From Gracilinema caldarium (GTDB lineage: Bacteria > Spirochaetota > Spirochaetia > Treponematales > Breznakiellaceae): a stretch of 64,000 nucleotides of DNA. The translations under genes were made by a program, and so were the position numbers. Positions 1-64,000 of the stretch are shown here, piece after piece. Where the stretch lies: positions 1-64,000 of the forward strand of contig NZ_JAJUHW010000008.1 of NCBI RefSeq assembly GCF_029265695.1, given 5' to 3'. How positions within the stretch are numbered: the stretch's first letter is position 1; every line of letters starts with the position of its first letter. The notes under the pieces are model-generated. The model had not been told where the DNA came from. It did no database searches and saw only the letters and a list, made by a program, of their open reading frames with translations.

Positions 1-335
1 AAGTCCTTTAGGGCAAAATCAAAATAGACAATGGCAAAGGCTGCTAAAAGGGAAATAACAATTTTACCCACCGAAATACCTAATGCCATAATGGTGGAGT
101 TCTTAACCATTATGGCCGCATTGGCTCCCAGATTTTTAGCCCCTTCAAAGAAGGCACGGCCATAGTTTACGCCAAACTGATCTCCTGGCAGTATGGACAT
201 GGGGGCATCCAGAATGTCCGCGAGCCGCTGAGTAGAGCCCACAAAGACGACCCAAATGGGAAAGACAATAATAAAAAGGGCAAGCAGCAAAACGACATGG
301 GGAAAGGCTCGCCTGAACAGGGATTTTTCTACCAT
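1..335 (-). CDS. ugpE: Glycerol-3-phosphate ABC transporter permease UgpE (partial)
   Basis: N-terminal part of the second membrane subunit of an Ugp-type importer for sn-glycerol-3-phosphate and glycerophosphodiesters; the gene leaves the window at its left edge, so only about 111 codons are visible. The ATG at 335 is preceded by AGGAGA. The protein shows a first membrane span ending in FPIWVVFVGSTQ and a second one at the edge (GKIVISLLAAFAIVYF), which matches E. coli UgpE by eye. It follows ugpA by 9 bases in the order ugpB-ugpA-ugpE. The EAA loop that would contact the ATPase, and the ATPase UgpC itself, are outside the window. Another MalG-type sugar permease is possible, but the UgpB-like partner makes this assignment likely. 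Confidence 0.85.
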   Translation of the reverse strand, partial: MVEKSLFRRAFPHVVLLLALFIIVFPIWVVFVGSTQRLADILDAPMSILPGDQFGVNYGRAFFEGAKNLGANAAIMVKNSTIMALGISVGKIVISLLAAFAIVYFDFALKD

Positions 336-344
336 GGCTGTCTC

Positions 345-1226
345 CTAATATTCCACTTTCCGTTCCACAAAGCGGAACTGGAGGGCGCTGAGTACAATGA
401 CGATCAGCATCAAGATTACCGATTGGGCTGCGGAACTTCCAAGATCGAGATTAATCACCCCATCCTTGTAGACCTTATAGACAAGAATATTAGTTGCCTG
501 GTTGGGCCCACCGGAGGTTACCTGGTGTATAATGGGGAAGGTTTCGAAAAAGGCGTACACCAGGTTCATAACAAGCAAGTAGAAGGTAGTAGGCGAAAGC
601 AGGGGAAACACTACCCGCCAGAAACGGGTAAAGGGACCGCCGCCGTCAATAGCAGCTGCTTCTATCAGCGACACTGGTACATTCTGCAGTCCCGCTAAAA
701 AAAAGACAAAATTATAAGAAATCTGTTTCCAGCTGGACGCGAGGGTAACTATAAAGAGCGCTTGACCGCTTTTAACTAAATAATTCCAGTCTATACCAAT
801 TTTTTTTAATTGATAGGAAATGATACCCACCGTTGGGTTAAACAAAAACATCCACAATACCCCGGCTACGAGAGTAGAAACTGCATAGGGCCAGACCAGC
901 ATGGTGGTATAAAAGGTTTTTCCTGCTATATGTTTATTTGCCTGGACTGCCAAAAAAAGAGAGATGGTAAGGGCAGAAAAGGCTACCATGATTGCAAATT
1001 TAAAAGACAAAATAAGTGAATCGATATACTGAGGGTTTTGTAATAGTTTGATGTAATTTTCCAGTCCCACAAAAATGAGGGAAATTCCAAAGGCATCCTG
1101 TATAAAAAGAGACTGGTACAGGGCCATAAAGGCGGGCCAAAAGAAAAAGATTGCCACGATTATCATTTGGGGAAGCACAAGTACATAGGGCAAGGTCTTA
1201 TTGTGAAAGGCATACTGTTTCGTCAT
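345..1226 (-). CDS. ugpA: Glycerol-3-phosphate ABC transporter permease UgpA
   Basis: First membrane subunit of the Ugp importer, about 293 residues with six predicted spans. The EAA loop, where the ATPase docks, is visible as EAAAIDGGGPFTRFWRVVFP in the last third. I chose the ATG at 1226 because AAAGGA lies 8 bases upstream; a second in-frame ATG at 1235 sits directly on that ribosome site and would add only three residues (MHP). The gene lies between ugpB and ugpE on the same strand. A stem-loop in the gap to ugpB (see 1248-1278) probably lowers its expression relative to the binding protein, as is common in such operons; that part is inference. Confidence 0.9.
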   Translation of the reverse strand: MTKQYAFHNKTLPYVLVLPQMIIVAIFFFWPAFMALYQSLFIQDAFGISLIFVGLENYIKLLQNPQYIDSLILSFKFAIMVAFSALTISLFLAVQANKHIAGKTFYTTMLVWPYAVSTLVAGVLWMFLFNPTVGIISYQLKKIGIDWNYLVKSGQALFIVTLASSWKQISYNFVFFLAGLQNVPVSLIEAAAIDGGGPFTRFWRVVFPLLSPTTFYLLVMNLVYAFFETFPIIHQVTSGGPNQATNILVYKVYKDGVINLDLGSSAAQSVILMLIVIVLSALQFRFVERKVEY

Positions 1227-1247
1227 GGGATGCATCCTTTAACGCAC

Positions 1248-1278
1248 AAAGGCTACCCGCATGATGCAGGCAGCCTTT
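1248..1278 (-). promoter_or_regulatory. Intercistronic stem-loop between ugpB and ugpA
   Basis: Two 15-base arms (1248-1262 and 1264-1278) pair almost completely, allowing two G-U pairs when read as minus-strand RNA; the innermost pairs must open to form a loop. No T run follows, so it is not a normal terminator. Its place directly after a binding-protein gene and before a permease gene fits an RNA-stabilising or partial-termination hairpin that lets UgpB be made in excess. Confidence 0.6.
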
Positions 1279-1300
1279 ATGTCAATTGTTGAACATGTTG

Positions 1301-2602
1301 CTATTTGTTGATCCGTTCAAATTCTCTGAGTTTTTCGTTCCCCAGTTTAACCATCATGTCTAGCCCGTCCTTTACGGATATTTTGCCGTCCAGAATGGCT
1401 TCCCATTGTTCATCCTCTATGGTACGAATCTGGGGCATAAAACCGAAACGGAGTCCCATGGTATTCTGAGTGGGGGCCTTGTTCAAAAGTTGTTTAATTG
1501 CCACTTCTGGGCCAGGATTCTCGTTGTAGTAGCCCTGTTTTTTTGTCAGTTCATAGGCAGCGGTCGTAATAGGCAAATAACCTGTCTGCTGGTGCCAGAA
1601 TGCCTGGGTTTCGGGCTTGGACAGGAAGCTAAAGAATTTTGCCACCGCTTTGTAAACTTTTTGGTCCTTCTGTGTCATAACCCAGAGACTTGCGCCACCA
1701 ATGATGGAGTTTTGGGGAGCTCCCTTAACATCGGGATAATAGGGCAGCATAGCTACACCAAAGTCAAATTTGCAGGTTGCCTTCATCGATCCATAGCCAC
1801 CGATGGACTCAAAGTGGAGCGGCACCGTGCCGGAAGTAAAGAGTGCGTTTGCCTTGTTTTCCCGGCCGCCATATTTGAATACCCCTTCTTTGGCCATTTG
1901 ATACAGGTTTTCAAAATGTTTTACTTGCAAGGGGCCATTAAACACAAGCTGGGTGTCCAGACCATCGAATCCGTTGGATTTAGTTCCAAACGGTACATTG
2001 TGCCAGGCTGAAAAGTTTTCAAGCTGAATCCAGGATATCCAGTTGGTAGTAAAGCCTGCTTCATATCCTGCAGCCTTAAGTTTTTTAGCCACTTCGAAAA
2101 ACTCAGGCCATGTCTTTGGCGGTTTTTCAGGGTCCAGGCCTGCTTTGCGGAAGGCATCTTTGTTGTAGTACATGACTGCGGTGGAAGAGTTAAAGGGCAT
2201 GGAAAGCATTTCACCCTTGGATGTTGAATAATAGCTTGTGATGGTAGGAATGTATGCTTTAGGATCAAAGGGTTCCTTCTGTTCAGCCATGAGCTGGTAT
2301 ACCGGTTTGATGGCTCCTTTTGCGCTCATCATAGTTGCTGTTCCAACTTCATATACCTGTAGTATGGCAGGCGGAGTCCCTGAACGGAAGGCAGCAATGC
2401 CAGCATTCATTGTATCCGCATAGCTGCCCTTATACACGGGATTCACCACATACTCACTTTGGCTTTTATTGAACATGTCGCAGACCTGGGCGGTAATTTC
2501 GCCGTTTTTTCCGCCCATGGCATGCCAGAACTCGATCGTGGTCTGGGCAAAGATTGTGCTTGCCAGACCTGCTAGGATTGTGAAAAGGTACACCTTTTTC
2601 AT
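1301..2602 (-). CDS. ugpB: Glycerol-3-phosphate-binding protein UgpB
   Basis: Extracytoplasmic solute-binding protein (433 residues) that captures glycerol-3-phosphate or glycerophosphodiesters and delivers them to UgpAE. A signal peptide is clear (MKKVYLFTILAGLASTIFA, cut likely before QTT). The mature start TTIEFWHAMGGKNGE, the stretch YNKDAFRKAGLDPEKPPKTW and the segment around WISWIQLENFSAWHN resemble E. coli UgpB. There is no lipobox cysteine, so it is expected to be soluble in the periplasm. GGAGTG precedes the ATG. It is the first gene of the ugp operon, and 218 bases with operator-like repeats lie upstream. Family is certain; the exact ligand is inferred from similarity and from ugpQ next door. 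Confidence 0.92.
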   Translation of the reverse strand: MKKVYLFTILAGLASTIFAQTTIEFWHAMGGKNGEITAQVCDMFNKSQSEYVVNPVYKGSYADTMNAGIAAFRSGTPPAILQVYEVGTATMMSAKGAIKPVYQLMAEQKEPFDPKAYIPTITSYYSTSKGEMLSMPFNSSTAVMYYNKDAFRKAGLDPEKPPKTWPEFFEVAKKLKAAGYEAGFTTNWISWIQLENFSAWHNVPFGTKSNGFDGLDTQLVFNGPLQVKHFENLYQMAKEGVFKYGGRENKANALFTSGTVPLHFESIGGYGSMKATCKFDFGVAMLPYYPDVKGAPQNSIIGGASLWVMTQKDQKVYKAVAKFFSFLSKPETQAFWHQQTGYLPITTAAYELTKKQGYYNENPGPEVAIKQLLNKAPTQNTMGLRFGFMPQIRTIEDEQWEAILDGKISVKDGLDMMVKLGNEKLREFERINK

Positions 2603-2734
2603 ACACCACTCCTTTTTTGTGTAACGAATCTTTCTCAGAGCTATCGCTATGGATAAAGCTCTTTCGGGTTACAGCAAAATATAGCTTACGCCCGAACCGA
2701 AAAATAGGCAAGAATATTTGATTTTTTCTTGTAA

Positions 2735-2775
2735 ACCTATGGTTAGACCTATGGTGGCGTTTCTTTGTAAAGAAA
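2735..2775 (-). promoter_or_regulatory. Operator-like repeats upstream of ugpB
   Basis: The gap 2603-2820 holds two exact copies of ACCTATGG (2735-2742 and 2747-2754), one per 12 bases, and next to them a perfect inverted repeat TTTCTTT-GT-AAAGAAA (2760-2775). Both lie about 130-170 bases upstream of the ugpB start. They could bind a regulator of the ugp operon. I do not recognise the regulator (a PhoB-type direct repeat would have 11-base spacing and a different sequence), and no convincing -35/-10 pair could be fixed. Confidence 0.35.
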
Positions 2776-2820
2776 TAGTTAGGAGACTATAAGTGTGGTG
2801 TTAAATAACCTAGAAGTATG

Positions 2821-3723
2821 TTAATTACCGGATAAGGCGGTTTTAATTCGATCGGGCATATCGGTAATGATGCCGGTGACGCCCCAGGATACAAGATCCC
2901 GGGCCAGTTGAGGCTCATTAACGGTCCACGCCTGGGTAAGCCGGCCGTGATTCCGTTCTGTGGCGACCAGTTCCGGATTTACCATAGAATAGCGGGGGTG
3001 CCAGGCTTCGTGTCCAGATTTTCCCGCGATATCAGGAAGATACTGGTTTATTAAGGTTGTGGTGTAAGAAGGACTTGCCTCTTCCACAAGAAAACCTACA
3101 GGGATAGAGGGTTTGATTGCCTTAAATCGTTTGAGGGTCGGTGGGTTAAACGATGACACAATAACATTCCGGGCCATGTCATAGCGGTCGATACAGGCTG
3201 CCACCAGGGCCTCAATGCCGTTGTCGTCAGCGGCATCGCCGCTGGCAGCATCGCCGCTAGCGAAACCGCCGCTGGCGAAACCGCCGCTGGCGGTACAATA
3301 GGGGGCCTTGATTTCCACATTAACGATAAAGTCCGCCGGAGCCCTGTCTTTAACCAGAGAAAACACTTCTTCCAGGGTTGGGATCATAATAAATGGATAG
3401 TGGGGAATATGGCCCTGGAGGGGCTCTGCCATGGGCGAGAACCGAGCGGCCGCATTCAGTTCCCTCAGTTCAGCAAAAAGCAGGTCCCGTACCGCTCCGG
3501 TCCCATCGGTGGTGCCGTCTACGGTAAAATCATGAATGATGACCAGTTCCCGATCCGCAGAAAGCTGAACATCGAGTTCTATACCGTCAGCGCCTTGTTG
3601 TATAGCAAGCTCAAAGGCCGGAATAGTATTCATCGGTGCATAGGCCCTGCTGCCTCGGTGCCCGTAAACAATAGTTCTTCCTTCCTGAAAGGCCTGTAAG
3701 ACGTAGTTAGTGCGCTTATCCAT
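2821..3723 (-). CDS. ugpQ: Glycerophosphodiester phosphodiesterase UgpQ
   Basis: Cytoplasmic enzyme that splits glycerophosphodiesters into glycerol-3-phosphate and an alcohol, so it feeds on what the Ugp importer brings in. The GDPD barrel is clear: HRGSRAYAPMNTIPAF near the start (the usual ENT reads MNT here), then IELDVQLSAD with the acidic metal ligands, and VIIHDFTVD with the second catalytic histidine. Near the C-terminus AWTVNEPQLARDLVSWGVTG is typical. About 300 residues. Three ATG codons stand in a row at 3729-3721; the third (3723) has the best spacing (7) to AGGAG. The middle of the protein carries a five-residue repeat (ASGGF/ASGDA, encoded at 3237-3296) not expected in the family. 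The start overlaps the pncB stop region, so the two are coupled. Confidence 0.92.
   Translation of the reverse strand: MDKRTNYVLQAFQEGRTIVYGHRGSRAYAPMNTIPAFELAIQQGADGIELDVQLSADRELVIIHDFTVDGTTDGTGAVRDLLFAELRELNAAARFSPMAEPLQGHIPHYPFIMIPTLEEVFSLVKDRAPADFIVNVEIKAPYCTASGGFASGGFASGDAASGDAADDNGIEALVAACIDRYDMARNVIVSSFNPPTLKRFKAIKPSIPVGFLVEEASPSYTTTLINQYLPDIAGKSGHEAWHPRYSMVNPELVATERNHGRLTQAWTVNEPQLARDLVSWGVTGIITDMPDRIKTALSGN
3237..3296. repeat. 15-bp tandem repeat (four units) inside ugpQ
   Basis: Four consecutive 15-base units start with CGCCGCT(G/A)GC: 3237-3251, 3252-3266, 3267-3281 and 3282-3296, with a degenerate fifth unit before them. They encode ASGGF and ASGDA pentapeptides in UgpQ. Because the unit is a multiple of three, gain or loss of copies keeps the frame. 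Confidence 0.85.
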
Positions 3724-3725
3724 CA

Positions 3726-5204
3726 TCATTCTCCTAAATATTCCTGGATCAGCTGCAATTTAAGATCCCGTAGTTGTTCAGAAATTGAAACTTTATAAAT
3801 ATGGGGATTAAGAATCCGCTTGTAGCTGCCGTCAAAGCGGTCTAGGCTTAAGCGCACCCGCTGCTGGATGGATTTTAATGTCGGGTGGTCCTGAATAAGT
3901 TCACCGCCCTTCATACGAGGTTTGAGCAGGGGCTCTATATTGCCCTGGGGGGTGTAATGAAAGTGCCGATAGTCCGCCGCAGGGTGCCAGAATGCATATT
4001 CGACCCCCTTTCTTATAGCGTCTTCGGGGGCATCACTTTTATCTGCCAGTTTTTGATCCAGGGTCATCACATCCGCCTCGGCCATGCCCTCCGTACTGTA
4101 GAGGCGCCAAACCTGTTTTGCTCCCGGATTAGTTGTCTTTTCAGGATTATCGGAGAATTTAATGGTAGGCTGGAGGTTCCCGTCCGCTACCTGCCGGGCT
4201 GCAAGTTTATAAACCCCGGTAAAGGCCGCTTCAGTGCCGCCGGTTACCATATTGGTACCCACCCCCCAGCTATCGATGGGGGCTTTGGCTGCCGTTAAGG
4301 TCTGGATAATGGATTCATCCAGATCATTTGATACCGCGATGGTCGCATTTTTTAAGCCCGCCGCATCCAGGGCCTTGCGGACTTCTACCGAAAGATAATG
4401 AATATCTCCCGAATCAAGTCGTACCCCGAATTTTTTGCCCTGGGCGGCGAGTTTTTTCCCGACCTTAATGGCATTTTTAATACCACTGTCCAGGGTATCA
4501 TAAGTATCGATTAAAAAAACTGTTCTATCTGGGTAGGTTTCCGCATAGGCTTCAAAGGCCGCTTCTTCCGATGGAAAGGACATAATCCACGAGTGGGCCA
4601 TGGTTCCCATAACGGGGATCCCATAGGTTTTTCCCGCGAGAACGTTTGATGTTCCGCTGGCCCCTCCAATAAAAGCTGCCCGAGATGCGGACATGGCGCC
4701 GTCAGGGCCCTGAGCCCGGCGGAGGCCAAACTCCATGATGGTGCCTTTCCAGGAAGCCAGGTACACCCGAGCTGTTTTAGTCGCGATAAGGCTCTGGAAA
4801 TTGATAGTGTTAAGCAGCATCCCTTCTATTATTTGAGCTTCTATGAGGTTTGCATCGATGCGGATGAGGGGCTCCTGGGGAAAAACAACAGTTCCTTCGT
4901 CCATGGCCCAGACATCTCCGGTAAACCGGAAGGTCTTAAGATATGCAAGAAAGTCCTTGTCAAAATAGGAGAGGCTCGCCAGGTACTCCAGATCTTCCGA
5001 AGAAAAACGAAAATGAGCGAGCTTGTCGAGAAACGTCTCGAGTCCTGCGAAGACCGAAAAGCCACCATTAAAGGGCTGGCGGCGGAAAAACATATCAAAG
5101 ACTGCCCGATGGTTCATGCCCCGTTTCCAGTAGCCCTGGGCCATGGTAAGTTCGTAAAAATCGGTGAAGAGTGCCGATTGGGGGCAAAAGCTCGCTTCTT
5201 GCAT
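3726..5204 (-). CDS. pncB: Nicotinate phosphoribosyltransferase
   Basis: Joins nicotinate to PRPP, with ATP, to give nicotinate mononucleotide: the second step of NAD salvage after PncA. The 492-residue protein has the hallmark N-terminus (LFTDFYELTMAQGYWKRG), the segment FGLRRAQGPDGAMSASRAAFIGGASGTSN, the phosphorylatable histidine in GTMAHSWIMSF, and the later VRLDSGDI and GVGTNMVTG stretches that line the PRPP site. Length and motifs fit the longer bacterial class. GGAGT stands 8 bases before the ATG. It lies 25 bases after pncA, and its TGA is interlocked with the ATG triplet of ugpQ, so pncA-pncB-ugpQ is probably one transcript. Confidence 0.94.
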   Translation of the reverse strand: MQEASFCPQSALFTDFYELTMAQGYWKRGMNHRAVFDMFFRRQPFNGGFSVFAGLETFLDKLAHFRFSSEDLEYLASLSYFDKDFLAYLKTFRFTGDVWAMDEGTVVFPQEPLIRIDANLIEAQIIEGMLLNTINFQSLIATKTARVYLASWKGTIMEFGLRRAQGPDGAMSASRAAFIGGASGTSNVLAGKTYGIPVMGTMAHSWIMSFPSEEAAFEAYAETYPDRTVFLIDTYDTLDSGIKNAIKVGKKLAAQGKKFGVRLDSGDIHYLSVEVRKALDAAGLKNATIAVSNDLDESIIQTLTAAKAPIDSWGVGTNMVTGGTEAAFTGVYKLAARQVADGNLQPTIKFSDNPEKTTNPGAKQVWRLYSTEGMAEADVMTLDQKLADKSDAPEDAIRKGVEYAFWHPAADYRHFHYTPQGNIEPLLKPRMKGGELIQDHPTLKSIQQRVRLSLDRFDGSYKRILNPHIYKVSISEQLRDLKLQLIQEYLGE

Positions 5205-5229
5205 GTATTCTACTCCTTATTGCTGGTTT

Positions 5230-5880
5230 TTAGATAATCTCGGCTGAGTCGATAAAAGAGACGCCTGCGGTTTCTAACTCTACCAGGGCTTTTTGCAAAG
5301 AGCCTGCAGGATAGTCTACTCCCCGCACCGCATCTGACACAATCATGACCTCAAAGCCGAGTCGCCGGGCATCCAGCGCGCTGTATTTAACACAGTAGTC
5401 GGTTGCAAGTCCTGTTACGACAATTTTGGAGACCCCAAGTCCTTTGAGATAAAATTCGAGACCCGTGGGAGTACAACGGTCGTTTTCGAAGAAAGCTGAA
5501 TATGAATCCAGATAGGGCCTAAAACCTTTTCGGACTATGAGCCGTATGGGATTAAGGTTCAATTCGGGATGAAAATCCGCACCCTTGGTTCCCTGAACGC
5601 AATGATCCGGCCAAATTCCCTGTTCCTCTCCGGGCGCCGCATGGGTAGAAGAAAAAGAACAGTGGTTTCGTGGGTGCCAATCCTGGGTTGCTATGACAGG
5701 TACTCCTTGCTTTTCACAAAGAGCCGATAACATATTTATAGGACCGAGTATTTCATTTGCACCAGCAACCGCCAAAGCCCCCGGTTCAGAAATGCTTCCG
5801 TCTTTGTTGTGATAGGGCGGACAAAAATCGTTCTGAACATCGATGATGAGCAGGGCTGTATCACTAGAAAGCAAGGCCAT
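5230..5880 (-). CDS. pncA: Nicotinamidase
   Basis: Hydrolyses nicotinamide to nicotinate and ammonia, supplying PncB just downstream. The isochorismatase-type fold is evident: catalytic Asp in IIDVQNDF near residue 14, the metal site DWHPRNHCSF, the catalytic Lys in VRKGF, and the nucleophilic Cys in GLATDYCVKYSALDA. At 216 residues it has the usual length. GGAGG stands 7 bases before the ATG. It is the first gene of the probable pncA-pncB-ugpQ operon; a 55-base gap separates it from the GGDEF-EAL gene upstream. All catalytic residues that I know for the family are present. Confidence 0.95.
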   Translation of the reverse strand: MALLSSDTALLIIDVQNDFCPPYHNKDGSISEPGALAVAGANEILGPINMLSALCEKQGVPVIATQDWHPRNHCSFSSTHAAPGEEQGIWPDHCVQGTKGADFHPELNLNPIRLIVRKGFRPYLDSYSAFFENDRCTPTGLEFYLKGLGVSKIVVTGLATDYCVKYSALDARRLGFEVMIVSDAVRGVDYPAGSLQKALVELETAGVSFIDSAEII

Positions 5881-5935
5881 AGGGATCCTCCATGTGGTCC
5901 TATGGTATCCTAAGAGGGGCGGTCCTACAAGAGTT

Positions 5936-8662
5936 TTAGATACTTTCGAGCTCTTCTATGTCATCTTGTTGAGATGCTTCATCATCCTGTTTAAACTCCG
6001 CAAAATCCAAGGGAATAGTATTTTGATCATTCATGATGAAACTGCGGAATAGGGAAGCCGGCAGGGGTTTGCTGATAAAATACCCTTGAATGGCATCGCA
6101 GCCCCGTCGTTTCAGGGCATCCAGCTGTTCCTGGGTTTCTACCCCTTCGGCTATAGAAACCAATCCAAAGGAACGGGCCATGGAAACGACTGCAAGGGCT
6201 ACTGATCCATTCTGCAGATCCCGAGCGGGGGCTGGCTCTTTTAGTTTTAGTTCCCCTATCATATCGGAACGCAAATGGTCCACAAAGGATTTATCGATTT
6301 TAAGGCTATCTATAGGCAGGCTGTCTATATAACGCAGAGAAGAATAACCGGTTCCAAAATCATCTACCGCAAAGCAGATTCCCAATTTTTTTAATTCATC
6401 CATTATAGAAGCTACCCTCTGGGCATCCCTCATAAAAAGGGACTCGGTCACTTCCAGCTTGAGGAGCCGCGGAGACAGGCCGCTTTCTTTAAGTGCTTCT
6501 TCGGTCTGCTTAATGATATGCCCCCGCTCAAATTGCCGCTGAGATACATTCACCGAAACCTGTATTGGTTTCCCCGATAGTTCCCATTCTTTTGCGTCCT
6601 TGCAAGCTTGTTTCAGAGCCCATCCGCCCATGGGTATAATGAGCCCTGTTTCTTCGGCTACCTCTATAAATTGGCCCGGTGGAATAATCGATTCATCCGG
6701 ATTTTTGATTCTGATCAGCGCTTCCGCCCCAATGATGCCCTTGGGTTTTCCTGCCTCGGCGCTTCCGGAGGATACCAATGGCTGGTAGCATAATATAAAG
6801 CGGTTTTCATCCATAGCTTTTCGTATAGATGCTTCCACTTCGATCCGGTGTCTGCTTGAGAGTCCAGCGGCTCCAGAAGCAAAGCGATATTGGCCCCGGC
6901 CCTGCTCCTTGGCGTCGTACATGGCCGCATCGGCGTTTTTTACCAGTTCCTGTATAGTGGCCCCGTCATAGGGATAGAGGGCAATGCCAACACTGCAGCC
7001 GATATAGATTTCCCGTTCATGTATGAAGAAGGGTTCTCGGAGAGCTTCGATGACTTTTTTTGCCACCATGCCTGCATCGGCGCTGCGGTGGATATCTTCT
7101 AAAATAATGGTAAATTCATCTCCTCCCAGCCGGCACACTGTGTCGCATTCACGAACCTGGGCTTTTATGCGATGGGCCGCAAGGATGAGCAGTTCATCCC
7201 CAACCTGATGGCCGTACCCATCATTCACATCTTTAAAATGGTCCAAATCCATATACAGGAGGGCAAAACGGTTCTTATCCCGCTGGGTTCGGCTTAACAC
7301 CTGGTCTAAGCGGTCCATAAAAAGGGCTCGGTTGGGAAGCCCGGTGAGGGAATCATAAAAGGCAAGATTGTTCAGTTTTTCCTGGGTTTGTTTAAGCTGG
7401 GCAATATCAATATAAAAGGCAACATATTTGTATGGTTTTTCTTCGATATTTTTCAGGGTGTCGATACTGAGCCAATATGGCATGAGGGATCCGTCTTTTT
7501 TTCGGTTCCAAATTTCACCCTCCCAATGACCGGTATCTATTAATGTATCCCAAAGATCCTTGTAAAATGATTGTGAGTGCATTCCAGATTTAAAAATACT
7601 TGTTTTTTGCCCTAAAATTTCTTCTTTAGAAAAACCGCACATCTCTGCAATAGCTGGATTTATCTCCTGGATGATGCCTGAGAGATCGGTAATAAGTATG
7701 CCTTCCCCCGTGTTTTCAATAATTTTTTTGTAGGTCATCAGCGTTTCATTGGTCATCCGCAGGGCTTCGGTCCGCTCGGTTACCTGCTGTTCAAGTATGG
7801 CAGCTGAATTGGTCTCATATGCGAGTAATTGTCGGGCGGACCTGACATTGAGCAGCAGTATGGTGCTTATTACCCCTGCCAATAAGAATAAGACTGCTAC
7901 CGAGCGGAAACCATTCCAAAACAGGTCCCGGGGTACGCGGACCGAAAGTTCTATCATTGTGTTTTCGAGTAACCCCGGCATGTGGGAGGTAACATCGATT
8001 TCAGATACCTTAAAGCTCATCTGGGGCTGCAGATCTGAAGATGTATGGGAAGTTTCTGCTGATTGAGCTATGTTAATCTGTACATCCGTACCTGAGAGCT
8101 GGCTCAAGGTTTGCTTTAATCGTTCATCAATATATTTACCAAAGATAAGAAAACCTTGGGGTGGACCGGATAAATCGCTGCGCAGTATTTTCTGGATTGC
8201 CACTAAAAAGGGTTTTTCCGATAGGATGAGGCCCCCATGACAATCCTGCTGCAAAGATGGCGGAATTGTTTTTAGGAGTTCTGCTGTGTTTGCTTCTGCG
8301 GCTGAAAAAGAAAAATAAAGCTGTCCTTCGATTGTATAGAGGGCTACGAATGCAAAGCCAAGATTTTCTAATGATTCCTCGGTAAAATTAACCTCAGGGT
8401 AATCGGGATTTTTCCCCTGCATGTAAAGCCAGGTGTCGTCCCAGCGGCTGTAATCCGCAGTAACCGCTGTCACCTGATCGATCTGATAATGTAATAGTGT
8501 CTGGACCTGTTCCTGGGCCTGCAGCGCCATGCTTTGTTCTTGCCGGAGAAATTGGTAAGTGCTGAAGATGGCAAATCCTAAAAGCAAGAGGCACACCAGC
8601 ATGGAACTGAGGATTAATGTCCTGGTTGCATGCTGAGGTGTCCAGAGCTTTACTTTATTCAT
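5936..8662 (-). CDS. CHASE4-PAS-GGDEF-EAL membrane sensor of cyclic di-GMP turnover
   Basis: A 908-residue bifunctional-type signalling protein. A membrane span (about 14-36), an extracytoplasmic CHASE4 domain (YSRWDDTWLYMQGKN), a second span (about 254-273), a PAS domain (about 310-425, GILITDLSGIIQEINPA), GGDEF and EAL domains follow in order. The cyclase motif GGDEF is intact near residues 512-516, with an RxxD inhibitory site (RECD) five residues before it. The EAL part has AEALIR near 645 and DDFGTGYSSL, so both activities look possible. The start has no Shine-Dalgarno site; a promoter inside the end of sbcC (8670-8698) would start transcription on the ATG itself. A second CHASE4 sensor lies at 61355-62953. 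Confidence 0.93.
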   Translation of the reverse strand: MNKVKLWTPQHATRTLILSSMLVCLLLLGFAIFSTYQFLRQEQSMALQAQEQVQTLLHYQIDQVTAVTADYSRWDDTWLYMQGKNPDYPEVNFTEESLENLGFAFVALYTIEGQLYFSFSAAEANTAELLKTIPPSLQQDCHGGLILSEKPFLVAIQKILRSDLSGPPQGFLIFGKYIDERLKQTLSQLSGTDVQINIAQSAETSHTSSDLQPQMSFKVSEIDVTSHMPGLLENTMIELSVRVPRDLFWNGFRSVAVLFLLAGVISTILLLNVRSARQLLAYETNSAAILEQQVTERTEALRMTNETLMTYKKIIENTGEGILITDLSGIIQEINPAIAEMCGFSKEEILGQKTSIFKSGMHSQSFYKDLWDTLIDTGHWEGEIWNRKKDGSLMPYWLSIDTLKNIEEKPYKYVAFYIDIAQLKQTQEKLNNLAFYDSLTGLPNRALFMDRLDQVLSRTQRDKNRFALLYMDLDHFKDVNDGYGHQVGDELLILAAHRIKAQVRECDTVCRLGGDEFTIILEDIHRSADAGMVAKKVIEALREPFFIHEREIYIGCSVGIALYPYDGATIQELVKNADAAMYDAKEQGRGQYRFASGAAGLSSRHRIEVEASIRKAMDENRFILCYQPLVSSGSAEAGKPKGIIGAEALIRIKNPDESIIPPGQFIEVAEETGLIIPMGGWALKQACKDAKEWELSGKPIQVSVNVSQRQFERGHIIKQTEEALKESGLSPRLLKLEVTESLFMRDAQRVASIMDELKKLGICFAVDDFGTGYSSLRYIDSLPIDSLKIDKSFVDHLRSDMIGELKLKEPAPARDLQNGSVALAVVSMARSFGLVSIAEGVETQEQLDALKRRGCDAIQGYFISKPLPASLFRSFIMNDQNTIPLDFAEFKQDDEASQQDDIEELESI

Positions 8663-8669
8663 ACAAACA

Positions 8670-8698
8670 AATATAGGCTAGCTTTCTCCGGAAATCAA
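8670..8698 (-). promoter_or_regulatory. Promoter for the GGDEF-EAL gene (leaderless type)
   Basis: On the minus strand TTGATT, exactly 17 bases, then TATATT; the ATG begins 7 bases after the -10 box, where transcription would start. The promoter lies across the last codons of sbcC. No ribosome site stands before the ATG, which supports a leaderless message. Confidence 0.55.
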
Positions 8699-11600
8699 AA
8701 TTTTGGAACCCTGGTTTGATTTTATGACCTCAATTTTGCTGGGAATTCTGTTTTTCATCTCCGCCACATGGGAAATGAGGCCCACCATGCGGTGATCCCG
8801 GATTTCATCCAGAATGGTTAAGGCCCGATCCAGGCTGACCTCGTCCAGGCTGCCAAAACCTTCGTCGATAAAGATGGCATCGAGCCGTACTGCCCCGGAG
8901 CGGGCTTGGATAGAATCGGCCAGTCCCAGGGCGAGGCTTATGGAAGCCATGAAGCTTTCGCCCCCCGAGAGTGTCGCGCAGGGGCGGGTCTTGCCGGTGA
9001 AGGAGTCAAAGACCGCGAGGTCAAGGCCGCCCAGGGCTCGGTTATTTTCGTTTTCGGGGTTCAGAAGTATGGAATACCTTCCTTCACTCATCCGTTCGAG
9101 CCGCCTGTTTGCATAGGAGGTTACTTCCTGGAGATAAAGGCTGAGGAGCCAGGAATCGAAGGGCCACTTTTTGGGGTTCGAGCCGGCTAGGTCCTCTGAC
9201 AGGGCTTTATAGCGGGAATGGGTTTCATTGAGGCGATTATACTGATCCAAAGCAGCTGTATATCGTTCCTGATCCTGAATAAGGCTCTGGAGTTTTACCT
9301 GCAGGGCTTGCTGTGTTTCCGCCAATTGTTCATGGGCCTCTTCTGTATCATGAAGGGCTTGCTCAAGGGCCTCTACGGTGGCTTCTCTCTGGTTTCCAGG
9401 GCCCTCTATGTGGAGTCCCGCCAGGGCACGCCGGGCTTCTTCTTCCTGGTGTATAAGCCGGTCCATGTTTTCTTTCCAAGCTTGAACCCGGGAACTGTAT
9501 GTCCCTTCTGCTTCTGGGCTTAATATGGCGGCCTTTAGTGCCTCCGTGTCGGTAAACCCGAGTTCCTCTGCCATGGCTGTGAGGGCCTGTTTAAGCTTTG
9601 CTTCTTCTTCTTTAAAATCCTGCCAGCGCTTTTCCAGGCTTTCCCTGTGCTGCAGTGCCTGGGCTTTCTCTATGCCGAGCTGCTGCTTCTTTTTTTCATA
9701 CTCCGCTATCTGGGCCTCCATGGTTTCTAGATGCTGCTGCAGGCGGTTCAGGGCAAGGGCGATGGTTTCTGTTTTCCATATATCAAAATAGAGTTGGAGC
9801 CTTCCTTTTATTTCATCAATTTGATGAGATAAATCGGCTAGCTGCTGCCTGCCGCTTTCCAATTGGGCCTGTGCACGGGCAGCCAGACCCTGCTTTTCCT
9901 GCAGATTTCGGGCAACCTGGGTAAGATTAAGGGTTTCCTTTCGTAACTGCTGGAGGTTTTTATTGATAATTTCTGCCGCTGTCGAGTTATTCCGGATGTC
10001 GAGCTGGACTTCCGATACTTCTGGTAAGCCCCGTGCGTTGTTAAGACAGGTAATCTCGAAGGGGAGCCCAGAATGGGGGGAAAGGAGAGCGAGCAGGCTG
10101 GTGCGGATTTCATGGTACTTCTCTTCTATCTCTTCCAGTTCCCGAATAAGCCTATTTAATGTAAGCTCCTGGTTTCGTATTTCGGTCCGCAGCTCGGCCA
10201 TGCGTTTTTCCAAATCTTTTTGTTCTATTTTGAGGGCCGATATTTTTTCTTCCGTACCAAAACGAGTGGGGGGCGCGAGGGCAGGGGCCGGATGATGAAG
10301 CGAGCCGCAAACGGGGCAGGGGTCCCCTTGTTTGAGGGTTGCGGCGAGCCGGGCAGCAAGGTTTGCCTCTTCCTGTTCCTTGTATTGTTTTTCCAAGTTA
10401 GCCAGTTCTTCACTAAGTATGGGGAGCCGCTTCTCGATTGTGTCGAGTTCCATTCTGTGCTGGGCTAAACCTTCTTCTGCGGTGCGCTGCTCTGTGCGTT
10501 TTTGGCTGTCCTGTTGGGCATATTGAAGGAGGTTGCGGAGGTGAGCCATGAGGGCAACGCTCATCTCCTTTTGATCCTGAAGTGTCGTTTCAACTTGGGC
10601 GGCCCCTTCGCTTTTTATAAGCAATTCCTGTAAATTTTCTATGTCGGCCCGGAGTCCTGGAAGGCTTTCTTCTGCTTCATGGATCGCAGTTAAGAGTTCT
10701 TCTCGGCGCGTTTCGAGCTGCCTGAGCCGCTGTTCCTCCTCCACAGCCTGGGAAAGGGCTCCCTTCTGCTCCCTGAGGGCAGTGCATTCACGATTTAGGT
10801 TTTCAATGCTGCTTTTTTGGTTTTCTATTTCGTCATATTGATGAATTGCCATGGCAGTCCGCTGCTCGGCCTGTTCCCGTTCCGCTTGCAGGTTTTTGAT
10901 TCTGTTTTCCAGCTCCCTTTCCTGATAAAGCTTTTCCTGGGCTGGTTTTGCCTGTTGGTTCATGGCCAGTGCCTGACTTAAGGCTTCTATTTCCTGCTGC
11001 TGTTCGGTAAGTGTACGCTGCTCTTCATCGATGGCGGCAAGCCGCTGTACCAGTTCCTGCCGCTGGCGGGCTCGGCTCAGGGCTTCGCTTAAGGTTTTTA
11101 TGTGGTCTAAGGTTTGCCTGTCCTTTTCGGCAATTTGTTCCAATTCGGCCCTGATGCGATTTTGCTCTGCCTGGTTTTCCTGTTCATTGTACCGCTGAGA
11201 AGCTTCCTGTAGGGCCAAATTGGCTGTCTTTAACATACCCTCGGCTTCTTTCTTTTTTTCCGCCGCAAGCTCTCTAATGGCTACTGCTTCTTCCACGGGA
11301 AAGAGTTTCCGCAGCACATCCCGGCGAGCCTGGGAATTTTGTTGTAAGAACTGGGCGAACTCTCCCTGGGGAAGAAGTATTATCTTTGCAAATTCGTCGG
11401 CCGAGAGGCCTAAAAGCCGGGCGATTTTTTCATCCGCCTCGCTTTTTCTGCTCGATAGGCTCTGCCGTTCGCCCCCACTGGCGAGCCGGTAGAGTACCGC
11501 CGCTTCTTCTTCCACGGTGGTTCCGGTTCCCCGTTTCTTGGGTCGTTCCAATTTGGGACTTCGCTGTACAACATAGGACTCATTACCGAGAGAAAATTCA

Positions 11601-11839
11601 AGCTCTACCCAACAGTCTTCATCGAGACCTGCAAAATCGGAACGGATTTTTGTTTCCAGGTTTTTCCTGCTCCCCGGGAGTTTACCATAGAGGGCAAAAC
11701 AGAGGGCGTCAAAGATGGTGGTTTTGCCCGAACCGGTTTTTCCGGAAATAAGAAAAATGTCGTCCAGCCTGGTAAAATCTATTTCGGTGCGGCCCGTAAA
11801 AGGACCGATGTTGTACATGATGAGCTTACGGGGTCTCAT
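8678..11839 (-). CDS. sbcC: Exonuclease SbcC, ATPase subunit
   Basis: Rad50-like subunit of the SbcCD nuclease, which opens DNA hairpins and trims protein-blocked ends. The 1053-residue protein has a Walker A site (GKTGSGKTT, about 33-41), two long coiled coils rich in Glu, Gln and Leu, the zinc-hook motif CPVC at about residue 505 in the middle (GDPCPVCGSLHHP), the ABC signature LSGGESFMASISLALGLAD near 957 and Walker B (AIFIDEGFGSLDE) near 995. Its start overlaps the end of sbcD by 14 bases, the normal sbcD-sbcC order. AAAGGAG lies about 11 bases before the ATG. Nothing appears degraded. Confidence 0.96.
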   Translation of the reverse strand: MRPRKLIMYNIGPFTGRTEIDFTRLDDIFLISGKTGSGKTTIFDALCFALYGKLPGSRKNLETKIRSDFAGLDEDCWVELEFSLGNESYVVQRSPKLERPKKRGTGTTVEEEAAVLYRLASGGERQSLSSRKSEADEKIARLLGLSADEFAKIILLPQGEFAQFLQQNSQARRDVLRKLFPVEEAVAIRELAAEKKKEAEGMLKTANLALQEASQRYNEQENQAEQNRIRAELEQIAEKDRQTLDHIKTLSEALSRARQRQELVQRLAAIDEEQRTLTEQQQEIEALSQALAMNQQAKPAQEKLYQERELENRIKNLQAEREQAEQRTAMAIHQYDEIENQKSSIENLNRECTALREQKGALSQAVEEEQRLRQLETRREELLTAIHEAEESLPGLRADIENLQELLIKSEGAAQVETTLQDQKEMSVALMAHLRNLLQYAQQDSQKRTEQRTAEEGLAQHRMELDTIEKRLPILSEELANLEKQYKEQEEANLAARLAATLKQGDPCPVCGSLHHPAPALAPPTRFGTEEKISALKIEQKDLEKRMAELRTEIRNQELTLNRLIRELEEIEEKYHEIRTSLLALLSPHSGLPFEITCLNNARGLPEVSEVQLDIRNNSTAAEIINKNLQQLRKETLNLTQVARNLQEKQGLAARAQAQLESGRQQLADLSHQIDEIKGRLQLYFDIWKTETIALALNRLQQHLETMEAQIAEYEKKKQQLGIEKAQALQHRESLEKRWQDFKEEEAKLKQALTAMAEELGFTDTEALKAAILSPEAEGTYSSRVQAWKENMDRLIHQEEEARRALAGLHIEGPGNQREATVEALEQALHDTEEAHEQLAETQQALQVKLQSLIQDQERYTAALDQYNRLNETHSRYKALSEDLAGSNPKKWPFDSWLLSLYLQEVTSYANRRLERMSEGRYSILLNPENENNRALGGLDLAVFDSFTGKTRPCATLSGGESFMASISLALGLADSIQARSGAVRLDAIFIDEGFGSLDEVSLDRALTILDEIRDHRMVGLISHVAEMKNRIPSKIEVIKSNQGSKILISGES

Positions 11840-13082
11840 GGGATTGCTGCTCCTTTAAGAGGGTTGCAAAAAGGTCCAGTTTCTCCTGGTCTACCATTCC
11901 GTACAGGGTTTCTTCGAATGATATAAAGTCATCCAAGGTGCCCCGGCGGCGCCCCGTTTCTCCTGAGGCTGTATCGGGCAGCATGCCCTGCAGGGCAGAC
12001 CGTTCAGCTACCAGGGCTTGGAATGCTCTGTCCTGTTTTACCGAGAGTACCAATGGATATCGTTGCTCCAAAAGCCGCTGGGCATTTTCTACCAGGTGCT
12101 CGTCGGTGAGCTCAATTTCGAGGTATGAATGAACAAGTGAGTCAGCCTGTGTCTCCTTCTCTTCTGTCTGAAAGTTCCCTGACATAAGGTCCGCAAATGA
12201 GGCCTTGATCCGCCGTACCGGGTGAAGCGGCTTAAGCGGAATGGCCCGTACTGTTGCTGGTTGGTCTGATTCGCGGTCCGGGATCTCCACCTCAAGGCAA
12301 ACCTTTTCCTGGCCAGCCTCACCAAAGCTGTAGGCCAGGGGGCTTCCGGCATACCAGGCGTTCGGCCCCGCCTGTTGGCAGCGATGCAGATGCCCCAGGG
12401 CGACGTAGGAAAACCCAGAGAAAAGCTGGACATCAACCTGTTCGGCAGTGCCGACGAAAATCCGCTCCGATTCGCTTTCTCGTCCTCCCTGGGTAAAGAG
12501 GTGGGCGACAAGCACCGACTGGTGTATACTCTGCATTGCAAGTTCTTTTCGCCGTTCTTCGAGCCGCCGTCCTGCCTCGGCTGCAAGGTTTTGCTGGGTT
12601 CGCAGACCCTGCGGTGCTGTACCGGATTCTTGGTTGTCTGAGTTTGGGGATTCTTTGGGGGAATAAAGCGAACCGGGGTACAGGAAGGGAAGGAGAAACA
12701 CCGCACAGCGTTCTTTCCCGTCTGTCACAATGACTGGCTCAAAAGAAAGATTTGGGTCCGAGACTATGTGTATGTTCATGGACCTAAACAGTTCATGGCC
12801 AAAGGCAAGCCGTTCAGGTGAATCATGGTTTCCCGCAATCATGCAGATGGCTGTATCGGGAAAGCGGCTATGGAGGGTATTCAGGAAGTCTCCCAAGAGA
12901 CTTACCGCCTCAGCGGATGGTATGGACCGGTCGTAAATATCCCCGGCTAAGAGGATTGCCGAATACCGGTCCCGGGATAGTATATCCACAAGTTGATTGA
13001 GCAGATATTTCTGGTCTTCAATAAGGGATTGTTCATGAAACAGGCGTCCCAGATGCAGATCCGCAAGATGGAGAAACTTCAT
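11826..13082 (-). CDS. sbcD: Exonuclease SbcD, nuclease subunit
   Basis: Mre11-like metallophosphoesterase that forms the nuclease site of SbcCD. The motifs for the two metals are present: LHLADLHLG (DxH) right at the start, LLAGDIYDRS (GDxxD), IAGNHDSPERL (GNHD), then VLVAHLF and ALGHLHRCQ. The ATG at 13082 gives the standard start MKFLHLADLHLG and 418 residues; an upstream TTG at 13118 would add an unrelated extension over the promoter. There is no good ribosome site. A strong sigma-70-type promoter (13090-13118) would put the transcription start on this ATG, so the message is probably leaderless. Confidence 0.95.
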   Translation of the reverse strand: MKFLHLADLHLGRLFHEQSLIEDQKYLLNQLVDILSRDRYSAILLAGDIYDRSIPSAEAVSLLGDFLNTLHSRFPDTAICMIAGNHDSPERLAFGHELFRSMNIHIVSDPNLSFEPVIVTDGKERCAVFLLPFLYPGSLYSPKESPNSDNQESGTAPQGLRTQQNLAAEAGRRLEERRKELAMQSIHQSVLVAHLFTQGGRESESERIFVGTAEQVDVQLFSGFSYVALGHLHRCQQAGPNAWYAGSPLAYSFGEAGQEKVCLEVEIPDRESDQPATVRAIPLKPLHPVRRIKASFADLMSGNFQTEEKETQADSLVHSYLEIELTDEHLVENAQRLLEQRYPLVLSVKQDRAFQALVAERSALQGMLPDTASGETGRRRGTLDDFISFEETLYGMVDQEKLDLFATLLKEQQSHETP

Positions 13083-13089
13083 AATGCTC

Positions 13090-13118
13090 AATCTACGGGG
13101 CTTACCTGTATCGGTCAA
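13090..13118 (-). promoter_or_regulatory. sbcD promoter (leaderless type)
   Basis: Minus strand TTGACC, 17 bases, TAGATT, then 7 bases to the sbcD ATG. It faces away from the extended -10 at 13129-13137, so two divergent start sites lie about 60 bases apart. Confidence 0.6.
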
Positions 13119-13128
13119 TACCCGCTTA

Positions 13129-13137
13129 TGTTATAAT
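13129..13137 (+). promoter_or_regulatory. Extended -10 promoter (leaderless type) for the gene at 13144
   Basis: TGT-TATAAT, a perfect extended -10 element, ends 6 bases before the ATG at 13144. No -35 hexamer is recognisable, as is common with extended -10 promoters. The expected start of transcription is the A of the ATG or one base beside it. Confidence 0.6.
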
Positions 13138-13143
13138 AGTTCC

Positions 13144-14313
13144 ATGACAGAAACTAATCAGGACCCCCTGCTCACTGAACTCGTTTATTTTTCCATAAAG
13201 GATGTAGGGCGGGCTATTGATATGAAAATCCTGGAAAGCCCCGCCCTGTATGCCCGGTTTTCGGGGAAAAAGCTGGGAAGTCTGCTGCCCTTGCGCAAAG
13301 ATACCCCCACATCACTTTCGCTTCCCCAGCCGGTGTGGTTTGCCTTTGAAGAAGTTGAAGCCGAGGGGCTCGGAACGGTATTCCCCTCCGCAAAGGTGTA
13401 CAATGACGGGGCGGTGACCATTTTGCTCAGAGGTACCGGTCGTTTTACTCTGGATGCGCTGGGTCCACTATCCCGTTCCTCATTAATCAGAAGTCAGGGT
13501 TACACATACAGTTTTGCAGAGTATGCGGACCGGCTTTTCGGACGTCTCTTGGATGCCATTGGGGATGCCATTGTAGACGGTATAGAACGTTCGAACATTC
13601 AGCAGGAGCATTATCTGGCATATTGTTTCCTGGAATATCCTGAACTTCCGCCCCTCTTTGTCCAGCAGAACAGAGCACGCCTTGCCTCGCTCCTTATCGG
13701 TGAATATGACGCTGATTCGCTTCATGAGTCCCAGATTCAGGCATCGTTGGCCCGGCCTTTTTCGTATAGGCCCGATGATTTAGCTATTTTTGATATGGAC
13801 CACTGTGTTATTTTTGACAGCCACCGGGACTACGAAGATATTCTTCTTATTATTGAGCATGCAAATTACCGGCTCCTTGAACTTCGCGCCTTGGATCGGC
13901 TTTTAGACCAAAGACTCGACGAGGCAGAACGGGATTTAACGGTTTATGGTATTCAGAAAAACAAGAAGGGCAAGGGGCGCATAAAACTGCGGGGCAAAGC
14001 TCCCCAGAAAAAATTTGCCCGTATCCAGGCATTGCGCTTCGAAGCTCTCTTTATACTCGAAAACCTTGAAAATTCATCCAAAATAATTGGGGACTATTTT
14101 CTGGGTCAGATTTATTCCCGGCTCTGCGAAATATTCAATACCGATGGCTGGAGCAGATCCGTTGAGCGACGCCTGGATGTGCTTTCTTCAGTCTATGAAA
14201 TGGTAAAAACCGATTCGGCAGAGCGGCGTACCCTTGTACTGGAAATTGTCTTTATTGTAGTATGTATTGTCCTGCCACTTATACAAATCTGGCAGGCCCT
14301 TATGTTAAAATAA
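13144..14313 (+). CDS. Tail-anchored protein, possibly RMD1/DUF155-like, function unknown
   Basis: A 389-residue protein whose function I do not recognise. It has a charged helical region (LDRLLDQRLDEAERDL, about 240-260), a basic patch (KNKKGKGRIKLRGK), and one C-terminal membrane span (LVLEIVFIVVCIVLPLIQIW) with only a few residues after it, so it is a tail-anchored cytoplasmic protein. The helix followed by ERR and a terminal span recalls the RMD1/YagE (DUF155) family, but I could not confirm the N-terminal part. The start MTETNQ at 13144 is preferred over the ATG at 13084 because the longer form would be translated across the promoter and the sbcD start. Transcribed divergently from sbcD. 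Confidence 0.75.
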   Translation: MTETNQDPLLTELVYFSIKDVGRAIDMKILESPALYARFSGKKLGSLLPLRKDTPTSLSLPQPVWFAFEEVEAEGLGTVFPSAKVYNDGAVTILLRGTGRFTLDALGPLSRSSLIRSQGYTYSFAEYADRLFGRLLDAIGDAIVDGIERSNIQQEHYLAYCFLEYPELPPLFVQQNRARLASLLIGEYDADSLHESQIQASLARPFSYRPDDLAIFDMDHCVIFDSHRDYEDILLIIEHANYRLLELRALDRLLDQRLDEAERDLTVYGIQKNKKGKGRIKLRGKAPQKKFARIQALRFEALFILENLENSSKIIGDYFLGQIYSRLCEIFNTDGWSRSVERRLDVLSSVYEMVKTDSAERRTLVLEIVFIVVCIVLPLIQIWQALMLK

Positions 14314-14329
14314 TTAATAGAGGTTTACT

Positions 14330-15574
14330 ACGTCGATTTCTGCAACACATTCTGGGTGGAAGCGGACTCTCTATTCGGTCTGGATAGGTGAAGTCCTTGC
14401 CATAGCCGGCTTTGGTACTTCTACTCCCATTATTCCCTTTTTTCTCGGCGATTTAGGAATTACCGATCCCCAGGCGGTAAAGCTGTATACCGGGCTTCTG
14501 CAGACCCTGCCTGCCATCAGCATGATGATAATGGCTCCGATATGGGGGAGCCTGGCGGACCAATTTGGCCGGAAGCCCATGCTCCTGCGGGCCATGTTCG
14601 GCGGTGCGGTCATCCTTTGTTTGCAGGGCTTTGTCAGTGATCCCTGGCAGTTGCTTTTGCTCCGTACTATTCAAGGTATGCTGACCGGTACGGTCGGTGC
14701 TGCAACGGTTTTAGTTGCTTCGGTTTCTCCCGAAGAAGAGCGGGGCTACGCGCTGGGACTGCTCCAAATGTCTATTTTTTTGGGAAATTCCTTAGGGCCC
14801 CTGCTCGGCGGTTATATCTCTGATTTTTACGGCCACCGAATCAATTTTTTTGCTACCGCAATTTTGCTTCTCCTTGGCGGTTTTATTGTGAGCATCTTTG
14901 CTACCGATGATTTTAGTCCGCCGGCCCAGCGAAAGTCCTTTGTAAAAAGCCTGGTCCCCGACTTTTCGCCCCTGCGCGGAACGGAGCGCAAGGCCCTGTG
15001 GACCCTCCTTGCCATTGTGGCCGCAGACCAGGTTGCAGGCAGCATCACCTCTCCCTTTCTGCCCCTCTTTATAAAAACCATTTCTACCGCTTCCGCTCGG
15101 ATAGCATCCGATACAGGACTTGTTATAGCCGCTGCTGCAATTAGTTCTTCCGTCGCAGCGGTGCTTATTGGTAAAATCAGTTACCGTCTAGGCTACCGGC
15201 GAACCTTAGTATTTTGCATGGGTGGGGCTGCCCTTTTTACGTTGCCCCAGGCTTTTGTTAGCTCTGTAACCCAGCTGCTTGTTTTAAGGGTGATGAGCAG
15301 TTTCTTTATTGGCGGCAATATGCCTTCGGTGAATGCCCTCATCGCGGTTAAAACCCCTCGGGAGAAACAGGGGAGCATGTACGGTCTCCGCAGTTCCGTT
15401 GCCTCCGCCGGTGGTGCAATAGGACCGGCTATAGGTTCGGCCCTTGCAATAGGCTTCGGTTATGGGGCGGTTTTTATTGCTACCGGTACGGTTCTGGCTA
15501 TCGCAGGCATTGCAGTGCCCCTTTTTGTGTCAATGAGAGAAAAGCGGGAAAAAGTAAATGCCGAGTCGGTTTAG
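14330..15574 (+). CDS. MFS drug-efflux type transporter without a standard start codon
   Basis: Twelve-span major facilitator protein, about 414 residues. The A motif is clear (GSLADQFGRKPMLL), followed by GYALGLLQMSIFLGNSLGPLLGGYISDF, so it is likely a proton-coupled exporter. The coding frame is open upstream of the first ATG (14522) and encodes a proper first span (WKRTLYSVWIGEVLAIAGFG). Hence the true N-terminus must lie between the in-frame stop at 14318 and that span. This stretch has no ATG, GTG or TTG. AGAGG at 14319-14323 stands 6 bases before ACG (14330), which I take as the start. ATT at 14336 is the other choice. The gene lies 16 bases after the tail-anchored protein. Confidence 0.82.
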   Translation, partial: TSISATHSGWKRTLYSVWIGEVLAIAGFGTSTPIIPFFLGDLGITDPQAVKLYTGLLQTLPAISMMIMAPIWGSLADQFGRKPMLLRAMFGGAVILCLQGFVSDPWQLLLLRTIQGMLTGTVGAATVLVASVSPEEERGYALGLLQMSIFLGNSLGPLLGGYISDFYGHRINFFATAILLLLGGFIVSIFATDDFSPPAQRKSFVKSLVPDFSPLRGTERKALWTLLAIVAADQVAGSITSPFLPLFIKTISTASARIASDTGLVIAAAAISSSVAAVLIGKISYRLGYRRTLVFCMGGAALFTLPQAFVSSVTQLLVLRVMSSFFIGGNMPSVNALIAVKTPREKQGSMYGLRSSVASAGGAIGPAIGSALAIGFGYGAVFIATGTVLAIAGIAVPLFVSMREKREKVNAESV

Positions 15575-15598
15575 CGCTCCATGCCTTATTTGCCTTAT

Positions 15599-16033
15599 TT
15601 ACACAAATTTATTATAACTTTTGAGCATAAGAAAACTTTCGGAGCTAACAACCCCTTCTACACCGGAAAGTTCTTCGGTAAGGAATCGGACAAGGCCCCG
15701 GTTTGAGTCTACTAGGACCTCAGCAATAAGATCATAACGCCCTGAGGCGATAGAAACGGACAGTACGTTCGGAAGCCGGGACACCTCTTCCGCCTTGGTC
15801 TCCAGGAGGCGCGACTCGGCGACCCTCATGGCTACCAGGGCAAGCTGCTTGTTATCCAGCACTTCCGGGTTTATAAGGGCCCGTATCTGCATGACCCCTG
15901 CTTCCCGGAGCCGTTTTATCCGGCTTCGGATAGTCCCCTCGGATAAACCGAGGGCGCGGGCTATGGTGTTGTTGTTCTCATAGCCCTCTTTAAGAATATT
16001 GATGATATTCCAGTCGGTTGTGTCCAATTCCAT
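15599..16033 (-). CDS. Lrp/AsnC family transcription regulator
   Basis: A 144-residue regulator of the feast/famine family. The N-terminal helix-turn-helix (WNIINILKEGYENNNTIARALGLSEGTIRSRIKRLREAGVM, given here only as its landmarks WNIINIL and SEGTIRSRI) is followed by a RAM domain (VSIASGRYDLIAEVLV) that binds amino acids and forms octamers. It lies 12 bases after alanine dehydrogenase on the same strand, so it is probably cotranscribed and may regulate ald in response to alanine. No clear ribosome site precedes the ATG, which suggests coupling to ald translation. Family sure, target inferred. Confidence 0.9.
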   Translation of the reverse strand: MELDTTDWNIINILKEGYENNNTIARALGLSEGTIRSRIKRLREAGVMQIRALINPEVLDNKQLALVAMRVAESRLLETKAEEVSRLPNVLSVSIASGRYDLIAEVLVDSNRGLVRFLTEELSGVEGVVSSESFLMLKSYNKFV

Positions 16034-16045
16034 GGTTTTTGGAGC

Positions 16046-17158
16046 TTACAACAGCTTGTCCGCATCCGTCCAGGGGAGATTAAAAGCAGCGGCCACTTCT
16101 TTACAGGTAAGCTGGCCCTGATAGGTATTAAGCCCCCGGCGGATCGCCGGGTTGTCCCGGCAGGCTGCTTCCGCGCCCTTTTCAGCGATTTCAAGGCCAA
16201 AGGGTAATGTGGTGCTGGTCAGCGCTAAGGTACTTGTTAGAGCAACTGCGCCGGGCATATTGGCCACACAGTAATGAACGATGCCATCTACTTCGTAGAC
16301 CGGGTTATCATGGGTGGTGGGCCTTGTGGTCTCCACACAGCCTCCCTGATCTACCGCTACGTCCACGATGACCGAGCGTTTTTTCATCAACCCTAAGTGT
16401 TCTCGTCGGATCAGCTTTGGAGCCCGGGCTCCCGGTATGAGCACCGCGCCGATAACGAGGTCGCTTTCAGCCACCACTTTTCGGATGTTTGCATCGGTGG
16501 AATAGAGGGTAGATACTGCGCCGTGAAATATATCATCCAGATAGGCTAAGCGGCTGGAACGGACATCCAGGAGTGTCACCTCCGCTCCCATACCAAGTGC
16601 GATTTTAGCTGCGTTGGTGCCAACTACGCCGCCGCCCAGGATAGCCACTTTTCCCCGCTGCACTCCGGGGACTCCGCCGAGGAGAATTCCCCGGCCGCCG
16701 AAGGGCCGCTCCAGATATTTTGCCCCCTCCTGCACGCTGAGGCGGCCCGCAATCTCGCTCATAGGAGCAAGACAGGGAAGGCTTCCGTCATCGAGCCTGA
16801 TTGTTTCGTAGGCAATACCGGTCACCTTGTTTTTTAAGAGGGCCTTTGTTTGTTCTTCGTCAGCCGCCAGGTGCAGGTAGGTAAAGAGAATTTGACCTTC
16901 TCGCAGCAGGGGATACTCTGAGGCTTGGGGTTCTTTTACCTTTACAATCATCTGGCAGGAACTGTAAATATCTTCTGCCTTTGCAACAAGGGTTGCTCCC
17001 ACTGCTTTGTATTCGCTGTCTTCGAAACCGGCTCCTTCGCCCGCACCGTTCTGGATATATACCTGATGCCCCCGCTGAACATAGGCTGCCACGCAGGACG
17101 GAGTCAGTCCCACGCGGTATTCATGTTTCTTGATTTCCTTTACACAGCCGATTTTCAT
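16046..17158 (-). CDS. ald: Alanine dehydrogenase
   Basis: NAD-dependent enzyme converting L-alanine and pyruvate, with release or capture of ammonia. The protein (370 residues) begins with the family hallmark MKIGCVKEIKKHEYRVGLTP. It has the substrate-site Lys and His (VKVKEPQ; TYLHLAADEEQT) and a Rossmann fold (VAILGGGVVGTNAAKIALGMGA). The later stretch DVAVDQGGCVETTRPTTHDNP carries the catalytic Asp. GGGAGG lies 8 bases before the ATG. A sigma-70-type promoter and a TTACG-N5-CGTAA palindrome lie upstream, and an Lrp-type gene follows, which is a common pairing. No residue appears to be missing. Confidence 0.96.
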   Translation of the reverse strand: MKIGCVKEIKKHEYRVGLTPSCVAAYVQRGHQVYIQNGAGEGAGFEDSEYKAVGATLVAKAEDIYSSCQMIVKVKEPQASEYPLLREGQILFTYLHLAADEEQTKALLKNKVTGIAYETIRLDDGSLPCLAPMSEIAGRLSVQEGAKYLERPFGGRGILLGGVPGVQRGKVAILGGGVVGTNAAKIALGMGAEVTLLDVRSSRLAYLDDIFHGAVSTLYSTDANIRKVVAESDLVIGAVLIPGARAPKLIRREHLGLMKKRSVIVDVAVDQGGCVETTRPTTHDNPVYEVDGIVHYCVANMPGAVALTSTLALTSTTLPFGLEIAEKGAEAACRDNPAIRRGLNTYQGQLTCKEVAAAFNLPWTDADKLL

Positions 17159-17193
17159 TCCCTGTTCCTCCCGATATTGAGCCTTACAGGGAT

Positions 17194-17221
17194 ATTATAT
17201 ACTAAAATCGTAAAAAAACAA
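17194..17221 (-). promoter_or_regulatory. Promoter of ald
   Basis: Minus strand TTGTTT, 16 bases, TATAAT (17199-17194). The start of transcription would lie near 17187, giving a leader of about 30 bases with the ald ribosome site. Confidence 0.6.
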
Positions 17222-17228
17222 TAAAAAA

Positions 17229-17243
17229 TTACGAATAACGTAA
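17229..17243. promoter_or_regulatory. Lrp-like operator candidate upstream of ald
   Basis: TTACGAATAACGTAA is a 15-base inverted repeat (arms TTACG and CGTAA) just upstream of the ald -35 box. The size and A/T-rich centre fit an Lrp/AsnC-type site, and an Lrp gene lies directly after ald. The link is inference from position. Confidence 0.45.
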
Positions 17244-17246
17244 ATT

Positions 17247-18527
17247 TTAGAACTTTACAAATATATACAAGGAACTCACGATGATGGACATAAACATGAA
17301 TATGGCTCCAATCTTAGTAAAGTCCCAAAAACTGATGGGGTAGCCGCTCTTTGCTGAAAGCCCTGCGGACACCACGTTCGCAGAGGCGCCAATCAAGGTT
17401 CCGTTTCCGCCAAGACAGGCTCCCAATGACAGGGCCCACCAGAGGGGCTTAATGGCCTCAGCCCCTAGTTGGTTCCCCATGTCCTTAATAAGGGGGATCA
17501 TGGTGGCTACGAAGGGTATATTGTCCACAACTGCCGAAACGATTGAAGAAACCCAAAGAATTACATATTGGGTCAATTTTAGATTTCCCTTAGTAACTTC
17601 CAAGAGCCAGCTCGAAACCATGGACATGATTCCAACTTCTACCAAGGCACCGACAACAATGAATAGTCCGAAGAAGAAGAAAATAGTGGTCCATTCTACC
17701 TCTGCAAAAATGTGCTCCAGTTCTTTTGCTCCAGATAGGATGATGAGCAATACGGCTCCTGTAAGTGCAATGGTGGATGGTTCAAAATTAAGTACCCCAT
17801 GTAAAAGAAACGCAAGAATAACTAAGCCAAGGACAACCATCGATTTAACAAGCAATACCGGATCTTCAATTGCCTTGGATTCATCAAAGTTCATGACCCG
17901 GGCTTTGCGTTCGTTGGTTACCTGGAGCTGCTTTTTAAACATCAGTATAACCATAAGGGAACTTATCACGAGGATGATAAGAATGACCGGAGAAAGGGTC
18001 ACGATAAAATCGACAAAGCTTAAGTTGGCGGCGCTTCCTATCATGATGTTAGGCGGATCTCCGATGAGGGTCGCCGTTCCGCCGATATTTGATGCGATGG
18101 CTAGGGTAATAACAAAGGGAACGGGACTGATGCCAAGCTCGACGGCGATCAATATGGTAATTGGAATAATAATGAGGACCGTGGTAACATTGTCTAGAAA
18201 GGCCGATACAACTGCGGTAATGAGAGAGAGAGCAACGAGGATAACGATCGGTTCGCCCCGAGACAGTTTTGCGATTTTAATGGCGATGTATTGGAAAATA
18301 CCGGTCCTTTTGGTAATGCTCATAATAATCATCATACCAATGAGCAGGAATATGACATTCCAGTCCACATGGGCATATGCAGATTCCTGATCAAGAACCC
18401 CCATGAGCACCATCACAAGACCTCCCAAGAGGGCTGCTGCAGCTTTATTTATAATTTCTGTACTAATAGCCCAATAAACAGCCACGAATACCACTAAAGA
18501 AAGAATCATATGTATATTCACCATCAT
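17247..18527 (-). CDS. ArsB/NhaD-type (IT superfamily) ion permease
   Basis: An integral membrane protein of about 426 residues with roughly eleven spans. The signature NIGGTATLIGDPPNIMIG in the first half, and LDNVTTVLIIIPITI and VVDNIPFVATMIPL repeats, place it in the ArsB/NhaD/P-protein part of the ion transporter superfamily. Arsenite, sodium or organic anions are all possible substrates; nothing here decides. Three ATGs stand in a row (18530, 18527, 18524); GGAG has the best spacing to the second or third. The start follows the EIIA-CBS gene stop by a few bases, so both are one operon and the sensor-like partner probably controls this permease. Confidence 0.85.
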   Translation of the reverse strand: MMVNIHMILSLVVFVAVYWAISTEIINKAAAALLGGLVMVLMGVLDQESAYAHVDWNVIFLLIGMMIIMSITKRTGIFQYIAIKIAKLSRGEPIVILVALSLITAVVSAFLDNVTTVLIIIPITILIAVELGISPVPFVITLAIASNIGGTATLIGDPPNIMIGSAANLSFVDFIVTLSPVILIILVISSLMVILMFKKQLQVTNERKARVMNFDESKAIEDPVLLVKSMVVLGLVILAFLLHGVLNFEPSTIALTGAVLLIILSGAKELEHIFAEVEWTTIFFFFGLFIVVGALVEVGIMSMVSSWLLEVTKGNLKLTQYVILWVSSIVSAVVDNIPFVATMIPLIKDMGNQLGAEAIKPLWWALSLGACLGGNGTLIGASANVVSAGLSAKSGYPISFWDFTKIGAIFMFMSIIVSSLYIFVKF

Positions 18528-18538
18528 CATTAACTCCA

Positions 18539-19453
18539 CTAAGCCCGTAACACCTTGCTTAAAAGATCCATGGCGGAAACTACACCTACCAGTTTTCCAT
18601 TGTCGCAGATAGCATAGTGCCGCTTTTTATTTCTGCTCATTTCAAAGGCTACTTCTATAACTGATGTATTTGGTTTTAGAGCTGCCGGGTTTTTGTTCAT
18701 TATGCTTTCTACGGTAATTTTGTCTTCTTTAAGCAAGAGTTCTGTCATGGGTTCCAGTTCGGAAAGGAATTTTAAACTCCCAATTCTGAAGGCATAGTCG
18801 GGAATACCCGCTTTAATGAGGTCGATGACACCGATTTCGCCGACAAGTTTACCTGAATCGTCCAGAATAGGAACGTAACGGAGATGTTTTGTATACATCA
18901 GGTCTGTTAGTTCCTTTAAGGTCGCGCTTTTTTTAAGTGAAACAACTTCGGTGGTCATAATATCCGCTACGGTTAAATCCTTTTTTACCAGATAGCCAGC
19001 CTGCTCAAAGACTTCCACAAATTGATGGGGCATTTCGGCTGCCAAAAGTTTTTTCATAATTTCTTCGGATTTTGATGATTCGGCAATCTTTGCGAGGGCA
19101 TTCAAGTAAATGGTCGATGCGGTCTGGGAAATAATAAACAGATAGATGATTTTTACTTCTATTTCTCTGTCTTGATGGGTTACTAAAATTGGTTTTTTAG
19201 GAATCACCGAAGCGATAAGAAAATCGTTAAAAAGGGGGACTCTGGCATGGGGTATTGCGACACCGCTGGGCAATACGGTTCCTCCCAGAGCTTCCCGTTC
19301 TTGTACAAGCTTTAGAACGTTGTCATAGTTTAACGCATCATGCTTGTAATTTTTTACTACTACCTGCAAAGCCTGTTTTATCGCCTCTTCTACACTGGAT
19401 ACATCCGCTTTAAGTAAAACAAGCTTTGGATCCATAAAATTAGATAGCTTCAT
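18539..19453 (-). CDS. PTS EIIA domain fused to a CBS-domain pair
   Basis: A 304-residue cytoplasmic regulator. The first half is a fructose/nitrogen-type PTS EIIA domain with the phosphorylatable histidine in LPSGVAIPHARV. The second half has two CBS repeats (VADIMTTEVVSLKKSATLKEL and VESIMNKNPAALKPNTSVIE, each followed by a LVGEIGVIDL or LVGVVSAMDL strand), which usually bind adenine nucleotides. The ATG at 19453 has AAAGGAG 5 bases upstream; an earlier ATG at 19510 has no such site and reads through a palindrome. The gene is coupled to the ArsB-like permease downstream. It probably tunes that permease to phosphorylation state and energy charge; this is inference from the arrangement. Confidence 0.9.
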   Translation of the reverse strand: MKLSNFMDPKLVLLKADVSSVEEAIKQALQVVVKNYKHDALNYDNVLKLVQEREALGGTVLPSGVAIPHARVPLFNDFLIASVIPKKPILVTHQDREIEVKIIYLFIISQTASTIYLNALAKIAESSKSEEIMKKLLAAEMPHQFVEVFEQAGYLVKKDLTVADIMTTEVVSLKKSATLKELTDLMYTKHLRYVPILDDSGKLVGEIGVIDLIKAGIPDYAFRIGSLKFLSELEPMTELLLKEDKITVESIMNKNPAALKPNTSVIEVAFEMSRNKKRHYAICDNGKLVGVVSAMDLLSKVLRA

Positions 19454-19471
19454 AGCTGCTCCTTTGGTACC

Positions 19472-19501
19472 TTTGCGATATATTCTAGAAATTATCGCAA
19501 A
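19472..19501. promoter_or_regulatory. 30-bp near-perfect palindrome in the EIIA-CBS leader
   Basis: Arms TTTGCGATA (19472-19480) and TATCGCAAA (19493-19501) flank the perfect octamer TTCTAGAA (19483-19490); 26 of 30 positions are symmetric. It lies between the promoter (19528-19557) and the ribosome site at about 19459. It can serve as an operator or, as RNA, as a hairpin just upstream of the ribosome site. Confidence 0.65.
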
Positions 19502-19527
19502 TGGTGCCATACTATTCGATTCTTTTC

Positions 19528-19557
19528 ATTTTATCGAATTATATTGATACCTTTCAA
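19528..19557 (-). promoter_or_regulatory. Promoter of the EIIA-CBS / permease operon
   Basis: Minus strand TTGAAA, 18 bases, TAAAAT. A transcript from here would carry a leader of about 70 bases containing the 30-bp palindrome. Confidence 0.5.
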
Positions 19558-19649
19558 GTTTGCGAGAGTGGATTTTAATTTCATTTGAACCTATACTTAA
19601 TCTAATAGACTTCCTAGAAGCCTAAATATTTTTGGAAAGGAGTCGCATT

Positions 19650-20228
19650 ATGAAAAAAGGTTTTGTTTTGGTTCTGGCGCTTCTTATGCTTGCTATGGGA
19701 GGCAATCTCTGGGCAGAACCGCCCAAGGCTCCAGAACCCCTCATGGCACCGGGAGATTTAGCCCTGTCTGTCGGTATCGGATATGGCTTTTTTTGGGGAG
19801 CTATAGATGTCTCTGGCGGGGTTGAGTTTATACTTGGGAAATTCGTCATTGCTGACTTTTTGCCCCTGACCTATGGGGCCGCAGTTAAGGCTTCCTATTA
19901 TTCATGGAATAACAGCATATATTCAGATTGGACTGATACTTATCTTGGTGGAGGCGCCTTTGCTACCTTGCACCTGGGACTTAAAGACTTTGACTGGCCC
20001 AGCGGTTTCTCCGCATTGGATAATATGGATACCTATATCGGGCTTGGTGCAGGCTTTTTTAGCTACACCTGGGGGTATAGCGGATCCCGCACTTCAGAAT
20101 TCAGAATTGGGCTCAGGACCACCGGCGGGGCAAGTTACTTCTTTACCCCCAACTTTGCGCTCAATGTTGAATACGGCTATTACGGATACTATAATACCGG
20201 TCTAATCGGGATACTGTTCAAGCTATAA
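19650..20228 (+). CDS. Small outer-membrane beta-barrel protein, function unknown
   Basis: A 192-residue exported protein with a clear signal peptide (MKKGFVLVLALLMLAMGGNLWA, cut before EPPK). The remainder alternates polar and aromatic residues with many Gly and Tyr (VGIGYGFFWGA, LNVEYGYYGYY) and ends in a hydrophobic residue near the C-terminus, as in eight-stranded outer-membrane barrels. I recognise no specific family. GAAAGGAG stands 7 bases before the ATG at 19650. It is a single gene: divergent from the EIIA-CBS operon, with its own terminator at 20242. Its role is unknown. Confidence 0.8.
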   Translation: MKKGFVLVLALLMLAMGGNLWAEPPKAPEPLMAPGDLALSVGIGYGFFWGAIDVSGGVEFILGKFVIADFLPLTYGAAVKASYYSWNNSIYSDWTDTYLGGGAFATLHLGLKDFDWPSGFSALDNMDTYIGLGAGFFSYTWGYSGSRTSEFRIGLRTTGGASYFFTPNFALNVEYGYYGYYNTGLIGILFKL

Positions 20229-20241
20229 CAACCCGCACCCT

Positions 20242-20285
20242 GGAACCTGCCCAAGGGCAGGTTCCGCTATCATATTTATTTTTCG
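20242..20285 (+). terminator. Intrinsic terminator after the outer-membrane protein gene
   Basis: GGAACCTGCCC and GGGCAGGTTCC (20242-20265) form an 11-base perfect stem with a minimal loop; a T-rich stretch ending in six T follows after a short spacer. Confidence 0.75.
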
Positions 20286-20351
20286 TCATATAATCTTTAC
20301 CAAGCGAGTCTTGAATTTTTTGTAAGTCTCCAGTATGTTTGATTTATGAAT

Positions 20352-20371
20352 ATATGAACAATCGTTCATAT
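20352..20371. promoter_or_regulatory. ArsR/SmtB-type operator
   Basis: ATATGAAC-AATC-GTTCATAT is a perfect 8-base inverted repeat with a 4-base centre. It closely resembles the known SmtB/CadC/ZiaR-type operators and lies 24 bases before the regulator start, where it can block the shared promoter. A TTGAAT box at 20313 could be the -35. Confidence 0.85.
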
Positions 20372-20394
20372 AAACGGTGTTGTGTGGAGTTTAT

Positions 20395-20778
20395 ATGACT
20401 AACCTTAAAGAAACTGTGGTGTGCGCCTGTACGGAGGTGCATCCGGAAGCGGTGGAAGAGGCCCGGAGAGAAGAACTGCCGGTTCCCCAGCTATTGGCCA
20501 TGTCTGAACTGTTTAAAATTCTCGGTGATCCTACACGGCTTAGAATAGTCAATGCCCTCGCTCATGAACGGGAGCTCTGTGTGTGCGATCTCTCCCGCGC
20601 CCTCGATATGACCCAGTCGGCCATAAGCCATCAGCTTTCGCTGTTAAGACGTGCCCGGCTCGTCCGGTTCCGCAAGGATGGCAAGGTTGTCTATTACAGC
20701 CTTGACGATGACCATGTGGAAGGTCTTCTTGCCATAGCCGCGGGCCACGTTTCCGAACAGGGGATGGTACAAGCATGA
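20395..20778 (+). CDS. ArsR/SmtB-family metal-responsive repressor
   Basis: A winged-helix repressor of 127 residues that should release DNA when it binds a heavy metal. The core is typical: LFKILGDPTRLRIVNAL, then ELCVCDLSRALDMTQSAISHQLSLLRRARLV with the ELCVCD metal-binding motif on helix 3, as in CadC and ArsR. An N-terminal CAC pair, as in CadC, could complete a thiolate site for Cd, Pb or Zn. The ATG at 20395 has GTGGAG 5 bases upstream. Its stop overlaps the ATPase start by four bases (ATGA), so they are coupled. A perfect SmtB-type operator lies upstream, predicting autorepression. Confidence 0.93.
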   Translation: MTNLKETVVCACTEVHPEAVEEARREELPVPQLLAMSELFKILGDPTRLRIVNALAHERELCVCDLSRALDMTQSAISHQLSLLRRARLVRFRKDGKVVYYSLDDDHVEGLLAIAAGHVSEQGMVQA

Positions 20779-22760
20779 AAGATGCCTGCTGTTCATCCGG
20801 CGCTTGTTCTGTAGATATATCAAAAGTTCAAGCGGTTACGTTCCGCTTATCCCAGGAACAAAGAAAAGAATTGGTGTTGCTCATCGCTGCTTTTGTCCTT
20901 GGCCTCTCAGGCATAGTATTGTGGGAGTTTTCTCCCCATCTTTCTGCCCAGTCTGCCAGCGGCACCGCTCCGCTCTTTTCGGTAGTCGCCATTATAAGCC
21001 TAGCGGCTGCATATATACTTGCAGGCTATGAGGTTCTGCGCGGCGCAGCGCGGAATATCATACAATTAAAGCCCTTTGATGAGCTCTTTTTAATGTCCCT
21101 CGCCTCCCTGGGAGCCTTTGCAATCGGCGCTATGGAAGAGGCTGTGGGAGTTATGGTCCTTTATCGTGCGGGTGAGTTTTTACAGGATGTGGCGGTTACC
21201 AAGAGCAGGCAGTCTATTAAAGCGCTGCTCAGCCTAAAAGCAGAAACCGCCCGGGTTTTGAGAAACGGTCAATGGGAACAAATAGAAAGCGCTTCGGTAC
21301 AAATAGGAGAACTTGTGCAGATTCGTCCCGGCGAACGGGTGCCTGTGGATGGAGAAGTTATAGAGGGCACAGGATCACTCGATACGGCATCCATGACCGG
21401 TGAGAGCCTTCCCCGGCCAGCCCAGGCTGGAACGGAGGTACTCTCGGGTTTTATTGTCATGGACGGAGTCCTCGTAATTCGCACCCTCAGGCTTGCAAAG
21501 GATTCAGCGGCCAGCCGCATCATTTGGCTTGTAGAGGAAGCAACGAAAAATAAAGCAAAGCCTGAGCAGTTTATTCACCGCTTTGCCCTCTGGTACACGC
21601 CGGCGGTAGTTTTTCTTGCTTTGGCGGTGGCGCTTGTACCGCCCCTCCTTGTTCCGGGGCAGCGTTTCTCCCTATGGATTTACCGGGCCCTTACCATGCT
21701 GGTCATTTCCTGTCCCTGTGCCTTTGTGCTCAGTATTCCATTAAGCTATTTCGCAGGTCTCGGCGGCGCTGCCCGGAAGGGAATCCTCGTGAAAGGGGCG
21801 GCTGTATTGGATACGCTCGCCAAGGCGCGTTCGGTGGTCTTTGATAAAACCGGCACCCTCACGGATGCGGCATTTACGGTAAAACATATCCAGCCCGCCG
21901 ATGGATTTACCGCCGAAGAGCTTCTTTCCCATGCGGTCCTTGCCGGTTCAGCATCGAACCACCCGCTTTCGGTAGCAGTCCAACGGTTTTATGCTTCTCA
22001 ATACGGAAAGGCTTATCAATCTGTACAGCCTGATGAGTCTTCCAGTTTTACCGAAATTCCCGGCCATGGTTCGGTTGCCACTGTGCAGGGCCGTGAGATT
22101 ATTGCAGGGAACGACCGTCTTTTACATCTTAAAAAGATTCCTCACCGGTGCGAAGATATGGAAGAGTCGGTTATCCATGTGGCGGTAGCGGGGACCTATG
22201 CGGGAAAAATCATGCTCGGCGATAGGGTTAAAGCGGGTGCACAGGAAGCCCTTCGGGATCTCAAAAAACTGGGAGTACAAGATATTGCGGTTCTTACCGG
22301 CGATAATGAGGGGCCCGCCATGAGGACTGCCCGCGAACTGGGCGGTATTCCGGTTCATCATGGGCTGCTTCCGCAGGATAAGCTTGCAAAAGTGGAGTCC
22401 ATGCTCCAAGATATCAATGGCCGAGGAAGCCTTGTTTATGTAGGGGACGGCATTAACGATGCGCCGGTCCTTGCCCGGTCAGATGCGGGAATTGCCATGG
22501 GCGGAATCGGCACCGATGCGGCTATAGAAAACGCCGATGTGGTTTTAATGACCGATGAGGTAAGGCGCATACCCCAGCTCATCATTCACGCAAAAAAAAC
22601 ACAGAGGATTGTTACGCAAAACATTGTGTTTGCCCTTGGCTTTAAGATGACCTTTCTTGCCCTGGGTGCCCTGGGCTTTGCAAGCATGTGGGAAGCGGTC
22701 ATTGCAGATGTGGGTGTAGCATTGCTTGCGGTAGTGAATGCGAGCCGGGCCCTGCGGTAA
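20775..22760 (+). CDS. P1B-type heavy-metal ATPase (ZntA/CadA group)
   Basis: Inner-membrane ATPase of 661 residues exporting Zn, Cd or Pb. The metal site CPC (VISCPCAFVLSIPLSYFAG) and the last-span Asp (VIADVGVALLAVVNASRALR) mark the P1B-2 (ZntA) group. The phosphorylation site FDKTGTLT, the TGES loop (MTGESLPRPA), the SNHPLS nucleotide site (HP) and GDGINDAPVL are all intact. The N-terminus lacks a folded heavy-metal-associated domain; instead there is a short Cys-rich tail (KDACCSSGAC) that could pick up metal. Coupled to the ArsR-type gene upstream. It ends one base before the end of nikO, so no terminator fits between them. Confidence 0.94.
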   Translation: MKDACCSSGACSVDISKVQAVTFRLSQEQRKELVLLIAAFVLGLSGIVLWEFSPHLSAQSASGTAPLFSVVAIISLAAAYILAGYEVLRGAARNIIQLKPFDELFLMSLASLGAFAIGAMEEAVGVMVLYRAGEFLQDVAVTKSRQSIKALLSLKAETARVLRNGQWEQIESASVQIGELVQIRPGERVPVDGEVIEGTGSLDTASMTGESLPRPAQAGTEVLSGFIVMDGVLVIRTLRLAKDSAASRIIWLVEEATKNKAKPEQFIHRFALWYTPAVVFLALAVALVPPLLVPGQRFSLWIYRALTMLVISCPCAFVLSIPLSYFAGLGGAARKGILVKGAAVLDTLAKARSVVFDKTGTLTDAAFTVKHIQPADGFTAEELLSHAVLAGSASNHPLSVAVQRFYASQYGKAYQSVQPDESSSFTEIPGHGSVATVQGREIIAGNDRLLHLKKIPHRCEDMEESVIHVAVAGTYAGKIMLGDRVKAGAQEALRDLKKLGVQDIAVLTGDNEGPAMRTARELGGIPVHHGLLPQDKLAKVESMLQDINGRGSLVYVGDGINDAPVLARSDAGIAMGGIGTDAAIENADVVLMTDEVRRIPQLIIHAKKTQRIVTQNIVFALGFKMTFLALGALGFASMWEAVIADVGVALLAVVNASRALR

Positions 22761-22761
22761 T

Positions 22762-23493
22762 TTAACGCTGAAGCGACAGGGGAAGTTCGAGGCCCGCCGA
22801 TTCAAGCAGCAGCCGGTCCTTAAGGATCTGCTGTGCTGTTCCCCTGGCTGCAAGGGTCCCCTGATGGAGCAGGATGACTTCATCGCAGAGTTCCAGTGCC
22901 AGATCTAAGTCGTGGGTCGCAATCAGTTTTGTATGGGGAAGACTCCTGAGCAGGTTGATGGTATTTCTTCTTGATCGTGGATCGAGGGCGTTTGTTGGCT
23001 CATCTAGTAAAAGGATTTCTGCATCGGTGGCGAGAATGGTGGCCAAGGACACTAAGCGCTTTTCGCCCCCCGAAAGACGGTAGGGGGGCCTCTCTGCAAG
23101 ATGGAGACAGCCGGTTTTTTCCATGGCCTCTGTTGCCCGTGTTTCGATCTCCTGCTCAGAATAGTGAAGGTTCCGGGGTCCAAATTCCACATCCTGCCGG
23201 ACCGTAGCCATAAACAGCTGGTCCTCTGGATTCTGGAACGCAAGGCCAATTTTTCTTTGTATCTGGCGGACCGTTCCTCGATTCAGCGGAATTTCATCAA
23301 TATGGATGCTTCCCTGACTGGCTTCTAAAATACCTGCAATGAGCCAGAGCAGGGTAGTTTTGCCGCTGCCGTTTGCCCCTGCCAAAGCAACCGTCGTTCC
23401 GGCCTGTATAGAAAAGGACAAATTGGAAAGCACTTGCCAACCATCGGGATAGGTGTGGCTTAGTTTATCTACAACGATGCGTGGTTTATCCAT
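22762..23493 (-). CDS. nikO: Energy-coupling (ECF/Nik) transporter ATP-binding protein NikO
   Basis: ATPase subunit (243 residues) of a nickel or cobalt energy-coupling-factor transporter. Walker A is GANGSGKTTLLWLI, the Q loop AFQNPEDQLF, the signature LSGGEKRLV, Walker B AEILLLDEPTNALD, and the switch His follows in IATHD. It is the last gene of a minus-strand operon and overlaps the membrane partner nikQ by 8 bases. Nickel is preferred over cobalt because the operon also holds hypA and hypB; I see no cobalamin genes. The gene ends one base from the metal ATPase stop on the other strand. Confidence 0.9.
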   Translation of the reverse strand: MDKPRIVVDKLSHTYPDGWQVLSNLSFSIQAGTTVALAGANGSGKTTLLWLIAGILEASQGSIHIDEIPLNRGTVRQIQRKIGLAFQNPEDQLFMATVRQDVEFGPRNLHYSEQEIETRATEAMEKTGCLHLAERPPYRLSGGEKRLVSLATILATDAEILLLDEPTNALDPRSRRNTINLLRSLPHTKLIATHDLDLALELCDEVILLHQGTLAARGTAQQILKDRLLLESAGLELPLSLQR

Positions 23494-24307
23494 GTAGTGC
23501 CTTGAAACCAGTTATGAACATATCGCCTAACAGGACAGAGATTGGAAAGATTCGGAACATAACAAAGCTGCTTATACAGATGAGAATAAATGCAATATCC
23601 TTAAAGGATATCCTGGGCACCTGCCCAAAGGGCTGTGCCGGATCGTATCCTCGTAACTTCATGGCCTGTTCAATACGCAGCCCCTGTTCATAGGTCCGTA
23701 TCAAGATGCTTGCAGGAACGGTCCCCCACTCCTGCAGCCGGAGCTTTGGGTTCCCGCCGCTTCGTATTTCATAGGCCCGCATCGCCCGGTATATATCTTC
23801 CAGTAAGAGCATAATGTAGCGGTATACCATGGTAAAAAGCAAATAAAAAAGAGGGGGGATCCCCAGGCTTTTCATTGCTTTTTGCAGTCCGCCGATGCCT
23901 AAAATACTGATAAGCAAGAAATTAGCCAGTATGGTTAAAAATGCTTTTACAAGAAGAGAGATGAAAATAATCCAGCCCCAGCTGAAGGAAAGGGAGCCAA
24001 CCTTAAAAAAAACGGGATCTGTAAAAGGCTGCAGTATTCCAATCATGATAATGAGGGGCATGACTTTCACTGTTGCTGTAATAAGAGGTTTGAGGGGGAT
24101 GCGGGCAAACCGGGCCAGCAGTACGGGAAAGATGCAATAGGGTATCAATACACTTACAGCCGTGTATGGATACGAAGAAATGGCAATGATGAATCCAACA
24201 ATGGTAACCAGCAGTGCTGCCGGATGAAGCCGGTGTACACTGCTGGAGAGGGATGCAAATTCCTCGAAGCCTCTGAATCGTTGTTCTTCTTTTGTATAGA
24301 TTACCAC
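23486..24307 (-). CDS. nikQ: Energy-coupling transporter membrane protein NikQ
   Basis: Membrane coupling subunit (273 residues, five or six spans) that joins the substrate subunit NikMN to the ATPase NikO. Two ATPase-docking helices are visible in the second half, ending in short Ala-Arg-Gly type motifs (AYEIRSGG, and AMKLRGYDPA). The start is a GTG at 24307 that overlaps the nikMN stop by 7 bases; no ATG is available nearby and the ribosome site is weak, so translation is probably coupled to nikMN. CbiQ of a cobalt system would look the same; nickel is inferred from the neighbours. Confidence 0.88.
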   Translation of the reverse strand: MVIYTKEEQRFRGFEEFASLSSSVHRLHPAALLVTIVGFIIAISSYPYTAVSVLIPYCIFPVLLARFARIPLKPLITATVKVMPLIIMIGILQPFTDPVFFKVGSLSFSWGWIIFISLLVKAFLTILANFLLISILGIGGLQKAMKSLGIPPLFYLLFTMVYRYIMLLLEDIYRAMRAYEIRSGGNPKLRLQEWGTVPASILIRTYEQGLRIEQAMKLRGYDPAQPFGQVPRISFKDIAFILICISSFVMFRIFPISVLLGDMFITGFKALHG

Positions 24308-25332
24308 TTTGCTTTCTGTACAGGCTCAGGTTTGTTTTTGGGTTTTAAGGCAAACCCGATGATGAAAACGAGCAGAAAGGTAAAAAACGCTCCTGCGATT
24401 CCTGAAACACTGGTCCCCGCGTCAGCTTTAGGCCATGTTTCTGGTGCTTCGCCTGCAGTCCCGAAGGAATAATCGGGCAGTATGGCGGTCTTTTTTTGGA
24501 GATCCGAAAAAAGACCATGTACATTGCTTGCACTCTCTATATCAACCGAACCGGAGACTTTTTCAATTGACCATTCAAGGCCGTCTGGTTGAGTAGAGGC
24601 AAACCATGAGAGGATGCCGCCGGTAAAAAGTGCAGCAACAATAAAAACCGCCCCAAGTTTTTCTATAGCTGGCGCTGTTCTACTCTGAGTGCGAGAATGA
24701 GACAGAATCTGGGGGGCTGTTTTTTCTACAGAGGAAATGATAGCGGCGGTAATGAAGCCTTCTACAAGGCCGATAGCCAAATGGATTGGCTGCATCAGCA
24801 TGACAAAGGTAAAGAAAGGAAGTTCTGTTTTGTTGGAGAAGAGTGTTTCCAGAACCACCGAGAAGGCCCCCAATTGCAGACCTATAACACTGGCAAGTAC
24901 TATTGAGCCCTTGCTGAAGATATATCTCTTGTCTACTTTTTTACTGAGTTGACAAAAGAGCGGATAGGCTACAAAACAGGTGCAAAAAGCAAGGTTAAAA
25001 ACATTGCATCCGTAGCTTAATAGCCCACCGTCGGCAAAAAAAAGCGCTTGAATGAACAATATGGCAGCCATGGTTAAAAAGGCGAGGTGGGGACCAAGGA
25101 GAATGGATAAAAGCAGTCCCCCTCCAATATGTCCACTCGAACCGGTGCCTGGGATGGAAAAATTAATCATCTGGGCTGCAAAAACAAAGGCTCCCAGAAT
25201 ACCCGCCAGGGCAATATGGTCTTGTTCTTCCTTTTCCCGGGCCTTTTTTACCGAATAGGCCCCGACAGCCAGCGTCGCTGTCCACATTACTGCACCGACC
25301 TGCGGGGATATCAGGGCATCCGCCATGTGCAT
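24301..25332 (-). CDS. Nickel (cobalt) substrate-capture protein NikMN fusion
   Basis: Substrate-binding membrane subunit, 343 residues. The N-terminal part is NikM/CbiM: MHMADALISP, whose His2 and backbone bind the metal, then HIGGGLLLSILLGPHLAFLTM. The C-terminal part, after a span, carries the PDGLE motif (STQPDGLEWSIEKVSG) and a last span, i.e. a NikN-like partner fused to NikM as in NikMNQO systems. The ATG at 25332 has AAGGAG 8 bases upstream. It follows hypA by 27 bases in the six-gene operon. The fused N component and hyp neighbours favour nickel over cobalt. It is a known arrangement for Ni uptake in bacteria. Confidence 0.9.
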   Translation of the reverse strand: MHMADALISPQVGAVMWTATLAVGAYSVKKAREKEEQDHIALAGILGAFVFAAQMINFSIPGTGSSGHIGGGLLLSILLGPHLAFLTMAAILFIQALFFADGGLLSYGCNVFNLAFCTCFVAYPLFCQLSKKVDKRYIFSKGSIVLASVIGLQLGAFSVVLETLFSNKTELPFFTFVMLMQPIHLAIGLVEGFITAAIISSVEKTAPQILSHSRTQSRTAPAIEKLGAVFIVAALFTGGILSWFASTQPDGLEWSIEKVSGSVDIESASNVHGLFSDLQKKTAILPDYSFGTAGEAPETWPKADAGTSVSGIAGAFFTFLLVFIIGFALKPKNKPEPVQKAKW

Positions 25333-25359
25333 AGAAAAACTCCTTAAGCTCCTGCCCTT

Positions 25360-25602
25360 TTACAGGGCCACAATCTCTTTAATAAGAAAATCCCGGCCGG
25401 GAATTGTCTCAATCTCCAGTTCCGTATCCTGCAGTGTGGTTCCATCTACCGCTGCAGGATAACATACACGGAGGTATTGCGGAACGACCGGAGATTCCTC
25501 CCCCACTTGAAGCACCAGGGTTTTAATCTGATTCACCCCCTGTTCCTTGGCAAAGGTTTCTACGGTCTCCACAATATGCATCATGATGCCTAGTTCGTGC
25601 AC
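25360..25602 (-). CDS. hypA: Hydrogenase nickel metallochaperone HypA lacking the zinc ribbon
   Basis: Nickel-insertion chaperone, here only 80 residues where HypA is usually about 113-118. The N-terminus MHELGIMMHIVETVE supplies the Ni-binding Met-His-Glu. The first domain is normal up to LEIETIPG, and the normal C-terminal strand (GRDFLIKEIVAL) follows at once. The four-cysteine zinc ribbon that stands between these parts in known HypA proteins is absent, with no frame break. The start is GTG at 25602, with GGAG 7 bases upstream, inside the last codons of the oxidoreductase gene. Whether such a protein still delivers nickel is open; HypB and NikMNQO in the same operon argue that it does. 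Confidence 0.88.
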   Translation of the reverse strand: MHELGIMMHIVETVETFAKEQGVNQIKTLVLQVGEESPVVPQYLRVCYPAAVDGTTLQDTELEIETIPGRDFLIKEIVAL

Positions 25603-28313
25603 TGTTTTTCTCCAGACTTCTCTTTTTTGCCGAACAGGGCGCCAAGATTGGTGAGTACCGTCTTACCCGCAATTTTTACCTTGCGTTTGAGGATATATTT
25701 GATGACCGTCGGCTTAATTTTTTCATAGGGAAGCTGTTCTGCGTCATAGCGCCGCACCAGTTTTATTGCCTCAAACTTGCAGCGGGTCACGCACTGGCCG
25801 CAGCCGAGACACATGAATTCATCGATAACTGTTGCTCCGCAGCTCAGACAGCGTTCGGTTTCTTTCTTCACCTGTTCCTCGGTCAGTACACCCCGAATGT
25901 CATGGAACGAGAGTTTTTCTTCCTCCTTCGCATGAACGATAGGCCGCTGCCGCGGGATGGCATCGTAGCCTTCCAGGTTCAGGTTTTCTTTATCAATAGG
26001 TTTGTAATCCCGTTTAAGTCTTCCCAGTACAAGGCTCTGTCCCTTATGAACAAAGCGGTGCAGAGAGATAGCCCCTTCCTTGCCTAATGCAATAGCATCG
26101 ATTGCGAACTTCGGACCGGTTACAACATCGCCGCCGGCAAAGACATCCGGTTCGCTGGTCTGGAAGGTTGTCGGATTCACCTTAACGGTTTTATTTGGAT
26201 TAAGTTCAATGCTGGTTCCTTCCAGAACCTTGCCCCAGTCAATCGCCTGTCCTACCGAAAGCAGGACCCGGTCAGCTTCCACCGTAATGGTAGTGTTTTC
26301 ATCAAAAGCGGGATTGAATCGTCCGCTTTCATCAAAAACACGGACGCACTTTTTAAATTCCACACCGGCAACCTTGCCGTCTTTAACGATGATCCGTTTG
26401 GGGCCCCAGGAATTTTCGATACGAATGTCTTCTTCCAGCGCTTCATCGATCTCTTCAGGAAGGGCTGGCATTTCAGGCCTCGATTCGAGACAATACATAC
26501 TTACCTGCTGTCCGCCAGAGCGGATTGCGGTACGGGCCACGTCTATGGCCACATTTCCGCCGCCGATTACGATGACCTTGCCCTGAATGTCCGGTTTCTG
26601 ACCCAGGTTGACCATACGAAGGAAGTCAACACCGGTAAATACGCCCTGGGCGTCTTCGCCCTCAAGTCCGAGTTTCCGTCCTGCCTGAGCGCCGATTGCG
26701 AGGTAAAATCCTTCGTATCCCTGCTTGCGCAATTCAGGTATAGTTACATCTTTGCCAACTTCTATTCCAGTTTTAAATTCCACACCAAGCTCTCTCAGGA
26801 TATCGATCTCCGCATCGATAACATCCTTTTCCAGCCGGTACGCAGGAATACCAAAGGTGAGCATACCACCCAGTTTTTGTTCCTTTTCAAAGACCGTGAC
26901 GCGGTAGCCATCCAGGGCCAGGAAATAGGCACAGGAAAGTCCTGCAGGACCTGCGCCAATAACGGCAATTTTATTGCCATAGTTGTGCTGTTTTTTGGGA
27001 ATATAGCGGGTATCCCCATGCAGATCCTTTTCGGCGATGAACTTTTTAATTTCATCTACCGCAACCGGATTGTCCAAGTCTCCCCGGGTACACTGGGATT
27101 CGCACTTGCGGGGGCAGATACGGCCGCAGACTGCAGGGAAGGGATTTTCCTTTTTGATGAGCTCCAGCGCTTCCCGATAACGGCCCTGGGAAGCTAGTTT
27201 GATATATCCCTGAACGGCAATGTGGGCAGGACAGCCCGCTTTACAGGGACTGGAACCCGTGTCTTCTACCACCTTTTTATTGATCCGGTAGTCCGGGTTC
27301 CAATGTTCCGGTCCCCATTCGGTATCGTAGGGCAGGACTCGGTTCACCTTTTTGCGTTCCGCTTCGGTGGTGCAGATTTTCTGGCCCAGCTTTGCCGCAT
27401 TGCTGGGGCAGTTTTCCACGCATTCGCCGCAGGCTACGCATTTATCCGGATCTACCTGGGCAACAAAGTTAGACCTGACCATGTCGGGGTTCCGGTACAT
27501 ATTGGCAATACGGTTGGAAAAACAGCCGCAGCCGCAGCAGTTGCAGATTGCATGGGTATGACCGGGGCCGTCCAGGTTGGGAATACTGTGCATAAGGCCG
27601 TTTTCTTCCGCCCGGTGCATAATTTCCAGGGCTTCTTCTTTACTGATTTGCCGGGCCCTTCCGGTACGGATATAGTATTCGGCCGCATGGTTTAACTGGA
27701 TGCACATATCCTCCTTGAGGTGTCCGCAGCCTTCACCCATAACTTCACGGGAGGTTCGGCAGGAGCAGTCTGAAACAGAGATAAGCTGTGCATCCTGGAT
27801 GTATTTTTCTACTTCTTCAAAGGAGGCATGACGGGTTTCGCCATCAATCGCCTTTTGTATGGGAATAACCCGCATGGGGCCTGCTCCGACGGGGAAATTG
27901 CCCGCCGCAAGGGGGCCCTTTCGTTTTCCGTAGGCATCAAAGGCCCGGGCTACCTCTGGATGTTTACGAACATTCTCTTTGTTGTTCACGATCATTTCCA
28001 TATGGCCAGGAACCCACACTTCGTGCCAGAACTGGTCTACGCCATCGATCTTGTTGACAATAGTAACCCCTGCATAGGCCAGATCCCAGAGGAGCTTGGT
28101 GGTTTCTTCCACCGATTTGCCGCAGCGGGCGGCAATCTGTTCAGCGGTCTGGGGTTTCCGAAATTCGACCTGCAATGCTACCAGAGCCATTTCATCGGTA
28201 ACGATGGGATCCAATATCTGGTATTCTGGATATTCCGGTTTAATTTCGTCCTTGGCTCCCCGTTTTGTTTTACTGATTTTGTTTGCTAAATCGAGGATGA
28301 GTTCCCGTGCCAT
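25590..28313 (-). CDS. Multidomain iron-sulfur FAD/NAD(P) oxidoreductase (GltD/NfnB-like)
   Basis: A 907-residue soluble redox protein. The first 300 residues hold Cys clusters (SVSDCSCRTSREVMGEGCGH; CNCCGCGCFSN) and a ferredoxin-type 4Fe-4S motif (CVACGECVENCPSNAAK). Next comes a GltD-like part: Cys motifs (SPCKAGCPAHIAVQGYI; CGRICPRKCESQC), an FAD site (IAVIGAGPAGLSCAYFLA) and an NAD(P) site (VIVIGGGNVAIDVARTA). A final Cys motif ends it (CLGCGQCVTRCKFEAI). This suggests electron transfer between NAD(P)H and ferredoxin-like carriers. The ATG at 28313 follows the hypB stop by one base and uses AAGGGGAA inside hypB; the earlier ATG at 28355 lies inside hypB. Its place between hypB and hypA suggests a link to nickel-enzyme assembly or to that enzyme's electron flow. 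Exact role unknown. Confidence 0.85.
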   Translation of the reverse strand: MARELILDLANKISKTKRGAKDEIKPEYPEYQILDPIVTDEMALVALQVEFRKPQTAEQIAARCGKSVEETTKLLWDLAYAGVTIVNKIDGVDQFWHEVWVPGHMEMIVNNKENVRKHPEVARAFDAYGKRKGPLAAGNFPVGAGPMRVIPIQKAIDGETRHASFEEVEKYIQDAQLISVSDCSCRTSREVMGEGCGHLKEDMCIQLNHAAEYYIRTGRARQISKEEALEIMHRAEENGLMHSIPNLDGPGHTHAICNCCGCGCFSNRIANMYRNPDMVRSNFVAQVDPDKCVACGECVENCPSNAAKLGQKICTTEAERKKVNRVLPYDTEWGPEHWNPDYRINKKVVEDTGSSPCKAGCPAHIAVQGYIKLASQGRYREALELIKKENPFPAVCGRICPRKCESQCTRGDLDNPVAVDEIKKFIAEKDLHGDTRYIPKKQHNYGNKIAVIGAGPAGLSCAYFLALDGYRVTVFEKEQKLGGMLTFGIPAYRLEKDVIDAEIDILRELGVEFKTGIEVGKDVTIPELRKQGYEGFYLAIGAQAGRKLGLEGEDAQGVFTGVDFLRMVNLGQKPDIQGKVIVIGGGNVAIDVARTAIRSGGQQVSMYCLESRPEMPALPEEIDEALEEDIRIENSWGPKRIIVKDGKVAGVEFKKCVRVFDESGRFNPAFDENTTITVEADRVLLSVGQAIDWGKVLEGTSIELNPNKTVKVNPTTFQTSEPDVFAGGDVVTGPKFAIDAIALGKEGAISLHRFVHKGQSLVLGRLKRDYKPIDKENLNLEGYDAIPRQRPIVHAKEEEKLSFHDIRGVLTEEQVKKETERCLSCGATVIDEFMCLGCGQCVTRCKFEAIKLVRRYDAEQLPYEKIKPTVIKYILKRKVKIAGKTVLTNLGALFGKKEKSGEKQCTN

Positions 28314-28314
28314 A

Positions 28315-29007
28315 TTATTCCCCTTTTGTTGTGGTATGTATTGTTTTCCAAGCATGGATTTCGTTAGTAAGCCAGGTTACCCAGGACTCCACACCTTCGC
28401 CGGTTTTTGCTGAAATCGGAAAAATCTGAGCCTTTGGATTTAATTCTGTAATATGTTTTCTGAAACGCTCAAGGTTAAAATCGAAGAGCGGGAGTGCATC
28501 AATCTTGTTGATGAGAATAGCATCGACCCGTTGAAACATAACAGGATATTTAAGCGGCTTATCATCTCCTTCGGGGACACTTAAAATCATGACATTCAGG
28601 GCCGCGCCGGTGTCATATTCGGCGGTGCAGATAAGATTTCCCACATTTTCGAGGAAGACTATATCGAGATCTTCTGTGGCAAGGTTCTCCAAGCCTTGCC
28701 GGGTCATTTCAGCATCGAGGTGGCACATGCCCCCGGTATGGAGCTGAATCACCTTGACACCGCTTGTGGCAATAGTGGAAGCATCCACATCTGAATCTAT
28801 ATCCGCTTCCATAACTCCTATGCGGAACCTGTCTTTCAGGGCCCCAATGGTTTTCATGAGGGTTGTTGTTTTACCCGAACCGGGGGAAGACATGAGGTTG
28901 AGCAGAAAAACTCCCCGTTGTTCCAGGTCGGCGCGGAGCTTTTGAGCCCGCTCGTCGTTGCCGCTAAAAACGGTCTTTTTGATTTCCAAAACTCTGTAGG
29001 TGTTCAT
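28315..29007 (-). CDS. hypB: Hydrogenase nickel incorporation GTPase HypB
   Basis: GTPase of 230 residues that drives nickel insertion into NiFe hydrogenase or, in some organisms, other nickel enzymes. The P-loop is LMSSPGSGKTTTL; the metal site at the dimer interface appears as GGMCHLDAEM, and INKIDALP is the guanine specificity motif. The N-terminal CxxCGC high-affinity nickel site of E. coli and the His-rich stretch of rhizobial HypB are both missing, so this is the short type. The ATG at 29007 is preferred; the upstream extension from 29073 crosses the promoter. It is the first gene of the nickel operon and faces a GntR gene across 233 bases. Confidence 0.92.
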   Translation of the reverse strand: MNTYRVLEIKKTVFSGNDERAQKLRADLEQRGVFLLNLMSSPGSGKTTTLMKTIGALKDRFRIGVMEADIDSDVDASTIATSGVKVIQLHTGGMCHLDAEMTRQGLENLATEDLDIVFLENVGNLICTAEYDTGAALNVMILSVPEGDDKPLKYPVMFQRVDAILINKIDALPLFDFNLERFRKHITELNPKAQIFPISAKTGEGVESWVTWLTNEIHAWKTIHTTTKGE

Positions 29008-29029
29008 GGGTAATCTCGCTATTGGACTG

Positions 29030-29058
29030 ATGATATACCAGTTTATAAAATAAGTCAA
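29030..29058 (-). promoter_or_regulatory. Promoter of the hypB-nik operon
   Basis: Minus strand TTGACT, 17 bases, TATCAT. The spacer contains ACTGGTATATCA, which repeats the left half of the GntR operator at 29137-29149. Confidence 0.65.
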
Positions 29059-29100
29059 TAAAAAATTATACAATAATATAAATGTAAATATATTATTGAT

Positions 29101-29129
29101 TTGCTATGCGTTATATGATATGTTATAAT
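29101..29129 (+). promoter_or_regulatory. Promoter of the GntR regulator gene
   Basis: TTGCTA, 17 bases, TATAAT with an upstream TGT making an extended -10. Transcription should begin near 29136, next to the operator. Confidence 0.7.
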
Positions 29130-29136
29130 CTGGTAT

Positions 29137-29149
29137 CTGGTATAACCAG
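29137..29149. promoter_or_regulatory. FadR/GntR-type operator
   Basis: CTGGTATAACCAG contains TGGT-N3-ACCA, the spacing and sequence known for FadR-subfamily GntR proteins. It covers the predicted transcription start of the GntR gene. A half-site lies in the divergent hypB promoter. Confidence 0.75.
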
Positions 29150-29240
29150 TGTCAGAGCAATGGTGCGTGTAATTATAGCACCAGATGAGCAGTCTGTTGA
29201 TATGGTCTGCTCAAGGTCAAAAGGCGGAGGTTGATGTTAC

Positions 29241-29948
29241 ATGGAATTACCAAAACTGCAGGCCCCGAGCCTGAAAGAACTTTTTATCAAAGAAATGGAA
29301 GCTCAAATTCTTTCCGGTAAACTGCCCATTGGATCAAAACTTCCTTCCGAGCGGGAAATCGCCGAAGCCATGGGGGTGAGCCGGGCGGTGGTAAACGGGG
29401 GCCTTATGGAAATGGCCCGTAAAGGGTTTCTTGAAATTAAGCCCCGGTCCGGCGCCTATGTGGCAGATTACCGACGAAGGGGAACCAGCGAGACCCTCCT
29501 GGCGATTATGAACTATAACGGCGGCATGCTGGGACGGGAAGAGATAAAGTCCATACTGGAGCTGCGCCTCGTGCTGGAGACCCTGGCGCTGGAACTTGCT
29601 ATTCCGCGGATGACCGATGCGGACCTTGCGGTCATAAAGGGTCATCTTGATAAGCTCGAATCCGCATCGGACCCGCAAACCGCCGCAGAGGCTGCTTTTT
29701 GTTTTCATTACGAACTTGGCATGATGTCGGGAAACAGCCTATTACCCCTCATTTTTTATTCTTTTAAAGCCCCGGTTACCATGCTCTGGAAACGGTATAT
29801 CCAGCTTCATGGCAAGGAAAAGCTCTTCGAAAACAACCGGGCCCTCTATGAGCAGATTGCGGCACGGAATGTACACGAAGCGGTTCGCCTTTTCCGGGAA
29901 TCCATTCATCAAACCATATCCGGCGGAGTCTCGATTTATTATGAGTAG
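29241..29948 (+). CDS. GntR family regulator, FadR subfamily
   Basis: A 235-residue transcription factor. The winged helix is typical (IGSKLPSEREIAEAMGVSRA, then MARKGFLEIKPRSGAYV), and the all-helical FCD ligand domain follows (ELRLVLETLALELAIPRMTD), with His and Asp residues that may hold a metal and an organic acid. GGAGG stands 10 bases before the ATG. It is divergent from the hypB-nik operon; a FadR-type palindrome lies on its own start site and a related half-site in the opposing promoter. The likely job is autoregulation and control of the nickel operon, though most FadR-type proteins sense organic acids rather than metals. Confidence 0.9.
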   Translation: MELPKLQAPSLKELFIKEMEAQILSGKLPIGSKLPSEREIAEAMGVSRAVVNGGLMEMARKGFLEIKPRSGAYVADYRRRGTSETLLAIMNYNGGMLGREEIKSILELRLVLETLALELAIPRMTDADLAVIKGHLDKLESASDPQTAAEAAFCFHYELGMMSGNSLLPLIFYSFKAPVTMLWKRYIQLHGKEKLFENNRALYEQIAARNVHEAVRLFRESIHQTISGGVSIYYE

Positions 29949-29966
29949 GATGAATAAACGAATAGT

Positions 29967-29996
29967 TTGTGATAGACTGGACTAAACCGGTTTATA
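29967..29996 (+). promoter_or_regulatory. Amylase promoter with LacI-type operator
   Basis: TTGTGA, 18 bases, TTTATA. A perfect 12-base palindrome TAAACCGGTTTA (29983-29994) overlaps the -10 box. A central CG flanked by AA and TT is typical of LacI-family sites, which often control sugar genes; no LacI gene is in the window. Confidence 0.5.
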
Positions 29997-30071
29997 TCCG
30001 GTGCCATTTTGCTTAACGGGTTGTTGCTATGGACAGAGCTGTACAACAACCTCTATGAGGAGTCCAGATTG

Positions 30072-32150
30072 ATGAAGCGTTTCCGTTCTGCGCTGCCAGC
30101 CTTTGCCTTTTTTTGTGCTGTCCTGTTTACTGCCGCAGGTTTTGTGTCCTGCAGCCCGGATCAGACAAGTCTTACCTATCCCTGGGATGCGGATCCCGCG
30201 ATCGGGTTTTCCGAAATTCCTGCATCTACAACAACTGATCCCTATTTTGGCGCCCTGCGGACTGTAGCCCCTGATGGGTCAAACAGTCTTAATACTAATA
30301 ATACCGAATGGTACAAGGATGCCATTTTTTATCATCTTTGGGTCCCTGCTTTTGCCGATTCAAACGGAGATGGCATTGGTGACCTCCAGGGGATTATTGA
30401 CCATTTAGATTATCTACAAAACGATCTTGGTGTTACGGCCATTTGGCTTTCCCCCATTTTTGAGTCTGCTAGTACACCGCCTAACCTGCACGGCTATGAT
30501 GCCACTAACCTTTACCGGGTGGATCCCCGGCTGGGAAGCAACTACCGGCTCCAGCAGCTCATACGGGCCGTTCATAGTCGTGGTATGCGGATTATCTTTG
30601 ACTATGTTCCTAACCATGTTTCGAACCAGCACCCCTGGTTTACCAAGTCCTCAAGTGGTACCGGAAGCCTATACCGGGACTGGTTTGTCTGGAAACCAAG
30701 CCGACCCGCTGGTTGGACTGGCTGGGATAGCTTAAGTGACTTCCATGGCCCGGTCAACGGTTATTACTATTACGGCCTCTTTTGGGATGGCATGCCGGAC
30801 CTCAATTACGAAACGCAGGCGGTTCGGAAGGCCATGGCTAACATACTTCTGGGCTGGCTTAACTTTGGTTTTGATGGGATTCGGGTTGATGCGGTAAAGT
30901 ACCTCTATGAAGACTGGTCCACAACTGGTTCGGGCTATGTGGACCAAGCAAAAACCATTGAACACTGGCAGAAGGTACGGGATCTGATGGACCAATACAC
31001 CGGTGCAGGTACCGCAAAATTCATGGTGGCAGAAAACTGGACTGACAACCAGGCCAATCTGCTTGAATATATGACGAAAGACGGAAAGGCCGGCTTTAAT
31101 ATGACCTTGGACTTCCCCTTTGCCTATGCCGCCGCAGCGTTAAATACCGCTGACCTCAACAATCACTGGCAGTGGGTACAATCATCGGTGGTGCCCGCAG
31201 GAGGCTGGATGGGAACCTTTACCTCGAACCACGATAACGTGGTAAGCCGGCCTATCACCAACTTTAGCGGTGATGCGGGCAAGGTTCGGCTCCAGGCTGC
31301 CCTCCAGTTAACAGGTCTCGGGACGCCCTTCATCTACTACGGGAACGAGATTGGCATGACCGGTGCGGTGGGTAACGATATAAATCTCCGCCAGCCCTTA
31401 TCTTGGAATGCGGTAAGGACCCAGAAAACAGACCCGGCGAGCCTCCTATCCTGGCACCGGGCCCTTATCGCCCTGCGCTCGGCTCGCTCGAGTCTCAGAC
31501 AGGGCTCATACTTGCTTGTTGCTAATTCTGGCGGGGTCTTTGCCTATGAGCGCACCCTTGGCAGCGAGCGCACCCTGGTTGTGATGAATACCACCGCGGA
31601 GGCCGGCGATCTAACCGTAAACCTCACTAGCACTCCTAGCGCAGTGCATACCCTCTTTGGGAGCGACAATGTTTCTTGGACGAGCGGAAGCAGCGTCATA
31701 ACCCTTAATAATGTGGCGGGTTTTGGGGTGCGGGTCCTGGCTCTGGAAGCAGGCGTTACAGGAGCAACCCTTATAAATGATATTCCCTATCAGACTCCAC
31801 CAGTACCGTCATTTTACCTTATGGGAACCCTATCCGATTGGTCTAGCGGCGCTGCCATGGCCCCTGTGTCTGGTGTCAGCGGCCTTCTTTCGGTAAGCCG
31901 GCCGCTCAATGCCAATATAGCTTACCTTTTCAAGTTCAAATCAGGCGGAGCTTGGTATGGCTGGAACGAACTGGGCAGTAATTATGATACAAGCCTTGCT
32001 GCTTCGGTAAGCGGTACCGCTGTGAACGCAAGCCTATTCCAAGACGACGGCTCGGCAAACCACAACATTCAGTTTACCCCGGAAAGCGGAGGAGCCTATC
32101 GCTTCCTTTACCGTTACACAGATCAAAGGTGGTGTGTGGTGCAACCGTAA
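30072..32150 (+). CDS. Alpha-amylase family (GH13) lipoprotein
   Basis: Secreted, lipid-anchored starch or maltodextrin hydrolase, 692 residues. The signal peptide ends in a lipobox (FVSC, then SPDQTS). The GH13 regions are in order: I DYVPNH, II GFDGIRVDAVKYL (nucleophile Asp near 272), III MVAENW (acid/base Glu near 320), IV FTSNHDN (Asp near 387). A beta-rich linker follows, and a C-terminal domain beginning PSFYLMGTLSDWSSGAAM resembles the SusE/SusF-type starch-binding or similar carbohydrate modules. The start MKRFRSALPAF at 30072 has GAGGAG about 10 bases upstream; the ATG-like start at 30009 would put a hydrophilic piece before the signal. Single gene, ending 5 bases from the next gene's end. 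Confidence 0.93.
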   Translation: MKRFRSALPAFAFFCAVLFTAAGFVSCSPDQTSLTYPWDADPAIGFSEIPASTTTDPYFGALRTVAPDGSNSLNTNNTEWYKDAIFYHLWVPAFADSNGDGIGDLQGIIDHLDYLQNDLGVTAIWLSPIFESASTPPNLHGYDATNLYRVDPRLGSNYRLQQLIRAVHSRGMRIIFDYVPNHVSNQHPWFTKSSSGTGSLYRDWFVWKPSRPAGWTGWDSLSDFHGPVNGYYYYGLFWDGMPDLNYETQAVRKAMANILLGWLNFGFDGIRVDAVKYLYEDWSTTGSGYVDQAKTIEHWQKVRDLMDQYTGAGTAKFMVAENWTDNQANLLEYMTKDGKAGFNMTLDFPFAYAAAALNTADLNNHWQWVQSSVVPAGGWMGTFTSNHDNVVSRPITNFSGDAGKVRLQAALQLTGLGTPFIYYGNEIGMTGAVGNDINLRQPLSWNAVRTQKTDPASLLSWHRALIALRSARSSLRQGSYLLVANSGGVFAYERTLGSERTLVVMNTTAEAGDLTVNLTSTPSAVHTLFGSDNVSWTSGSSVITLNNVAGFGVRVLALEAGVTGATLINDIPYQTPPVPSFYLMGTLSDWSSGAAMAPVSGVSGLLSVSRPLNANIAYLFKFKSGGAWYGWNELGSNYDTSLAASVSGTAVNASLFQDDGSANHNIQFTPESGGAYRFLYRYTDQRWCVVQP

Positions 32151-32155
32151 CCTGT

Positions 32156-32752
32156 TTAGGATGCTTCGCAGAGGTACCATGCGGCCTGCTTTCCAACCCG
32201 GATCTGGCGGACCGAGGAGAACACGCTTTGCATATCCTCTAGACCGGTCTTAATAAACCCAAAGTAGTCGCCCCCTTCGAGGTATTCGATGATGCTGATC
32301 AACAAGTGCCGGTCCGGCGTATAGTCGTGGAACAAAACGAGACCACGGCTTAAACGCCGGGCTTCCCGAAAGAGGGCGAGCCGGTCATCCCGCCTGAGGC
32401 CATGGGCTACATAGGCGGCGCTGACCAGGTCAAAGGAATGATCTTCGTAGGGAAGCCCGTGCAATACATCGGCTACCGAACAATGAACACCCCGCTGCCG
32501 GGCCTGGTTAACCATACCCTGGGCTGCATCGATACCAGTTACCGACCAGCCCTCCTTTTTTAGCGCCGCTGTAAAGGCTCCTGTCCCGCAGCCTAAATCC
32601 AGGGCGGTTTTACCCCGAGGGTCCGGCAGGGCAGAACGGCCAATATCAAAAACTGCTTCATAGGAGCGGGTCTGGTCGATGAAAAACCATCCGTAAGGTA
32701 TAGCAATACGTTCAAACAATCGAGTATGCCGTTCGCTGTGGCTCAGTTTCAT
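32156..32752 (-). CDS. SAM-dependent methyltransferase, class I
   Basis: A 198-residue soluble methyltransferase. The SAM-binding motif is ALDLGCGTGAFTAAL (motif I), followed by VTGIDAAQGMV and later SVADVLHGLPYEDHSFDLVSAAYVAHGL, parts of a UbiE/COQ5-like fold. The substrate cannot be told: quinone, lipid and small-molecule acceptors are all possible. The ATG at 32752 has GAGG 5 bases before it; a GTG two codons earlier is less likely. It is a single gene between a chemoreceptor and the amylase, which converge on it from different sides. No close functional partner is visible. Confidence 0.82.
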   Translation of the reverse strand: MKLSHSERHTRLFERIAIPYGWFFIDQTRSYEAVFDIGRSALPDPRGKTALDLGCGTGAFTAALKKEGWSVTGIDAAQGMVNQARQRGVHCSVADVLHGLPYEDHSFDLVSAAYVAHGLRRDDRLALFREARRLSRGLVLFHDYTPDRHLLISIIEYLEGGDYFGFIKTGLEDMQSVFSSVRQIRVGKQAAWYLCEAS

Positions 32753-32802
32753 GGACACCTCGCTGATATAAACCAGTTATTACAAGCATCCCAGGAGCTG
32801 AT

Positions 32803-34794
32803 TTATGCATCAGCCCCTTTCTCCTTTTTCGGTTCCGGCAGTTGGGGGACCTGCGGCTTAGCACTATCAAGACCTTCGACTTTGAAAAAGGATACTGAAT
32901 CGAGCAGTACCTGGGCCTGGCCTGAAAGTTCTTCTGCCATGGAAGCCAATTCTTCGCTGGATGAAGCGTTCTCCTGGATCACCTGGTCTAGCTGTAGCAG
33001 GGCCTGATTTACCTGTTCTACCCCAGTCGTTTGTTCCTGGCTGGCTGCGGATATTTCCTGCACAAGATCAGCGGTTTTTTGAATATCCGGAACGATTGTA
33101 TTGATAAGAACCCCTGCCTTTTCAGCTCCCGCAGCTGTCGTTTGGGAAAGGGCGGTAATCTCCTGCGCTGCTTTTTGTGAACGTTCTGCAAGTTTTCGCA
33201 CTTCGCTTGCCACGACGGCAAAACCCTTGCCCGATTCGCCCGCTCGAGCAGCTTCTATAGCCGCATTCAGGGCTAGTAGATTAGTTTGCCGGGCTATTTC
33301 TTCAATAATGTTAACCTTCTCCGCAATCTGCTTCATAGCAAGAACACTTTCGGTAACCGCCCGGCCTCCTTCCTCGGCGGATTTTGCGGACTGACGGGCT
33401 ATTTTTTCTGTTGCCTGGGCGTTTTCTGCGTTTTGTTTTACCGAAGAGCTCATCTCTTCCATAGACGCCGAAACCTCTTCTCCGCTGGCTGCCTGCTCTG
33501 AGGCCCCGGAAGAAAGGGTTTGAGCCGAAGCAGATGCCTGGTTGGCTCCGTCGGAAACTTCCCGCGCGGCAATTTGAATTTCCAGTACCCGCTCTCCGAC
33601 CGCTTCGGCCAGATCTTGCATTGCCTGTACCATTTCGCCTATTTCGTCTTTCCTTTTGCTTAAGACTTCCAGTTTTTTGCCTTCCTGAGTATTGCGGCGG
33701 AAATCTCCTTGGGCAAAACGAACGGCTGCGTTTCTAACCTCCAGGATTGGTCTTGAAAGGGAGAGGGATACGAATGCCAACATCGGAATACCCGCTGCAG
33801 CTACTGCGATACCAAGGAAGATAAGCAGCCAGAGTAAATTCTGTAAAGGCTTAAGCAGCACACTTACCGGCAGCACGATGGCGAGGCTCCAGGGCGTCTG
33901 ATCTTGGCCCACTTGTATAGGTGCGTAAGATAAGTAAGAAATGGCTCCGGTTGCAAGTGCTTTTTTGGTAAGCGTAAAGGGCTTCCCCTGGGCTATGGCG
34001 GTGCGGAGCGCATCTTTTAATTCCGGTGTATCGTCTCCGACTGGCTGTCCTAGCAGTTCTTTTTTAGGATGATAAATGCGTTTTGCGCTGTTGTCGACTA
34101 AAATGCAATAAGTTCCATCCTTTCGAGCATAACCTGCTGCAATTTTCTGGATTTTATCAAGGGCCAGATCGATGCCTGCTACGCCAAGAATGCGGTTTCC
34201 CGCCTTGATGGGCACCGCTAAACTTGTCATAAGGATTTCATCTTCCTTCTTACCGGTATATGAAAAAGAGTAGGGAGCCACCATCACCTCGTTACCTTCG
34301 GAGACAGGCCTTGCATAAAAAGCCCCTTCTACATCCGAATCATTTACCTGGGGCCGATAGAGGCTTCCATCTTTATTTCGTGCCCATGAAGCGGCAAAAC
34401 GTCCCGATGCCGTTTTTAGCAATGATTCAGCTTTTGCAGGATCATCGCCAAATACATTCGGTTCCCAGATGGTCCATACTGAGGTAAAATCTGCGTTTTT
34501 TTCCAGGACAGACTTTAACACTTCGGCGTATGTACGGCGGTCTTTAAGATTAGATGCCCACAGGCCTTCGAACGTATGAGCCAAAGTCCGCGCCGTATCT
34601 ATAGCCACTTCGAGCTGTGCATCAAGTTCACTGGCGTATTGTTTAGCTAATGCGTCTCCTTCCTGGTAAATCTGTTTTGTGACAATTGCGCCTGCTGAAT
34701 TATATGCTACCGCGATAACTATAGTCAGGGCTGTTACATAAATGGCGACAGCGGGTATGAGAATCTTTGCCATAACACCAAACCGAATTTTCAT
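32803..34794 (-). CDS. Methyl-accepting chemotaxis protein with dCache sensor
   Basis: Chemoreceptor of 663 residues. An N-terminal span is followed by a large extracytoplasmic double-Cache domain ([33 protein letters not shown]), the fold that often binds amino acids or small acids. After a second span (about 310-335) comes a HAMP region, then the cytoplasmic signalling domain. The tip is invariant: [20 protein letters not shown] and [16 protein letters not shown]. There is no C-terminal CheR pentapeptide. GAGGAGG precedes the ATG. It feeds the CheA/CheW pathway for flagellar control; a motile spirochaete fits. The ligand is unknown. Confidence 0.95.
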
Positions 34795-34903
34795 GGGGAC
34801 CTCCTCTGACAGGTAAACGAAACGCCCTTGATAATATGTCTGTTATAAATGATAGAACCTCCATGGAGTAAATGCAAAAAATGCGGTTTGTGTTCCTCAC
34901 CCC

Positions 34904-34932
34904 TTGACCCGATAAAAATTACTCGATAAAAT
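34904..34932 (+). promoter_or_regulatory. Promoter of the hydrogenase-maturation operon
   Basis: TTGACC, exactly 17 bases, TAAAAT. The first gene of the operon begins at 35011, leaving a leader of about 70 bases. Confidence 0.7.
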
Positions 34933-35010
34933 AAAGACGACTGAGAGGGAGGATTGTCCCGACCTCAAGGTGTACTTCAGGTGTCCAGTTCGGATCCAAA
35001 GGAGTTTCCA

Positions 35011-35289
35011 ATGGAGAAGAGAATCGGCATTGTAGCCATCCTTATTCAAGGCCGCGAATCGGTCGGCCAGGTTAATCAAATCCTCTCATCCCACAACCAC
35101 ATTATCCAGGGCCGTCTTGGTATGCCTTTCCGGGACAAGGGCGTACAGGTCATTTCCCTGGTCGTCGAAGGATCGACAGACCAAATCGGGGCTTTAACAG
35201 GTCCCCTGGGGCGCCTTAAGGGCGTTCAGGTCAAGTCGGTTCTGACGGGATACCGGGAGGATTCCAATGAAAACACAGACCCATCTTGA
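35011..35289 (+). CDS. TM1266-like [FeFe]-hydrogenase system regulator
   Basis: A 92-residue protein with an ACT-like fold (RIGIVAILIQGRESVGQVNQ; GVQVISLVVEGSTDQIGALTGPLGRLKGV), which matches the small proteins annotated as iron-only hydrogenase system regulators and found beside hydEFG. It has no DNA-binding domain, so the name is historical; it may bind a ligand or metal, or act on protein partners. The ATG at 35011 has AAAGGAG 6 bases upstream; the longer reading from 34954 lacks a site. It overlaps hydG by 23 bases, i.e. the hydG ribosome site and start lie inside it, so the two are coupled. Confidence 0.85.
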   Translation: MEKRIGIVAILIQGRESVGQVNQILSSHNHIIQGRLGMPFRDKGVQVISLVVEGSTDQIGALTGPLGRLKGVQVKSVLTGYREDSNENTDPS

Positions 35290-36817
35290 TGAACCCGCGG
35301 TGGCGGCGGCACAAAGCCCCGGGGCTTTGGCACAGCGCGCCGGATATCCATCAACCTTTTTGGACTATCAAAAGCTTTCTGACCTTTCCCGCTGTCCGGC
35401 TCCTTCCGCAAGCCGGGTTGGTGAAATCCTGGAAAAGGCGCGGACCTTGCAGGGCCTTACGGCAGAGGAAGCGGCGGAGCTCGCAGCGATAGGTGACCCT
35501 GAACAGATGCGGCAGCTGTTGGCGACCGCAGGCTGGGTAAAGGAACAGATTTACGGCAAGCGGATGGTCCTCTTTGCGCCCCTGTACACGGGAAATTACT
35601 GTGTTAACAACTGTGTGTACTGCGGTTTCCGTGTAGATAACCGGGACATGAGGCGGGTTGTCCTTTCTATGGATGAAATTGCCCGGCAGACGGAGATACT
35701 CCTTTCCCAGGGCCATAAGCGCATTCTTATTATTTCAGGAGAGTCGCCGAAACAGTCTTTGGACTATACCCTTAAGGCTATCGAAACCTGCTATGCGGTG
35801 CGGGTCGGCACTGCCCGGGTGCGGCGTATCAATGTGGAGCTTGCACCCCTCGATGTGGAGGGTTTCCGGGCTCTGAAAAAGGCTGGCATCGGCACCTATG
35901 TTTGTTTTCAGGAAACCTATGACCCGGATCTGTACCGCAGGGCCCATCCGTCGGGCCCCAAAGCGGATTATCTCTACAGGCTTTCTGTAATGGACCGGGC
36001 CATGGAAGGGGGGTGCGACGATATTGGACTCGGGGCCCTCTTTGGCCTCGGATCCTGGCGTTATGAACTGGTAGCCCTGCTGGAGCATGCCCGCCACCTG
36101 GAAGAAACATTCGGTTGGGGGCCCCACACGGTAAGCGTGCCCCGGATCGAATACGCCCCCGGGGCGCCCTGGGCGGAGGTGGTGCCCAATCCGGTCTCGG
36201 ACGACGACTTTCGCAAAATTGTGGCTATTCTCCGCATCGCCCGGCCCTCGGTGGGGATTATTCTTTCTACCCGGGAGCGGACCGAATTCCGCAAGGAACT
36301 CCTCGCCTACGGGGTAAGCCAAATTTCCGCCGGTTCCCGTACTGATCCGGGGGGCTACGAAGCAGACGGGCCGCAGGATAAGTCTGAGGCCGCTCCCGCT
36401 GCCAGCGCGACAACTCTGGCCGCTGCAGCAGCCCTGGGATGCCCAGCGTCTAAGCCCGGTGCGGCCCAGCATCCTGCTCAGTTTGCCATCGGCGATCACC
36501 GGGGGCTCGAAGAAACCATATCGGATCTCATAGATGACGGGTATGTCCCCAGCTTTTGTACCGGCTGCTACCGCAGGGGCCGGACCGGCGCGGACTTTAT
36601 GGATCTGGCCAAGCCGGGGCTAATCAAGGAATTCTGTCTTCCTAATGGACTTGTTTCTTTTGCGGAGTATCTCTATGACTATGCATCCCCTGCAACTCGG
36701 GAAAAGGGTCTTGCCTTGATCCGCCGTATGCAGGCAGAGGCTACACCAAAGGGCAGGGTATATTTGGAGAAAGCCCTCGCTGAAACCGAGGCCGGAGCAC
36801 GGGATCTGTATTTATGA
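35267..36817 (+). CDS. hydG: [FeFe]-hydrogenase maturation radical SAM enzyme HydG
   Basis: Radical SAM tyrosine lyase that makes the CO and CN ligands of the H-cluster as an Fe(CO)2(CN)-cysteine synthon. The radical SAM cluster motif CVNNCVYC lies at Cys112, Cys116 and Cys119. The C-terminal CxxC for the auxiliary cluster is FCTGCYRRGRTG near residue 430. The protein has 516 residues; a stretch at about 365-403, rich in Ala and containing PAASATTLAAAAALG, looks like an insertion between GSRTDPGGY and FAIGDHRGLEE, which are adjacent in other HydG proteins. GGAGG stands 6 bases before the ATG, which lies inside the preceding gene. Its stop overlaps hydE by four bases. Confidence 0.96.
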   Translation: MKTQTHLDEPAVAAAQSPGALAQRAGYPSTFLDYQKLSDLSRCPAPSASRVGEILEKARTLQGLTAEEAAELAAIGDPEQMRQLLATAGWVKEQIYGKRMVLFAPLYTGNYCVNNCVYCGFRVDNRDMRRVVLSMDEIARQTEILLSQGHKRILIISGESPKQSLDYTLKAIETCYAVRVGTARVRRINVELAPLDVEGFRALKKAGIGTYVCFQETYDPDLYRRAHPSGPKADYLYRLSVMDRAMEGGCDDIGLGALFGLGSWRYELVALLEHARHLEETFGWGPHTVSVPRIEYAPGAPWAEVVPNPVSDDDFRKIVAILRIARPSVGIILSTRERTEFRKELLAYGVSQISAGSRTDPGGYEADGPQDKSEAAPAASATTLAAAAALGCPASKPGAAQHPAQFAIGDHRGLEETISDLIDDGYVPSFCTGCYRRGRTGADFMDLAKPGLIKEFCLPNGLVSFAEYLYDYASPATREKGLALIRRMQAEATPKGRVYLEKALAETEAGARDLYL

Positions 36818-37914
36818 ACAATCCGTTTAACACTGCGCCGTCTATCTCCGCGCCTGCCGATTTAACACTTGTCGGTTCTGCGCCAGGGCGGCTTCCTGTT
36901 CAAGGAGCCAGCGAAGCGGAAATCCGGGACTTAGCTACACTCCCCTTGGATGAACTCAAAGCTCTGGCCCGCAAAACCGCCGATGCGGTCCATGGTAACA
37001 AGGTGCTGCTCAGAGGGCTTATTGAAGTAACTAACCACTGTGCCATGAACTGCCTCTATTGCGGAATCAGGCGAAGCAACGGTAGCACGGTCCGGTATCG
37101 GCTGAGCCATGAGGAACTCGCTGAGACGATACGGGCGGGGCGGCGGGCCGGGTTTATGACCTTTGTGCTCCAGGGCGGGGAGGACCCAGCCCTTACAGGG
37201 GAGGGGCTCCTGCGGCTTACCGAGACAGCCCGGGCCGCCGCCGGGCCGGAGGCCGCCATCACCTTGAGTTTCGGCATCAGAAGCCGCAGGGAATACCAGG
37301 AACTAAAGGTGGCGGGGGCTGACCGCTACCTGATGCGCTTCGAGACCGCCGACGCGGATCTGCACCGGTACCTCCGGGCCGGTATCAGCTTGGAGCGGCG
37401 GCTCCGGGCCCTGGAGGATCTGCGGGCCGCGGGGCTGCAGCTTGGCTCGGGCTTTATGACGGGCCTTCCCGGCGAAACGGAGGAGACCCTTATCCAGAAT
37501 ATCCTCCTAGCCGCAAGCCTCGGGATGGAAATGGGCGGGGTTGGGCCCTTTATTCCCCATCCGGCAACCCCCCTTGCGGCTTCCCCGGGAGGAGACCTTG
37601 AACGGGCAGTTCGGGCCACGGCCCTCCTCAGGCTTGCCCTGCCGGCCTGCCATATTCCGGCCACCACTGCCGCGGGTTCTATCCATCCCGAGGGCCGGGA
37701 ACAGATGCTCGAAGCGGGGGCCAATGTCCTTATGCCGAACATAACGCCGGTTTTGCAGAAAAAACATTACCTCCTGTATCCGGGTAAAATTTGTATTGAT
37801 GAATCGGGCTTCCACTGTGTGGGTTGTCTTTCGGTTCGGGTGATGAGCCGGGGGCTCAGCTTAAGCTGGGACCGGGGAGACTCGCTGGGCTTTTATGAAA
37901 GGGTGCAACCATGA
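36814..37914 (+). CDS. hydE: [FeFe]-hydrogenase maturation radical SAM enzyme HydE
   Basis: Radical SAM enzyme (366 residues) that converts the HydG product into the diiron precursor taken up by HydF. The cluster motif is CAMNCLYC at Cys76, Cys80 and Cys83. A second set, C-x7-C-x2-C (CIDESGFHCVGC), near the C-terminus, has exactly the spacing of the optional [2Fe-2S] site known in Thermotoga HydE. The glycine-rich segment QGGEDPALTGEGLL and LPGETEETL are typical. ATGA overlap with hydG, and the lyase gene follows 10 bases later, so the order is hydG-hydE-lyase-hydF. Confidence 0.96.
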   Translation: MNNPFNTAPSISAPADLTLVGSAPGRLPVQGASEAEIRDLATLPLDELKALARKTADAVHGNKVLLRGLIEVTNHCAMNCLYCGIRRSNGSTVRYRLSHEELAETIRAGRRAGFMTFVLQGGEDPALTGEGLLRLTETARAAAGPEAAITLSFGIRSRREYQELKVAGADRYLMRFETADADLHRYLRAGISLERRLRALEDLRAAGLQLGSGFMTGLPGETEETLIQNILLAASLGMEMGGVGPFIPHPATPLAASPGGDLERAVRATALLRLALPACHIPATTAAGSIHPEGREQMLEAGANVLMPNITPVLQKKHYLLYPGKICIDESGFHCVGCLSVRVMSRGLSLSWDRGDSLGFYERVQP

Positions 37915-37924
37915 GGAGTCGAAT

Positions 37925-39361
37925 ATGAGCATGAAACAGACCCAGGCGGCGGTCCGCAATTTCGGTCAGGGCCAGACCCCGCCAGAGTTTATTCAGGCCC
38001 TGGCGGAAGTAAAAGAAGCGGCTCTGCGGGCCCTGCAAGAAACTGAACAACCCTGGCCGGATAGGGTTTTTGAGGTAGTACTTCAGGTGCTGCAGGAGAT
38101 TTGCTCTGGTGCTTTGGACAGTCGGTTCCCCCTGGACTTAGCCCAGGGAGGGGCGGGGACAAGCCTCCATATGAATATCTGTGAAGTCCTGGCCGACGAA
38201 GTAGAAGGGCAGCTCGGGCAGTCCGGTTTGTTTCATCCTTTAGACGACGGCGCCCGCTCCCAGTCTACTAACGATGTGGTCAGCACCGCCGCAGTTATAG
38301 TGGTTCTGCGTCGCCTTTTGCGCCTTGAAAAGGCAGTCATCGCCCTGCAGGAGGCATTGGTTGAACGGGAACAGGCTTGGCGGGGGATTCCAGTAATGGG
38401 CCGCACCGAGTGGCAGGACGCCCTCCCCATGGATCTTTCCCAGGTAGCCTCCGCCTGGGCAGGATCGGCTGAACGGGACCGGTGGCGCCTCGGAAAACTA
38501 AAAGAGCGCTGCAGAACCATTCCCCTGGGCGGCACCGCCACTGGTACGGGCACAGGGGCATCGGCAGCCTACCTGTTTGCGGCGGAACAGCAGCTCCGCA
38601 GGCTCACCGGTCTCCCGCTGCAGCGGAGCCAGAACCTGACCGATGCGGTGACCCAGCGGGATGACTTTGCCGAGGTGGCTAACGGGTTTGCGCTGATTGG
38701 GGCCAATATGGTAAAGCTGTGCCGGGATCTCATGTTTTATACATCAACAGTGGTTGGGGAACTGGAACATCCCGCATTGCAATGGGGCTCCACCGCCATG
38801 CCGGTAAAGACTAATCCGGTGCTTTTAGAGTTTGCCATGGGCCTCAGTATCAGGGCCCAGCACCGGGCCGCGTCCATAGTTCACTATGCCCAGGAGGGTT
38901 TTCTCCAGCTTAATGCCTTTACCCCCTTTATGGTAGACGCCTTTATCGATGCCGCTTCCGATCTGGAACGGGCCCTCATCACCCTGTCCCGGGACCTGCT
39001 TCCGGCCCTCCAAGTCAGGCCTGACCGCTGTGTCCGTAACATACTGCGATCCCGGGCCCTGCTTAACCTCTTTCGCAGCGATCTCCCCTACGAGGAGCTT
39101 AAGGAGCTTGTCGATTCGTGGGAGGCTGAGGGTAGCGACTTAGACGCGGGTGTTTCAGGCATGCTTGGGCGGTTTGTGGGCGAATTATCCCGCCGCACGG
39201 GGCTAGAAATTGGCCTTATACAGCAGCGGTGCGCTCCCCTGTTTTGGTGTGTAAACAGACATGGTACCCCCCTGTTTAGCTCAGCGGACTTACATACTTT
39301 TAGCCTGGCTATTGCTAAAGCTCAGTGCCCAGGGGAGACCGACTCCCAGAAGGAGCAGTGA
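37925..39361 (+). CDS. Aspartase/fumarase-superfamily lyase of the hyd cluster
   Basis: A 478-residue member of the aspartase/fumarase superfamily, the same length as E. coli aspartase. QGGAGTSLHMNICEVLADE and the region GARSQSTNDVVSTA match the substrate-binding segments of aspartase. The mobile signature loop reads GSTAMPVKTNPV, fitting the family pattern GSxxMPxKxNP with the catalytic Ser. Aspartase releases ammonia and fumarate from aspartate. Placed between hydE and hydF, it could supply ammonia for the bridging amine of the H-cluster ligand; this is inference. GAGGAG stands 6 bases before the ATG at 37925. Reaction type could also differ: the central region WRGIPVMGRTEWQDALP shows the usual GRTHxQ as GRTEWQ. 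Confidence 0.85.
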   Translation: MSMKQTQAAVRNFGQGQTPPEFIQALAEVKEAALRALQETEQPWPDRVFEVVLQVLQEICSGALDSRFPLDLAQGGAGTSLHMNICEVLADEVEGQLGQSGLFHPLDDGARSQSTNDVVSTAAVIVVLRRLLRLEKAVIALQEALVEREQAWRGIPVMGRTEWQDALPMDLSQVASAWAGSAERDRWRLGKLKERCRTIPLGGTATGTGTGASAAYLFAAEQQLRRLTGLPLQRSQNLTDAVTQRDDFAEVANGFALIGANMVKLCRDLMFYTSTVVGELEHPALQWGSTAMPVKTNPVLLEFAMGLSIRAQHRAASIVHYAQEGFLQLNAFTPFMVDAFIDAASDLERALITLSRDLLPALQVRPDRCVRNILRSRALLNLFRSDLPYEELKELVDSWEAEGSDLDAGVSGMLGRFVGELSRRTGLEIGLIQQRCAPLFWCVNRHGTPLFSSADLHTFSLAIAKAQCPGETDSQKEQ

Positions 39362-39363
39362 AC

Positions 39364-40662
39364 ATGATGATGACAGAAAAGATGCAGGAGGCAATGCCGG
39401 TCCTGCAGAGTCCCCTCTCAGAGTCTGCGGCTATTGTGGTGACCGGGCTTAGAAATGCGGGAAAGTCCAGTTTGATAAACACCCTTTTTGAGCGGGATGT
39501 TTCCATTGTGTCCCCAGTTCCGGGAACCACCACTGACCCGGTGAGCCGTAAAATGGAGCTTCCCGGCTGGGGCCCTGTCGCCTTTGTGGATACCGCCGGT
39601 ATCGATGATGAAGGTGAACTGGGCGAGAAGCGGCGGGAAAAGACCGAGGCGCGCCTAGCTTCTGCTGCAGCGTATATTTTCGTAACCCCGGGCCACCGGG
39701 GCGTAGCTGGGGAAGAAAAAAAGCTTCTTGAGCGGCTCATTGCAAGCGGGAAGCCCCTGGTCATAGCCGTAACCCACGGAGACCAGCCGAACCATGGGGA
39801 AAAACAGCAATGGCTCGACGGGCTTGTTGCAGGGGGCTGCAAAATGGTTCGGGTGGATAACACTTCCCGCTCTGGCGGGTCGGAACTTCGCCGGCTTCTT
39901 TCTGCCCTGGCGGATCGGGCTGAGTTCGAAAGCGGCCCCTTGGACGGGCTTGTCCGCGAAGGAGACCATCTTTTGCTTGTGGTTCCCATCGACCTGGCGG
40001 CTCCCCGGGGGAGACTCATACAACCCCAGGTGGAAACCATCCGGGACGCCCTGGACCGGGACTGCCGGGTAACGGTGGTAAAGGAACGGGAACTCTACGA
40101 GGCCTACCGGAGTTTTCGCGAACCGCCCCGGCTTGTCATTACTGACAGTCAGGTCTTTTCCAAGGCGGCCGCCGACATCGACCCAGACCAGGCCCTGACG
40201 AGTTTCTCCATCCTGTTTGCCCGGAAAAAGGGAGAGCTTGCTTCTTTGGTGCGGGGGCTCCGGGCCCTGGAGCGTTTTAAGCGCGGCGGCCGCGTCTTTG
40301 TGATGGAAGCCTGTTCCCACCACCGGGGAGCCGATGATATTGCATCGGTAAAAATCCCCCGTCTCTTTGCCCGCCTGGTTACTCCCGATGCCCGGTTCCA
40401 GACGGTCCGCCAGCTTCCAGAGGATCTGAGTCCTGAGGACCTGGTGATTCATTGCGCGGGCTGCATGATGACCGGCAACGCAATGAGACACCGTTTGCAA
40501 ACCATTGAGGCTCGGGGCGTCCCGGTAACCAATTATGGCCTCTTCCTTGCCTGGGCGAACGGGCTTTTGCCCCGGGCTATCAATATGCTTCCCGAATTTC
40601 CAATTCTCTATCCCGCTGGCGGATTGCCCGGTATTGGGAGTGGTAAAATTTTACCGCGTTGA
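39364..40662 (+). CDS. hydF: [FeFe]-hydrogenase maturation GTPase HydF
   Basis: Scaffold GTPase (432 residues) on which the diiron subcluster is completed and handed to apo-hydrogenase. The G domain has the P-loop GLRNAGKSSLIN, the switch VPGTTTDPVS and AFVDTAGIDDEG; the guanine motif NKxD is replaced by THGDQ. The C-terminal 4Fe-4S ligands appear as CSHH (C-x-H) and, about 45 residues later, HCAGC. The start is an ATG triplet at 39364-39372; AAGGAG is 8 bases before the first. The stop of the lyase gene is 2 bases upstream. The last 83 bases overlap the end of the MATE gene on the opposite strand. Confidence 0.95.
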   Translation: MMMTEKMQEAMPVLQSPLSESAAIVVTGLRNAGKSSLINTLFERDVSIVSPVPGTTTDPVSRKMELPGWGPVAFVDTAGIDDEGELGEKRREKTEARLASAAAYIFVTPGHRGVAGEEKKLLERLIASGKPLVIAVTHGDQPNHGEKQQWLDGLVAGGCKMVRVDNTSRSGGSELRRLLSALADRAEFESGPLDGLVREGDHLLLVVPIDLAAPRGRLIQPQVETIRDALDRDCRVTVVKERELYEAYRSFREPPRLVITDSQVFSKAAADIDPDQALTSFSILFARKKGELASLVRGLRALERFKRGGRVFVMEACSHHRGADDIASVKIPRLFARLVTPDARFQTVRQLPEDLSPEDLVIHCAGCMMTGNAMRHRLQTIEARGVPVTNYGLFLAWANGLLPRAINMLPEFPILYPAGGLPGIGSGKILPR

Positions 40663-41950
40663 TGCCGGATCGGATGCCTTCGTCGACAAATACGGCTAAA
40701 AGGAGCGCCATAAGCCTCATTTCAGTGGTAACCAAAAGGATCCAGCAGGTGGCTACTATGAGTATGGTGCCGCCTATTTGGGTGTAGAGCATCCAGACCG
40801 TATTGCCTGTGCCTCGTATAGAATTGCCGGCAATAATGTTGAGTGCCTTGGTGAACATAGTGGTGCCGAAGAATACAAGGTATGGTGCGAGATGCACGGC
40901 GGTTGCCTGGCTGTGCCCAAAGAGCATGATAATCTGGCGGGGAAAAAGGGCGATTAACACCATGGTCAATGCGCTCGCCGCTTGGGAAAAGGCAATTGAA
41001 TAATTAGCCGCAAGCAGAGCCTCCCGCGGATTTTTAGCCCCCGTGGCTTGGCCGACCAAAACCATACCAGCCACACCGATGCCGTTATAGAGGCTCATGG
41101 AAAGCATGATAAGGGTGTTAAACATACCGAAGAGTCCGCTCGATTCCTGGTCGTAGCTGTTAATCATACCGATCATAAGGACCTGGCCGATGGTCCAAAG
41201 TATATATTCCAATCCAACGGGAATGCCGAGCTTGAGTACCTTGCCAAAGAGGGCCGGAACCGGCCTTAGTACGGCCCTGCGGCGGATCGCAAGCACCTTG
41301 AACCGGAAAAGAAGGATAAAGAGAGCGAGATCTCCCAGAATAGCTGAAAGAGCTGTTGCCAGGGCCGCTCCGGCGATCCCGAGTTCCGGGAAACCGAGCT
41401 TTCCGAATATCATTACCCAGTCAAGGAAAATATTGATGATACACTTGGAGATAGCCACCACCATGATCGGCCGGGTGTTCCCGACTCCCTGGAACACCGC
41501 ATTAGCGGTCATTCCAAAACCGGTGGTTAAAAATTGCAGGGAAAGGTTTGTAACATAAGCTGTTCCTAGAGCAAGGACTACGCCTTTGGCTCCAACCAAC
41601 GAAAGCACCAGAGCTCCAGAGCTGCGCCAGAAGAGCAGGTAGATCAGGGATATGACCACATTAAAAAAGAGCGCGGTCTCTACAAAGCGCCGGGTTGTAA
41701 GGTGCCGTTTTGCGCCGATGCTTTGGGATACGATAATGGTGACACCCTGGGTTATGGCCATAAAAAAGGAAAAGAGCACAAAAAAGGGCTGGAGTACATT
41801 ATTGACCGCAGAAAGGCCCCCTGAGGGATCGTACTGGCCGATAAAAGCCATGTCGGTGAGAATAAAGACATACTCTACCAGGGATTGCAGCGTAATTGGC
41901 AGGGCAATCGCAAAAATTGTTTTAGAGTAGGACGCTAATTTTTTCAACAT
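40580..41950 (-). CDS. MATE family efflux transporter
   Basis: A 456-residue antiporter with twelve spans, in the NorM/DinF-type multidrug exporters. Two similar halves can be seen: SLVEYVFILTDMAFIGQYDPSGGLSAV in the first, GLEYILWTIGQVLMIGMINSYD in the second. VFQGVGNTRPIMVVAISKCIINIFLDWVMIF is typical of the family (short landmarks: VFQGVGNTRP, IFLDWVMIF). AAGGA stands about 9 bases before the ATG. The final 28 codons lie antisense to the end of hydF. The carrier gene downstream of it is on the same strand, 22 bases upstream in map order, so cotranscription with it is likely. Substrate unknown. Confidence 0.92.
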   Translation of the reverse strand: MLKKLASYSKTIFAIALPITLQSLVEYVFILTDMAFIGQYDPSGGLSAVNNVLQPFFVLFSFFMAITQGVTIIVSQSIGAKRHLTTRRFVETALFFNVVISLIYLLFWRSSGALVLSLVGAKGVVLALGTAYVTNLSLQFLTTGFGMTANAVFQGVGNTRPIMVVAISKCIINIFLDWVMIFGKLGFPELGIAGAALATALSAILGDLALFILLFRFKVLAIRRRAVLRPVPALFGKVLKLGIPVGLEYILWTIGQVLMIGMINSYDQESSGLFGMFNTLIMLSMSLYNGIGVAGMVLVGQATGAKNPREALLAANYSIAFSQAASALTMVLIALFPRQIIMLFGHSQATAVHLAPYLVFFGTTMFTKALNIIAGNSIRGTGNTVWMLYTQIGGTILIVATCWILLVTTEMRLMALLLAVFVDEGIRSGINAVKFYHSQYRAIRQRDRELEIREAY

Positions 41951-41971
41951 TGTTTGTGTATTCCTTGGTTT

Positions 41972-43444
41972 CTAAAAGGGCCCGAAACGGATAGCAACCG
42001 CAAGCGCGAGGAAGGCTGATGTAATTGCCAGTATCATGAGCTGGAGTTTCCAGGTCCAGGCTATCCATTTAGGGTAGCTCACCACAGTAAAGGAGAGGGC
42101 TATCAGGAGCAGCGCATTGGTGGGAAACAGCATATTGGAAAAACCGTCTCCAAAATCAAAAGCGAGTACCGCTGTCTGCCGTGTAATACCAACAAGGTCT
42201 GCCAGGGGGCTTAAGAGGGGCATCATAAGAAATGCCTTTGCACTGGCAGAACCGATAAAGAAGTTCATTATCAGCGTCGTGGCATAGACAAGGAAGGCCG
42301 CTGCCAGGGGTTTTGAACCCTGAATAAGATTCGCGGCACCATAAAGAATCGTGTCCATAATTTTGCCGCTCACGATAATGTGCTTAACACTGTAGGCCAT
42401 CAATATAAGCAGTATCCCCGGTGCCAGGTTTGCCGCTCCCTGGAGAAAGCTGCGGATAATATCCTTGCCTATCATTTTGGCAATGAAACCGCCGCCGATG
42501 CCGCCAATAAGGAAGAGGAGAGCCATAACAGGAAATGCCAGGTCCGAGAGGCCCGGTGAGCGGGCGGTGGCAAAGACTATCGCCATGGCGATGCCTACAC
42601 AGAGGCCAAACCATGCGAGGGCTTTCTGTTTTGCCGAACTCCCGGCTGCTTCCGATTCGGAACCAGCTAAGCCCTGGGACGTAAGGCGCTGCCGTATCAT
42701 TTCATCATCCTTATAGGACAGGGACCGTTCGGGATGCTTTTCTACCTTTTTTGCATGGTAAATGACAAACGCGGTAACCAAAGCGTAAACGGTAAAAAAG
42801 AAGATGATACGGAGCCAGGACCCAGAAAAGAGGGGCAGGTCTGCGATGCGCTGGGCTACCGCGATGGTAAAAGGGTTGGTTACGGCGCTGGCAAAGCCAA
42901 AGGCCAGGGGGAGGAGGCTGATACCGAGCCCGGTAAGGGAGTCCCAGCCAAGGGATATGGCTAAGGGAACGAGGAATATAATCATGGGGACCAGGCCTTC
43001 GTACACTCCAATAAAGCTCGAAACGGTCATAAAAAAGAGGATGAGCAGGGCAATAAGGAGGTATTTTCGGCGGGAGAAGCGGCGGACTAAAAGCTGGATT
43101 AGTTCTTCCATAACGCCGGCTCCTTCGAGGATTGCGATGGAGCCACCGACAGAGATAATGAAGATAATTATAGTAATCAGTGCCAGGTTTCCCGGTGCAA
43201 AAAGGACTTCCACGGGAGCGGTAAGCCATCTCCAGAGGGGATACTCCGGTTTATCTATTACCTGATAGGTACCGGGTACTACCAGGGTTTTGCCCTTATC
43301 GGTAATCCGTTGGAACTCTCCCGAGGGCAGTACCATGGTGAGGATTCCTGAAAAAATCATCAGAAGCAGTATGATAAAGGCTGAGAGTAAAAAAGCTTTG
43401 AGACCAATTTTTACCGCGCTCGATTTTGTGTTTGTGTCTGCCAT
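41972..43444 (-). CDS. YfcC/DcuC-family carrier
   Basis: Inner-membrane carrier of 490 residues with about twelve spans, of the YfcC family (C4-dicarboxylate/arginine-ornithine type carriers). Landmarks are the first span followed by MVLPSGEFQR, the segment FIGVYEGLVPMIIFLVPLA, and a helical hairpin NFFIGSASAKAFLMMPLLSPLADLVG near the end, which lines the transport path. AAAGGAAG stands 8 bases before the ATG at 43444; the TTG at 43471 is less likely. It follows the M20 peptidase by 55 bases, so the pair may import and cut a peptide or an acylated amino acid. The substrate is an inference. Confidence 0.85.
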   Translation of the reverse strand: MADTNTKSSAVKIGLKAFLLSAFIILLLMIFSGILTMVLPSGEFQRITDKGKTLVVPGTYQVIDKPEYPLWRWLTAPVEVLFAPGNLALITIIIFIISVGGSIAILEGAGVMEELIQLLVRRFSRRKYLLIALLILFFMTVSSFIGVYEGLVPMIIFLVPLAISLGWDSLTGLGISLLPLAFGFASAVTNPFTIAVAQRIADLPLFSGSWLRIIFFFTVYALVTAFVIYHAKKVEKHPERSLSYKDDEMIRQRLTSQGLAGSESEAAGSSAKQKALAWFGLCVGIAMAIVFATARSPGLSDLAFPVMALLFLIGGIGGGFIAKMIGKDIIRSFLQGAANLAPGILLILMAYSVKHIIVSGKIMDTILYGAANLIQGSKPLAAAFLVYATTLIMNFFIGSASAKAFLMMPLLSPLADLVGITRQTAVLAFDFGDGFSNMLFPTNALLLIALSFTVVSYPKWIAWTWKLQLMILAITSAFLALAVAIRFGPF

Positions 43445-43499
43445 ACTTTTTCTTCCTTTAGCTAATTTCAAAATTTTCTCAATCTTAAAGGGTGCTTTT

Positions 43500-44930
43500 T
43501 TATAACCCTTCTATGAGCCGCTGATAAAAAGCTATACCTCGCTGTAGGTTTTCAAGGGAGATCCGCTCGTCATGACCGTGAATACGGTCCACCTCCGCCG
43601 GCGGGAGTTCCAGGGGCCCGAAGCGGTACACTGCCCTGCAGAGATCCGCATAATGGCGGGAATCGGTGGTGGCGGTTACTAAAAACGGAATGGGTTTAGC
43701 CTGGGGAAAGGTTACCGAGAGGGCCTCGACCAGTGCCTGCCATCCCGGGCCATGGTAGAGGCCGGCTGGACTTCCTTTGTCCGCCAGCACCGGATTGTTG
43801 GCACTTCGGTAGGGGCTGGGCCGGACTATCACCTCATCCATCCCGATTGCGCGCCGTACATAGTCGAGGGCAGATTCTATGGTATCCCCCGGCAGGAGTC
43901 TTAAGTTCAAAATGGCCCGGGCCTCTGCGGGGAGTATATTGTCGGCCTTGGCCCCAAAAAGCTGGGTCATGGCAAGGGTGGTTCTGAGGAGTGCCCTCGT
44001 AGCGGGACTCGTACCGGCAAGGGGATAAAAGAGGGGGCCTAACCTGCGAGAATTGCGTAATACCAGCGATTGGAGAACTCCTTTAGGAGTGCTTGTATCG
44101 ACCAAGGGGGCGAGGCTTGTAAAAAAACTTTCCACCGAAGGAATGAGCTTATAGGGAAAGGGCCTTTTTGAAAGCCGAACCAGAGCCTCCGCCAGCACAG
44201 CCACGGCCTGCCGCTCTGGTGGCCGGGATGCATGGCCTGGAGCCTGCCGGACTAGGAGCTCAATATCGAGGAATCCCTTTTCTTCCACCCCAATGAGGGC
44301 TAGGGGAACCTGAACGCCGGGAATCTGGTTCAAGGCGACGATGCTCCCTTCATCGAGGAGCCAGGAAAAGGCCATATTCCGTTCCCGGAACCAGGAAGCG
44401 GCATTCTGTGCGCCGTGCGCACCGGACCGCTCTTCATCACCCCCGAAGGCGAACCAGATGTCCCTTTGGGGTACAAAGCCTCGTTCAGCCAGGGCTTCCG
44501 CAGCTTCCATGGCACAGATGAGGGTGTTCTTTGTATCTAAAGTTCCCCGGCCGTAAATATAGCCCTCTTTGATTTCCGCTCCAAAGGGATCGACAGTCCA
44601 GAGTTCCCGATCTACAGGAACGACGTCATAATGAGCAAGAAAAAGAACCGGGAGACTTTCATCTGCTGCATTTTGTATACCCGGCCACCGGTACAAAACA
44701 CAAAAGGGATTTAAAACTATCCGTTCAGCGACCCTGTTGAATGCAGGATAGGCTTCCTGCAGAAAATTTTGAAATTGTTTCAGGGCCGAAAGGGCCTTCT
44801 GTTCTGCTGGGCTTAGGCTTGCATCCGTGCGCGACTCCTCGTGGGTCTCCGTAAGATTTTCGCTTGAGGGCCAAGATGTATCTATCTGAATGGCATTGCG
44901 GAATCGTTCAATCGATCGTTCTGTATTCAT
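43500..44930 (-). CDS. M20 family metallopeptidase (PM20D1/carboxypeptidase type)
   Basis: Two-zinc peptidase or amino-acid amidase of 476 residues. Zinc ligands are visible: His in LAHYDVVPVD, Asp in YGRGTLDTKN, the catalytic Glu and zinc Glu in FGGDEERSGAHGA, and the last His in TDSRHYADLC. A dimerisation insert lies between. There is no signal peptide, so it acts in the cytoplasm. It is the first gene of a possible peptidase-carrier unit. The start has no ribosome site; an extended -10 (TGC-TATACT) ends 6 bases before the ATG, so the message is probably leaderless. Confidence 0.92.
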   Translation of the reverse strand: MNTERSIERFRNAIQIDTSWPSSENLTETHEESRTDASLSPAEQKALSALKQFQNFLQEAYPAFNRVAERIVLNPFCVLYRWPGIQNAADESLPVLFLAHYDVVPVDRELWTVDPFGAEIKEGYIYGRGTLDTKNTLICAMEAAEALAERGFVPQRDIWFAFGGDEERSGAHGAQNAASWFRERNMAFSWLLDEGSIVALNQIPGVQVPLALIGVEEKGFLDIELLVRQAPGHASRPPERQAVAVLAEALVRLSKRPFPYKLIPSVESFFTSLAPLVDTSTPKGVLQSLVLRNSRRLGPLFYPLAGTSPATRALLRTTLAMTQLFGAKADNILPAEARAILNLRLLPGDTIESALDYVRRAIGMDEVIVRPSPYRSANNPVLADKGSPAGLYHGPGWQALVEALSVTFPQAKPIPFLVTATTDSRHYADLCRAVYRFGPLELPPAEVDRIHGHDERISLENLQRGIAFYQRLIEGL

Positions 44931-44936
44931 GGGAGC

Positions 44937-44945
44937 AGTATAGCA
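44937..44945 (-). promoter_or_regulatory. Extended -10 promoter (leaderless type) of the M20 gene
   Basis: Minus strand TGC-TATACT ends 6 bases before the ATG at 44930. The same layout, TGN-TATAAT-N6-ATG, stands before the gene at 13144. Confidence 0.55.
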
Positions 44946-45005
44946 TAATTTAGTGACAAGATAAGAAGACTATAAAATAAAAAATATAGTAAAGTACCGT
45001 TTCCC

Positions 45006-45035
45006 TTGAATTCACCTATCTCTTTGTTGTATATT
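45006..45035 (+). promoter_or_regulatory. Promoter of the short transcript upstream of gltB
   Basis: TTGAAT, 18 bases, TATATT. The start of transcription should be near 45043, and the terminator at 45083-45123 ends the RNA after about 80 bases. Confidence 0.5.
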
Positions 45036-45042
45036 ATAGTAG

Positions 45043-45123
45043 ACGTAGGTTCATATGCAGGGCATCAAAAGTTGTTACGTTGCGCCGTTACCGGTTCCTC
45101 CTTACGGTAACGGCGTTTTTTTT
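45043..45123 (+). ncRNA. Candidate small RNA or gltB leader with an anti-Shine-Dalgarno loop
   Basis: A promoter and a strong terminator define an RNA of about 80 bases in the gap before gltB. The terminator loop (45094-45104) contains TCCTCCTT, the complement of a strong ribosome site, in an exposed position. A trans-acting small RNA that blocks ribosome sites is one reading. The other is an attenuator: a short reading frame beginning ATG at 45055 (24 codons, MQGIKSCYVAPLPVPPYGNG and four more) runs through the hairpin. Neither can be decided from sequence. Confidence 0.45.
45083..45123 (+). terminator. Strong intrinsic terminator upstream of gltB
   Basis: CGCCGTTACCG and CGGTAACGGCG (45083-45093 and 45105-45115) form a perfect 11-base stem with an 11-base loop, followed directly by eight T. 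No protein gene on this strand ends before it. Confidence 0.9.
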
Positions 45124-45145
45124 GTATAAAAATGTATTGATATGA

Positions 45146-45191
45146 AAGTTTATGCAGTGGTATTGCATAAACTTGCAAAATAATGTATAAG
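45146..45191 (+). promoter_or_regulatory. gltB promoter and overlapping inverted repeat
   Basis: AAGTTTATGCA (45146-45156) and TGCATAAACTT (45164-45174) form a perfect 11-base inverted repeat with a 7-base centre. It overlaps TTGCAT (45163-45168), which with TATAAG (45186-45191) at 17 bases makes a promoter. A regulator bound here would control gltBD; I do not recognise which. As RNA it could also be a hairpin for transcripts coming from upstream. Confidence 0.6.
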
Positions 45192-45221
45192 TCTGGTGAT
45201 TTTATGTTGCAAGGAGCCACA

Positions 45222-48200
45222 ATGGGCGATCACCAGCAAACAAATACGGGCTTATACAGCCGGTCTTACGAACATGATGCGTGTGGTATCGGTTTTGTAG
45301 CCGATATTAAAGGACGGCCATCCCATGATATTCTCCAGCGGGGTTTGGAAGTCCTGGAACGGATGGAACACCGGGGGGCCGAAAGTGCCGACAATAAAAC
45401 CGGTGACGGTGCAGGGGTTCTCCTGCAGATTCCCCATGGCTTTTACAAATCGCTGGTACCCAATCTTCCCGAAAGGGGAATGTATGGTACTGGTTTGGCT
45501 TTTTTCCCTGGCCCCCTCCATGATAAAAAGGCAGAGAAACTCCGTGCAGCAATTACGGATGAATTGGAAAATCTGGCAGCAAAGTCAGGCCTTACCATTC
45601 TTGCCTGGCGTGATGTTCCTACCAATCCTGAAGTAATCGGAACTATTGCAAAAAAAGCTGAACCGGTTATCAAACAGATCTTTATGGTCCCTGCTTCGGG
45701 TAAAAGTCCTGAAGATCTGGAGCTGCGTCTGTATCTCTTTAGAAAAAGACTCGAAAAAACCCTCCGTGAAAAACCTGAATTCGTAGCGGCAAAGGATTTC
45801 CATTTCCCATCTCTTTCTTCCAGAACCATTGTGTACAAGGGCATGCTGATGTCCAGCCAGCTCAGGTCATACTTTACTGAGCTGTCTAACCCTGCCATGA
45901 CCACTGCGGTTGCCATGGTACACTCCCGGTTCAGTACCAATACCTTCCCGGCCTGGCCCCTTGCTCAGCCATTCCGCATTTTGGCACATAACGGAGAAAT
46001 CAATACCGTAAAAGGAAACCGTTTCTGGATGGCGGCCCGGGAAGCTCTGCTTCAGCATCCTGTTCTTGGAGATGATCTCAAGGAAATACTGCCGGTGATA
46101 GAACCGGATAAAAGCGATTCCGCTAGTTTAGACAATGTACTGGAACTTCTTGTTGTTGCAGGTCGGAGCCTGCCCCATGCGCTCATGATGCTCATCCCCG
46201 AGTCCTGGAATGACAAAAACCCCATTCCCCAGGAACTTAAGGCATTTTATGAATACCATTCTTGTATGATGGAGCCTTGGGATGGTCCTGCTTCGGTGGT
46301 ATTCTGTGACGGGCGCTATGTTGGGGGAACCCTGGATCGGAACGGCTTGCGGCCTTCTCGCTATACGATTACCAAGGACGGCCTTATCGTTATGGCCAGC
46401 GAAACCGGTGTACAGGATTTTAGACCCGAAGACATAGCTCAAAAGGGCCGCTTAAAGCCCGGTAAGCTGCTCCTTGTGGATCTGGAAGAGGGACGCATTA
46501 TCCCCGATGAAGAGGTCAAAGGCCAAATCGCAAGTCGCAAACCCTATGCCGAATGGGTACGCAAACAGGTGGTCACCCTGGAAAAGCTCCCCGAAATTGC
46601 CTTGGGTAAAACGGTTATTCAGCCCTCTGAAGAGAGCACAGTACTCTTTATGGAGCGCTCCTTTGGATATACCCGGGAAGATCGGGATAACCTGCTCCTC
46701 CCTATGGCAGAAAGCGGCCAGGAGCCGACCAGCTCTATGGGTACCGATACGCCTATCGCAGTGTTCTCTGAAAAACCCCAGCGGCCCTATGCATACTTTA
46801 AACAGGTATTTGCCCAGGTGACGAATCCTCCCATCGACTCGATCCGGGAAGAACTCGTTATGACCTTGACCAGTTTTGTGGGGCCCCAGCGCAATCTCCT
46901 TGAGGAAACTGAGCAGCATTGCCACCGGCTCAAAATCCTAAATCCTGTGATGACCCTGGCCGACTTTGAGCGGATCAAGGCGTGGCACGATCCGGAATTT
47001 AAGTACAAGACCCTGGATGCCACATTCTATGTGCCAAGCATTGGTGCTGCACAGACCGCAGGAGAGAAGAGCCACCTGGAAAGCGCCTTAGACCGGATTG
47101 TGGATGAAGCGGTCAAGGCTGTACAGGCAGGATATTCCCTTATCATCCTTTCTGACCGTGCAGCCTTAGCTGCAGAGGCGAGCCGTTGTGCTATTCCTGC
47201 TCTCCTTGCTACTGGGGCGGTCCACCATGGCCTTATTCAGGCTGGGCTGCGCATGAAAGCTTCCATTATTGTGGATTCTGCTGATCCAAGAGAGGTTATG
47301 CATTTTGCCCTGCTCTTTGGCTATGGGGCAGACCTCATTGTTCCCTACGGAGCCCTGGCTTCCATTGCTGCCATTTGCCGCTCTACTGATGCAGAACGGG
47401 CAGGGGACTATGAACACGCGGAGAAGAATTACCTAAAGGGTATCCAAAAGGCCATTCTTAAAATAATGAGTAAAATGGGTACCAGTACCCTGAGGTCTTA
47501 TCGGGGAGCCCAGATATTCGAGGCGATTGGTCTCGGTCCAGAGGTAATCGAAAAATGTTTCCGGGGCACCACGAGCCGAATCGGCGGCGTTGGATTCTCG
47601 GAACTCGAAGCTGAAGCGGTTGCCCGTTATCGTGAGGCCCGTTCCGCCTATGAAAACCAGCAGGGGGCTACCCCCACGGTATTCGAAAGTCTTTTGGATG
47701 GAGATGGCCAGTACCGGTGGCGGAAGTTCGGCGAAAAGCATGCCTGGAATCCGGAAACCATATATCTTCTCCAGTGGGCGACTCGATCGGGGGACTATAA
47801 AAAGTTTAAAGAGTTTACATCCAAGGTTGATGAACTGAATCGCAGTCCCCATGTGCTTCGGGGGCTCATGGACTTCGCCGAACCCGGTACCGTTAAAGGG
47901 GCTCCCACAGGGCCGGTGCCGCTGGAAGAAGTGGAAAGCGTCGAATCTATCATGAGGCGCTTTACCACCGGAGCCATGTCCTTTGGTTCTATTTCCAAGG
48001 AAGCCCACGAAACAATAGCCATCGCCATGAACTCGATCCATGGCAGGTCCAACAGCGGCGAAGGCGGAGAGGATCCTGAGCGCTTTAAGGTTCGCCCCGA
48101 CGGCACATGGGCCCGGAGTGCTATTAAGCAGGTTGCTTCCGCCCGTTTTGGGGTTACCAGTGAGTATCTGGCTAACGCAGAAGAAATCCAGATTAAGATC

Positions 48201-49895
48201 GCCCAGGGAGCCAAGCCCGGCGAGGGCGGCCAGCTGCCGGGCCACAAGGTTGATGCGATTATCGCCAAGACCAGGCACTCTACTCCGGGTGTAACCCTGA
48301 TAAGCCCGCCGCCTCACCACGATATCTATTCAATCGAAGATCTGGCGGAATTGATTTTTGACCTTAAAAACGCAAATCCCACAGCCCGGATCAGCGTAAA
48401 GCTCGTATCCGAAAGCGGTGTTGGAACTATTGCGGCGGGCGTTGCCAAGGCCCATGCGGACAATATTCTTATTTCCGGTTACGACGGCGGTACCGGCGCA
48501 AGCCCCCAAAGCTCAATCCGCCATGCGGGGCTTCCTTGGGAGCTTGGGCTTTCCGAAACTCACCAGACCCTGGTTCTGAATGGACTGCGGGGCCGGGTCA
48601 AGCTGATGACCGACGGACAGCTGAAAAGCGGCCGGGACATCGTGATTGCGGGACTCCTCGGCGCTGAAGAATTCGGTTTTGGAACCGCAACTCTCATTGT
48701 TATGGGTTGTGTCATGATGCGCAAATGCCATGAAAATACCTGCCCCATGGGAGTGGCAACCCAGGATCCAGAACTACGCAAGAAATTTAACGGCAAGAGC
48801 GAATATCTCATCAATTTCTTCCGTTTCCTAGCTATGGAGACTCGAGAAGTCATGGCTTCCTTGGGTTTCAGAACCTTTGATGAACTGGTTGGTCGCACCG
48901 ATCTCTTGGTTCAGCGGAAGGTGGACAAGTTTAAAGTAAATACGGTCAACCTTAAAGATCTTTTAACTAAGGTTGAGGGGCCTAAAGATATCGAAGGCGG
49001 AGAAGCGACCCACTGTATTCAGCATCAAATTCACAAAATTGATGACGTGCTGGATAAAAAACTCATCGATCGTTGTTTCGCCGCTCTGGATAAGAAGGTG
49101 CCTACGGCACTGGAATTCCCCATTCACAACACGGACCGGGCTGTGGGTGCCATGCTTTCATATGAGGTCTCCAAGCGTTTTGGTTCCCAGGGGCTTCCTG
49201 AAAACTTCGTAACCGTTGACTTTGCTGGTTCCGCAGGCCAGAGCTTTGGGGCATTCTTGGCTCCGGGTATTACCTTTAGGCTTGCAGGAGATGCAAACGA
49301 CTATCTGGGCAAGGGCCTTTCAGGCGGCCGTATCGTTGTGACTCCTCCGGCAGGATCCACCTTTAAGACCAACGAGAACATTATTGTTGGAAACACGGTC
49401 CTTTATGGTGCTACTTCAGGTGAGCTCTATGTGGCAGGTGTTGCGGGTGAACGATTCTGCGTCCGTAACTCCGGTGCACTGGCAGTGGTAGAAGGTACCG
49501 GCGACCATGGGGCTGAATATATGACCGGCGGCCGCTTAGTAGTTCTCGGCCGGGTTGGCCGAAACTTTGCAGCTGGTATGTCCGGTGGTATTGCCTATGT
49601 GCTGGACCGGGACGGAGATTTTGAGTATTTCCTTAACAAGGGGATGGTAGAGCTTTCCCGGCTCGATAACGAAGAGGACGAAAACTTTGTCAAAGACATG
49701 ATTCGCAAACATGTGTACTGGACCGGCAGCGAATATGGCAGGAGCATCCTTGATGCATGGCAGGAATATAAAACCTACTTTATTAAGGTACTGCCACTGG
49801 AATACAAGCGGGCGCTCCAGCAGATGAAACTGGCGGAACTGGATCGGAGACTCTACGAAGTCCGGGAACAAGAAGATATTACGGTGAGGGCATAA
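45222..49895 (+). CDS. gltB: Glutamate synthase large subunit
   Basis: Large (alpha) subunit of glutamate synthase, 1557 residues, which makes glutamate from glutamine and 2-oxoglutarate together with GltD. The catalytic Cys of the glutaminase domain is in HDACGIGF, about 16 residues from the start, so a short propeptide is removed. The central and FMN domains follow (GAMSFGSISKEAHETIAIAM, SGYDGGTGASP), then the 3Fe-4S motif CVMMRKCHENTCPMG and a C-terminal beta-helix rich in Gly (GLSGGRIVV, GATSGELYVAG, MTGGRLVVLG). The ATG at 45222 has AAGGAG 5 bases upstream; ATGs at 45183 and 45204 have none. gltD follows after one base. Confidence 0.96.
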   Translation: MGDHQQTNTGLYSRSYEHDACGIGFVADIKGRPSHDILQRGLEVLERMEHRGAESADNKTGDGAGVLLQIPHGFYKSLVPNLPERGMYGTGLAFFPGPLHDKKAEKLRAAITDELENLAAKSGLTILAWRDVPTNPEVIGTIAKKAEPVIKQIFMVPASGKSPEDLELRLYLFRKRLEKTLREKPEFVAAKDFHFPSLSSRTIVYKGMLMSSQLRSYFTELSNPAMTTAVAMVHSRFSTNTFPAWPLAQPFRILAHNGEINTVKGNRFWMAAREALLQHPVLGDDLKEILPVIEPDKSDSASLDNVLELLVVAGRSLPHALMMLIPESWNDKNPIPQELKAFYEYHSCMMEPWDGPASVVFCDGRYVGGTLDRNGLRPSRYTITKDGLIVMASETGVQDFRPEDIAQKGRLKPGKLLLVDLEEGRIIPDEEVKGQIASRKPYAEWVRKQVVTLEKLPEIALGKTVIQPSEESTVLFMERSFGYTREDRDNLLLPMAESGQEPTSSMGTDTPIAVFSEKPQRPYAYFKQVFAQVTNPPIDSIREELVMTLTSFVGPQRNLLEETEQHCHRLKILNPVMTLADFERIKAWHDPEFKYKTLDATFYVPSIGAAQTAGEKSHLESALDRIVDEAVKAVQAGYSLIILSDRAALAAEASRCAIPALLATGAVHHGLIQAGLRMKASIIVDSADPREVMHFALLFGYGADLIVPYGALASIAAICRSTDAERAGDYEHAEKNYLKGIQKAILKIMSKMGTSTLRSYRGAQIFEAIGLGPEVIEKCFRGTTSRIGGVGFSELEAEAVARYREARSAYENQQGATPTVFESLLDGDGQYRWRKFGEKHAWNPETIYLLQWATRSGDYKKFKEFTSKVDELNRSPHVLRGLMDFAEPGTVKGAPTGPVPLEEVESVESIMRRFTTGAMSFGSISKEAHETIAIAMNSIHGRSNSGEGGEDPERFKVRPDGTWARSAIKQVASARFGVTSEYLANAEEIQIKIAQGAKPGEGGQLPGHKVDAIIAKTRHSTPGVTLISPPPHHDIYSIEDLAELIFDLKNANPTARISVKLVSESGVGTIAAGVAKAHADNILISGYDGGTGASPQSSIRHAGLPWELGLSETHQTLVLNGLRGRVKLMTDGQLKSGRDIVIAGLLGAEEFGFGTATLIVMGCVMMRKCHENTCPMGVATQDPELRKKFNGKSEYLINFFRFLAMETREVMASLGFRTFDELVGRTDLLVQRKVDKFKVNTVNLKDLLTKVEGPKDIEGGEATHCIQHQIHKIDDVLDKKLIDRCFAALDKKVPTALEFPIHNTDRAVGAMLSYEVSKRFGSQGLPENFVTVDFAGSAGQSFGAFLAPGITFRLAGDANDYLGKGLSGGRIVVTPPAGSTFKTNENIIVGNTVLYGATSGELYVAGVAGERFCVRNSGALAVVEGTGDHGAEYMTGGRLVVLGRVGRNFAAGMSGGIAYVLDRDGDFEYFLNKGMVELSRLDNEEDENFVKDMIRKHVYWTGSEYGRSILDAWQEYKTYFIKVLPLEYKRALQQMKLAELDRRLYEVREQEDITVRA

Positions 49896-49896
49896 C

Positions 49897-51354
49897 ATGG
49901 GTGATCCAAAGGGATTTCTTAAGATACAACGTAAAGTTGCCGGCTACAGGCCGGTAGAAGAGCGAATAAACGACTACAGCGAAGTGGAACTCCAGCTGCC
50001 CGATGAAGAACGGCGGCTCCAGGCTTCTCGCTGTATGGATTGCGGTGTGCCCTTTTGTCATTGGGCGTGTCCGGTTTCAAATGTCATGCCTGAATGGCAG
50101 GATCGACTGTATCGGGGTGATTGGGCAGGAGCATGGGCAATACTGGAAAATACCAACCCCTTCCCGGAATTTACCGGCCGGGTTTGTCCTGCTCCCTGCG
50201 AAGCATCCTGTGTACTCGGTGCAAATGACGAACCGGTTACGATCAGGCAAAATGAACTTGCGGTTATCGAAAAGGCTTATGAACTGGGTCTGGTGGTTCC
50301 TCGGCCGCCAAAGAAACGAAATGGCAAAAAGGTTGCTATTGTTGGTGGCGGGCCTGCAGGACTTTCAGCCGCCTATTACCTGAATAGGGCTGGCTTTTCC
50401 GTTACGGTCTACGAAGCTGATAGAACCTTAGGTGGATATCTCCGTTACGGTATTCCCGACTTTAAGCTGAACAAGGGTTTTATCGACCGGCGCATCGCTA
50501 TTATGGAAGCCGAGGGCATAGTCTTTAAAACTAACCATCGGGTTGGTTCTGCCCGGTATAGTTTCGGAACTGCCGGTACCGATGCGGTACTCGTGAATGC
50601 AAAGGATTTAGAGCGGGACTTTGATTTAGTGCTTCTGACAATTGGGGCTCGTGATCCCCGAGACCTTACCGCGCCAGGGCGGGAACTCAAGGGAATAGTC
50701 CAGGCTTTGGATTATCTAGCTCTGCAAAACCGCTCCTGCGCCCAAGAAGCCTGCGAAGATGGCATTGAGCCGATTACTGCCTTTGGAAAGCGGGTGGTTG
50801 TTATTGGAGGCGGTGATACCGGGGCTGACTGTGTTGGTACTGCGAACAGGCAAGGGGCTATCCGGGTGACTCAGATTGAAGTACTCCCCAAACCGCCGGA
50901 GCATAGGCCTGCCAATGAACCCTGGCCGCTCTGGCCCAAGGTGCTTAAAACATCCAGTTCCCACCTGGAAGGTTGTGAACGGCTCTGGTCAGTCAATACG
51001 AAGGCCTTTATTGGCCGAAATGGACAGGTCGAGGCTATTCAGGCTTGCCGGGTTGAATGGACCGAAAATAACGGCCGCTGGACTATGGCTGAGGTTCCGG
51101 GTTCCGATTTTGAAATCGGTGCAGACCTGGTATTGCTTGCCATGGGCTTTACCCATGTGGTGCAGGATGGAATCGTAAAGGATCTGGGTCTTGAATTGGA
51201 TGAGCGGGGTAATATCCGGACCCGGGGGACCTTCCATACCTCCAATCCAAAGGTGTGGGCTGCAGGAGACTCCCGTAATGGTGCGAGCCTAGTTGTCCGT
51301 GCTATTGCTGACGGTCGTGCCGCTGCCGAAGCTATGATAAAAAACCTGGGTTAA
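49897..51354 (+). CDS. gltD: Glutamate synthase small subunit
   Basis: Beta subunit (485 residues) that passes electrons from NAD(P)H through FAD and two 4Fe-4S clusters to GltB. The cluster ligands are CMDCGVPFCHWACPVSN and, further on, CPAPCEASC. The FAD site is VAIVGGGPAGLSAAYYL, the NAD(P) site VVVIGGGDTGADCVGTA, and the C-terminal WAAGDSRNGASLVVRAI is normal. The gltB stop is one base before the ATG, so the two are translated together. A large terminator follows at 51405. The oxidoreductase at 25590-28313 contains a related module. Confidence 0.96.
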   Translation: MGDPKGFLKIQRKVAGYRPVEERINDYSEVELQLPDEERRLQASRCMDCGVPFCHWACPVSNVMPEWQDRLYRGDWAGAWAILENTNPFPEFTGRVCPAPCEASCVLGANDEPVTIRQNELAVIEKAYELGLVVPRPPKKRNGKKVAIVGGGPAGLSAAYYLNRAGFSVTVYEADRTLGGYLRYGIPDFKLNKGFIDRRIAIMEAEGIVFKTNHRVGSARYSFGTAGTDAVLVNAKDLERDFDLVLLTIGARDPRDLTAPGRELKGIVQALDYLALQNRSCAQEACEDGIEPITAFGKRVVVIGGGDTGADCVGTANRQGAIRVTQIEVLPKPPEHRPANEPWPLWPKVLKTSSSHLEGCERLWSVNTKAFIGRNGQVEAIQACRVEWTENNGRWTMAEVPGSDFEIGADLVLLAMGFTHVVQDGIVKDLGLELDERGNIRTRGTFHTSNPKVWAAGDSRNGASLVVRAIADGRAAAEAMIKNLG

Positions 51355-51404
51355 TGAGGTTCTTAAAAACTCAGAGAGTTTTGAAATAGGCTCAGGTCGC
51401 TAAA

Positions 51405-51446
51405 AAAGGGGTTTCAGGCTTGATCCTGAAACCCCTTTATTTTTTC
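51405..51446. terminator. Bidirectional terminator between gltD and the outer-membrane gene
   Basis: A perfect 14-base stem (51405-51418 with 51425-51438) and 6-base loop. A T run follows on the plus strand, and A residues before it make a T run on the minus strand, so it can end both converging transcripts. Confidence 0.9.
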
Positions 51447-51454
51447 GCATAATT

Positions 51455-52279
51455 TTAGAATGAAAGTTTTCCGCCGATAGTGAGCGCCAGGGTTGCAAGG
51501 TAATTGGCTGTATCCTTCTCGGTCGACTGGGTCCAGAATTCGCTTGGATACTGGGACACCCCTGCGGCAGATCCACCGATAAATCTAAGGTTTACAAAGC
51601 TTTCAAGTTCTGGGCGAAGCTGTACACCGGCCCGCACCGACGCGTCCAGCAGGGAGCCTTCAAAATTAAAATCGGCTCCGTTAATAAATGCGCTGGAAGC
51701 GTAAATACCGGTCATGTCAAAGCCTGCATAAAGCCAATCGGTGATAGGAAATTTACCGCTAAGAGCGAGGGCTGGCACGAGTCCCAGATTCTGCGATACC
51801 GCCCGCTTAGATCCATCAACAGAGGTAAACCTGATTGATGCGTTGCGGAACTGAAGCGCACCACCTAAGGATAGCTCTGCAGATCCGGGCAGGAGGTCAT
51901 ACAGATAGGTGAAGCGGTAGAAAGGGAAACTGTAGGTTATGTTGACCACATCGTTTGGATCGAAGGTAACCGTATCGATAGTAAAGGCACTCCTGGCGGT
52001 TATTTCAGTAGCCAGTTCAAGACTTTGATACAGGAAACGGACCTGATGCCGGTCATACAATGAGAGCGAAGCCGTAATCCGTTCAAAGGGGAAGAGAATT
52101 TCCTGCCCCCCTTGGTTCACAAAATTAAAGTTAGTTCCGTTCGTACCAACCCGATAAGTATGATAAACCACCTTGAGGGCTCCCGATTCGGCTTCAAAGG
52201 TAACCTTGAGGGGCTTTTCTTGGGCAAAACTGAACACAGACAGGACTAAAAAGAAAAGCGATAAACTAAAACGTTTCAT
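51455..52279 (-). CDS. Predicted outer-membrane beta-barrel protein, function unknown
   Basis: A 274-residue exported protein. The signal peptide is clear (MKRFSLSLFFLVLSVFSFAQ). The mature part alternates hydrophobic and polar residues and ends in LALTIGGKLSF, a terminal strand with a C-terminal Phe, the signal read by the barrel assembly machinery. Several strands are visible (YRFTYLYDLLPGSAELSLGGALQF; LYAGFDMTGIYASSAF). I recognise no specific family; it might be a porin-like or structural protein. GGAGG stands about 5 bases before the ATG. It is a single gene that ends at the bidirectional terminator. Confidence 0.75.
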   Translation of the reverse strand: MKRFSLSLFFLVLSVFSFAQEKPLKVTFEAESGALKVVYHTYRVGTNGTNFNFVNQGGQEILFPFERITASLSLYDRHQVRFLYQSLELATEITARSAFTIDTVTFDPNDVVNITYSFPFYRFTYLYDLLPGSAELSLGGALQFRNASIRFTSVDGSKRAVSQNLGLVPALALSGKFPITDWLYAGFDMTGIYASSAFINGADFNFEGSLLDASVRAGVQLRPELESFVNLRFIGGSAAGVSQYPSEFWTQSTEKDTANYLATLALTIGGKLSF

Positions 52280-52339
52280 AGATCCTCCATGGGTTTAATA
52301 TACTCATAAAGGATCAAAAATGCGAATAGTTATGACTTT

Positions 52340-52585
52340 TCAAGTCTCGGTTTTATCAGGGGCCGGGTTTTGTTGTTTTTCCAAGGCTGCAGCCGCTTCG
52401 TCCCGGGCAAGCTTTCGGTTATAGAGCAGAATTCCCAGAGCGCCAATGACGATAAAATCAAAGAAGGTTTTTTCCAATGCTGGGTCAACAGTGAATCCAA
52501 TAAATTGCTTCGCTACTGCGTAAAGGATCATGGCGACCCCGATGCTAGCGATAATCCATAATAATGAGGTACGATTCAATTTCAT
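52340..52585 (-). CDS. Small two-span membrane protein, function unknown
   Basis: An 81-residue protein with two predicted spans (LLWIIASIGVAMILYAVA and FFDFIVIGALGILLYN) and a short charged C-terminal tail rich in Ala, Glu and Lys (ARDEAAAALEKQQ). I do not recognise it. The ATG at 52585 is chosen because an extended -10 (TGC-TATCCT) with TTACCG 17 bases before it ends 6 bases upstream, matching the leaderless layout of other genes here; ATGs at 52591 and 52633 lie on the promoter. It is divergent from the HAD phosphatase gene, 82 bases away. Confidence 0.7.
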   Translation of the reverse strand: MKLNRTSLLWIIASIGVAMILYAVAKQFIGFTVDPALEKTFFDFIVIGALGILLYNRKLARDEAAAALEKQQNPAPDKTET

Positions 52586-52591
52586 AGTCAT

Positions 52592-52620
52592 AGGATAGCA
52601 GAATACATCTTTTTCGGTAA
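52592..52620 (-). promoter_or_regulatory. Promoter (leaderless type) of the small membrane protein
   Basis: Minus strand TTACCG, 17 bases ending in TGC, then TATCCT; six bases to the ATG at 52585. Confidence 0.5.
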
Positions 52621-52632
52621 GCCTTTCCATCA

Positions 52633-52662
52633 TTGACCGGTATGGGGTATACCGGGTAAAAG
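52633..52662 (+). promoter_or_regulatory. Promoter (leaderless type) and inverted repeat of the HAD gene
   Basis: TTGACC, 18 bases, TAAAAG, then 5 bases to the ATG at 52668. The spacer contains CCGGTAT-N5-ATACCGG (52637-52655), a 7-base perfect inverted repeat that could be an operator. Confidence 0.45.
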
Positions 52663-52667
52663 AGAGT

Positions 52668-53495
52668 ATGGATTATACATCAGACATACGGGCAGTCGCC
52701 ATTGATTTGGACGGAACAACCTTGTGTTCCGACGGAACCATGGGTGAGTTTACCCAGAATACTCTTAAACTGTGCCGCGATAAGGGGATACAGGTTATAC
52801 TTTGCACCGGACGCAGCCCCGCTGCGGCGGAGCCTTTTCGGTACCTGCTTAATATTACGGGCCCCATGGTTTATTATAACGGAGCGGCGGTTATCGATAT
52901 GCCCAATGGCACGCTACGGGCGGGAAGTCTTGTACCCCCGGATATCATTCAGGGCTGTGTGGATATAGCTTTACAGCGTGATATTCATTTTCATTCCTTT
53001 TTACCCGGCGATTGGCTTGTATATCAAAAGGAACGGGCAGAAACTGCGTTGTATGAGAGCCGGACCGGATTAAGGGGCCGTGTGGTCGATATGAAGGCCC
53101 TCTTTGGTTACGGGGATGGCAAGCAGACAGGTGCAATTAAGGGCATGTTTATTGCTGATCCGGCTATTTTGGACGAGGTAGAAAAGGAACTGGACAATCG
53201 GTTCGATGGCCGCATTTATAGAGCTCGAAGCCATAACAATTATTTAGAAGTGATGGCCGCTGGGGTTTCCAAAGGGCAGGGCCTTTCGGTAGCCCTGCAA
53301 TTACGGGGAATACCCTCTGAAGCGGCAATAGCCTTTGGGGATGCGGAAAACGATCTTCCCATGGCGGAGGTGGTATCTCATTTTTATGCCCCCGCTAACG
53401 CGATTGAACCGGTGCGGATGCGGTCTTATGCGGTAGTAGAATCGAACGACGATGAAGGACCAGCCCGCTTTCTCTGGAAATTGCTGCAGGAATAG
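52668..53495 (+). CDS. HAD-superfamily (Cof-type) phosphatase
   Basis: A 275-residue hydrolase of the Cof/YidA group, which dephosphorylates sugar phosphates, flavin nucleotides or related compounds. The nucleophile Asp lies in VAIDLDGTTL, motif II in ILCTGRSP, a Lys in KGQGLSVAL (motif III), and motif IV is AFGDAENDLPM. The cap domain lies between motifs II and III, as in the Cof type. GAGAG sits only one base from the ATG, too close for a ribosome site; a TTGACC/TAAAAG promoter would start transcription on the ATG, so this may be another leaderless gene. The phosphatase gene at 53523 follows by 27 bases. Confidence 0.9.
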   Translation: MDYTSDIRAVAIDLDGTTLCSDGTMGEFTQNTLKLCRDKGIQVILCTGRSPAAAEPFRYLLNITGPMVYYNGAAVIDMPNGTLRAGSLVPPDIIQGCVDIALQRDIHFHSFLPGDWLVYQKERAETALYESRTGLRGRVVDMKALFGYGDGKQTGAIKGMFIADPAILDEVEKELDNRFDGRIYRARSHNNYLEVMAAGVSKGQGLSVALQLRGIPSEAAIAFGDAENDLPMAEVVSHFYAPANAIEPVRMRSYAVVESNDDEGPARFLWKLLQE

Positions 53496-53522
53496 CTTAA
53501 TATTTAAAAACAAGGGTTAAAC

Positions 53523-55343
53523 ATGACTGGCTGGCTCATTGCAGTAATCTATGTTATCCGTGTTTCATTGGGGATTCTGTTTCAGATTGGTCCCTTTTGG
53601 TTAAGCATTGCGGCGGGGATACTCGCCGGATCTCAATCATTGGTCACGGTAGTGTTATCACGGGGGGCTGCGAAAGCGAGGATTACAAAGGGGATGCAAA
53701 ACCTGATTGACCTTGCATCCTGGGTACTGCTCTCAGCTTTTTTTGGGTTTGATGCCTTTTTTAGCAATTCTTCATTATTTTCACCTTGGGCCCTCCTCAT
53801 TGTTGCACCCATTGTGTTGAACCCCTGCGAAGCCGGCTCTTTTTCGCTTTTTGCTGCCGTTCTTCCTTCTGCTTTGGGAATCGCTGATGCTGCAGGAGCC
53901 TTTTCCGGCGGCAGTCCCCGCTATGGAGTCATTATTTCAGTCTTAGCTGGTTTTGCCCTTGGTTCTGTTGCACGGACGAAGGGGCTCAAGCGGAAGGCCG
54001 AACTCGACCTTGCTTTGGCAAATCAACAGGATCGGGAACGAAAAATATTGCAGCTTAAAGATGCAGAGGTAGAGATTGCTGCCCGGATCCAACGGACTCT
54101 TTTAGTAGACCAGACTGAAGAAGGCCCCAAGGATGTGGTCCTGGATGCTATCACGGTGGCCTCCAATGCGGTGGACGGCGATTTTTATGGTCTAATCCCC
54201 TACAGTGCAAGCGAAATTGATGTGCTGGTCGGTGATGTGATGGGAAAAGGTGTTCCCGCAGCTCTGGTTGGCGCAGCCCTTAAAGGGGCCTTTCTGCGTC
54301 AGGCCTTACGGCTTATCGTTGAACATCAAGGGCGTCTTCCTACTCCGGGAGAGCTTGTTACCGCTGTGCATGGATCTATAGTAGACCAACTCATGGACCT
54401 GGACCGGTTTGCAACCCTGCAGTATATTCGCTTTAATACTAAAAAACTCACTATGACCTATGTGGATTGCGGACATACCCCCTTTATTCACTATGATGCA
54501 AGTCTTGGGGTCTGTTGGGTGCTTAAGGGTACCAACCTTCCGATTGGTTTTACCGATGAACAGGTGTACCATTCCTATGAAATACCCCTTTCGCCGGCGG
54601 ACCGTCTGCTTTTTTATTCCGACGGAATTAGCGAGGCAAGCAATGAAAAGAAAGAGCTTTTCGGTGAATGGCGGCTTGCGGACATTTTGCGGCAGAACGC
54701 CTACTTAGAACCACGGGAACTCCTACGACGCATATTGAATACGGCTATGTTTTTTGCCTCCGCCGAAGGATTTAGGGATGATGTCACCTGTATTGCGGTA
54801 GCAATGGATCCCAAAGCTCGGTCAGAAATTAAAAAATCACGGGAATTTTCCTGCGAGATGCAGAGCCTCGCTGGGGTCAGTTCATTCATCGATCTGGTAC
54901 TTCCTGAGAATCTTGAAACTGCCAGAAAGACCGCAATTACTGAATCGGTACTGGAAGCGACGGAGCGGGTGTTGCAGCACCTCAAAGCGATCCAAACTGA
55001 TAAACCCAAGCCTGTCATGGTTGAGTGGGAAGAAGCAGGAGAACTATGCGCTGGCGCAGTGTACGAGAAGGGCGCACAAGAAACTACCGATAAGCTCCCC
55101 GCTGAGGCCGATGAACTGGAAGAACTGCCGGGAAATGATTCCCTGCCCACACTTATGGCTTATCGATTGGAATACCGCAGTACCGACTCATGGATCAGCA
55201 TCCGTATCCTGTATCATGGAGCGGCCTTACCCCAACAGCGAGGAAAAGCATTAGATATCTGCAAAGCACATAAACCCGATTCAGTCTATGTAGCCCAAGG
55301 GCAGGATAACCTGGCTATGGTAGGTTTGGTGTTCTATATGTAG
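53523..55343 (+). CDS. SpoIIE/RsbU-type PP2C phosphatase with membrane domain
   Basis: A 606-residue regulator. The first 160 residues form several spans with no clear sensor fold. A short coiled coil follows (ERKILQLKDAEVEIAARIQRTLL, here marked by its ends), then a PP2C-like SpoIIE domain with metal-binding Asp residues (NAVDGDFYG, VLVGDVMGKGVPAALVGA, LFYSDGISEA, FRDDVTCIAVAMD). The C-terminal 180 residues resemble a degenerate HATPase (anti-sigma type) unit, with TESVLEATERVLQHL at the place of the usual ATP-binding Asn helix. It probably dephosphorylates an anti-anti-sigma factor or a similar partner. AAGGG lies just upstream of the ATG. It follows the HAD gene. Confidence 0.85.
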   Translation: MTGWLIAVIYVIRVSLGILFQIGPFWLSIAAGILAGSQSLVTVVLSRGAAKARITKGMQNLIDLASWVLLSAFFGFDAFFSNSSLFSPWALLIVAPIVLNPCEAGSFSLFAAVLPSALGIADAAGAFSGGSPRYGVIISVLAGFALGSVARTKGLKRKAELDLALANQQDRERKILQLKDAEVEIAARIQRTLLVDQTEEGPKDVVLDAITVASNAVDGDFYGLIPYSASEIDVLVGDVMGKGVPAALVGAALKGAFLRQALRLIVEHQGRLPTPGELVTAVHGSIVDQLMDLDRFATLQYIRFNTKKLTMTYVDCGHTPFIHYDASLGVCWVLKGTNLPIGFTDEQVYHSYEIPLSPADRLLFYSDGISEASNEKKELFGEWRLADILRQNAYLEPRELLRRILNTAMFFASAEGFRDDVTCIAVAMDPKARSEIKKSREFSCEMQSLAGVSSFIDLVLPENLETARKTAITESVLEATERVLQHLKAIQTDKPKPVMVEWEEAGELCAGAVYEKGAQETTDKLPAEADELEELPGNDSLPTLMAYRLEYRSTDSWISIRILYHGAALPQQRGKALDICKAHKPDSVYVAQGQDNLAMVGLVFYM

Positions 55344-55345
55344 GT

Positions 55346-55374
55346 TTGACAAAAACCACAAAATATGCCATGGT
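55346..55374 (+). promoter_or_regulatory. Possible purB promoter
   Basis: A perfect -35 box TTGACA (55346-55351) stands 17 bases before CATGGT, a poor -10 that keeps only the key A and last T. Transcription would begin near 55381, at the purB ATG of 55380. Confidence 0.35.
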
Positions 55375-55379
55375 TCCGT

Positions 55380-56873
55380 ATGCAAGCCCGCAGTATTTTT
55401 CAGAATATATCCCCTATAGATCATCGATATTCTCTTTCGGAAAAAAATCTTTTTGACGCCCTTGTTCCCTGGATTTCGGAGGAAGCGGCGGTTTCTTCCT
55501 GTGTCAAGGCGGAGATTGCCCTGGTTAAGGCCCACCTGACCCTTCGAGGACAGGATACCCAGGAAATGTTAACAGCTTTGAAAAAGGCTGAAGCCTCCAT
55601 TGACCCAGAAATAGTATATGCAGAGGAAGAAAAGACCCGCCATAACATTCGAGCCTTGGTGAACGTGCTCAAAAAAGCGGTTCCCGAAGCGGTGGCCCCT
55701 TTGGTACACCTGGGAGCCACCAGTGTGGACATCCTGGATACAGCCCTGGCCTACCGGATGAAAGGGGTGACGCGCTCTGTGGTGCTGCCTCTTCTTAAAA
55801 AACTGGAGCTTGCCCTCTGTGATTTGGTAGAACGGGAGGCTGAAACTCCCCAGGTTGGCCGGACCCATGGTCAGCATGCGGTTCCCATAACTGTAGGTTT
55901 TGCCCTTTCTGAATACGTTTCCCGTCTCGGAAAGTCAATTTTAGAAATTGATGAAAGATCCAAACAACTCAAAGGAAAGTTAGCCGGTGCGGTAGGCGCT
56001 TATAACGCCACGAGCGTCCTCGTTAAGGACCCTGAAGCTCTTGAACGGCTTTATCTTTCAGAGCTGGGCCTTGAGCCCTCAGAGCATTCTACCCAGCTCG
56101 TAGAACCCGAATACCTCTTGAGGCTCCTTTTAGAATTTAATGTGGCCTTCGGTATTATTGCAAACCTGGCGGACGACCTGCGGAATTTGCAGCGAACTGA
56201 AATCGGAGAACTGCGGGAAAACTTTGGTGCTGATCAGGTGGGTTCATCTACTATGCCCCAGAAACGAAACCCCTGGAATTCGGAACATGTGAAAAGCCTC
56301 TGGAAGGCCTTTAGCCCCCGGGTTATGACCTTCTTTATGGACCAAATCAGCGAACATCAGCGGGATCTTACCAATTCGGCAAGCCAGCGTTTTGTGGCCG
56401 ACTATGTGGCTGGCTTCTGCCAGGCCATAGAGCGGATGACTTCCGTAGTTCAGGGCCTTGGTGTGGACCGGGATCGGCTCATGTACAACCTGCGAGGCGG
56501 CCCCGGCAGCGAAGCCGGAAAACCCGGCCAAGCAGGGCAAGCGATCCGGGCCGGCCAAGGTTCCGGTATTGTTGGCGGCGTCCTTGCAGAACCGGCTTAT
56601 ATACTCCTCGCAGAAACCGGCGTTTCCGATGCCCATGAAGTTATCCGCCGAATTACCCTTAAAGCCGAACAGCAGGCTCTTACTTTTGCTGAAGCTCTGG
56701 AACAGGAGCCAGAGATTCTTGCCCGCATCGGAGGCAAGATGGCCGAACTCGGCCTTGTGCCGTCTGCCGCAGATGCCCTGTCCTTTTTCCGCCAGCCCGA
56801 GCGGTACTGCGGCCTGGCAGTTAAAAAAGCCCGGACGCTTGCGGCCAAATACCGCCGGCTCATGTCCGAATAA
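55380..56873 (+). CDS. purB: Adenylosuccinate lyase
   Basis: Catalyses two fumarate-releasing steps in purine synthesis, from SAICAR to AICAR and from adenylosuccinate to AMP. The protein (about 497 residues) opens with the typical IFQNISPIDHRYSLS. The catalytic His is in GRTHGQHAVPIT, and the signature loop is GSSTMPQKRNPWNSEH with the active Ser. An unusual Gly-Ala-rich stretch (GSEAGKPGQAGQAIRAGQ) lies near residue 375-400 where other lyases go straight from the helix to the AEPxY segment. I prefer the ATG at 55380 over 55365; neither has a ribosome site. A terminator follows, so guaB is separate or read through. Confidence 0.94.
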   Translation: MQARSIFQNISPIDHRYSLSEKNLFDALVPWISEEAAVSSCVKAEIALVKAHLTLRGQDTQEMLTALKKAEASIDPEIVYAEEEKTRHNIRALVNVLKKAVPEAVAPLVHLGATSVDILDTALAYRMKGVTRSVVLPLLKKLELALCDLVEREAETPQVGRTHGQHAVPITVGFALSEYVSRLGKSILEIDERSKQLKGKLAGAVGAYNATSVLVKDPEALERLYLSELGLEPSEHSTQLVEPEYLLRLLLEFNVAFGIIANLADDLRNLQRTEIGELRENFGADQVGSSTMPQKRNPWNSEHVKSLWKAFSPRVMTFFMDQISEHQRDLTNSASQRFVADYVAGFCQAIERMTSVVQGLGVDRDRLMYNLRGGPGSEAGKPGQAGQAIRAGQGSGIVGGVLAEPAYILLAETGVSDAHEVIRRITLKAEQQALTFAEALEQEPEILARIGGKMAELGLVPSAADALSFFRQPERYCGLAVKKARTLAAKYRRLMSE

Positions 56874-56885
56874 CTATGGAATTAT

Positions 56886-56909
56886 GGCGCCCCTGTGGGC
56901 GCCTTTTTT
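56886..56909 (+). terminator. Intrinsic terminator after purB
   Basis: GGCGCCC-CTGT-GGGCGCC followed by six T (56904-56909). It lies between the purB stop and the guaB ribosome site and may partly uncouple the two genes. Confidence 0.85.
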
Positions 56910-56965
56910 GTATACCGGGCCCTGAGGGGCTCCGTACCTGTGTTTACCGAAAGGAGAATGAAACC

Positions 56966-58402
56966 ATGTTTAGGGAAGCCTATTCCTACGATGATGTGTT
57001 GTTGGTCCCCGCATATTCGGAGGTCCTGCCGAAAGAATGCGATGTCAGGACCACACTCTGCGCTGATATCAAATTGAATGTCCCGATTATTTCCGCTGCC
57101 ATGGACACGGTCACCGAAGAGCGTCTTGCCATCGCCATTGCACTGGAAGGAGGGGCCGGGGTAATTCACCGGAACCTTAAACCTGAAGTGCAAGCTCAGC
57201 AGGTGGCCAATGTAAAGCGGTATCTCAACTGGGTTATCGATGCGCCGGTGACCGTTACCTCCGATGCCACCATCCGGGACGTTAAGGCTCTGATGGATAA
57301 ATACCGTGTTTCGGGTATGCCGGTTCTCGATGCAGACCAGCGTCTTGTGGGTATTATCACCGGACGGGATTTGCGGTTCTGCCGGGATGATTCTCTCTCT
57401 GTTAAGGATGTAATGACCAAGGAACCTGTGGTGGAACAGGGGGACCCATCCCCCGCCAGCGCCCGGGAAAAATTCGACAGGCACCGGATCGAAAAACTCC
57501 CCGTGGTAGACGCCCAGGGGCGTCTTACAGGTCTTATCACCGTAAAGGATATGGAAAAACATGAACGCTTTCCCCGGGCAGCCCTGGACAAGTCGGGACG
57601 GCTCATCGTCGGTGCTGCCGTGTCCCCCCAGGACTATGATATCCGCTGTCCCCTCTTAAAACAGTCACGGGTGGACTTTGTGGTCCTTGATACAGCCCAT
57701 GGGGACACGAAAAGTGTCCAGGACGCGGTCCGGGGCATTAAGGCTAAGTACGGTATTCCCGTCATCGGCGGGAATGTGGCTACCAAAGAGGGAACCCGGC
57801 GCCTCATCGATGCAGGGGCCGATGCGGTCAAGGTCGGTATCGGGCCCGGTTCCATCTGCACCACCCGGATTGTGGCCGGCGTCGGGGTTCCCCAGTTCAC
57901 CGCCGTGTATGACTGCGCCGAGGAAGCTGCCAAGTCCGGCATCCCTGTCATCGCCGATGGGGGCATCAAGTTTTCCGGGGATATTACCAAGGCTATCGCC
58001 GCGGGCGCCTCGGTGGTTATGATTGGAAATCTTTTTGCCGGCCTTAAAGAAGCCCCCGGCCGGGAAATTATTTTTGACGGCCGGATCTACAAGGAATACC
58101 GCGGTATGGGAAGCCTTGGGGCTATCGCAGAAGGTTCCGGTGACCGGTACCAGATTGGCAAGGATGAGACCCCAGTCCCCGAGGGTATCGAAGGCCGGGT
58201 GCCCTACAAGGGAGAACTGCGACATTTCCTGCACCAGCTGGTGGCGGGCCTAAAAAAAGGCATGGGTTACTGCGGCACAAAATCTATAGAAGAGTTGAAG
58301 ACTTACCGTAATTTCGTTAAGATAACCGCCGCAGGCCTCCGGGAAAGTCATGCCCACGATGTAACCATAACCCAGGAAGCGCCGAATTATTCCCGTTCCT
58401 AG
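56966..58402 (+). CDS. guaB: IMP dehydrogenase
   Basis: Oxidises IMP to XMP with NAD, the committed step to GMP. The 478-residue protein has the usual barrel split by two CBS domains ([34 protein letters not shown]). The catalytic loop [18 protein letters not shown] carries the active Cys. The flap Arg-Tyr is in [10 protein letters not shown]. The phosphate-binding stretch [11 protein letters not shown] is normal; [12 protein letters not shown] differs slightly from the common GSxxAGTxEsPG. AAAGGAG stands 9 bases before the ATG at 56966, and the upstream reading crosses the purB terminator. purA follows after 9 bases, so guaB-purA-guaA is an operon. Confidence 0.95.
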
Positions 58403-58411
58403 GAGAAACCC

Positions 58412-59638
58412 ATGAATGTAGTCGTTATCGGAGCCCAATGGGGCGACGAAGGCAAGGGTAAAATTGTTGATTACCTTGCCAGGGAAGCCCAGATTATTGT
58501 CCGCTATTCTGGCGGAGCCAATGCGGGCCACACCATCGTGATCGGTGCGGAGCAGTACGCGCTGCATCTTATTCCCTCAGGAATCCTGTATCCAGACAAG
58601 ATAGTCGTCCTTGGAGCGGGTATGGTCATCGATCCTAAGGCCCTCTTTGCAGAATTGGAAATGCTCAAGAGCCGGGGCATCGATACCACTGGCCGGGTCT
58701 TTATTTCCGACCGGGCACACCTGGTACTCCCCCGGTATATCGAAATTGATAAAGAACGGGATAGGGCCCGCAAAAAGCCCATCGGAACCACCGGCCGGGG
58801 CATCGGTATAACCTATGCCATGAAGGCAGAGCGGGACAGCATCCGCATTGCTGACCTTGACTGGAAAGATAAGATTGATGAACTTGAACCGGCAGACCGG
58901 GACTTTCTGGCCGAGTACCATGACCGCCTGAAAGCCATGGCTATCGATCTTACCTCATTCCTTGCGGGCCATAAAAACGCCCAGATCCTCTTTGAAGGCG
59001 CCCAAGGGACCCTTTTAGACCTGGATCTCGGAACCTATCCCTACGTCTCAAGCGGCATGTCCTGCGCCGCAGGGGCTGCAATCGGCGGCTGCATCGGACC
59101 GCGGAACCTGGATAAGATTCTCGGTGTCTTTAAGGCCTATTCCACCCGGGTTGGTAACGGCCCCTTCCCCAGCGAGTTTGATCCCGAAGGGGAGGGGGAA
59201 CTGGAACACTATGTCCGAGAAACGGGCCGTGAATATGGGGTAACCACCGGCCGGCCCCGCCGCTGCGGATACCTTGACCTGGTAGCCCTCCGCTATGCCT
59301 GCAGGACTAACTCCATCGATTCTCTTGTTATGACCCACCTGGACGTGTACGATACCATGGAAGAAATAAAAGCCTGTGTAGCCTACCGTATCGGGGAGCG
59401 GGTTGTGGAAGATTTCCCTGCATCCATCGAAGACCTTAACAAAGCGGAACCCATACTCCGCAGTTTCCCCGGCTGGAAACAGTCTCTTAAGAATGCCCGT
59501 ACCTACGAAGATCTGCCTGAAAATGCCCGCCATTATATAGAATTTATCGAGCGGTACTGTGAAACCGAGGTGGGCATTGTGTCGGTTGGTTATGACCGCT
59601 CTGAAACCATCATCAGGAAAAGCCCGTGGACAAAATAG
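58412..59638 (+). CDS. purA: Adenylosuccinate synthetase
   Basis: Joins IMP and aspartate with GTP to give adenylosuccinate, the first step to AMP, which PurB then splits. At 408 residues it is of usual length. The GTP-binding start GAQWGDEGKGKIVDYLA is intact, with the catalytic Asp, and the His of GANAGHT. Further landmarks are TTGRGIGITYAMKA, FEGAQGTLLDLDLGTYPYVSS and the guanine-binding VSVGYDRSETI near the end. AGGAGA stands 7 bases before the ATG. The stop lies inside the guaA start (overlap 13 bases). In this operon the two branches from IMP are made from one message. Confidence 0.95.
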   Translation: MNVVVIGAQWGDEGKGKIVDYLAREAQIIVRYSGGANAGHTIVIGAEQYALHLIPSGILYPDKIVVLGAGMVIDPKALFAELEMLKSRGIDTTGRVFISDRAHLVLPRYIEIDKERDRARKKPIGTTGRGIGITYAMKAERDSIRIADLDWKDKIDELEPADRDFLAEYHDRLKAMAIDLTSFLAGHKNAQILFEGAQGTLLDLDLGTYPYVSSGMSCAAGAAIGGCIGPRNLDKILGVFKAYSTRVGNGPFPSEFDPEGEGELEHYVRETGREYGVTTGRPRRCGYLDLVALRYACRTNSIDSLVMTHLDVYDTMEEIKACVAYRIGERVVEDFPASIEDLNKAEPILRSFPGWKQSLKNARTYEDLPENARHYIEFIERYCETEVGIVSVGYDRSETIIRKSPWTK

Positions 59639-61236
59639 TTATCCTCGATTTCGGCAGCCAGACCACCCAGCTCATCGGCCGCCGTATCCGGGAGTTTGGG
59701 GTCTATACCGACATTGTGCCGGGGGATGCCCCCCTTACTTGTACGGTTCTGGACGGCGCCAAGGGCATCATTCTGTCCGGCTCCCCCTCGTCAGTGTACG
59801 ATGAAGGGGCCCCCGTGCCTGATCCGGCGGTGTATACAACGGGTCTCCCCATCTTAGGAATTTGCTACGGACTGCAGCGAATGACCGCTGACCACGGGGG
59901 CCGTGTGGAGCCCCTGCCTGAACGGGAGTACGGCGGTGTCAAGGTAACCCTGGATATGGCCGCTGTAAGCTCCTCAACCGCAGGCAGCCCTGCCGCGGCC
60001 TTTCTCGCGGGCTTCCCCGGCGGCGGCGCCTCCGGCCAGGAGCGGAGCTTTACCGCCTGGATGAGCCACGGTGACTCCCTCGCCAAGCTTGCCCCCGGCT
60101 TTATCCAGGTCGGTACCAGCGCCCATGGCTTTCCTGCGGTTCTCATCCATGAAACTAAACCATGGTTCGGCCTCCAGTTCCACCCGGAAGTAACCCACTG
60201 CGAAGGCGGCCGGGAAATACTCCGAGCCTTCGCACTGGATGTCTGCGGAGCTGCACCGGAATGGACCATGGAGCGTTATATCGAAGAAGTTCGTGAAAAC
60301 CTGGCCCAGAGGGTCGGTAAAAATCCGGTTCTCCTCCTCATTTCCGGAGGTGTCGATTCTACCGTGGCGGGGGCGCTGCTCCTTAAAACCCTGGATCCAG
60401 ACCAGGTCCACCTCATGTATATGGATACGGGACTCATGCGGAAAAACGAGACCGAAATCGTATCGGCCAACCTAAGCCGCATCGGAGCCCGGCACCTCCA
60501 CATCATACATTGCGAAAAGGAATTTCTCTCCGCCCTCAAAGGTCTCACAGACCCGGAAGAAAAGCGCCGCGCCATCGGCGATCTGTTCATCAGCATACAG
60601 GAACGAGAAGTGGCCCGACTCGGCCTCCCCGAAAGCTACTTCCTAGCCCAGGGCACCCTGTACACGGACCTTATTGAAAGCGGCAAGGGGGTCGGCAAAA
60701 AAGCCCACGTCATAAAGAGCCACCACAATGTCCGCAGCCCCCTGGTAGAAGCCAAGCGCAATGCGGGCCGTATCATCGAACCCCTGGACCGGCTGTATAA
60801 GGACGAAGTCCGCTCCCTGGGCCGGCTCCTCGGCATCGATGAAGACATCGTGATGCGCCATCCCTTCCCCGGTCCGGGCCTCGCGGTCCGCATACTCGGC
60901 GAGGTAACCAGAGAAAAATGCGATATACTGCGGGATGCGGACGACATCTATATCCGTGAACTCAAGCGCCGGGGTCTCTACGACCAGATTTGGCAGGCCT
61001 TCGCGGTCCTCCTACCCATACGGTCCGTCGGTGTCGCCGGAGATGTCCGTAAGTACGGCTGGGTCCTCGCCCTCAGGGCCATCGTGAGCGAAGACGGTAT
61101 GACCGCCGATGTATACCCCTTCCCCATGAAGGACCTCTTGGAAATCTCCACCCTGATTACCAACACGGTCAAGGACATCGGCCGGGTAACCTACGATATA
61201 TCATCAAAACCGCCGGCTACCATCGAGTGGGAGTAG
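59626..61236 (+). CDS. guaA: GMP synthase (glutamine-hydrolysing)
   Basis: Aminates XMP to GMP with ATP and glutamine. The 536-residue protein starts with a GTG (59626) inside the purA end, giving MDKIVILDFGSQTTQLIGRR, with AGGAAA upstream. The glutaminase domain has the nucleophile Cys in ILGICYGLQ and the His-Glu in FHPEVTH. The ATP pyrophosphatase motif is SGGVDSTVAG, and the C-terminal dimer part reads TSxP-like SSKPPATIEWE at the end. A stretch rich in Ser, Gly and Ala (SSSTAGSPAAAF, PGGGASGQ) near residue 110-140 is a little longer than usual. Last gene of guaB-purA-guaA. Confidence 0.95.
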   Translation: MDKIVILDFGSQTTQLIGRRIREFGVYTDIVPGDAPLTCTVLDGAKGIILSGSPSSVYDEGAPVPDPAVYTTGLPILGICYGLQRMTADHGGRVEPLPEREYGGVKVTLDMAAVSSSTAGSPAAAFLAGFPGGGASGQERSFTAWMSHGDSLAKLAPGFIQVGTSAHGFPAVLIHETKPWFGLQFHPEVTHCEGGREILRAFALDVCGAAPEWTMERYIEEVRENLAQRVGKNPVLLLISGGVDSTVAGALLLKTLDPDQVHLMYMDTGLMRKNETEIVSANLSRIGARHLHIIHCEKEFLSALKGLTDPEEKRRAIGDLFISIQEREVARLGLPESYFLAQGTLYTDLIESGKGVGKKAHVIKSHHNVRSPLVEAKRNAGRIIEPLDRLYKDEVRSLGRLLGIDEDIVMRHPFPGPGLAVRILGEVTREKCDILRDADDIYIRELKRRGLYDQIWQAFAVLLPIRSVGVAGDVRKYGWVLALRAIVSEDGMTADVYPFPMKDLLEISTLITNTVKDIGRVTYDISSKPPATIEWE

Positions 61237-61244
61237 AGCATACA

Positions 61245-61349
61245 GAGGGGGAAGTCTCCCCCTCGCTCGCCCCACGGTGGCTCGCTACCCCCTCTATCGC
61301 CCTGCCAGTACGGTAATGATGACAGTAACTTTCCGTTCCAGGGCGATAG
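61245..61349. repeat. Nested inverted repeats after guaA
   Basis: The 118-base gap contains GAGGGGG-N6-CCCCCTC (61245-61264), a second CCCCCTC at 61288-61294, and a longer-range pair CTATCGCCCTG / CAGGGCGATAG (61294-61304 and 61339-61349). No T run follows. It could end transcription from both sides with a factor, or be a copy of a dispersed palindromic repeat. Confidence 0.55.
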
Positions 61350-61354
61350 GGCTT

Positions 61355-62953
61355 CTATATTCCTATAGGTACATGGATGCGAGCCTGGGTACCGCCACTT
61401 TCAATCCTTTCAATAGAGAACGTTCCGCCAATTTGGTCAGTGAGGATTTTTATAAGCTCAAACCCAAGTCCTTCTTGGCGCTTTTCGTATTCTGGAATAC
61501 CGATACCGTCATCGATTACAAAAATGATTATCTCACCTTGGTTCTCAGCTATTTCTATCTGTATGAGGATGCTGCCATTCTGCCTGCCTGCAAAAGCATG
61601 GGCATAACTGTTGGAAAGCAATTCACTCATCACAAGAGCAAGGGGAATGGTTCTTTCCAGGGACAAGTAGAAGGGTCTTTCCTCAAGAGTAGATAAGTCC
61701 GTCTCCAGCCGGATTGGAATAGCAGGGGCTTCCTCGGGTTCAAAGCCGGCAATAATGGCATTAAGGCAATCGGCGAGGTTTATTCTTGTAATGTCTTCCT
61801 GTTCGTAGAGCAGCCGCTGGATGTGGGCCATGGCAAGAATCCGGCGCCGGCTCTGAAGTGCCGCGTTTACCGCATCCTCGTTCTGGGATCTATATGCCTG
61901 AAGCTGCAGTATACTCGCCATAATTTGCAGGTTGTTGTAGACCCGGTGATATATCTCGTGGAGCAAATTCTCCCGTTCCTTCAATTTTGCATCAAGCTGT
62001 TCCGTCACACTGTTAAAGGCCTGTATGAGTTCATCAATCTCATCATGTTTTATGCCCTTAATGATAAGCGGCTTATCCGGCTGTTCGCGACGAGCCGCAA
62101 GGGCTGCAGTTAATTCTTGGAGGGGCTTAAAGATCTGTTTCCTGATAAGGAGGTAAAGACTTAAGGTGAGCAGCAGCATAACGATAAGCATGGTCCACAT
62201 GAAGAGTGAAAACATCGCTGTGCTGTATTGATGCATGCGCCGTTCTTGTTCAAGAGTAAAGCTTATAAGCTCCGTTTTTTCCATATTAGAGAGGGTTAGA
62301 TTCATTAAAATCTTGTTTTGGTGATATGCAAAGCTATGATCCTGTCCGGTCTCCGATGGTTTATTCAAACGTACCGAGAGACCGAGGAGTCTGCTGTAAC
62401 GGCTGAGCCTGCGTTCGTTCAGGGGCCAGAACATCCAAAGACTGCCCATGGGACGCCCGTATCCATCATTGTGCAGGATGGCCCGGCCGGCGGCAAGAAA
62501 ATATCTGGTCCCGTCCCGTACTATACCTTTGCGGCCTTCCTGCAAAAGCTCCGCGGGCTCAATGTTTCCAAGCTTTTCCAGAGTCTCTGCAGGTTTACCA
62601 TCAATAGTATATCGATACTGAATAGTTCCTTTAATTGTAAAGCAATAAAGTGCGGCGAGACCTAAATTTTGCAGTGCCTGGACAGAAAAATTGGAAGCCT
62701 CAAACTCCTTGTTTGTGCCAGCCAAATAGGTCCATGTTTCGTCCCAATAAGCCCAATCGGTGGTTAATCTATCAAGCTGCTCCAAATCATCAGCTATCAG
62801 GTTAGTAAGCCGTTCTCCGATAGCCGCTAATTGACTTTGCTCGGTTGTAGTAATGCTTTTTGTAAAGAAGATCCAGGAAATAGTCAGGGTGGTGCAGAAA
62901 AAAAGAAAAACGGTGATTCCGAACAAAAGCAGCACCTTGTTACGCTGGCTCAT
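61355..62953 (-). CDS. CHASE4 sensor histidine kinase (HisKA_2 type)
   Basis: A membrane kinase of 532 residues. Span 1 (about 10-30) is followed by an extracytoplasmic CHASE4 domain (DWAYWDETWTYLAG, NLGLAALYCF), span 2 near 240-262, a HAMP region, then the phosphoacceptor helix HEIYHRVYNNLQIMASILQL of the HisKA_2/HWE-like class and an HATPase (ELLSNSYAHAF; FVIDDGIGIPE; GLGFELIKIL). Such kinases often act on regulators without DNA-binding domains; the partner is not in the window. The ATG at 62953 has no ribosome site. The promoter TTGTTT-N17-TATACT ends 9 bases upstream, so the leader would be 0-3 bases. The earlier start at 62995 lies on that promoter. Confidence 0.9.
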   Translation of the reverse strand: MSQRNKVLLLFGITVFLFFCTTLTISWIFFTKSITTTEQSQLAAIGERLTNLIADDLEQLDRLTTDWAYWDETWTYLAGTNKEFEASNFSVQALQNLGLAALYCFTIKGTIQYRYTIDGKPAETLEKLGNIEPAELLQEGRKGIVRDGTRYFLAAGRAILHNDGYGRPMGSLWMFWPLNERRLSRYSRLLGLSVRLNKPSETGQDHSFAYHQNKILMNLTLSNMEKTELISFTLEQERRMHQYSTAMFSLFMWTMLIVMLLLTLSLYLLIRKQIFKPLQELTAALAARREQPDKPLIIKGIKHDEIDELIQAFNSVTEQLDAKLKERENLLHEIYHRVYNNLQIMASILQLQAYRSQNEDAVNAALQSRRRILAMAHIQRLLYEQEDITRINLADCLNAIIAGFEPEEAPAIPIRLETDLSTLEERPFYLSLERTIPLALVMSELLSNSYAHAFAGRQNGSILIQIEIAENQGEIIIFVIDDGIGIPEYEKRQEGLGFELIKILTDQIGGTFSIERIESGGTQARIHVPIGI

Positions 62954-62962
62954 GGTATATGC

Positions 62963-62991
62963 AGTATACAATCGCTGATTGTGAAAAACAA
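62963..62991 (-). promoter_or_regulatory. Promoter of the CHASE4 histidine kinase
   Basis: Minus strand TTGTTT, 17 bases, TATACT, with nine bases to the ATG. The expected leader is 0-3 bases. Confidence 0.55.
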
Positions 62992-63118
62992 GCATGGGTG
63001 CTTCTTATTTTTATAAAGCACCCTTTTAATTTTTTATGTACTAGGAGAGAATGCAGTGTTTAGGACCTTAAAGATGACCAACTTTAGGAATTGGCGTATC
63101 AATCAAAAGGAGTGTATT

Positions 63119-64000
63119 ATGAAGAAAGTAACAAAACTGCGGTTAGGCAGCCTTGTGTGGTCAAGCCTGATTATTCTGTTTGCCTGGCAGGTTTCGTCCT
63201 GCGCAACTACTTCGGGATCTGCCGGAGCGTCGAATGAAAATCCCTACGATTTTATTGATTCGGTACAGCTCGAAAAGGGCCAGGTGTTTTATAAGGATAT
63301 GATCAGCGCCGATGCGGGAACATATTCGACGAATGCCTTTGAAGCAGCCAACAATTTCCTTGCCATGGATAATTATCTTGAGTTTTCATCCAATTTATCT
63401 GAACAGCAGCAACTGGACTTACTTCATGCCCTCTTTACTAATTTGCCCGCTCGTAAAGATAAGGGGGATGTGCGGATTGTTATGGTAGGAGATTATTTCC
63501 GTAAGGGATCTCATCTTATTATTTTAATTGACCAAGTTGGATTAATTAAAGGAAAGGTCCCCGGTAAAGATTTTGCCCTGAGATATTTTACGAACGCTAT
63601 CAATTTTAAGGTAACTGACAAGGAAACAAAAAAAGAGCGTCTTGTAGATACGGGAAAAAATATGTCTACCAATGTTAATTATTACCGGCTTGCGGTGCCC
63701 TATGATGGAGGACGTCTGGTGCTGGCTAACAACCTTACCATCACGCCGGTTACCCTTGAATCTGCCAAAGACGACAGCGATCTTGGAAACATGATGGATA
63801 CGGTAATCAAGGATGAATTCCCCGAAAATGACGGACTTGCGGAAACTATTTACAGCAAGCTCGTTCAAAAAGAGAATCTGGACTCCCTGATTCGCCTTCT
63901 AGCGGAGATGAACTATTTTCTATACCAAATGCGGATAAACAAACTCAGCGAAGCTGAACAGACCCTTTCCCGCTTAGAGCCCCTTATTCCTCAGGGCGCG
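63119..64000 (+). CDS. Lipoprotein of unknown function (partial, cut at right edge)
   Basis: The first 294 codons of a lipid-anchored protein; no stop occurs before the window ends. The signal peptide runs from MKKVTKLRLG to a lipobox (VSSC, then ATTSGS). The mature part is mostly soluble, with alpha/beta character (DVRIVMVGDYFRKGSHLIILIDQVG) and a helical end (LSEAEQTLSRLEPLIPQG) that might begin TPR-like repeats. I do not recognise it. The ATG at 63119 has AAAAGGAG 6 bases upstream. It is divergent from the histidine kinase, with 165 bases between. Confidence 0.8.
   Translation, partial: MKKVTKLRLGSLVWSSLIILFAWQVSSCATTSGSAGASNENPYDFIDSVQLEKGQVFYKDMISADAGTYSTNAFEAANNFLAMDNYLEFSSNLSEQQQLDLLHALFTNLPARKDKGDVRIVMVGDYFRKGSHLIILIDQVGLIKGKVPGKDFALRYFTNAINFKVTDKETKKERLVDTGKNMSTNVNYYRLAVPYDGGRLVLANNLTITPVTLESAKDDSDLGNMMDTVIKDEFPENDGLAETIYSKLVQKENLDSLIRLLAEMNYFLYQMRINKLSEAEQTLSRLEPLIPQGA

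Follow-up and report, generated by a model that had tools for sequence, protein, structure and literature searches.

A 30-bp palindrome that is real and above chance lies in the leader of a spirochete's EIIA-CBS/permease operon in the window (the whole stretch of 64,000 nucleotides analysed here); most probably its nature is ordinary, a leader hairpin or a repressor site. An RNA hairpin is slightly favoured over a DNA operator: at a rough probability of 0.42, the palindrome would be part of a hairpin that acts in cis within the 5' leader of the operon's mRNA, as fold predictions suggest. The operon and its leader comprise the following features:

18539-19453, minus strand: EIIA-CBS gene, first in the operon, with PTS_EIIA_2 and two CBS stretches (domain search)
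17247-18539, minus strand: CitMHS/ArsB-superfamily permease, second gene of the operon (domain search)
19472-19501, minus strand: core 30-bp palindrome, 26/30 symmetric (symmetry count)
19465-19509, minus strand: predicted 45-nt RNA hairpin, in which the core is lengthened by the outer arms TGGCACC / GGTACCA and interrupted there by one bulged A and a single mismatch (fold prediction)
19459-19464, minus strand: Shine-Dalgarno (SD) AAGGAG adjoining the hairpin (seen in the sequence)
19528-19557, minus strand: candidate promoter P1, TTGAAA-18-TAAAAT, 10/12, -10 ending 74 nt before the ATG (consensus match only)
19482-19510, minus strand: candidate promoter P2, ATGGCA-17-TAGAAT, 9/12, -10 within the palindrome and ending 28 nt before the ATG (consensus match only)
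19509-19544, no strand assigned: weaker second inverted repeat over the P1 -10, with 12-nt arms (10/12 paired) and a 12-nt spacer (score 8, not unusual for leaders of this genome)

The palindrome (TTTGCGATATATTCTAGAAATTATCGCAAA, window positions 19472-19501) is symmetric at 26 of 30 positions around the nested core TTCTAGAA, as the first-pass annotation had claimed and as a recount and simulations bore out. Two mismatched pairs set its 9-bp arms apart from the 8-bp core, and the symmetry continues unbroken through the centre, without a loop; the centre is located 33 nt 5' of the EIIA-CBS ATG. The expected number of 26/30 palindromes, determined from 20 simulated 64-kb sequences for each model order (1, 2 and 3), was on average 0.05 per sequence for orders 1 and 2 and 0 for order 3. 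Three were seen in the window, the one at 19472-19501 among them, which thus displays dyad symmetry above chance as looked for in an operator. Over 464 kb of the same genome (window counted) there were eight palindromes of such strength, and at least four of the other seven carry a T-rich tail and have the look of a terminator. Another 26/30 palindrome of the window, GGTCTTTTTTTGGAGATCCGAAAAAAGACC (24487-24516), is found within a cbiM-like open frame (24301-25332; assigned by eye). Eighteen bases lie between the palindrome and the ATG at 19453 on the minus strand. Its placement directly before the ribosome site was nearly right: the first seven of these bases, GGTACCA, are the outer hairpin arm and intervene before AAGGAG.

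A stable hairpin is predicted in the leader. The operon-strand 86 nt fold at -22.2 kcal/mol versus a shuffle mean of -12.6 (z = -3.3; 2 of 200 shuffles equal or better); the fold of 201 nt is less unusual (z = -2.1; 4/200 shuffles), and by the fold energy of its 65 nt the leader ranks 19th of 98 in the same genome. The energy gained from the outer stem, whose GGCACC/GGTACC arms are offset by the bulged A, was equalled by 33 of 5000 random flank pairs, or by 85 of 5000 when the right flank was kept constant. The predicted stem abuts the SD and leaves the AUG open, with an unpaired probability of 0.98 for the native leader versus a mean of 0.70 when the hairpin was scrambled. Predicted openness of the SD was 0.42 versus 0.36 +/- 0.13, and 93 of 300 scrambles were equally or more open. 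Because the predicted hairpin hides neither the SD nor the AUG, a block of translation by the hairpin is unlikely; an RBS-sequestering hairpin was rejected, as both elements are outside the stem and their predicted openness is not reduced. The first-pass annotation had offered an operator roadblock or an RNA hairpin controlling translation; both readings stand, but the translation-blocking form of the latter is not supported. Rejected as well were an intrinsic terminator or attenuator, as no terminator-like site, with its G+C-rich stem and trailing U run, was found at the palindrome on either strand, and a known Rfam riboswitch or leader family, with 0 matches in the window at the gathering score; the one match in 19400-19700 reached 19.6 bits (gathering 45; E = 0.29).

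The claim that the palindrome lies downstream of the promoter would be right if the candidate P1 (10/12), located upstream of it, is the one in use, and wrong if the candidate P2 (9/12) is, whose -10 is inside it; with P2 as the promoter, the hairpin would not be transcribed. Matches of 9/12 in this region numbered 5 versus 4.4 expected from shuffles. The commonest -10-to-ATG bin in the genome was 20-29 nt (10 promoter-like pairs, spread over 8 of the 69 leaders, versus 1.8 pairs in shuffles), and a smaller excess was seen at 70-79 nt (5 pairs in 69 leaders versus 1.0). Since the EIIA-CBS leader is itself counted in both bins, these excesses are undecisive between P1 and P2. If P1 is the promoter, transcription would start near 19521 and the mRNA would begin with about 12 unpaired bases, followed by the 45-nt hairpin, the SD and the open AUG. 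A hairpin in this position may shield the 5' end and prevent mispairing of the start region, and would then act on mRNA lifetime or basal expression rather than by blocking ribosomes.

Multiple copies in the genome, which the first-pass annotation had proposed to look for, did not turn up: the genome (95% complete) contains a single copy of the palindrome, the next matches have 3 mismatches, and no decayed copy was seen within this limit. At up to 3 mismatches there were 4 further places in the genome versus 2 for a control pattern. Exact palindrome arms with a spacer of 6-18 were absent from 194 other genomes of the family (1/195, the own genome), a sample in which only 42 of 195 genomes reach 90% completeness with a contamination of 5% or less. 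A scan of GTDB genome contigs for the exact pattern returned six stretches with flanks unlike those of the window, in MAGs whose titles name Clostridia, Clostridiaceae, Lachnospiraceae, Bacteroidales (two) and, in one case, just a 'bacterium'; this is about chance level, given an estimate of about 4 (257 Gb / 4^18). Such a scarcity of other copies speaks against both a regulon and a mobile repeat. Accordingly, a repeated mobile palindrome (REP/MITE) was rejected on its one copy in the genome, and a regulon of shared operators on the single genomic site and the lack of exact matches in the 194 family genomes.

Read by eye, none of the orthologous EIIA-CBS leaders printed contains the palindrome arms. 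No orthologous leader was found that could be aligned closely enough to look for compensatory arm changes, and the three sibling species are without the operon. Lack of arm conservation in related genomes, named by the first-pass annotation as what would refute it, is thus formally the case in the orthologous leaders, but it is uninformative and does not discriminate, because the siblings lack the operon as a whole. An inverted-repeat (IR) score of at least 10 was reached by 5 of 41 EIIA-CBS leaders (window, L032, L038, L043 and L079), a count made without the partial matches L053-L056 and L088 or the weak hits within the genus. When leaders were restricted to those that are intergenic and pass a start filter, 3 of 21 reached this score (window, L038 and L043); L032 and L079 fail the intergenic/start filter, and L040, L045 and L048, whose matches start one residue late and whose leaders are three bases off in the count of 41, were dropped by the start filter. 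In each of the leaders L032 and L079 a long hairpin, unrelated in sequence, covers or adjoins the RBS, and the repeat of L038 is probably the terminator of the upstream tRNA (by eye). Control leaders from 20 stretches of 20 other genomes gave 0 of 83 at this score, and leaders of the own genome 10 of 98, the EIIA-CBS leader included. In a larger sample of this genome (801,802 bases, 112 leaders of 110 nt), 19 dyads with an IR score of at least 10 were observed versus 1.25 in model sequence. Leader dyads are therefore a feature of this genome; by eye, some of them are terminators of upstream genes and others resemble operators. Given the counts of 5/41, 3/21 and 10/98, a hairpin position-conserved across EIIA-CBS orthologues is not supported as a general rule. 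A bolder proposal, which we consider quite improbable, is that EIIA-CBS/transporter operons of the order share a ribosome-site hairpin conserved in position and not in sequence (window, L032, L079, perhaps L077 and L080), a cis RNA kept by structure and place alone that would couple expression of PTS-linked transporters to an ion or metabolic signal.

Other dyads of the genome were recorded alongside. An ArsR-family gene has the dyad CATTGTTGCATAATATTGCAACAATG (L131 3203-3228; also L163 and L165) beside a TTGACA; in a comparison covering G003 and G001 (of the sibling genomes G001, G002 and G003), its core is kept in both, and its sequence suggests that it is likely the autoregulatory operator of this gene. 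A gene assigned by eye as feoA-like has a 36-bp dyad just before its SD (L146 18939-18974 in G000:C7, and G003:C77:17885-17920), in which paired positions have changed together between the two species, from a T-A pair to an A-T pair, and so in a compensatory way; in G001 and G002 nothing matched it at up to 3 mismatches.

No regulator gene is adjacent to the operon, as had been noted earlier. The nearest seen are an ArsR-like gene (by eye) at 20395, on the opposite strand past the 19650 gene, and an AsnC/Lrp gene (15599-16033), which is on the operon's strand, is the third gene after EIIA-CBS and is preceded by alanine dehydrogenase (ald) 3' of the operon. Neither was retained as the regulator of the dyad. 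The ArsR-like gene has an upstream palindrome of its own that is dissimilar, ATATGAAC-AATC-GTTCATAT (20352-20371); this element, which precedes a pair of ArsR-like regulator and metal-ATPase-like genes (by eye), looks in its sequence like a classic ArsR/SmtB operator. The AsnC/Lrp gene has no specific tie to the dyad, because G001-G003 have this gene too although they are without the EIIA-CBS operon. The ald and AsnC/Lrp genes have a separate promoter-like stretch (by eye), most of which is shared by G003 and G001. Upstream of ald, at 17159-17240, TTACG-N5-CGTAA and TTTTTACG..TAGTATATA are largely kept in three species, and their sequences make them possible AsnC/Lrp sites. Within the operon, H69 of the PHAR motif, which we take to be the phosphorylated histidine, is invariant in a 12-row EIIA-CBS alignment. 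The permease had sub-threshold matches only in NCBIfam (MamN best, ArsB next), and the EIIA-CBS and permease genes are also adjacent at loci L069 and L070.

The operon occupies a site that holds a different transporter in related species. In the genus, with its four genomes (own and the siblings G001, G002 and G003), EIIA-CBS had no more than weak matches in the three siblings (best E = 1.5e-7). The G003 flanks match the window at 90% and 93% identity; on one side the match runs as far as the stop codon of the permease, and on the other it reaches a point immediately ahead of the 19650 gene. Between them, G003 encodes a CPA2-type Na/H exchanger of 712 residues that carries an EIIA domain at its C-terminus. 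The CPA2-EIIA fusion is also found beside ald in G001 and between ald and a 19650-type gene in G002; the flanking genes are common on both sides in G003 and G002, and in G001 the ald side only was seen. The fusion was not found in the own genome at E <= 1e-40. The loci compared are:

17248-19636, no strand assigned: block of the window differing from G003, where the CPA2-EIIA fusion lies
17247-19637 of the window: EIIA-CBS/permease, compared with the CPA2-EIIA fusion loci at L068 6902-9040, L067 6341-8470 and L138 4153-6195

The edge near 19636 is approximate, because a short stretch upstream of the 19650 gene is still common to G003. On the simplest reading, the EIIA-CBS/permease operon and its leader took the place of the fusion antiporter in this lineage, so that one EIIA-linked transporter appears to have been displaced by a second, non-orthologous one. 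Outside the genus, the best matches to EIIA-CBS were 51-53% identical (392 phylum and 390 order genomes, both samples of larger groups), relatives of the permease in plasmid-collection records were up to 54% identical (51 records), and a protein-pattern scan of genome contigs confirmed no relative. A search of the literature on EIIA/CBS/antiporter combinations returned nothing relevant, from which we do not claim absence from print. The apparent exchange of an EIIA-linked antiporter for an unrelated EIIA-linked operon between the same flanks is a better lead than the dyad, and hints that what the site keeps may be its PTS link and not the fold of its transporter.

In favour of the leader hairpin are the bulge-offset outer stem, which a DNA dyad does not need; the contact of the predicted stem with the SD; the single copy, as a cis RNA requires no second genomic site; the 10/12 match of P1 with the over-represented 70-79 nt bin; the fold of the 86 nt (z = -3.3) together with the AUG openness of 0.98 versus 0.70; and the RBS-side hairpins of L032 and L079. 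It is weakened by the rank of 19th of 98, the 201-nt z of -2.1 and the barely changed opening of the SD, by orthologous leaders generally being without a hairpin (5/41; 3/21), and by the loop-free symmetric centre, which RNA pairing does not require. That perfect centre, with the spaced arms and core, is what a DNA operator would present: a dimeric or tetrameric regulator encoded elsewhere would bind the dyad, covering the P2 -10 and start or acting as a roadblock just downstream of P1, and so repress the operon. We regard this as a serious contender, albeit short of even odds. The P2 -10 inside the palindrome falls in the commonest bin of the genome (20-29 nt), and two dyads of the same genome are similarly placed, the one of the ArsR-family gene centred at -33 with its core kept in G003 and G001 and flanks changed, and the one of the feoA-like gene (by eye) centred at -34 with a G003 match at 2 mismatches. 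Yet an operator would be expected to have further genomic sites or an adjacent or autoregulated regulator, and what was found is one site in a 95%-complete genome (the next at 3 mismatches, 4 places versus 2 for the control), no exact site in the other 194 genomes of the family, of which many are incomplete, and an operon without a neighbouring regulator; P2, moreover, matches at 9/12, equally frequent in shuffles (5 versus 4.4).

Uniqueness of the palindrome in the searches made would also fit a relic or by-product without a role today, brought in with an acquired cassette or formed at the cassette's junction through quasi-palindrome repair. As a block, the cassette departs from the siblings, with a GC content of 0.42 versus 0.49 in the sampled genome and 0.55 in the neighbouring ald gene, and a local regulator may not have come along with it; but an SD-abutting hairpin with 26/30 symmetry in an AT-rich leader is rare in random sequence and the genome search showed no decayed copy, so that we hold this origin to be unlikely. 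Least credible is that the palindrome encodes an N-terminal extension of EIIA-CBS through a frame open from the ATG at 19510. The ORF list does give 18539-19510 as a single frame, but all 12 of 12 aligned sequences (translated from the matched stretch) start with MKL or MNL at the same place, and a good SD is seen before 19453 and just AAAAGA before 19510; the in-frame ATG at 19510 is probably unused. The RNA or DNA nature of the dyad, once settled, would tell how the operon is controlled.

Among known systems, the operator reading is closest to the tro operator of treponemes (TroR, DtxR family), likewise a dyad near a sigma-70-like promoter before a transporter operon (PMC2628430). In the part of that report used here, repression of tro in Treponema denticola by TroR through a dyad near the promoter was demonstrated by reporter assays, and the operator overlaps the promoter in T. 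pallidum but is separated from it by 10 bp in T. denticola (PMC2628430). Unlike the EIIA-CBS dyad of 30 bp without a regulator in the operon, the tro element described there is an 18-bp motif with the metal regulator in the operon; the sequences were compared by eye only, using the mutated operator quoted in PMC2628430. As far as this part of the report goes, the TroR case shows that such arrangements exist in treponemes, not that the EIIA-CBS dyad is one.

The favoured leader hairpin can be compared with two kinds of RNA element. Stabilising 5' leader hairpins, such as that of E. coli ompA, are located near the mRNA 5' end with the RBS outside the stem, and the EIIA-CBS hairpin similarly lies close to the predicted mRNA 5' end and leaves the RBS outside; it differs in that its predicted stem abuts the SD, and its transcription start and stabilising role are putative. 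RBS-sequestering hairpins and RNA thermometers have a stem-loop adjoining the SD. The EIIA-CBS stem-loop resembles them in its place beside the SD and differs in that the predicted fold leaves both SD and AUG unsequestered.

Follow-up and report, generated by a model that had tools for sequence, protein, structure and literature searches.

A HypA protein without the zinc ribbon, retained beside an IsrA-type oxidoreductase gene and a nickel/cobalt importer in Treponema

The window, that is, the whole stretch of 64,000 nucleotides of Gracilinema caldarium DNA analyzed here, carries hypB, an oxidoreductase gene, hypA, cbiM-PDGLE, cbiQ and cbiO in this order on one strand, with a divergent regulator gene at the hypB end:

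22762..23493, minus strand: cbiO, importer ATPase (PF00005; TIGR04521 at 215.8 bits, below the cut-off of 330)
23486..24307, minus strand: cbiQ, importer transmembrane component (PF02361)
24301..25332, minus strand: cbiM-PDGLE (NikMN-type), substrate component of a nickel/cobalt ECF importer (PF01891, PF13190)
25360..25602, minus strand: hypA, 80 amino acids, MHE nickel site present and zinc ribbon absent (PF01155 match, sibling alignment, model pLDDT of 91.2)
25590..28313, minus strand: IsrA-type Fe-S/FAD oxidoreductase, 921 amino acids (PF14691, PF07992, two Fer4), proposed nickel client
28315..29007, minus strand: hypB, GTPase (TIGR00073 at 244.6 bits, cut-off 121.2)
29241..29948, plus strand: GntR-type regulator, candidate regulator of the cassette (similarity to GntR-family regulators)

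The open reading frame of the oxidoreductase is listed from 28355 with a likely ATG start at 28313, and its stop overlaps the start of hypA; that of hypB is listed from 29073 with a likely start at 29007, aligned with relatives. As the original prediction had it for hypB and the importer, the neighbors are intact by their sequences: hypB, the 921-residue Fe-S/FAD oxidoreductase and the CbiM-PDGLE, CbiQ and CbiO importer components are all present. HypB keeps both metal-site cysteines of its G domain, Cys117 and Cys149, as do its relatives (18 of 18). The cassette is probably transcribed as one operon, and homologs of the GntR-type regulator stand beside it also in L004, L099 and L104. In all three species with a ribbonless HypA described below, an ArsR-type regulator and a Zn/Cd-family P-type metal-exporting ATPase (20377-22760, plus strand, in the window) adjoin the nickel importer; the ribbon-bearing loci that were fetched showed neither of them, and the association may be coincidence. 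Elsewhere in the window, HydG, HydE, an aspartase-like lyase and HydF lie in a row (35267-40662, plus strand) and constitute an [FeFe]-hydrogenase maturation cluster.

The hypA reading frame (25360-25602, minus strand) begins with GTG, and its product is VHELGIMMHIVETVETFAKEQGVNQIKTLVLQVGEESPVVPQYLRVCYPAAVDGTTLQDTELEIETIPGRDFLIKEIVAL. The N terminus VHELGI reads as MHE given the GTG start, and the C-terminal end is GRDFLIKEIVAL. The protein matches the Pfam HypA family PF01155 with 62.8 bits (E-value 3.7e-17, cut-off 28.9) over profile positions 1-70 of 112 only, and against TIGR00100, the canonical HypA equivalog, it scores 45.5 bits, below the cut-off of 88.1. The translation contains no CxxC motif and no cysteine pair of any kind. 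We aligned it with 15 ribbon-bearing HypA proteins, 14 of which adjoin an IsrA-like gene (none was found beside L006). The columns absent from the window protein are exactly those of the ribbon (CxxC...CxxC), the flanks align on both sides, and M1, H2 and E3 are invariant. The siblings are typically 113 amino acids long compared to 80 in the window, a gap of 33 residues or 99 nucleotides. The original prediction of an MHE start, both ends of the fold and a cleanly missing ribbon is borne out by the PF01155 match and by this alignment with HypA families, which it had suggested as a check; its loss of a two-CxxC segment stands, and its estimate of about 32 residues is corrected to 33. The two CxxC motifs of the HypA zinc site being absent, we describe the protein as a ribbonless variant and not as a canonical HypA. 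Of the 18 aligned HypA proteins, 16 share the cysteine that the window protein has at residue 47, in its second helix (CYPAAVDGT); L098 and L006 are the exceptions.

Codon comparison with L100, L005, L091, L093 and L103 positions the junction as follows:

25393..25401, minus strand: deletion junction, codons 68-70 (Pro-Gly-Arg), where siblings hold 33 residues (99 nucleotides) with two CxxC motifs

In the siblings, PG (or PA) precedes the ribbon and mostly SG or GG follows it. Several of them have CCCGGC and TCCGG-type letters at the two ribbon edges, from which it is a reasonable guess, and no more, that the deletion arose between short repeats. A detached ribbon elsewhere in the genome was considered and rejected: G000 has just one further PF01155 match, a weak one whose 20.4 bits fall below the cut-off, and the stretch upstream of it is presumably part of isoleucyl-tRNA synthetase.

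An AlphaFold2 model of the window HypA, computed with the sibling alignment, has a mean pLDDT of 91.2 and contains the core alpha/beta fold of HypA. The strands at 61-67 and 72-79 are joined at the ribbon site by a short turn, IPGR, in a predicted tight beta hairpin. When the model was compared with solved HypA structures, 79-80 residues aligned with Z of 11.2-13.8 and rmsd of 1.4-1.9 Å in the seven best rows, and the best Foldseek matches are also HypA; RidA-like folds, which have a common arrangement, rank below HypA with Z of 8.4 and below. The core fold and the MHE start are common to the window protein and the HypA proteins of Thermococcus kodakarensis and Helicobacter pylori (PDB 3a43, 5aun, 5yxy, 6g81, 2kdx). 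By contrast, the latter have a zinc domain with two CxxC motifs placed between the last two strands of the core, a domain that the window protein lacks, and they serve NiFe hydrogenase and, in H. pylori, also urease. The ribbonless core is thus predicted to close as a HypA fold, in a model that is silent on stability and metal binding.

The same in-frame gap is present in two further species of the genus, L003 (JAIWNU010000072.1) and L004 (JAAYUZ010000096.1), so that it is common to three species of this Treponema genus whose genomes were assembled separately. An assembly or sequencing error, which the original prediction had named as what could overturn its view, has in its favor only that the window comes from a draft genome, and we reject it in view of the identical gap on the records of two other species. 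Simple Nei-Gojobori counts on this short gene gave dS of 0.776, dN of 0.086 and dN/dS of 0.11 between the window and L004, with no indel and no stop, dN/dS of 0.16 between the window and L003 (few changes), and 0.08 between L003 and L004. Differences between the window and L004 fall on codon positions 1, 2 and 3 in the numbers 9, 6 and 28. Since hypA has no more than 13 nucleotides in common with the end of the oxidoreductase gene, the overlap does not account for this constraint. The short HypA is retained under purifying selection, with dN/dS about 0.1, and this together with the gap common to three species shows that it is neither an assembly error nor a decayed gene. The earlier view that the short form is not decayed agrees with the three species, the dN/dS values of 0.08-0.16, the third-position bias and the closed HypA core of the model.

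Neither HypA nor a close full-length IsrA-type gene is present in G001, a complete genome of the same genus, and the cassette is therefore not universal in the genus. This genome could be taken as a sign that hypA is a relic heading for loss and not yet decayed. We consider this very unlikely, because G001 lacks the whole cassette and not hypA alone, because dN/dS is about 0.1 at dS about 0.8 between the window and L004 without an indel or a stop, and because independent ribbon losses elsewhere were also retained.

In a tree of HypA cores from which the ribbon columns were left out, the window protein, L003 and L004 form a clade (support 100/92), and the sister of this clade is G378 (L100) with a full ribbon (support 96/89). 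The oxidoreductase tree has the same sister, G378, with support of 100, and the ribbon-bearing hypA of G378 adjoins the same gene cluster. Because this nearest relative keeps the ribbon beside the same cluster, the deletion is derived in this genus, and because more distant relatives also keep the ribbon beside the same oxidoreductase, the loss within that cluster belongs to this genus. The IsrA-type gene of G378 (L100:3835-6546) is interrupted by a single in-frame stop (GRGR*ITREEA), a point mutation or an assembly error; the rest of its frame is intact.

The 921-residue oxidoreductase comprises PF14691, PF07992 and two 4Fe-4S ferredoxin stretches, at 300-320 and 843-867, in the order of published IsrA (PMC10134865). 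The two CxC pairs of its proposed six-cysteine site, at 197/199 and 271/273, are conserved and stand at a constant offset of 17 from those of IsrA at 180/182 and 254/256. As likened by this published feature description, the protein is apparently a relative of IsrA, a putative isoprene reductase of Acetobacterium wieringae (PMC10134865). A sequence search found no solved structure covering residues 1-350 of the oxidoreductase. In A. wieringae, the isr operon includes two hypA genes and one hypB gene, NiFe hydrogenase is missing from the genome, and the protein proposed by the authors to receive nickel is IsrA; among 988 IsrA homologs, 73% are near hypA and 56% near hypB (PMC10134865). The window resembles the isr operon of A. 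wieringae ISORED-2 (IsrA, HypA1, HypA2, HypB, ferredoxin) in that an IsrA-type gene has hypA and hypB as neighbors and the genome has no NiFe hydrogenase. It differs in that HypA1 and HypA2 both carry two CxxC motifs, whereas the window has a single HypA with none, no separate ferredoxin gene adjoins, and an ECF importer is attached. Among 59 relatives sampled, the eight genomes with a close full-length IsrA are also those with an IsrA-type HypA.

Family searches of the draft genomes G000, G002 and G003 found no NiFe hydrogenase, CODH, urease or LarC, and these were set aside as HypA clients; the assemblies of the ribbonless clade are drafts or metagenomes, so that a client could have been missed. 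The original prediction cast the oxidoreductase as a possible helper of a zinc-less HypA. Its IsrA-type features make it more plausible as a nickel client than as a stand-in for zinc, and the lack of the other four candidates in the draft genome points in the same direction. It is possible in principle that the short HypA supplies another nickel protein instead of its IsrA-type neighbor: G000, G002 and G003 have LarA-like (PF09861) matches, and it is from draft genomes that other clients are judged to be absent. We regard this as quite improbable, given that G001 has a LarA-like match but no HypA, that LarC is absent from G000-G003 and that hydrogenase, CODH and urease are absent as well, while gene adjacency tracks IsrA across phyla.

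We favor, as the probable reading and with modest confidence, a functional ribbonless HypA that arose by one 99-nucleotide deletion and acts in a nickel route from the importer through HypA and HypB to the IsrA-type protein. A single in-frame deletion of 99 nucleotides in the ancestor of these Treponema species would have removed the zinc ribbon. Nickel would enter by the adjoining CbiM/Q/O importer, would be bound by HypA at its N-terminal Met-His-Glu site, where HypA has the GTPase HypB for a partner, and would be passed to the IsrA-type oxidoreductase, probably to its N-terminal six-cysteine site. Because the remaining core is predicted to close as a tight beta hairpin, both the fold and this client may do without zinc. 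Nickel binding by the window HypA, its partnership with HypB and the role of the IsrA-type protein as recipient are what we infer here. The TIGR00100 score below the cut-off weighs against this account, as does the fact that the presence of nickel has so far been proposed, for any IsrA-type protein, and no more than that. Caution about a zinc-free nickel route is called for above all by H. pylori HypA, in which single changes of zinc-site cysteines left hydrogenase activity at 9-60% of the wild type, several of these single changes bringing it to the knock-out level (PMC5557546), so that the ribbon matters there.

Where it was measured, the nickel affinity of the H. pylori zinc-site cysteine mutants is also about 10-fold lower (PMC5557546), and HypB retains metal-site cysteines of its own. 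Both would fit a short HypA that was kept for a purpose other than carrying nickel, as a partner of HypB or an assembly factor for the IsrA-type protein, with HypB delivering the metal. We judge this unlikely, as Met-His-Glu is invariant in all compared rows, which is hard to explain without nickel binding, and the route through HypA to the IsrA-type protein remains our preferred reading.

Loss of the ribbon extends beyond this genus. CxxC motifs are lacking in 9 of 91 HypA cores: the three of this genus, those of L086 and L087, two plasmid proteins (L108, L109), and those of L019 and L020. The tree of these 91 cores, which has only 80 columns and long branches, that of L086 above all, needs four changes, and four are forced by well-supported branches. 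A single origin of all ribbonless HypA proteins was rejected as one clade by the AU test (p = 0.00016), on the same 80 columns and with the long branch of L086. Ribbonless HypA proteins thus appear, by this tree, to have arisen at least four times in our sample, including in hydrogenase operons; three of these lineages, with losses of their own, lie outside this genus. The ribbonless HypA at L086 (G116; 2911-3153) adjoins HypB and a HypF-like protein, and from reading the sequences we take the further neighbors to be HoxF/HoxU-type hydrogenase subunits. That at L087 (G261; 2975-3238) is, by the same reading, presumably part of a NiFe-hydrogenase operon with a protease and HypF. The two plasmid proteins, from Pandoraea and Paraburkholderia (L108, L109), have genes annotated as nickel-dependent hydrogenase next to them and form one ribbonless lineage with L087. 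Like the window protein, this lineage has a HypA core without CxxC; it differs in its independent loss, in its linker and in its position beside hydrogenase genes and not an IsrA-type gene. The ribbonless HypA proteins of L019 and L020 (G056, G047) adjoin HypB, and that of L094 also adjoins a stretch similar to the N-terminal and ferredoxin region of IsrA; L094 and L095 are listed among the ribbonless HypA loci in other gene contexts, too. The 30 loci fetched from a sample of 391 Clostridia genomes all carry two CxxC motifs, with no ribbonless HypA among them. A candidate in G373 (C67) was set aside as unconvincing, with a weak match over 1-67 and no such protein passing the profile search.

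NCBI names the Pandoraea and Paraburkholderia plasmid proteins nickel metallochaperone HypA, so the ribbonless form is already in the databases. We found no paper in the open-access literature that describes a zinc-free or ribbonless HypA, and according to a review every HypA protein has one site for nickel and one for zinc (PMC7055735). The ribbonless HypA is a variant of the known HypA family that has a name at NCBI and, in the open-access papers searched, no description.

In conclusion, it is a tentative proposal, though one to be taken seriously, that there is a zinc-free class of HypA of repeated origin that works with HypB without communication between zinc and nickel sites. The ribbon would then be an addition specific to client or regulation, outside the mechanism of nickel transfer, and the form described here would deliver nickel to the six-cysteine site of its IsrA-type reductase, which would be a novel type of nickel enzyme. 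Because the zinc site is needed in H. pylori, a zinc-free form that occurs in nature is of interest. As a minimal nickel chaperone of 80 residues that is maintained by selection, it would allow the purpose of the ribbon to be asked directly, and it offers a simple system for testing whether IsrA-type reductases, which are widespread in anaerobes, are nickel enzymes.
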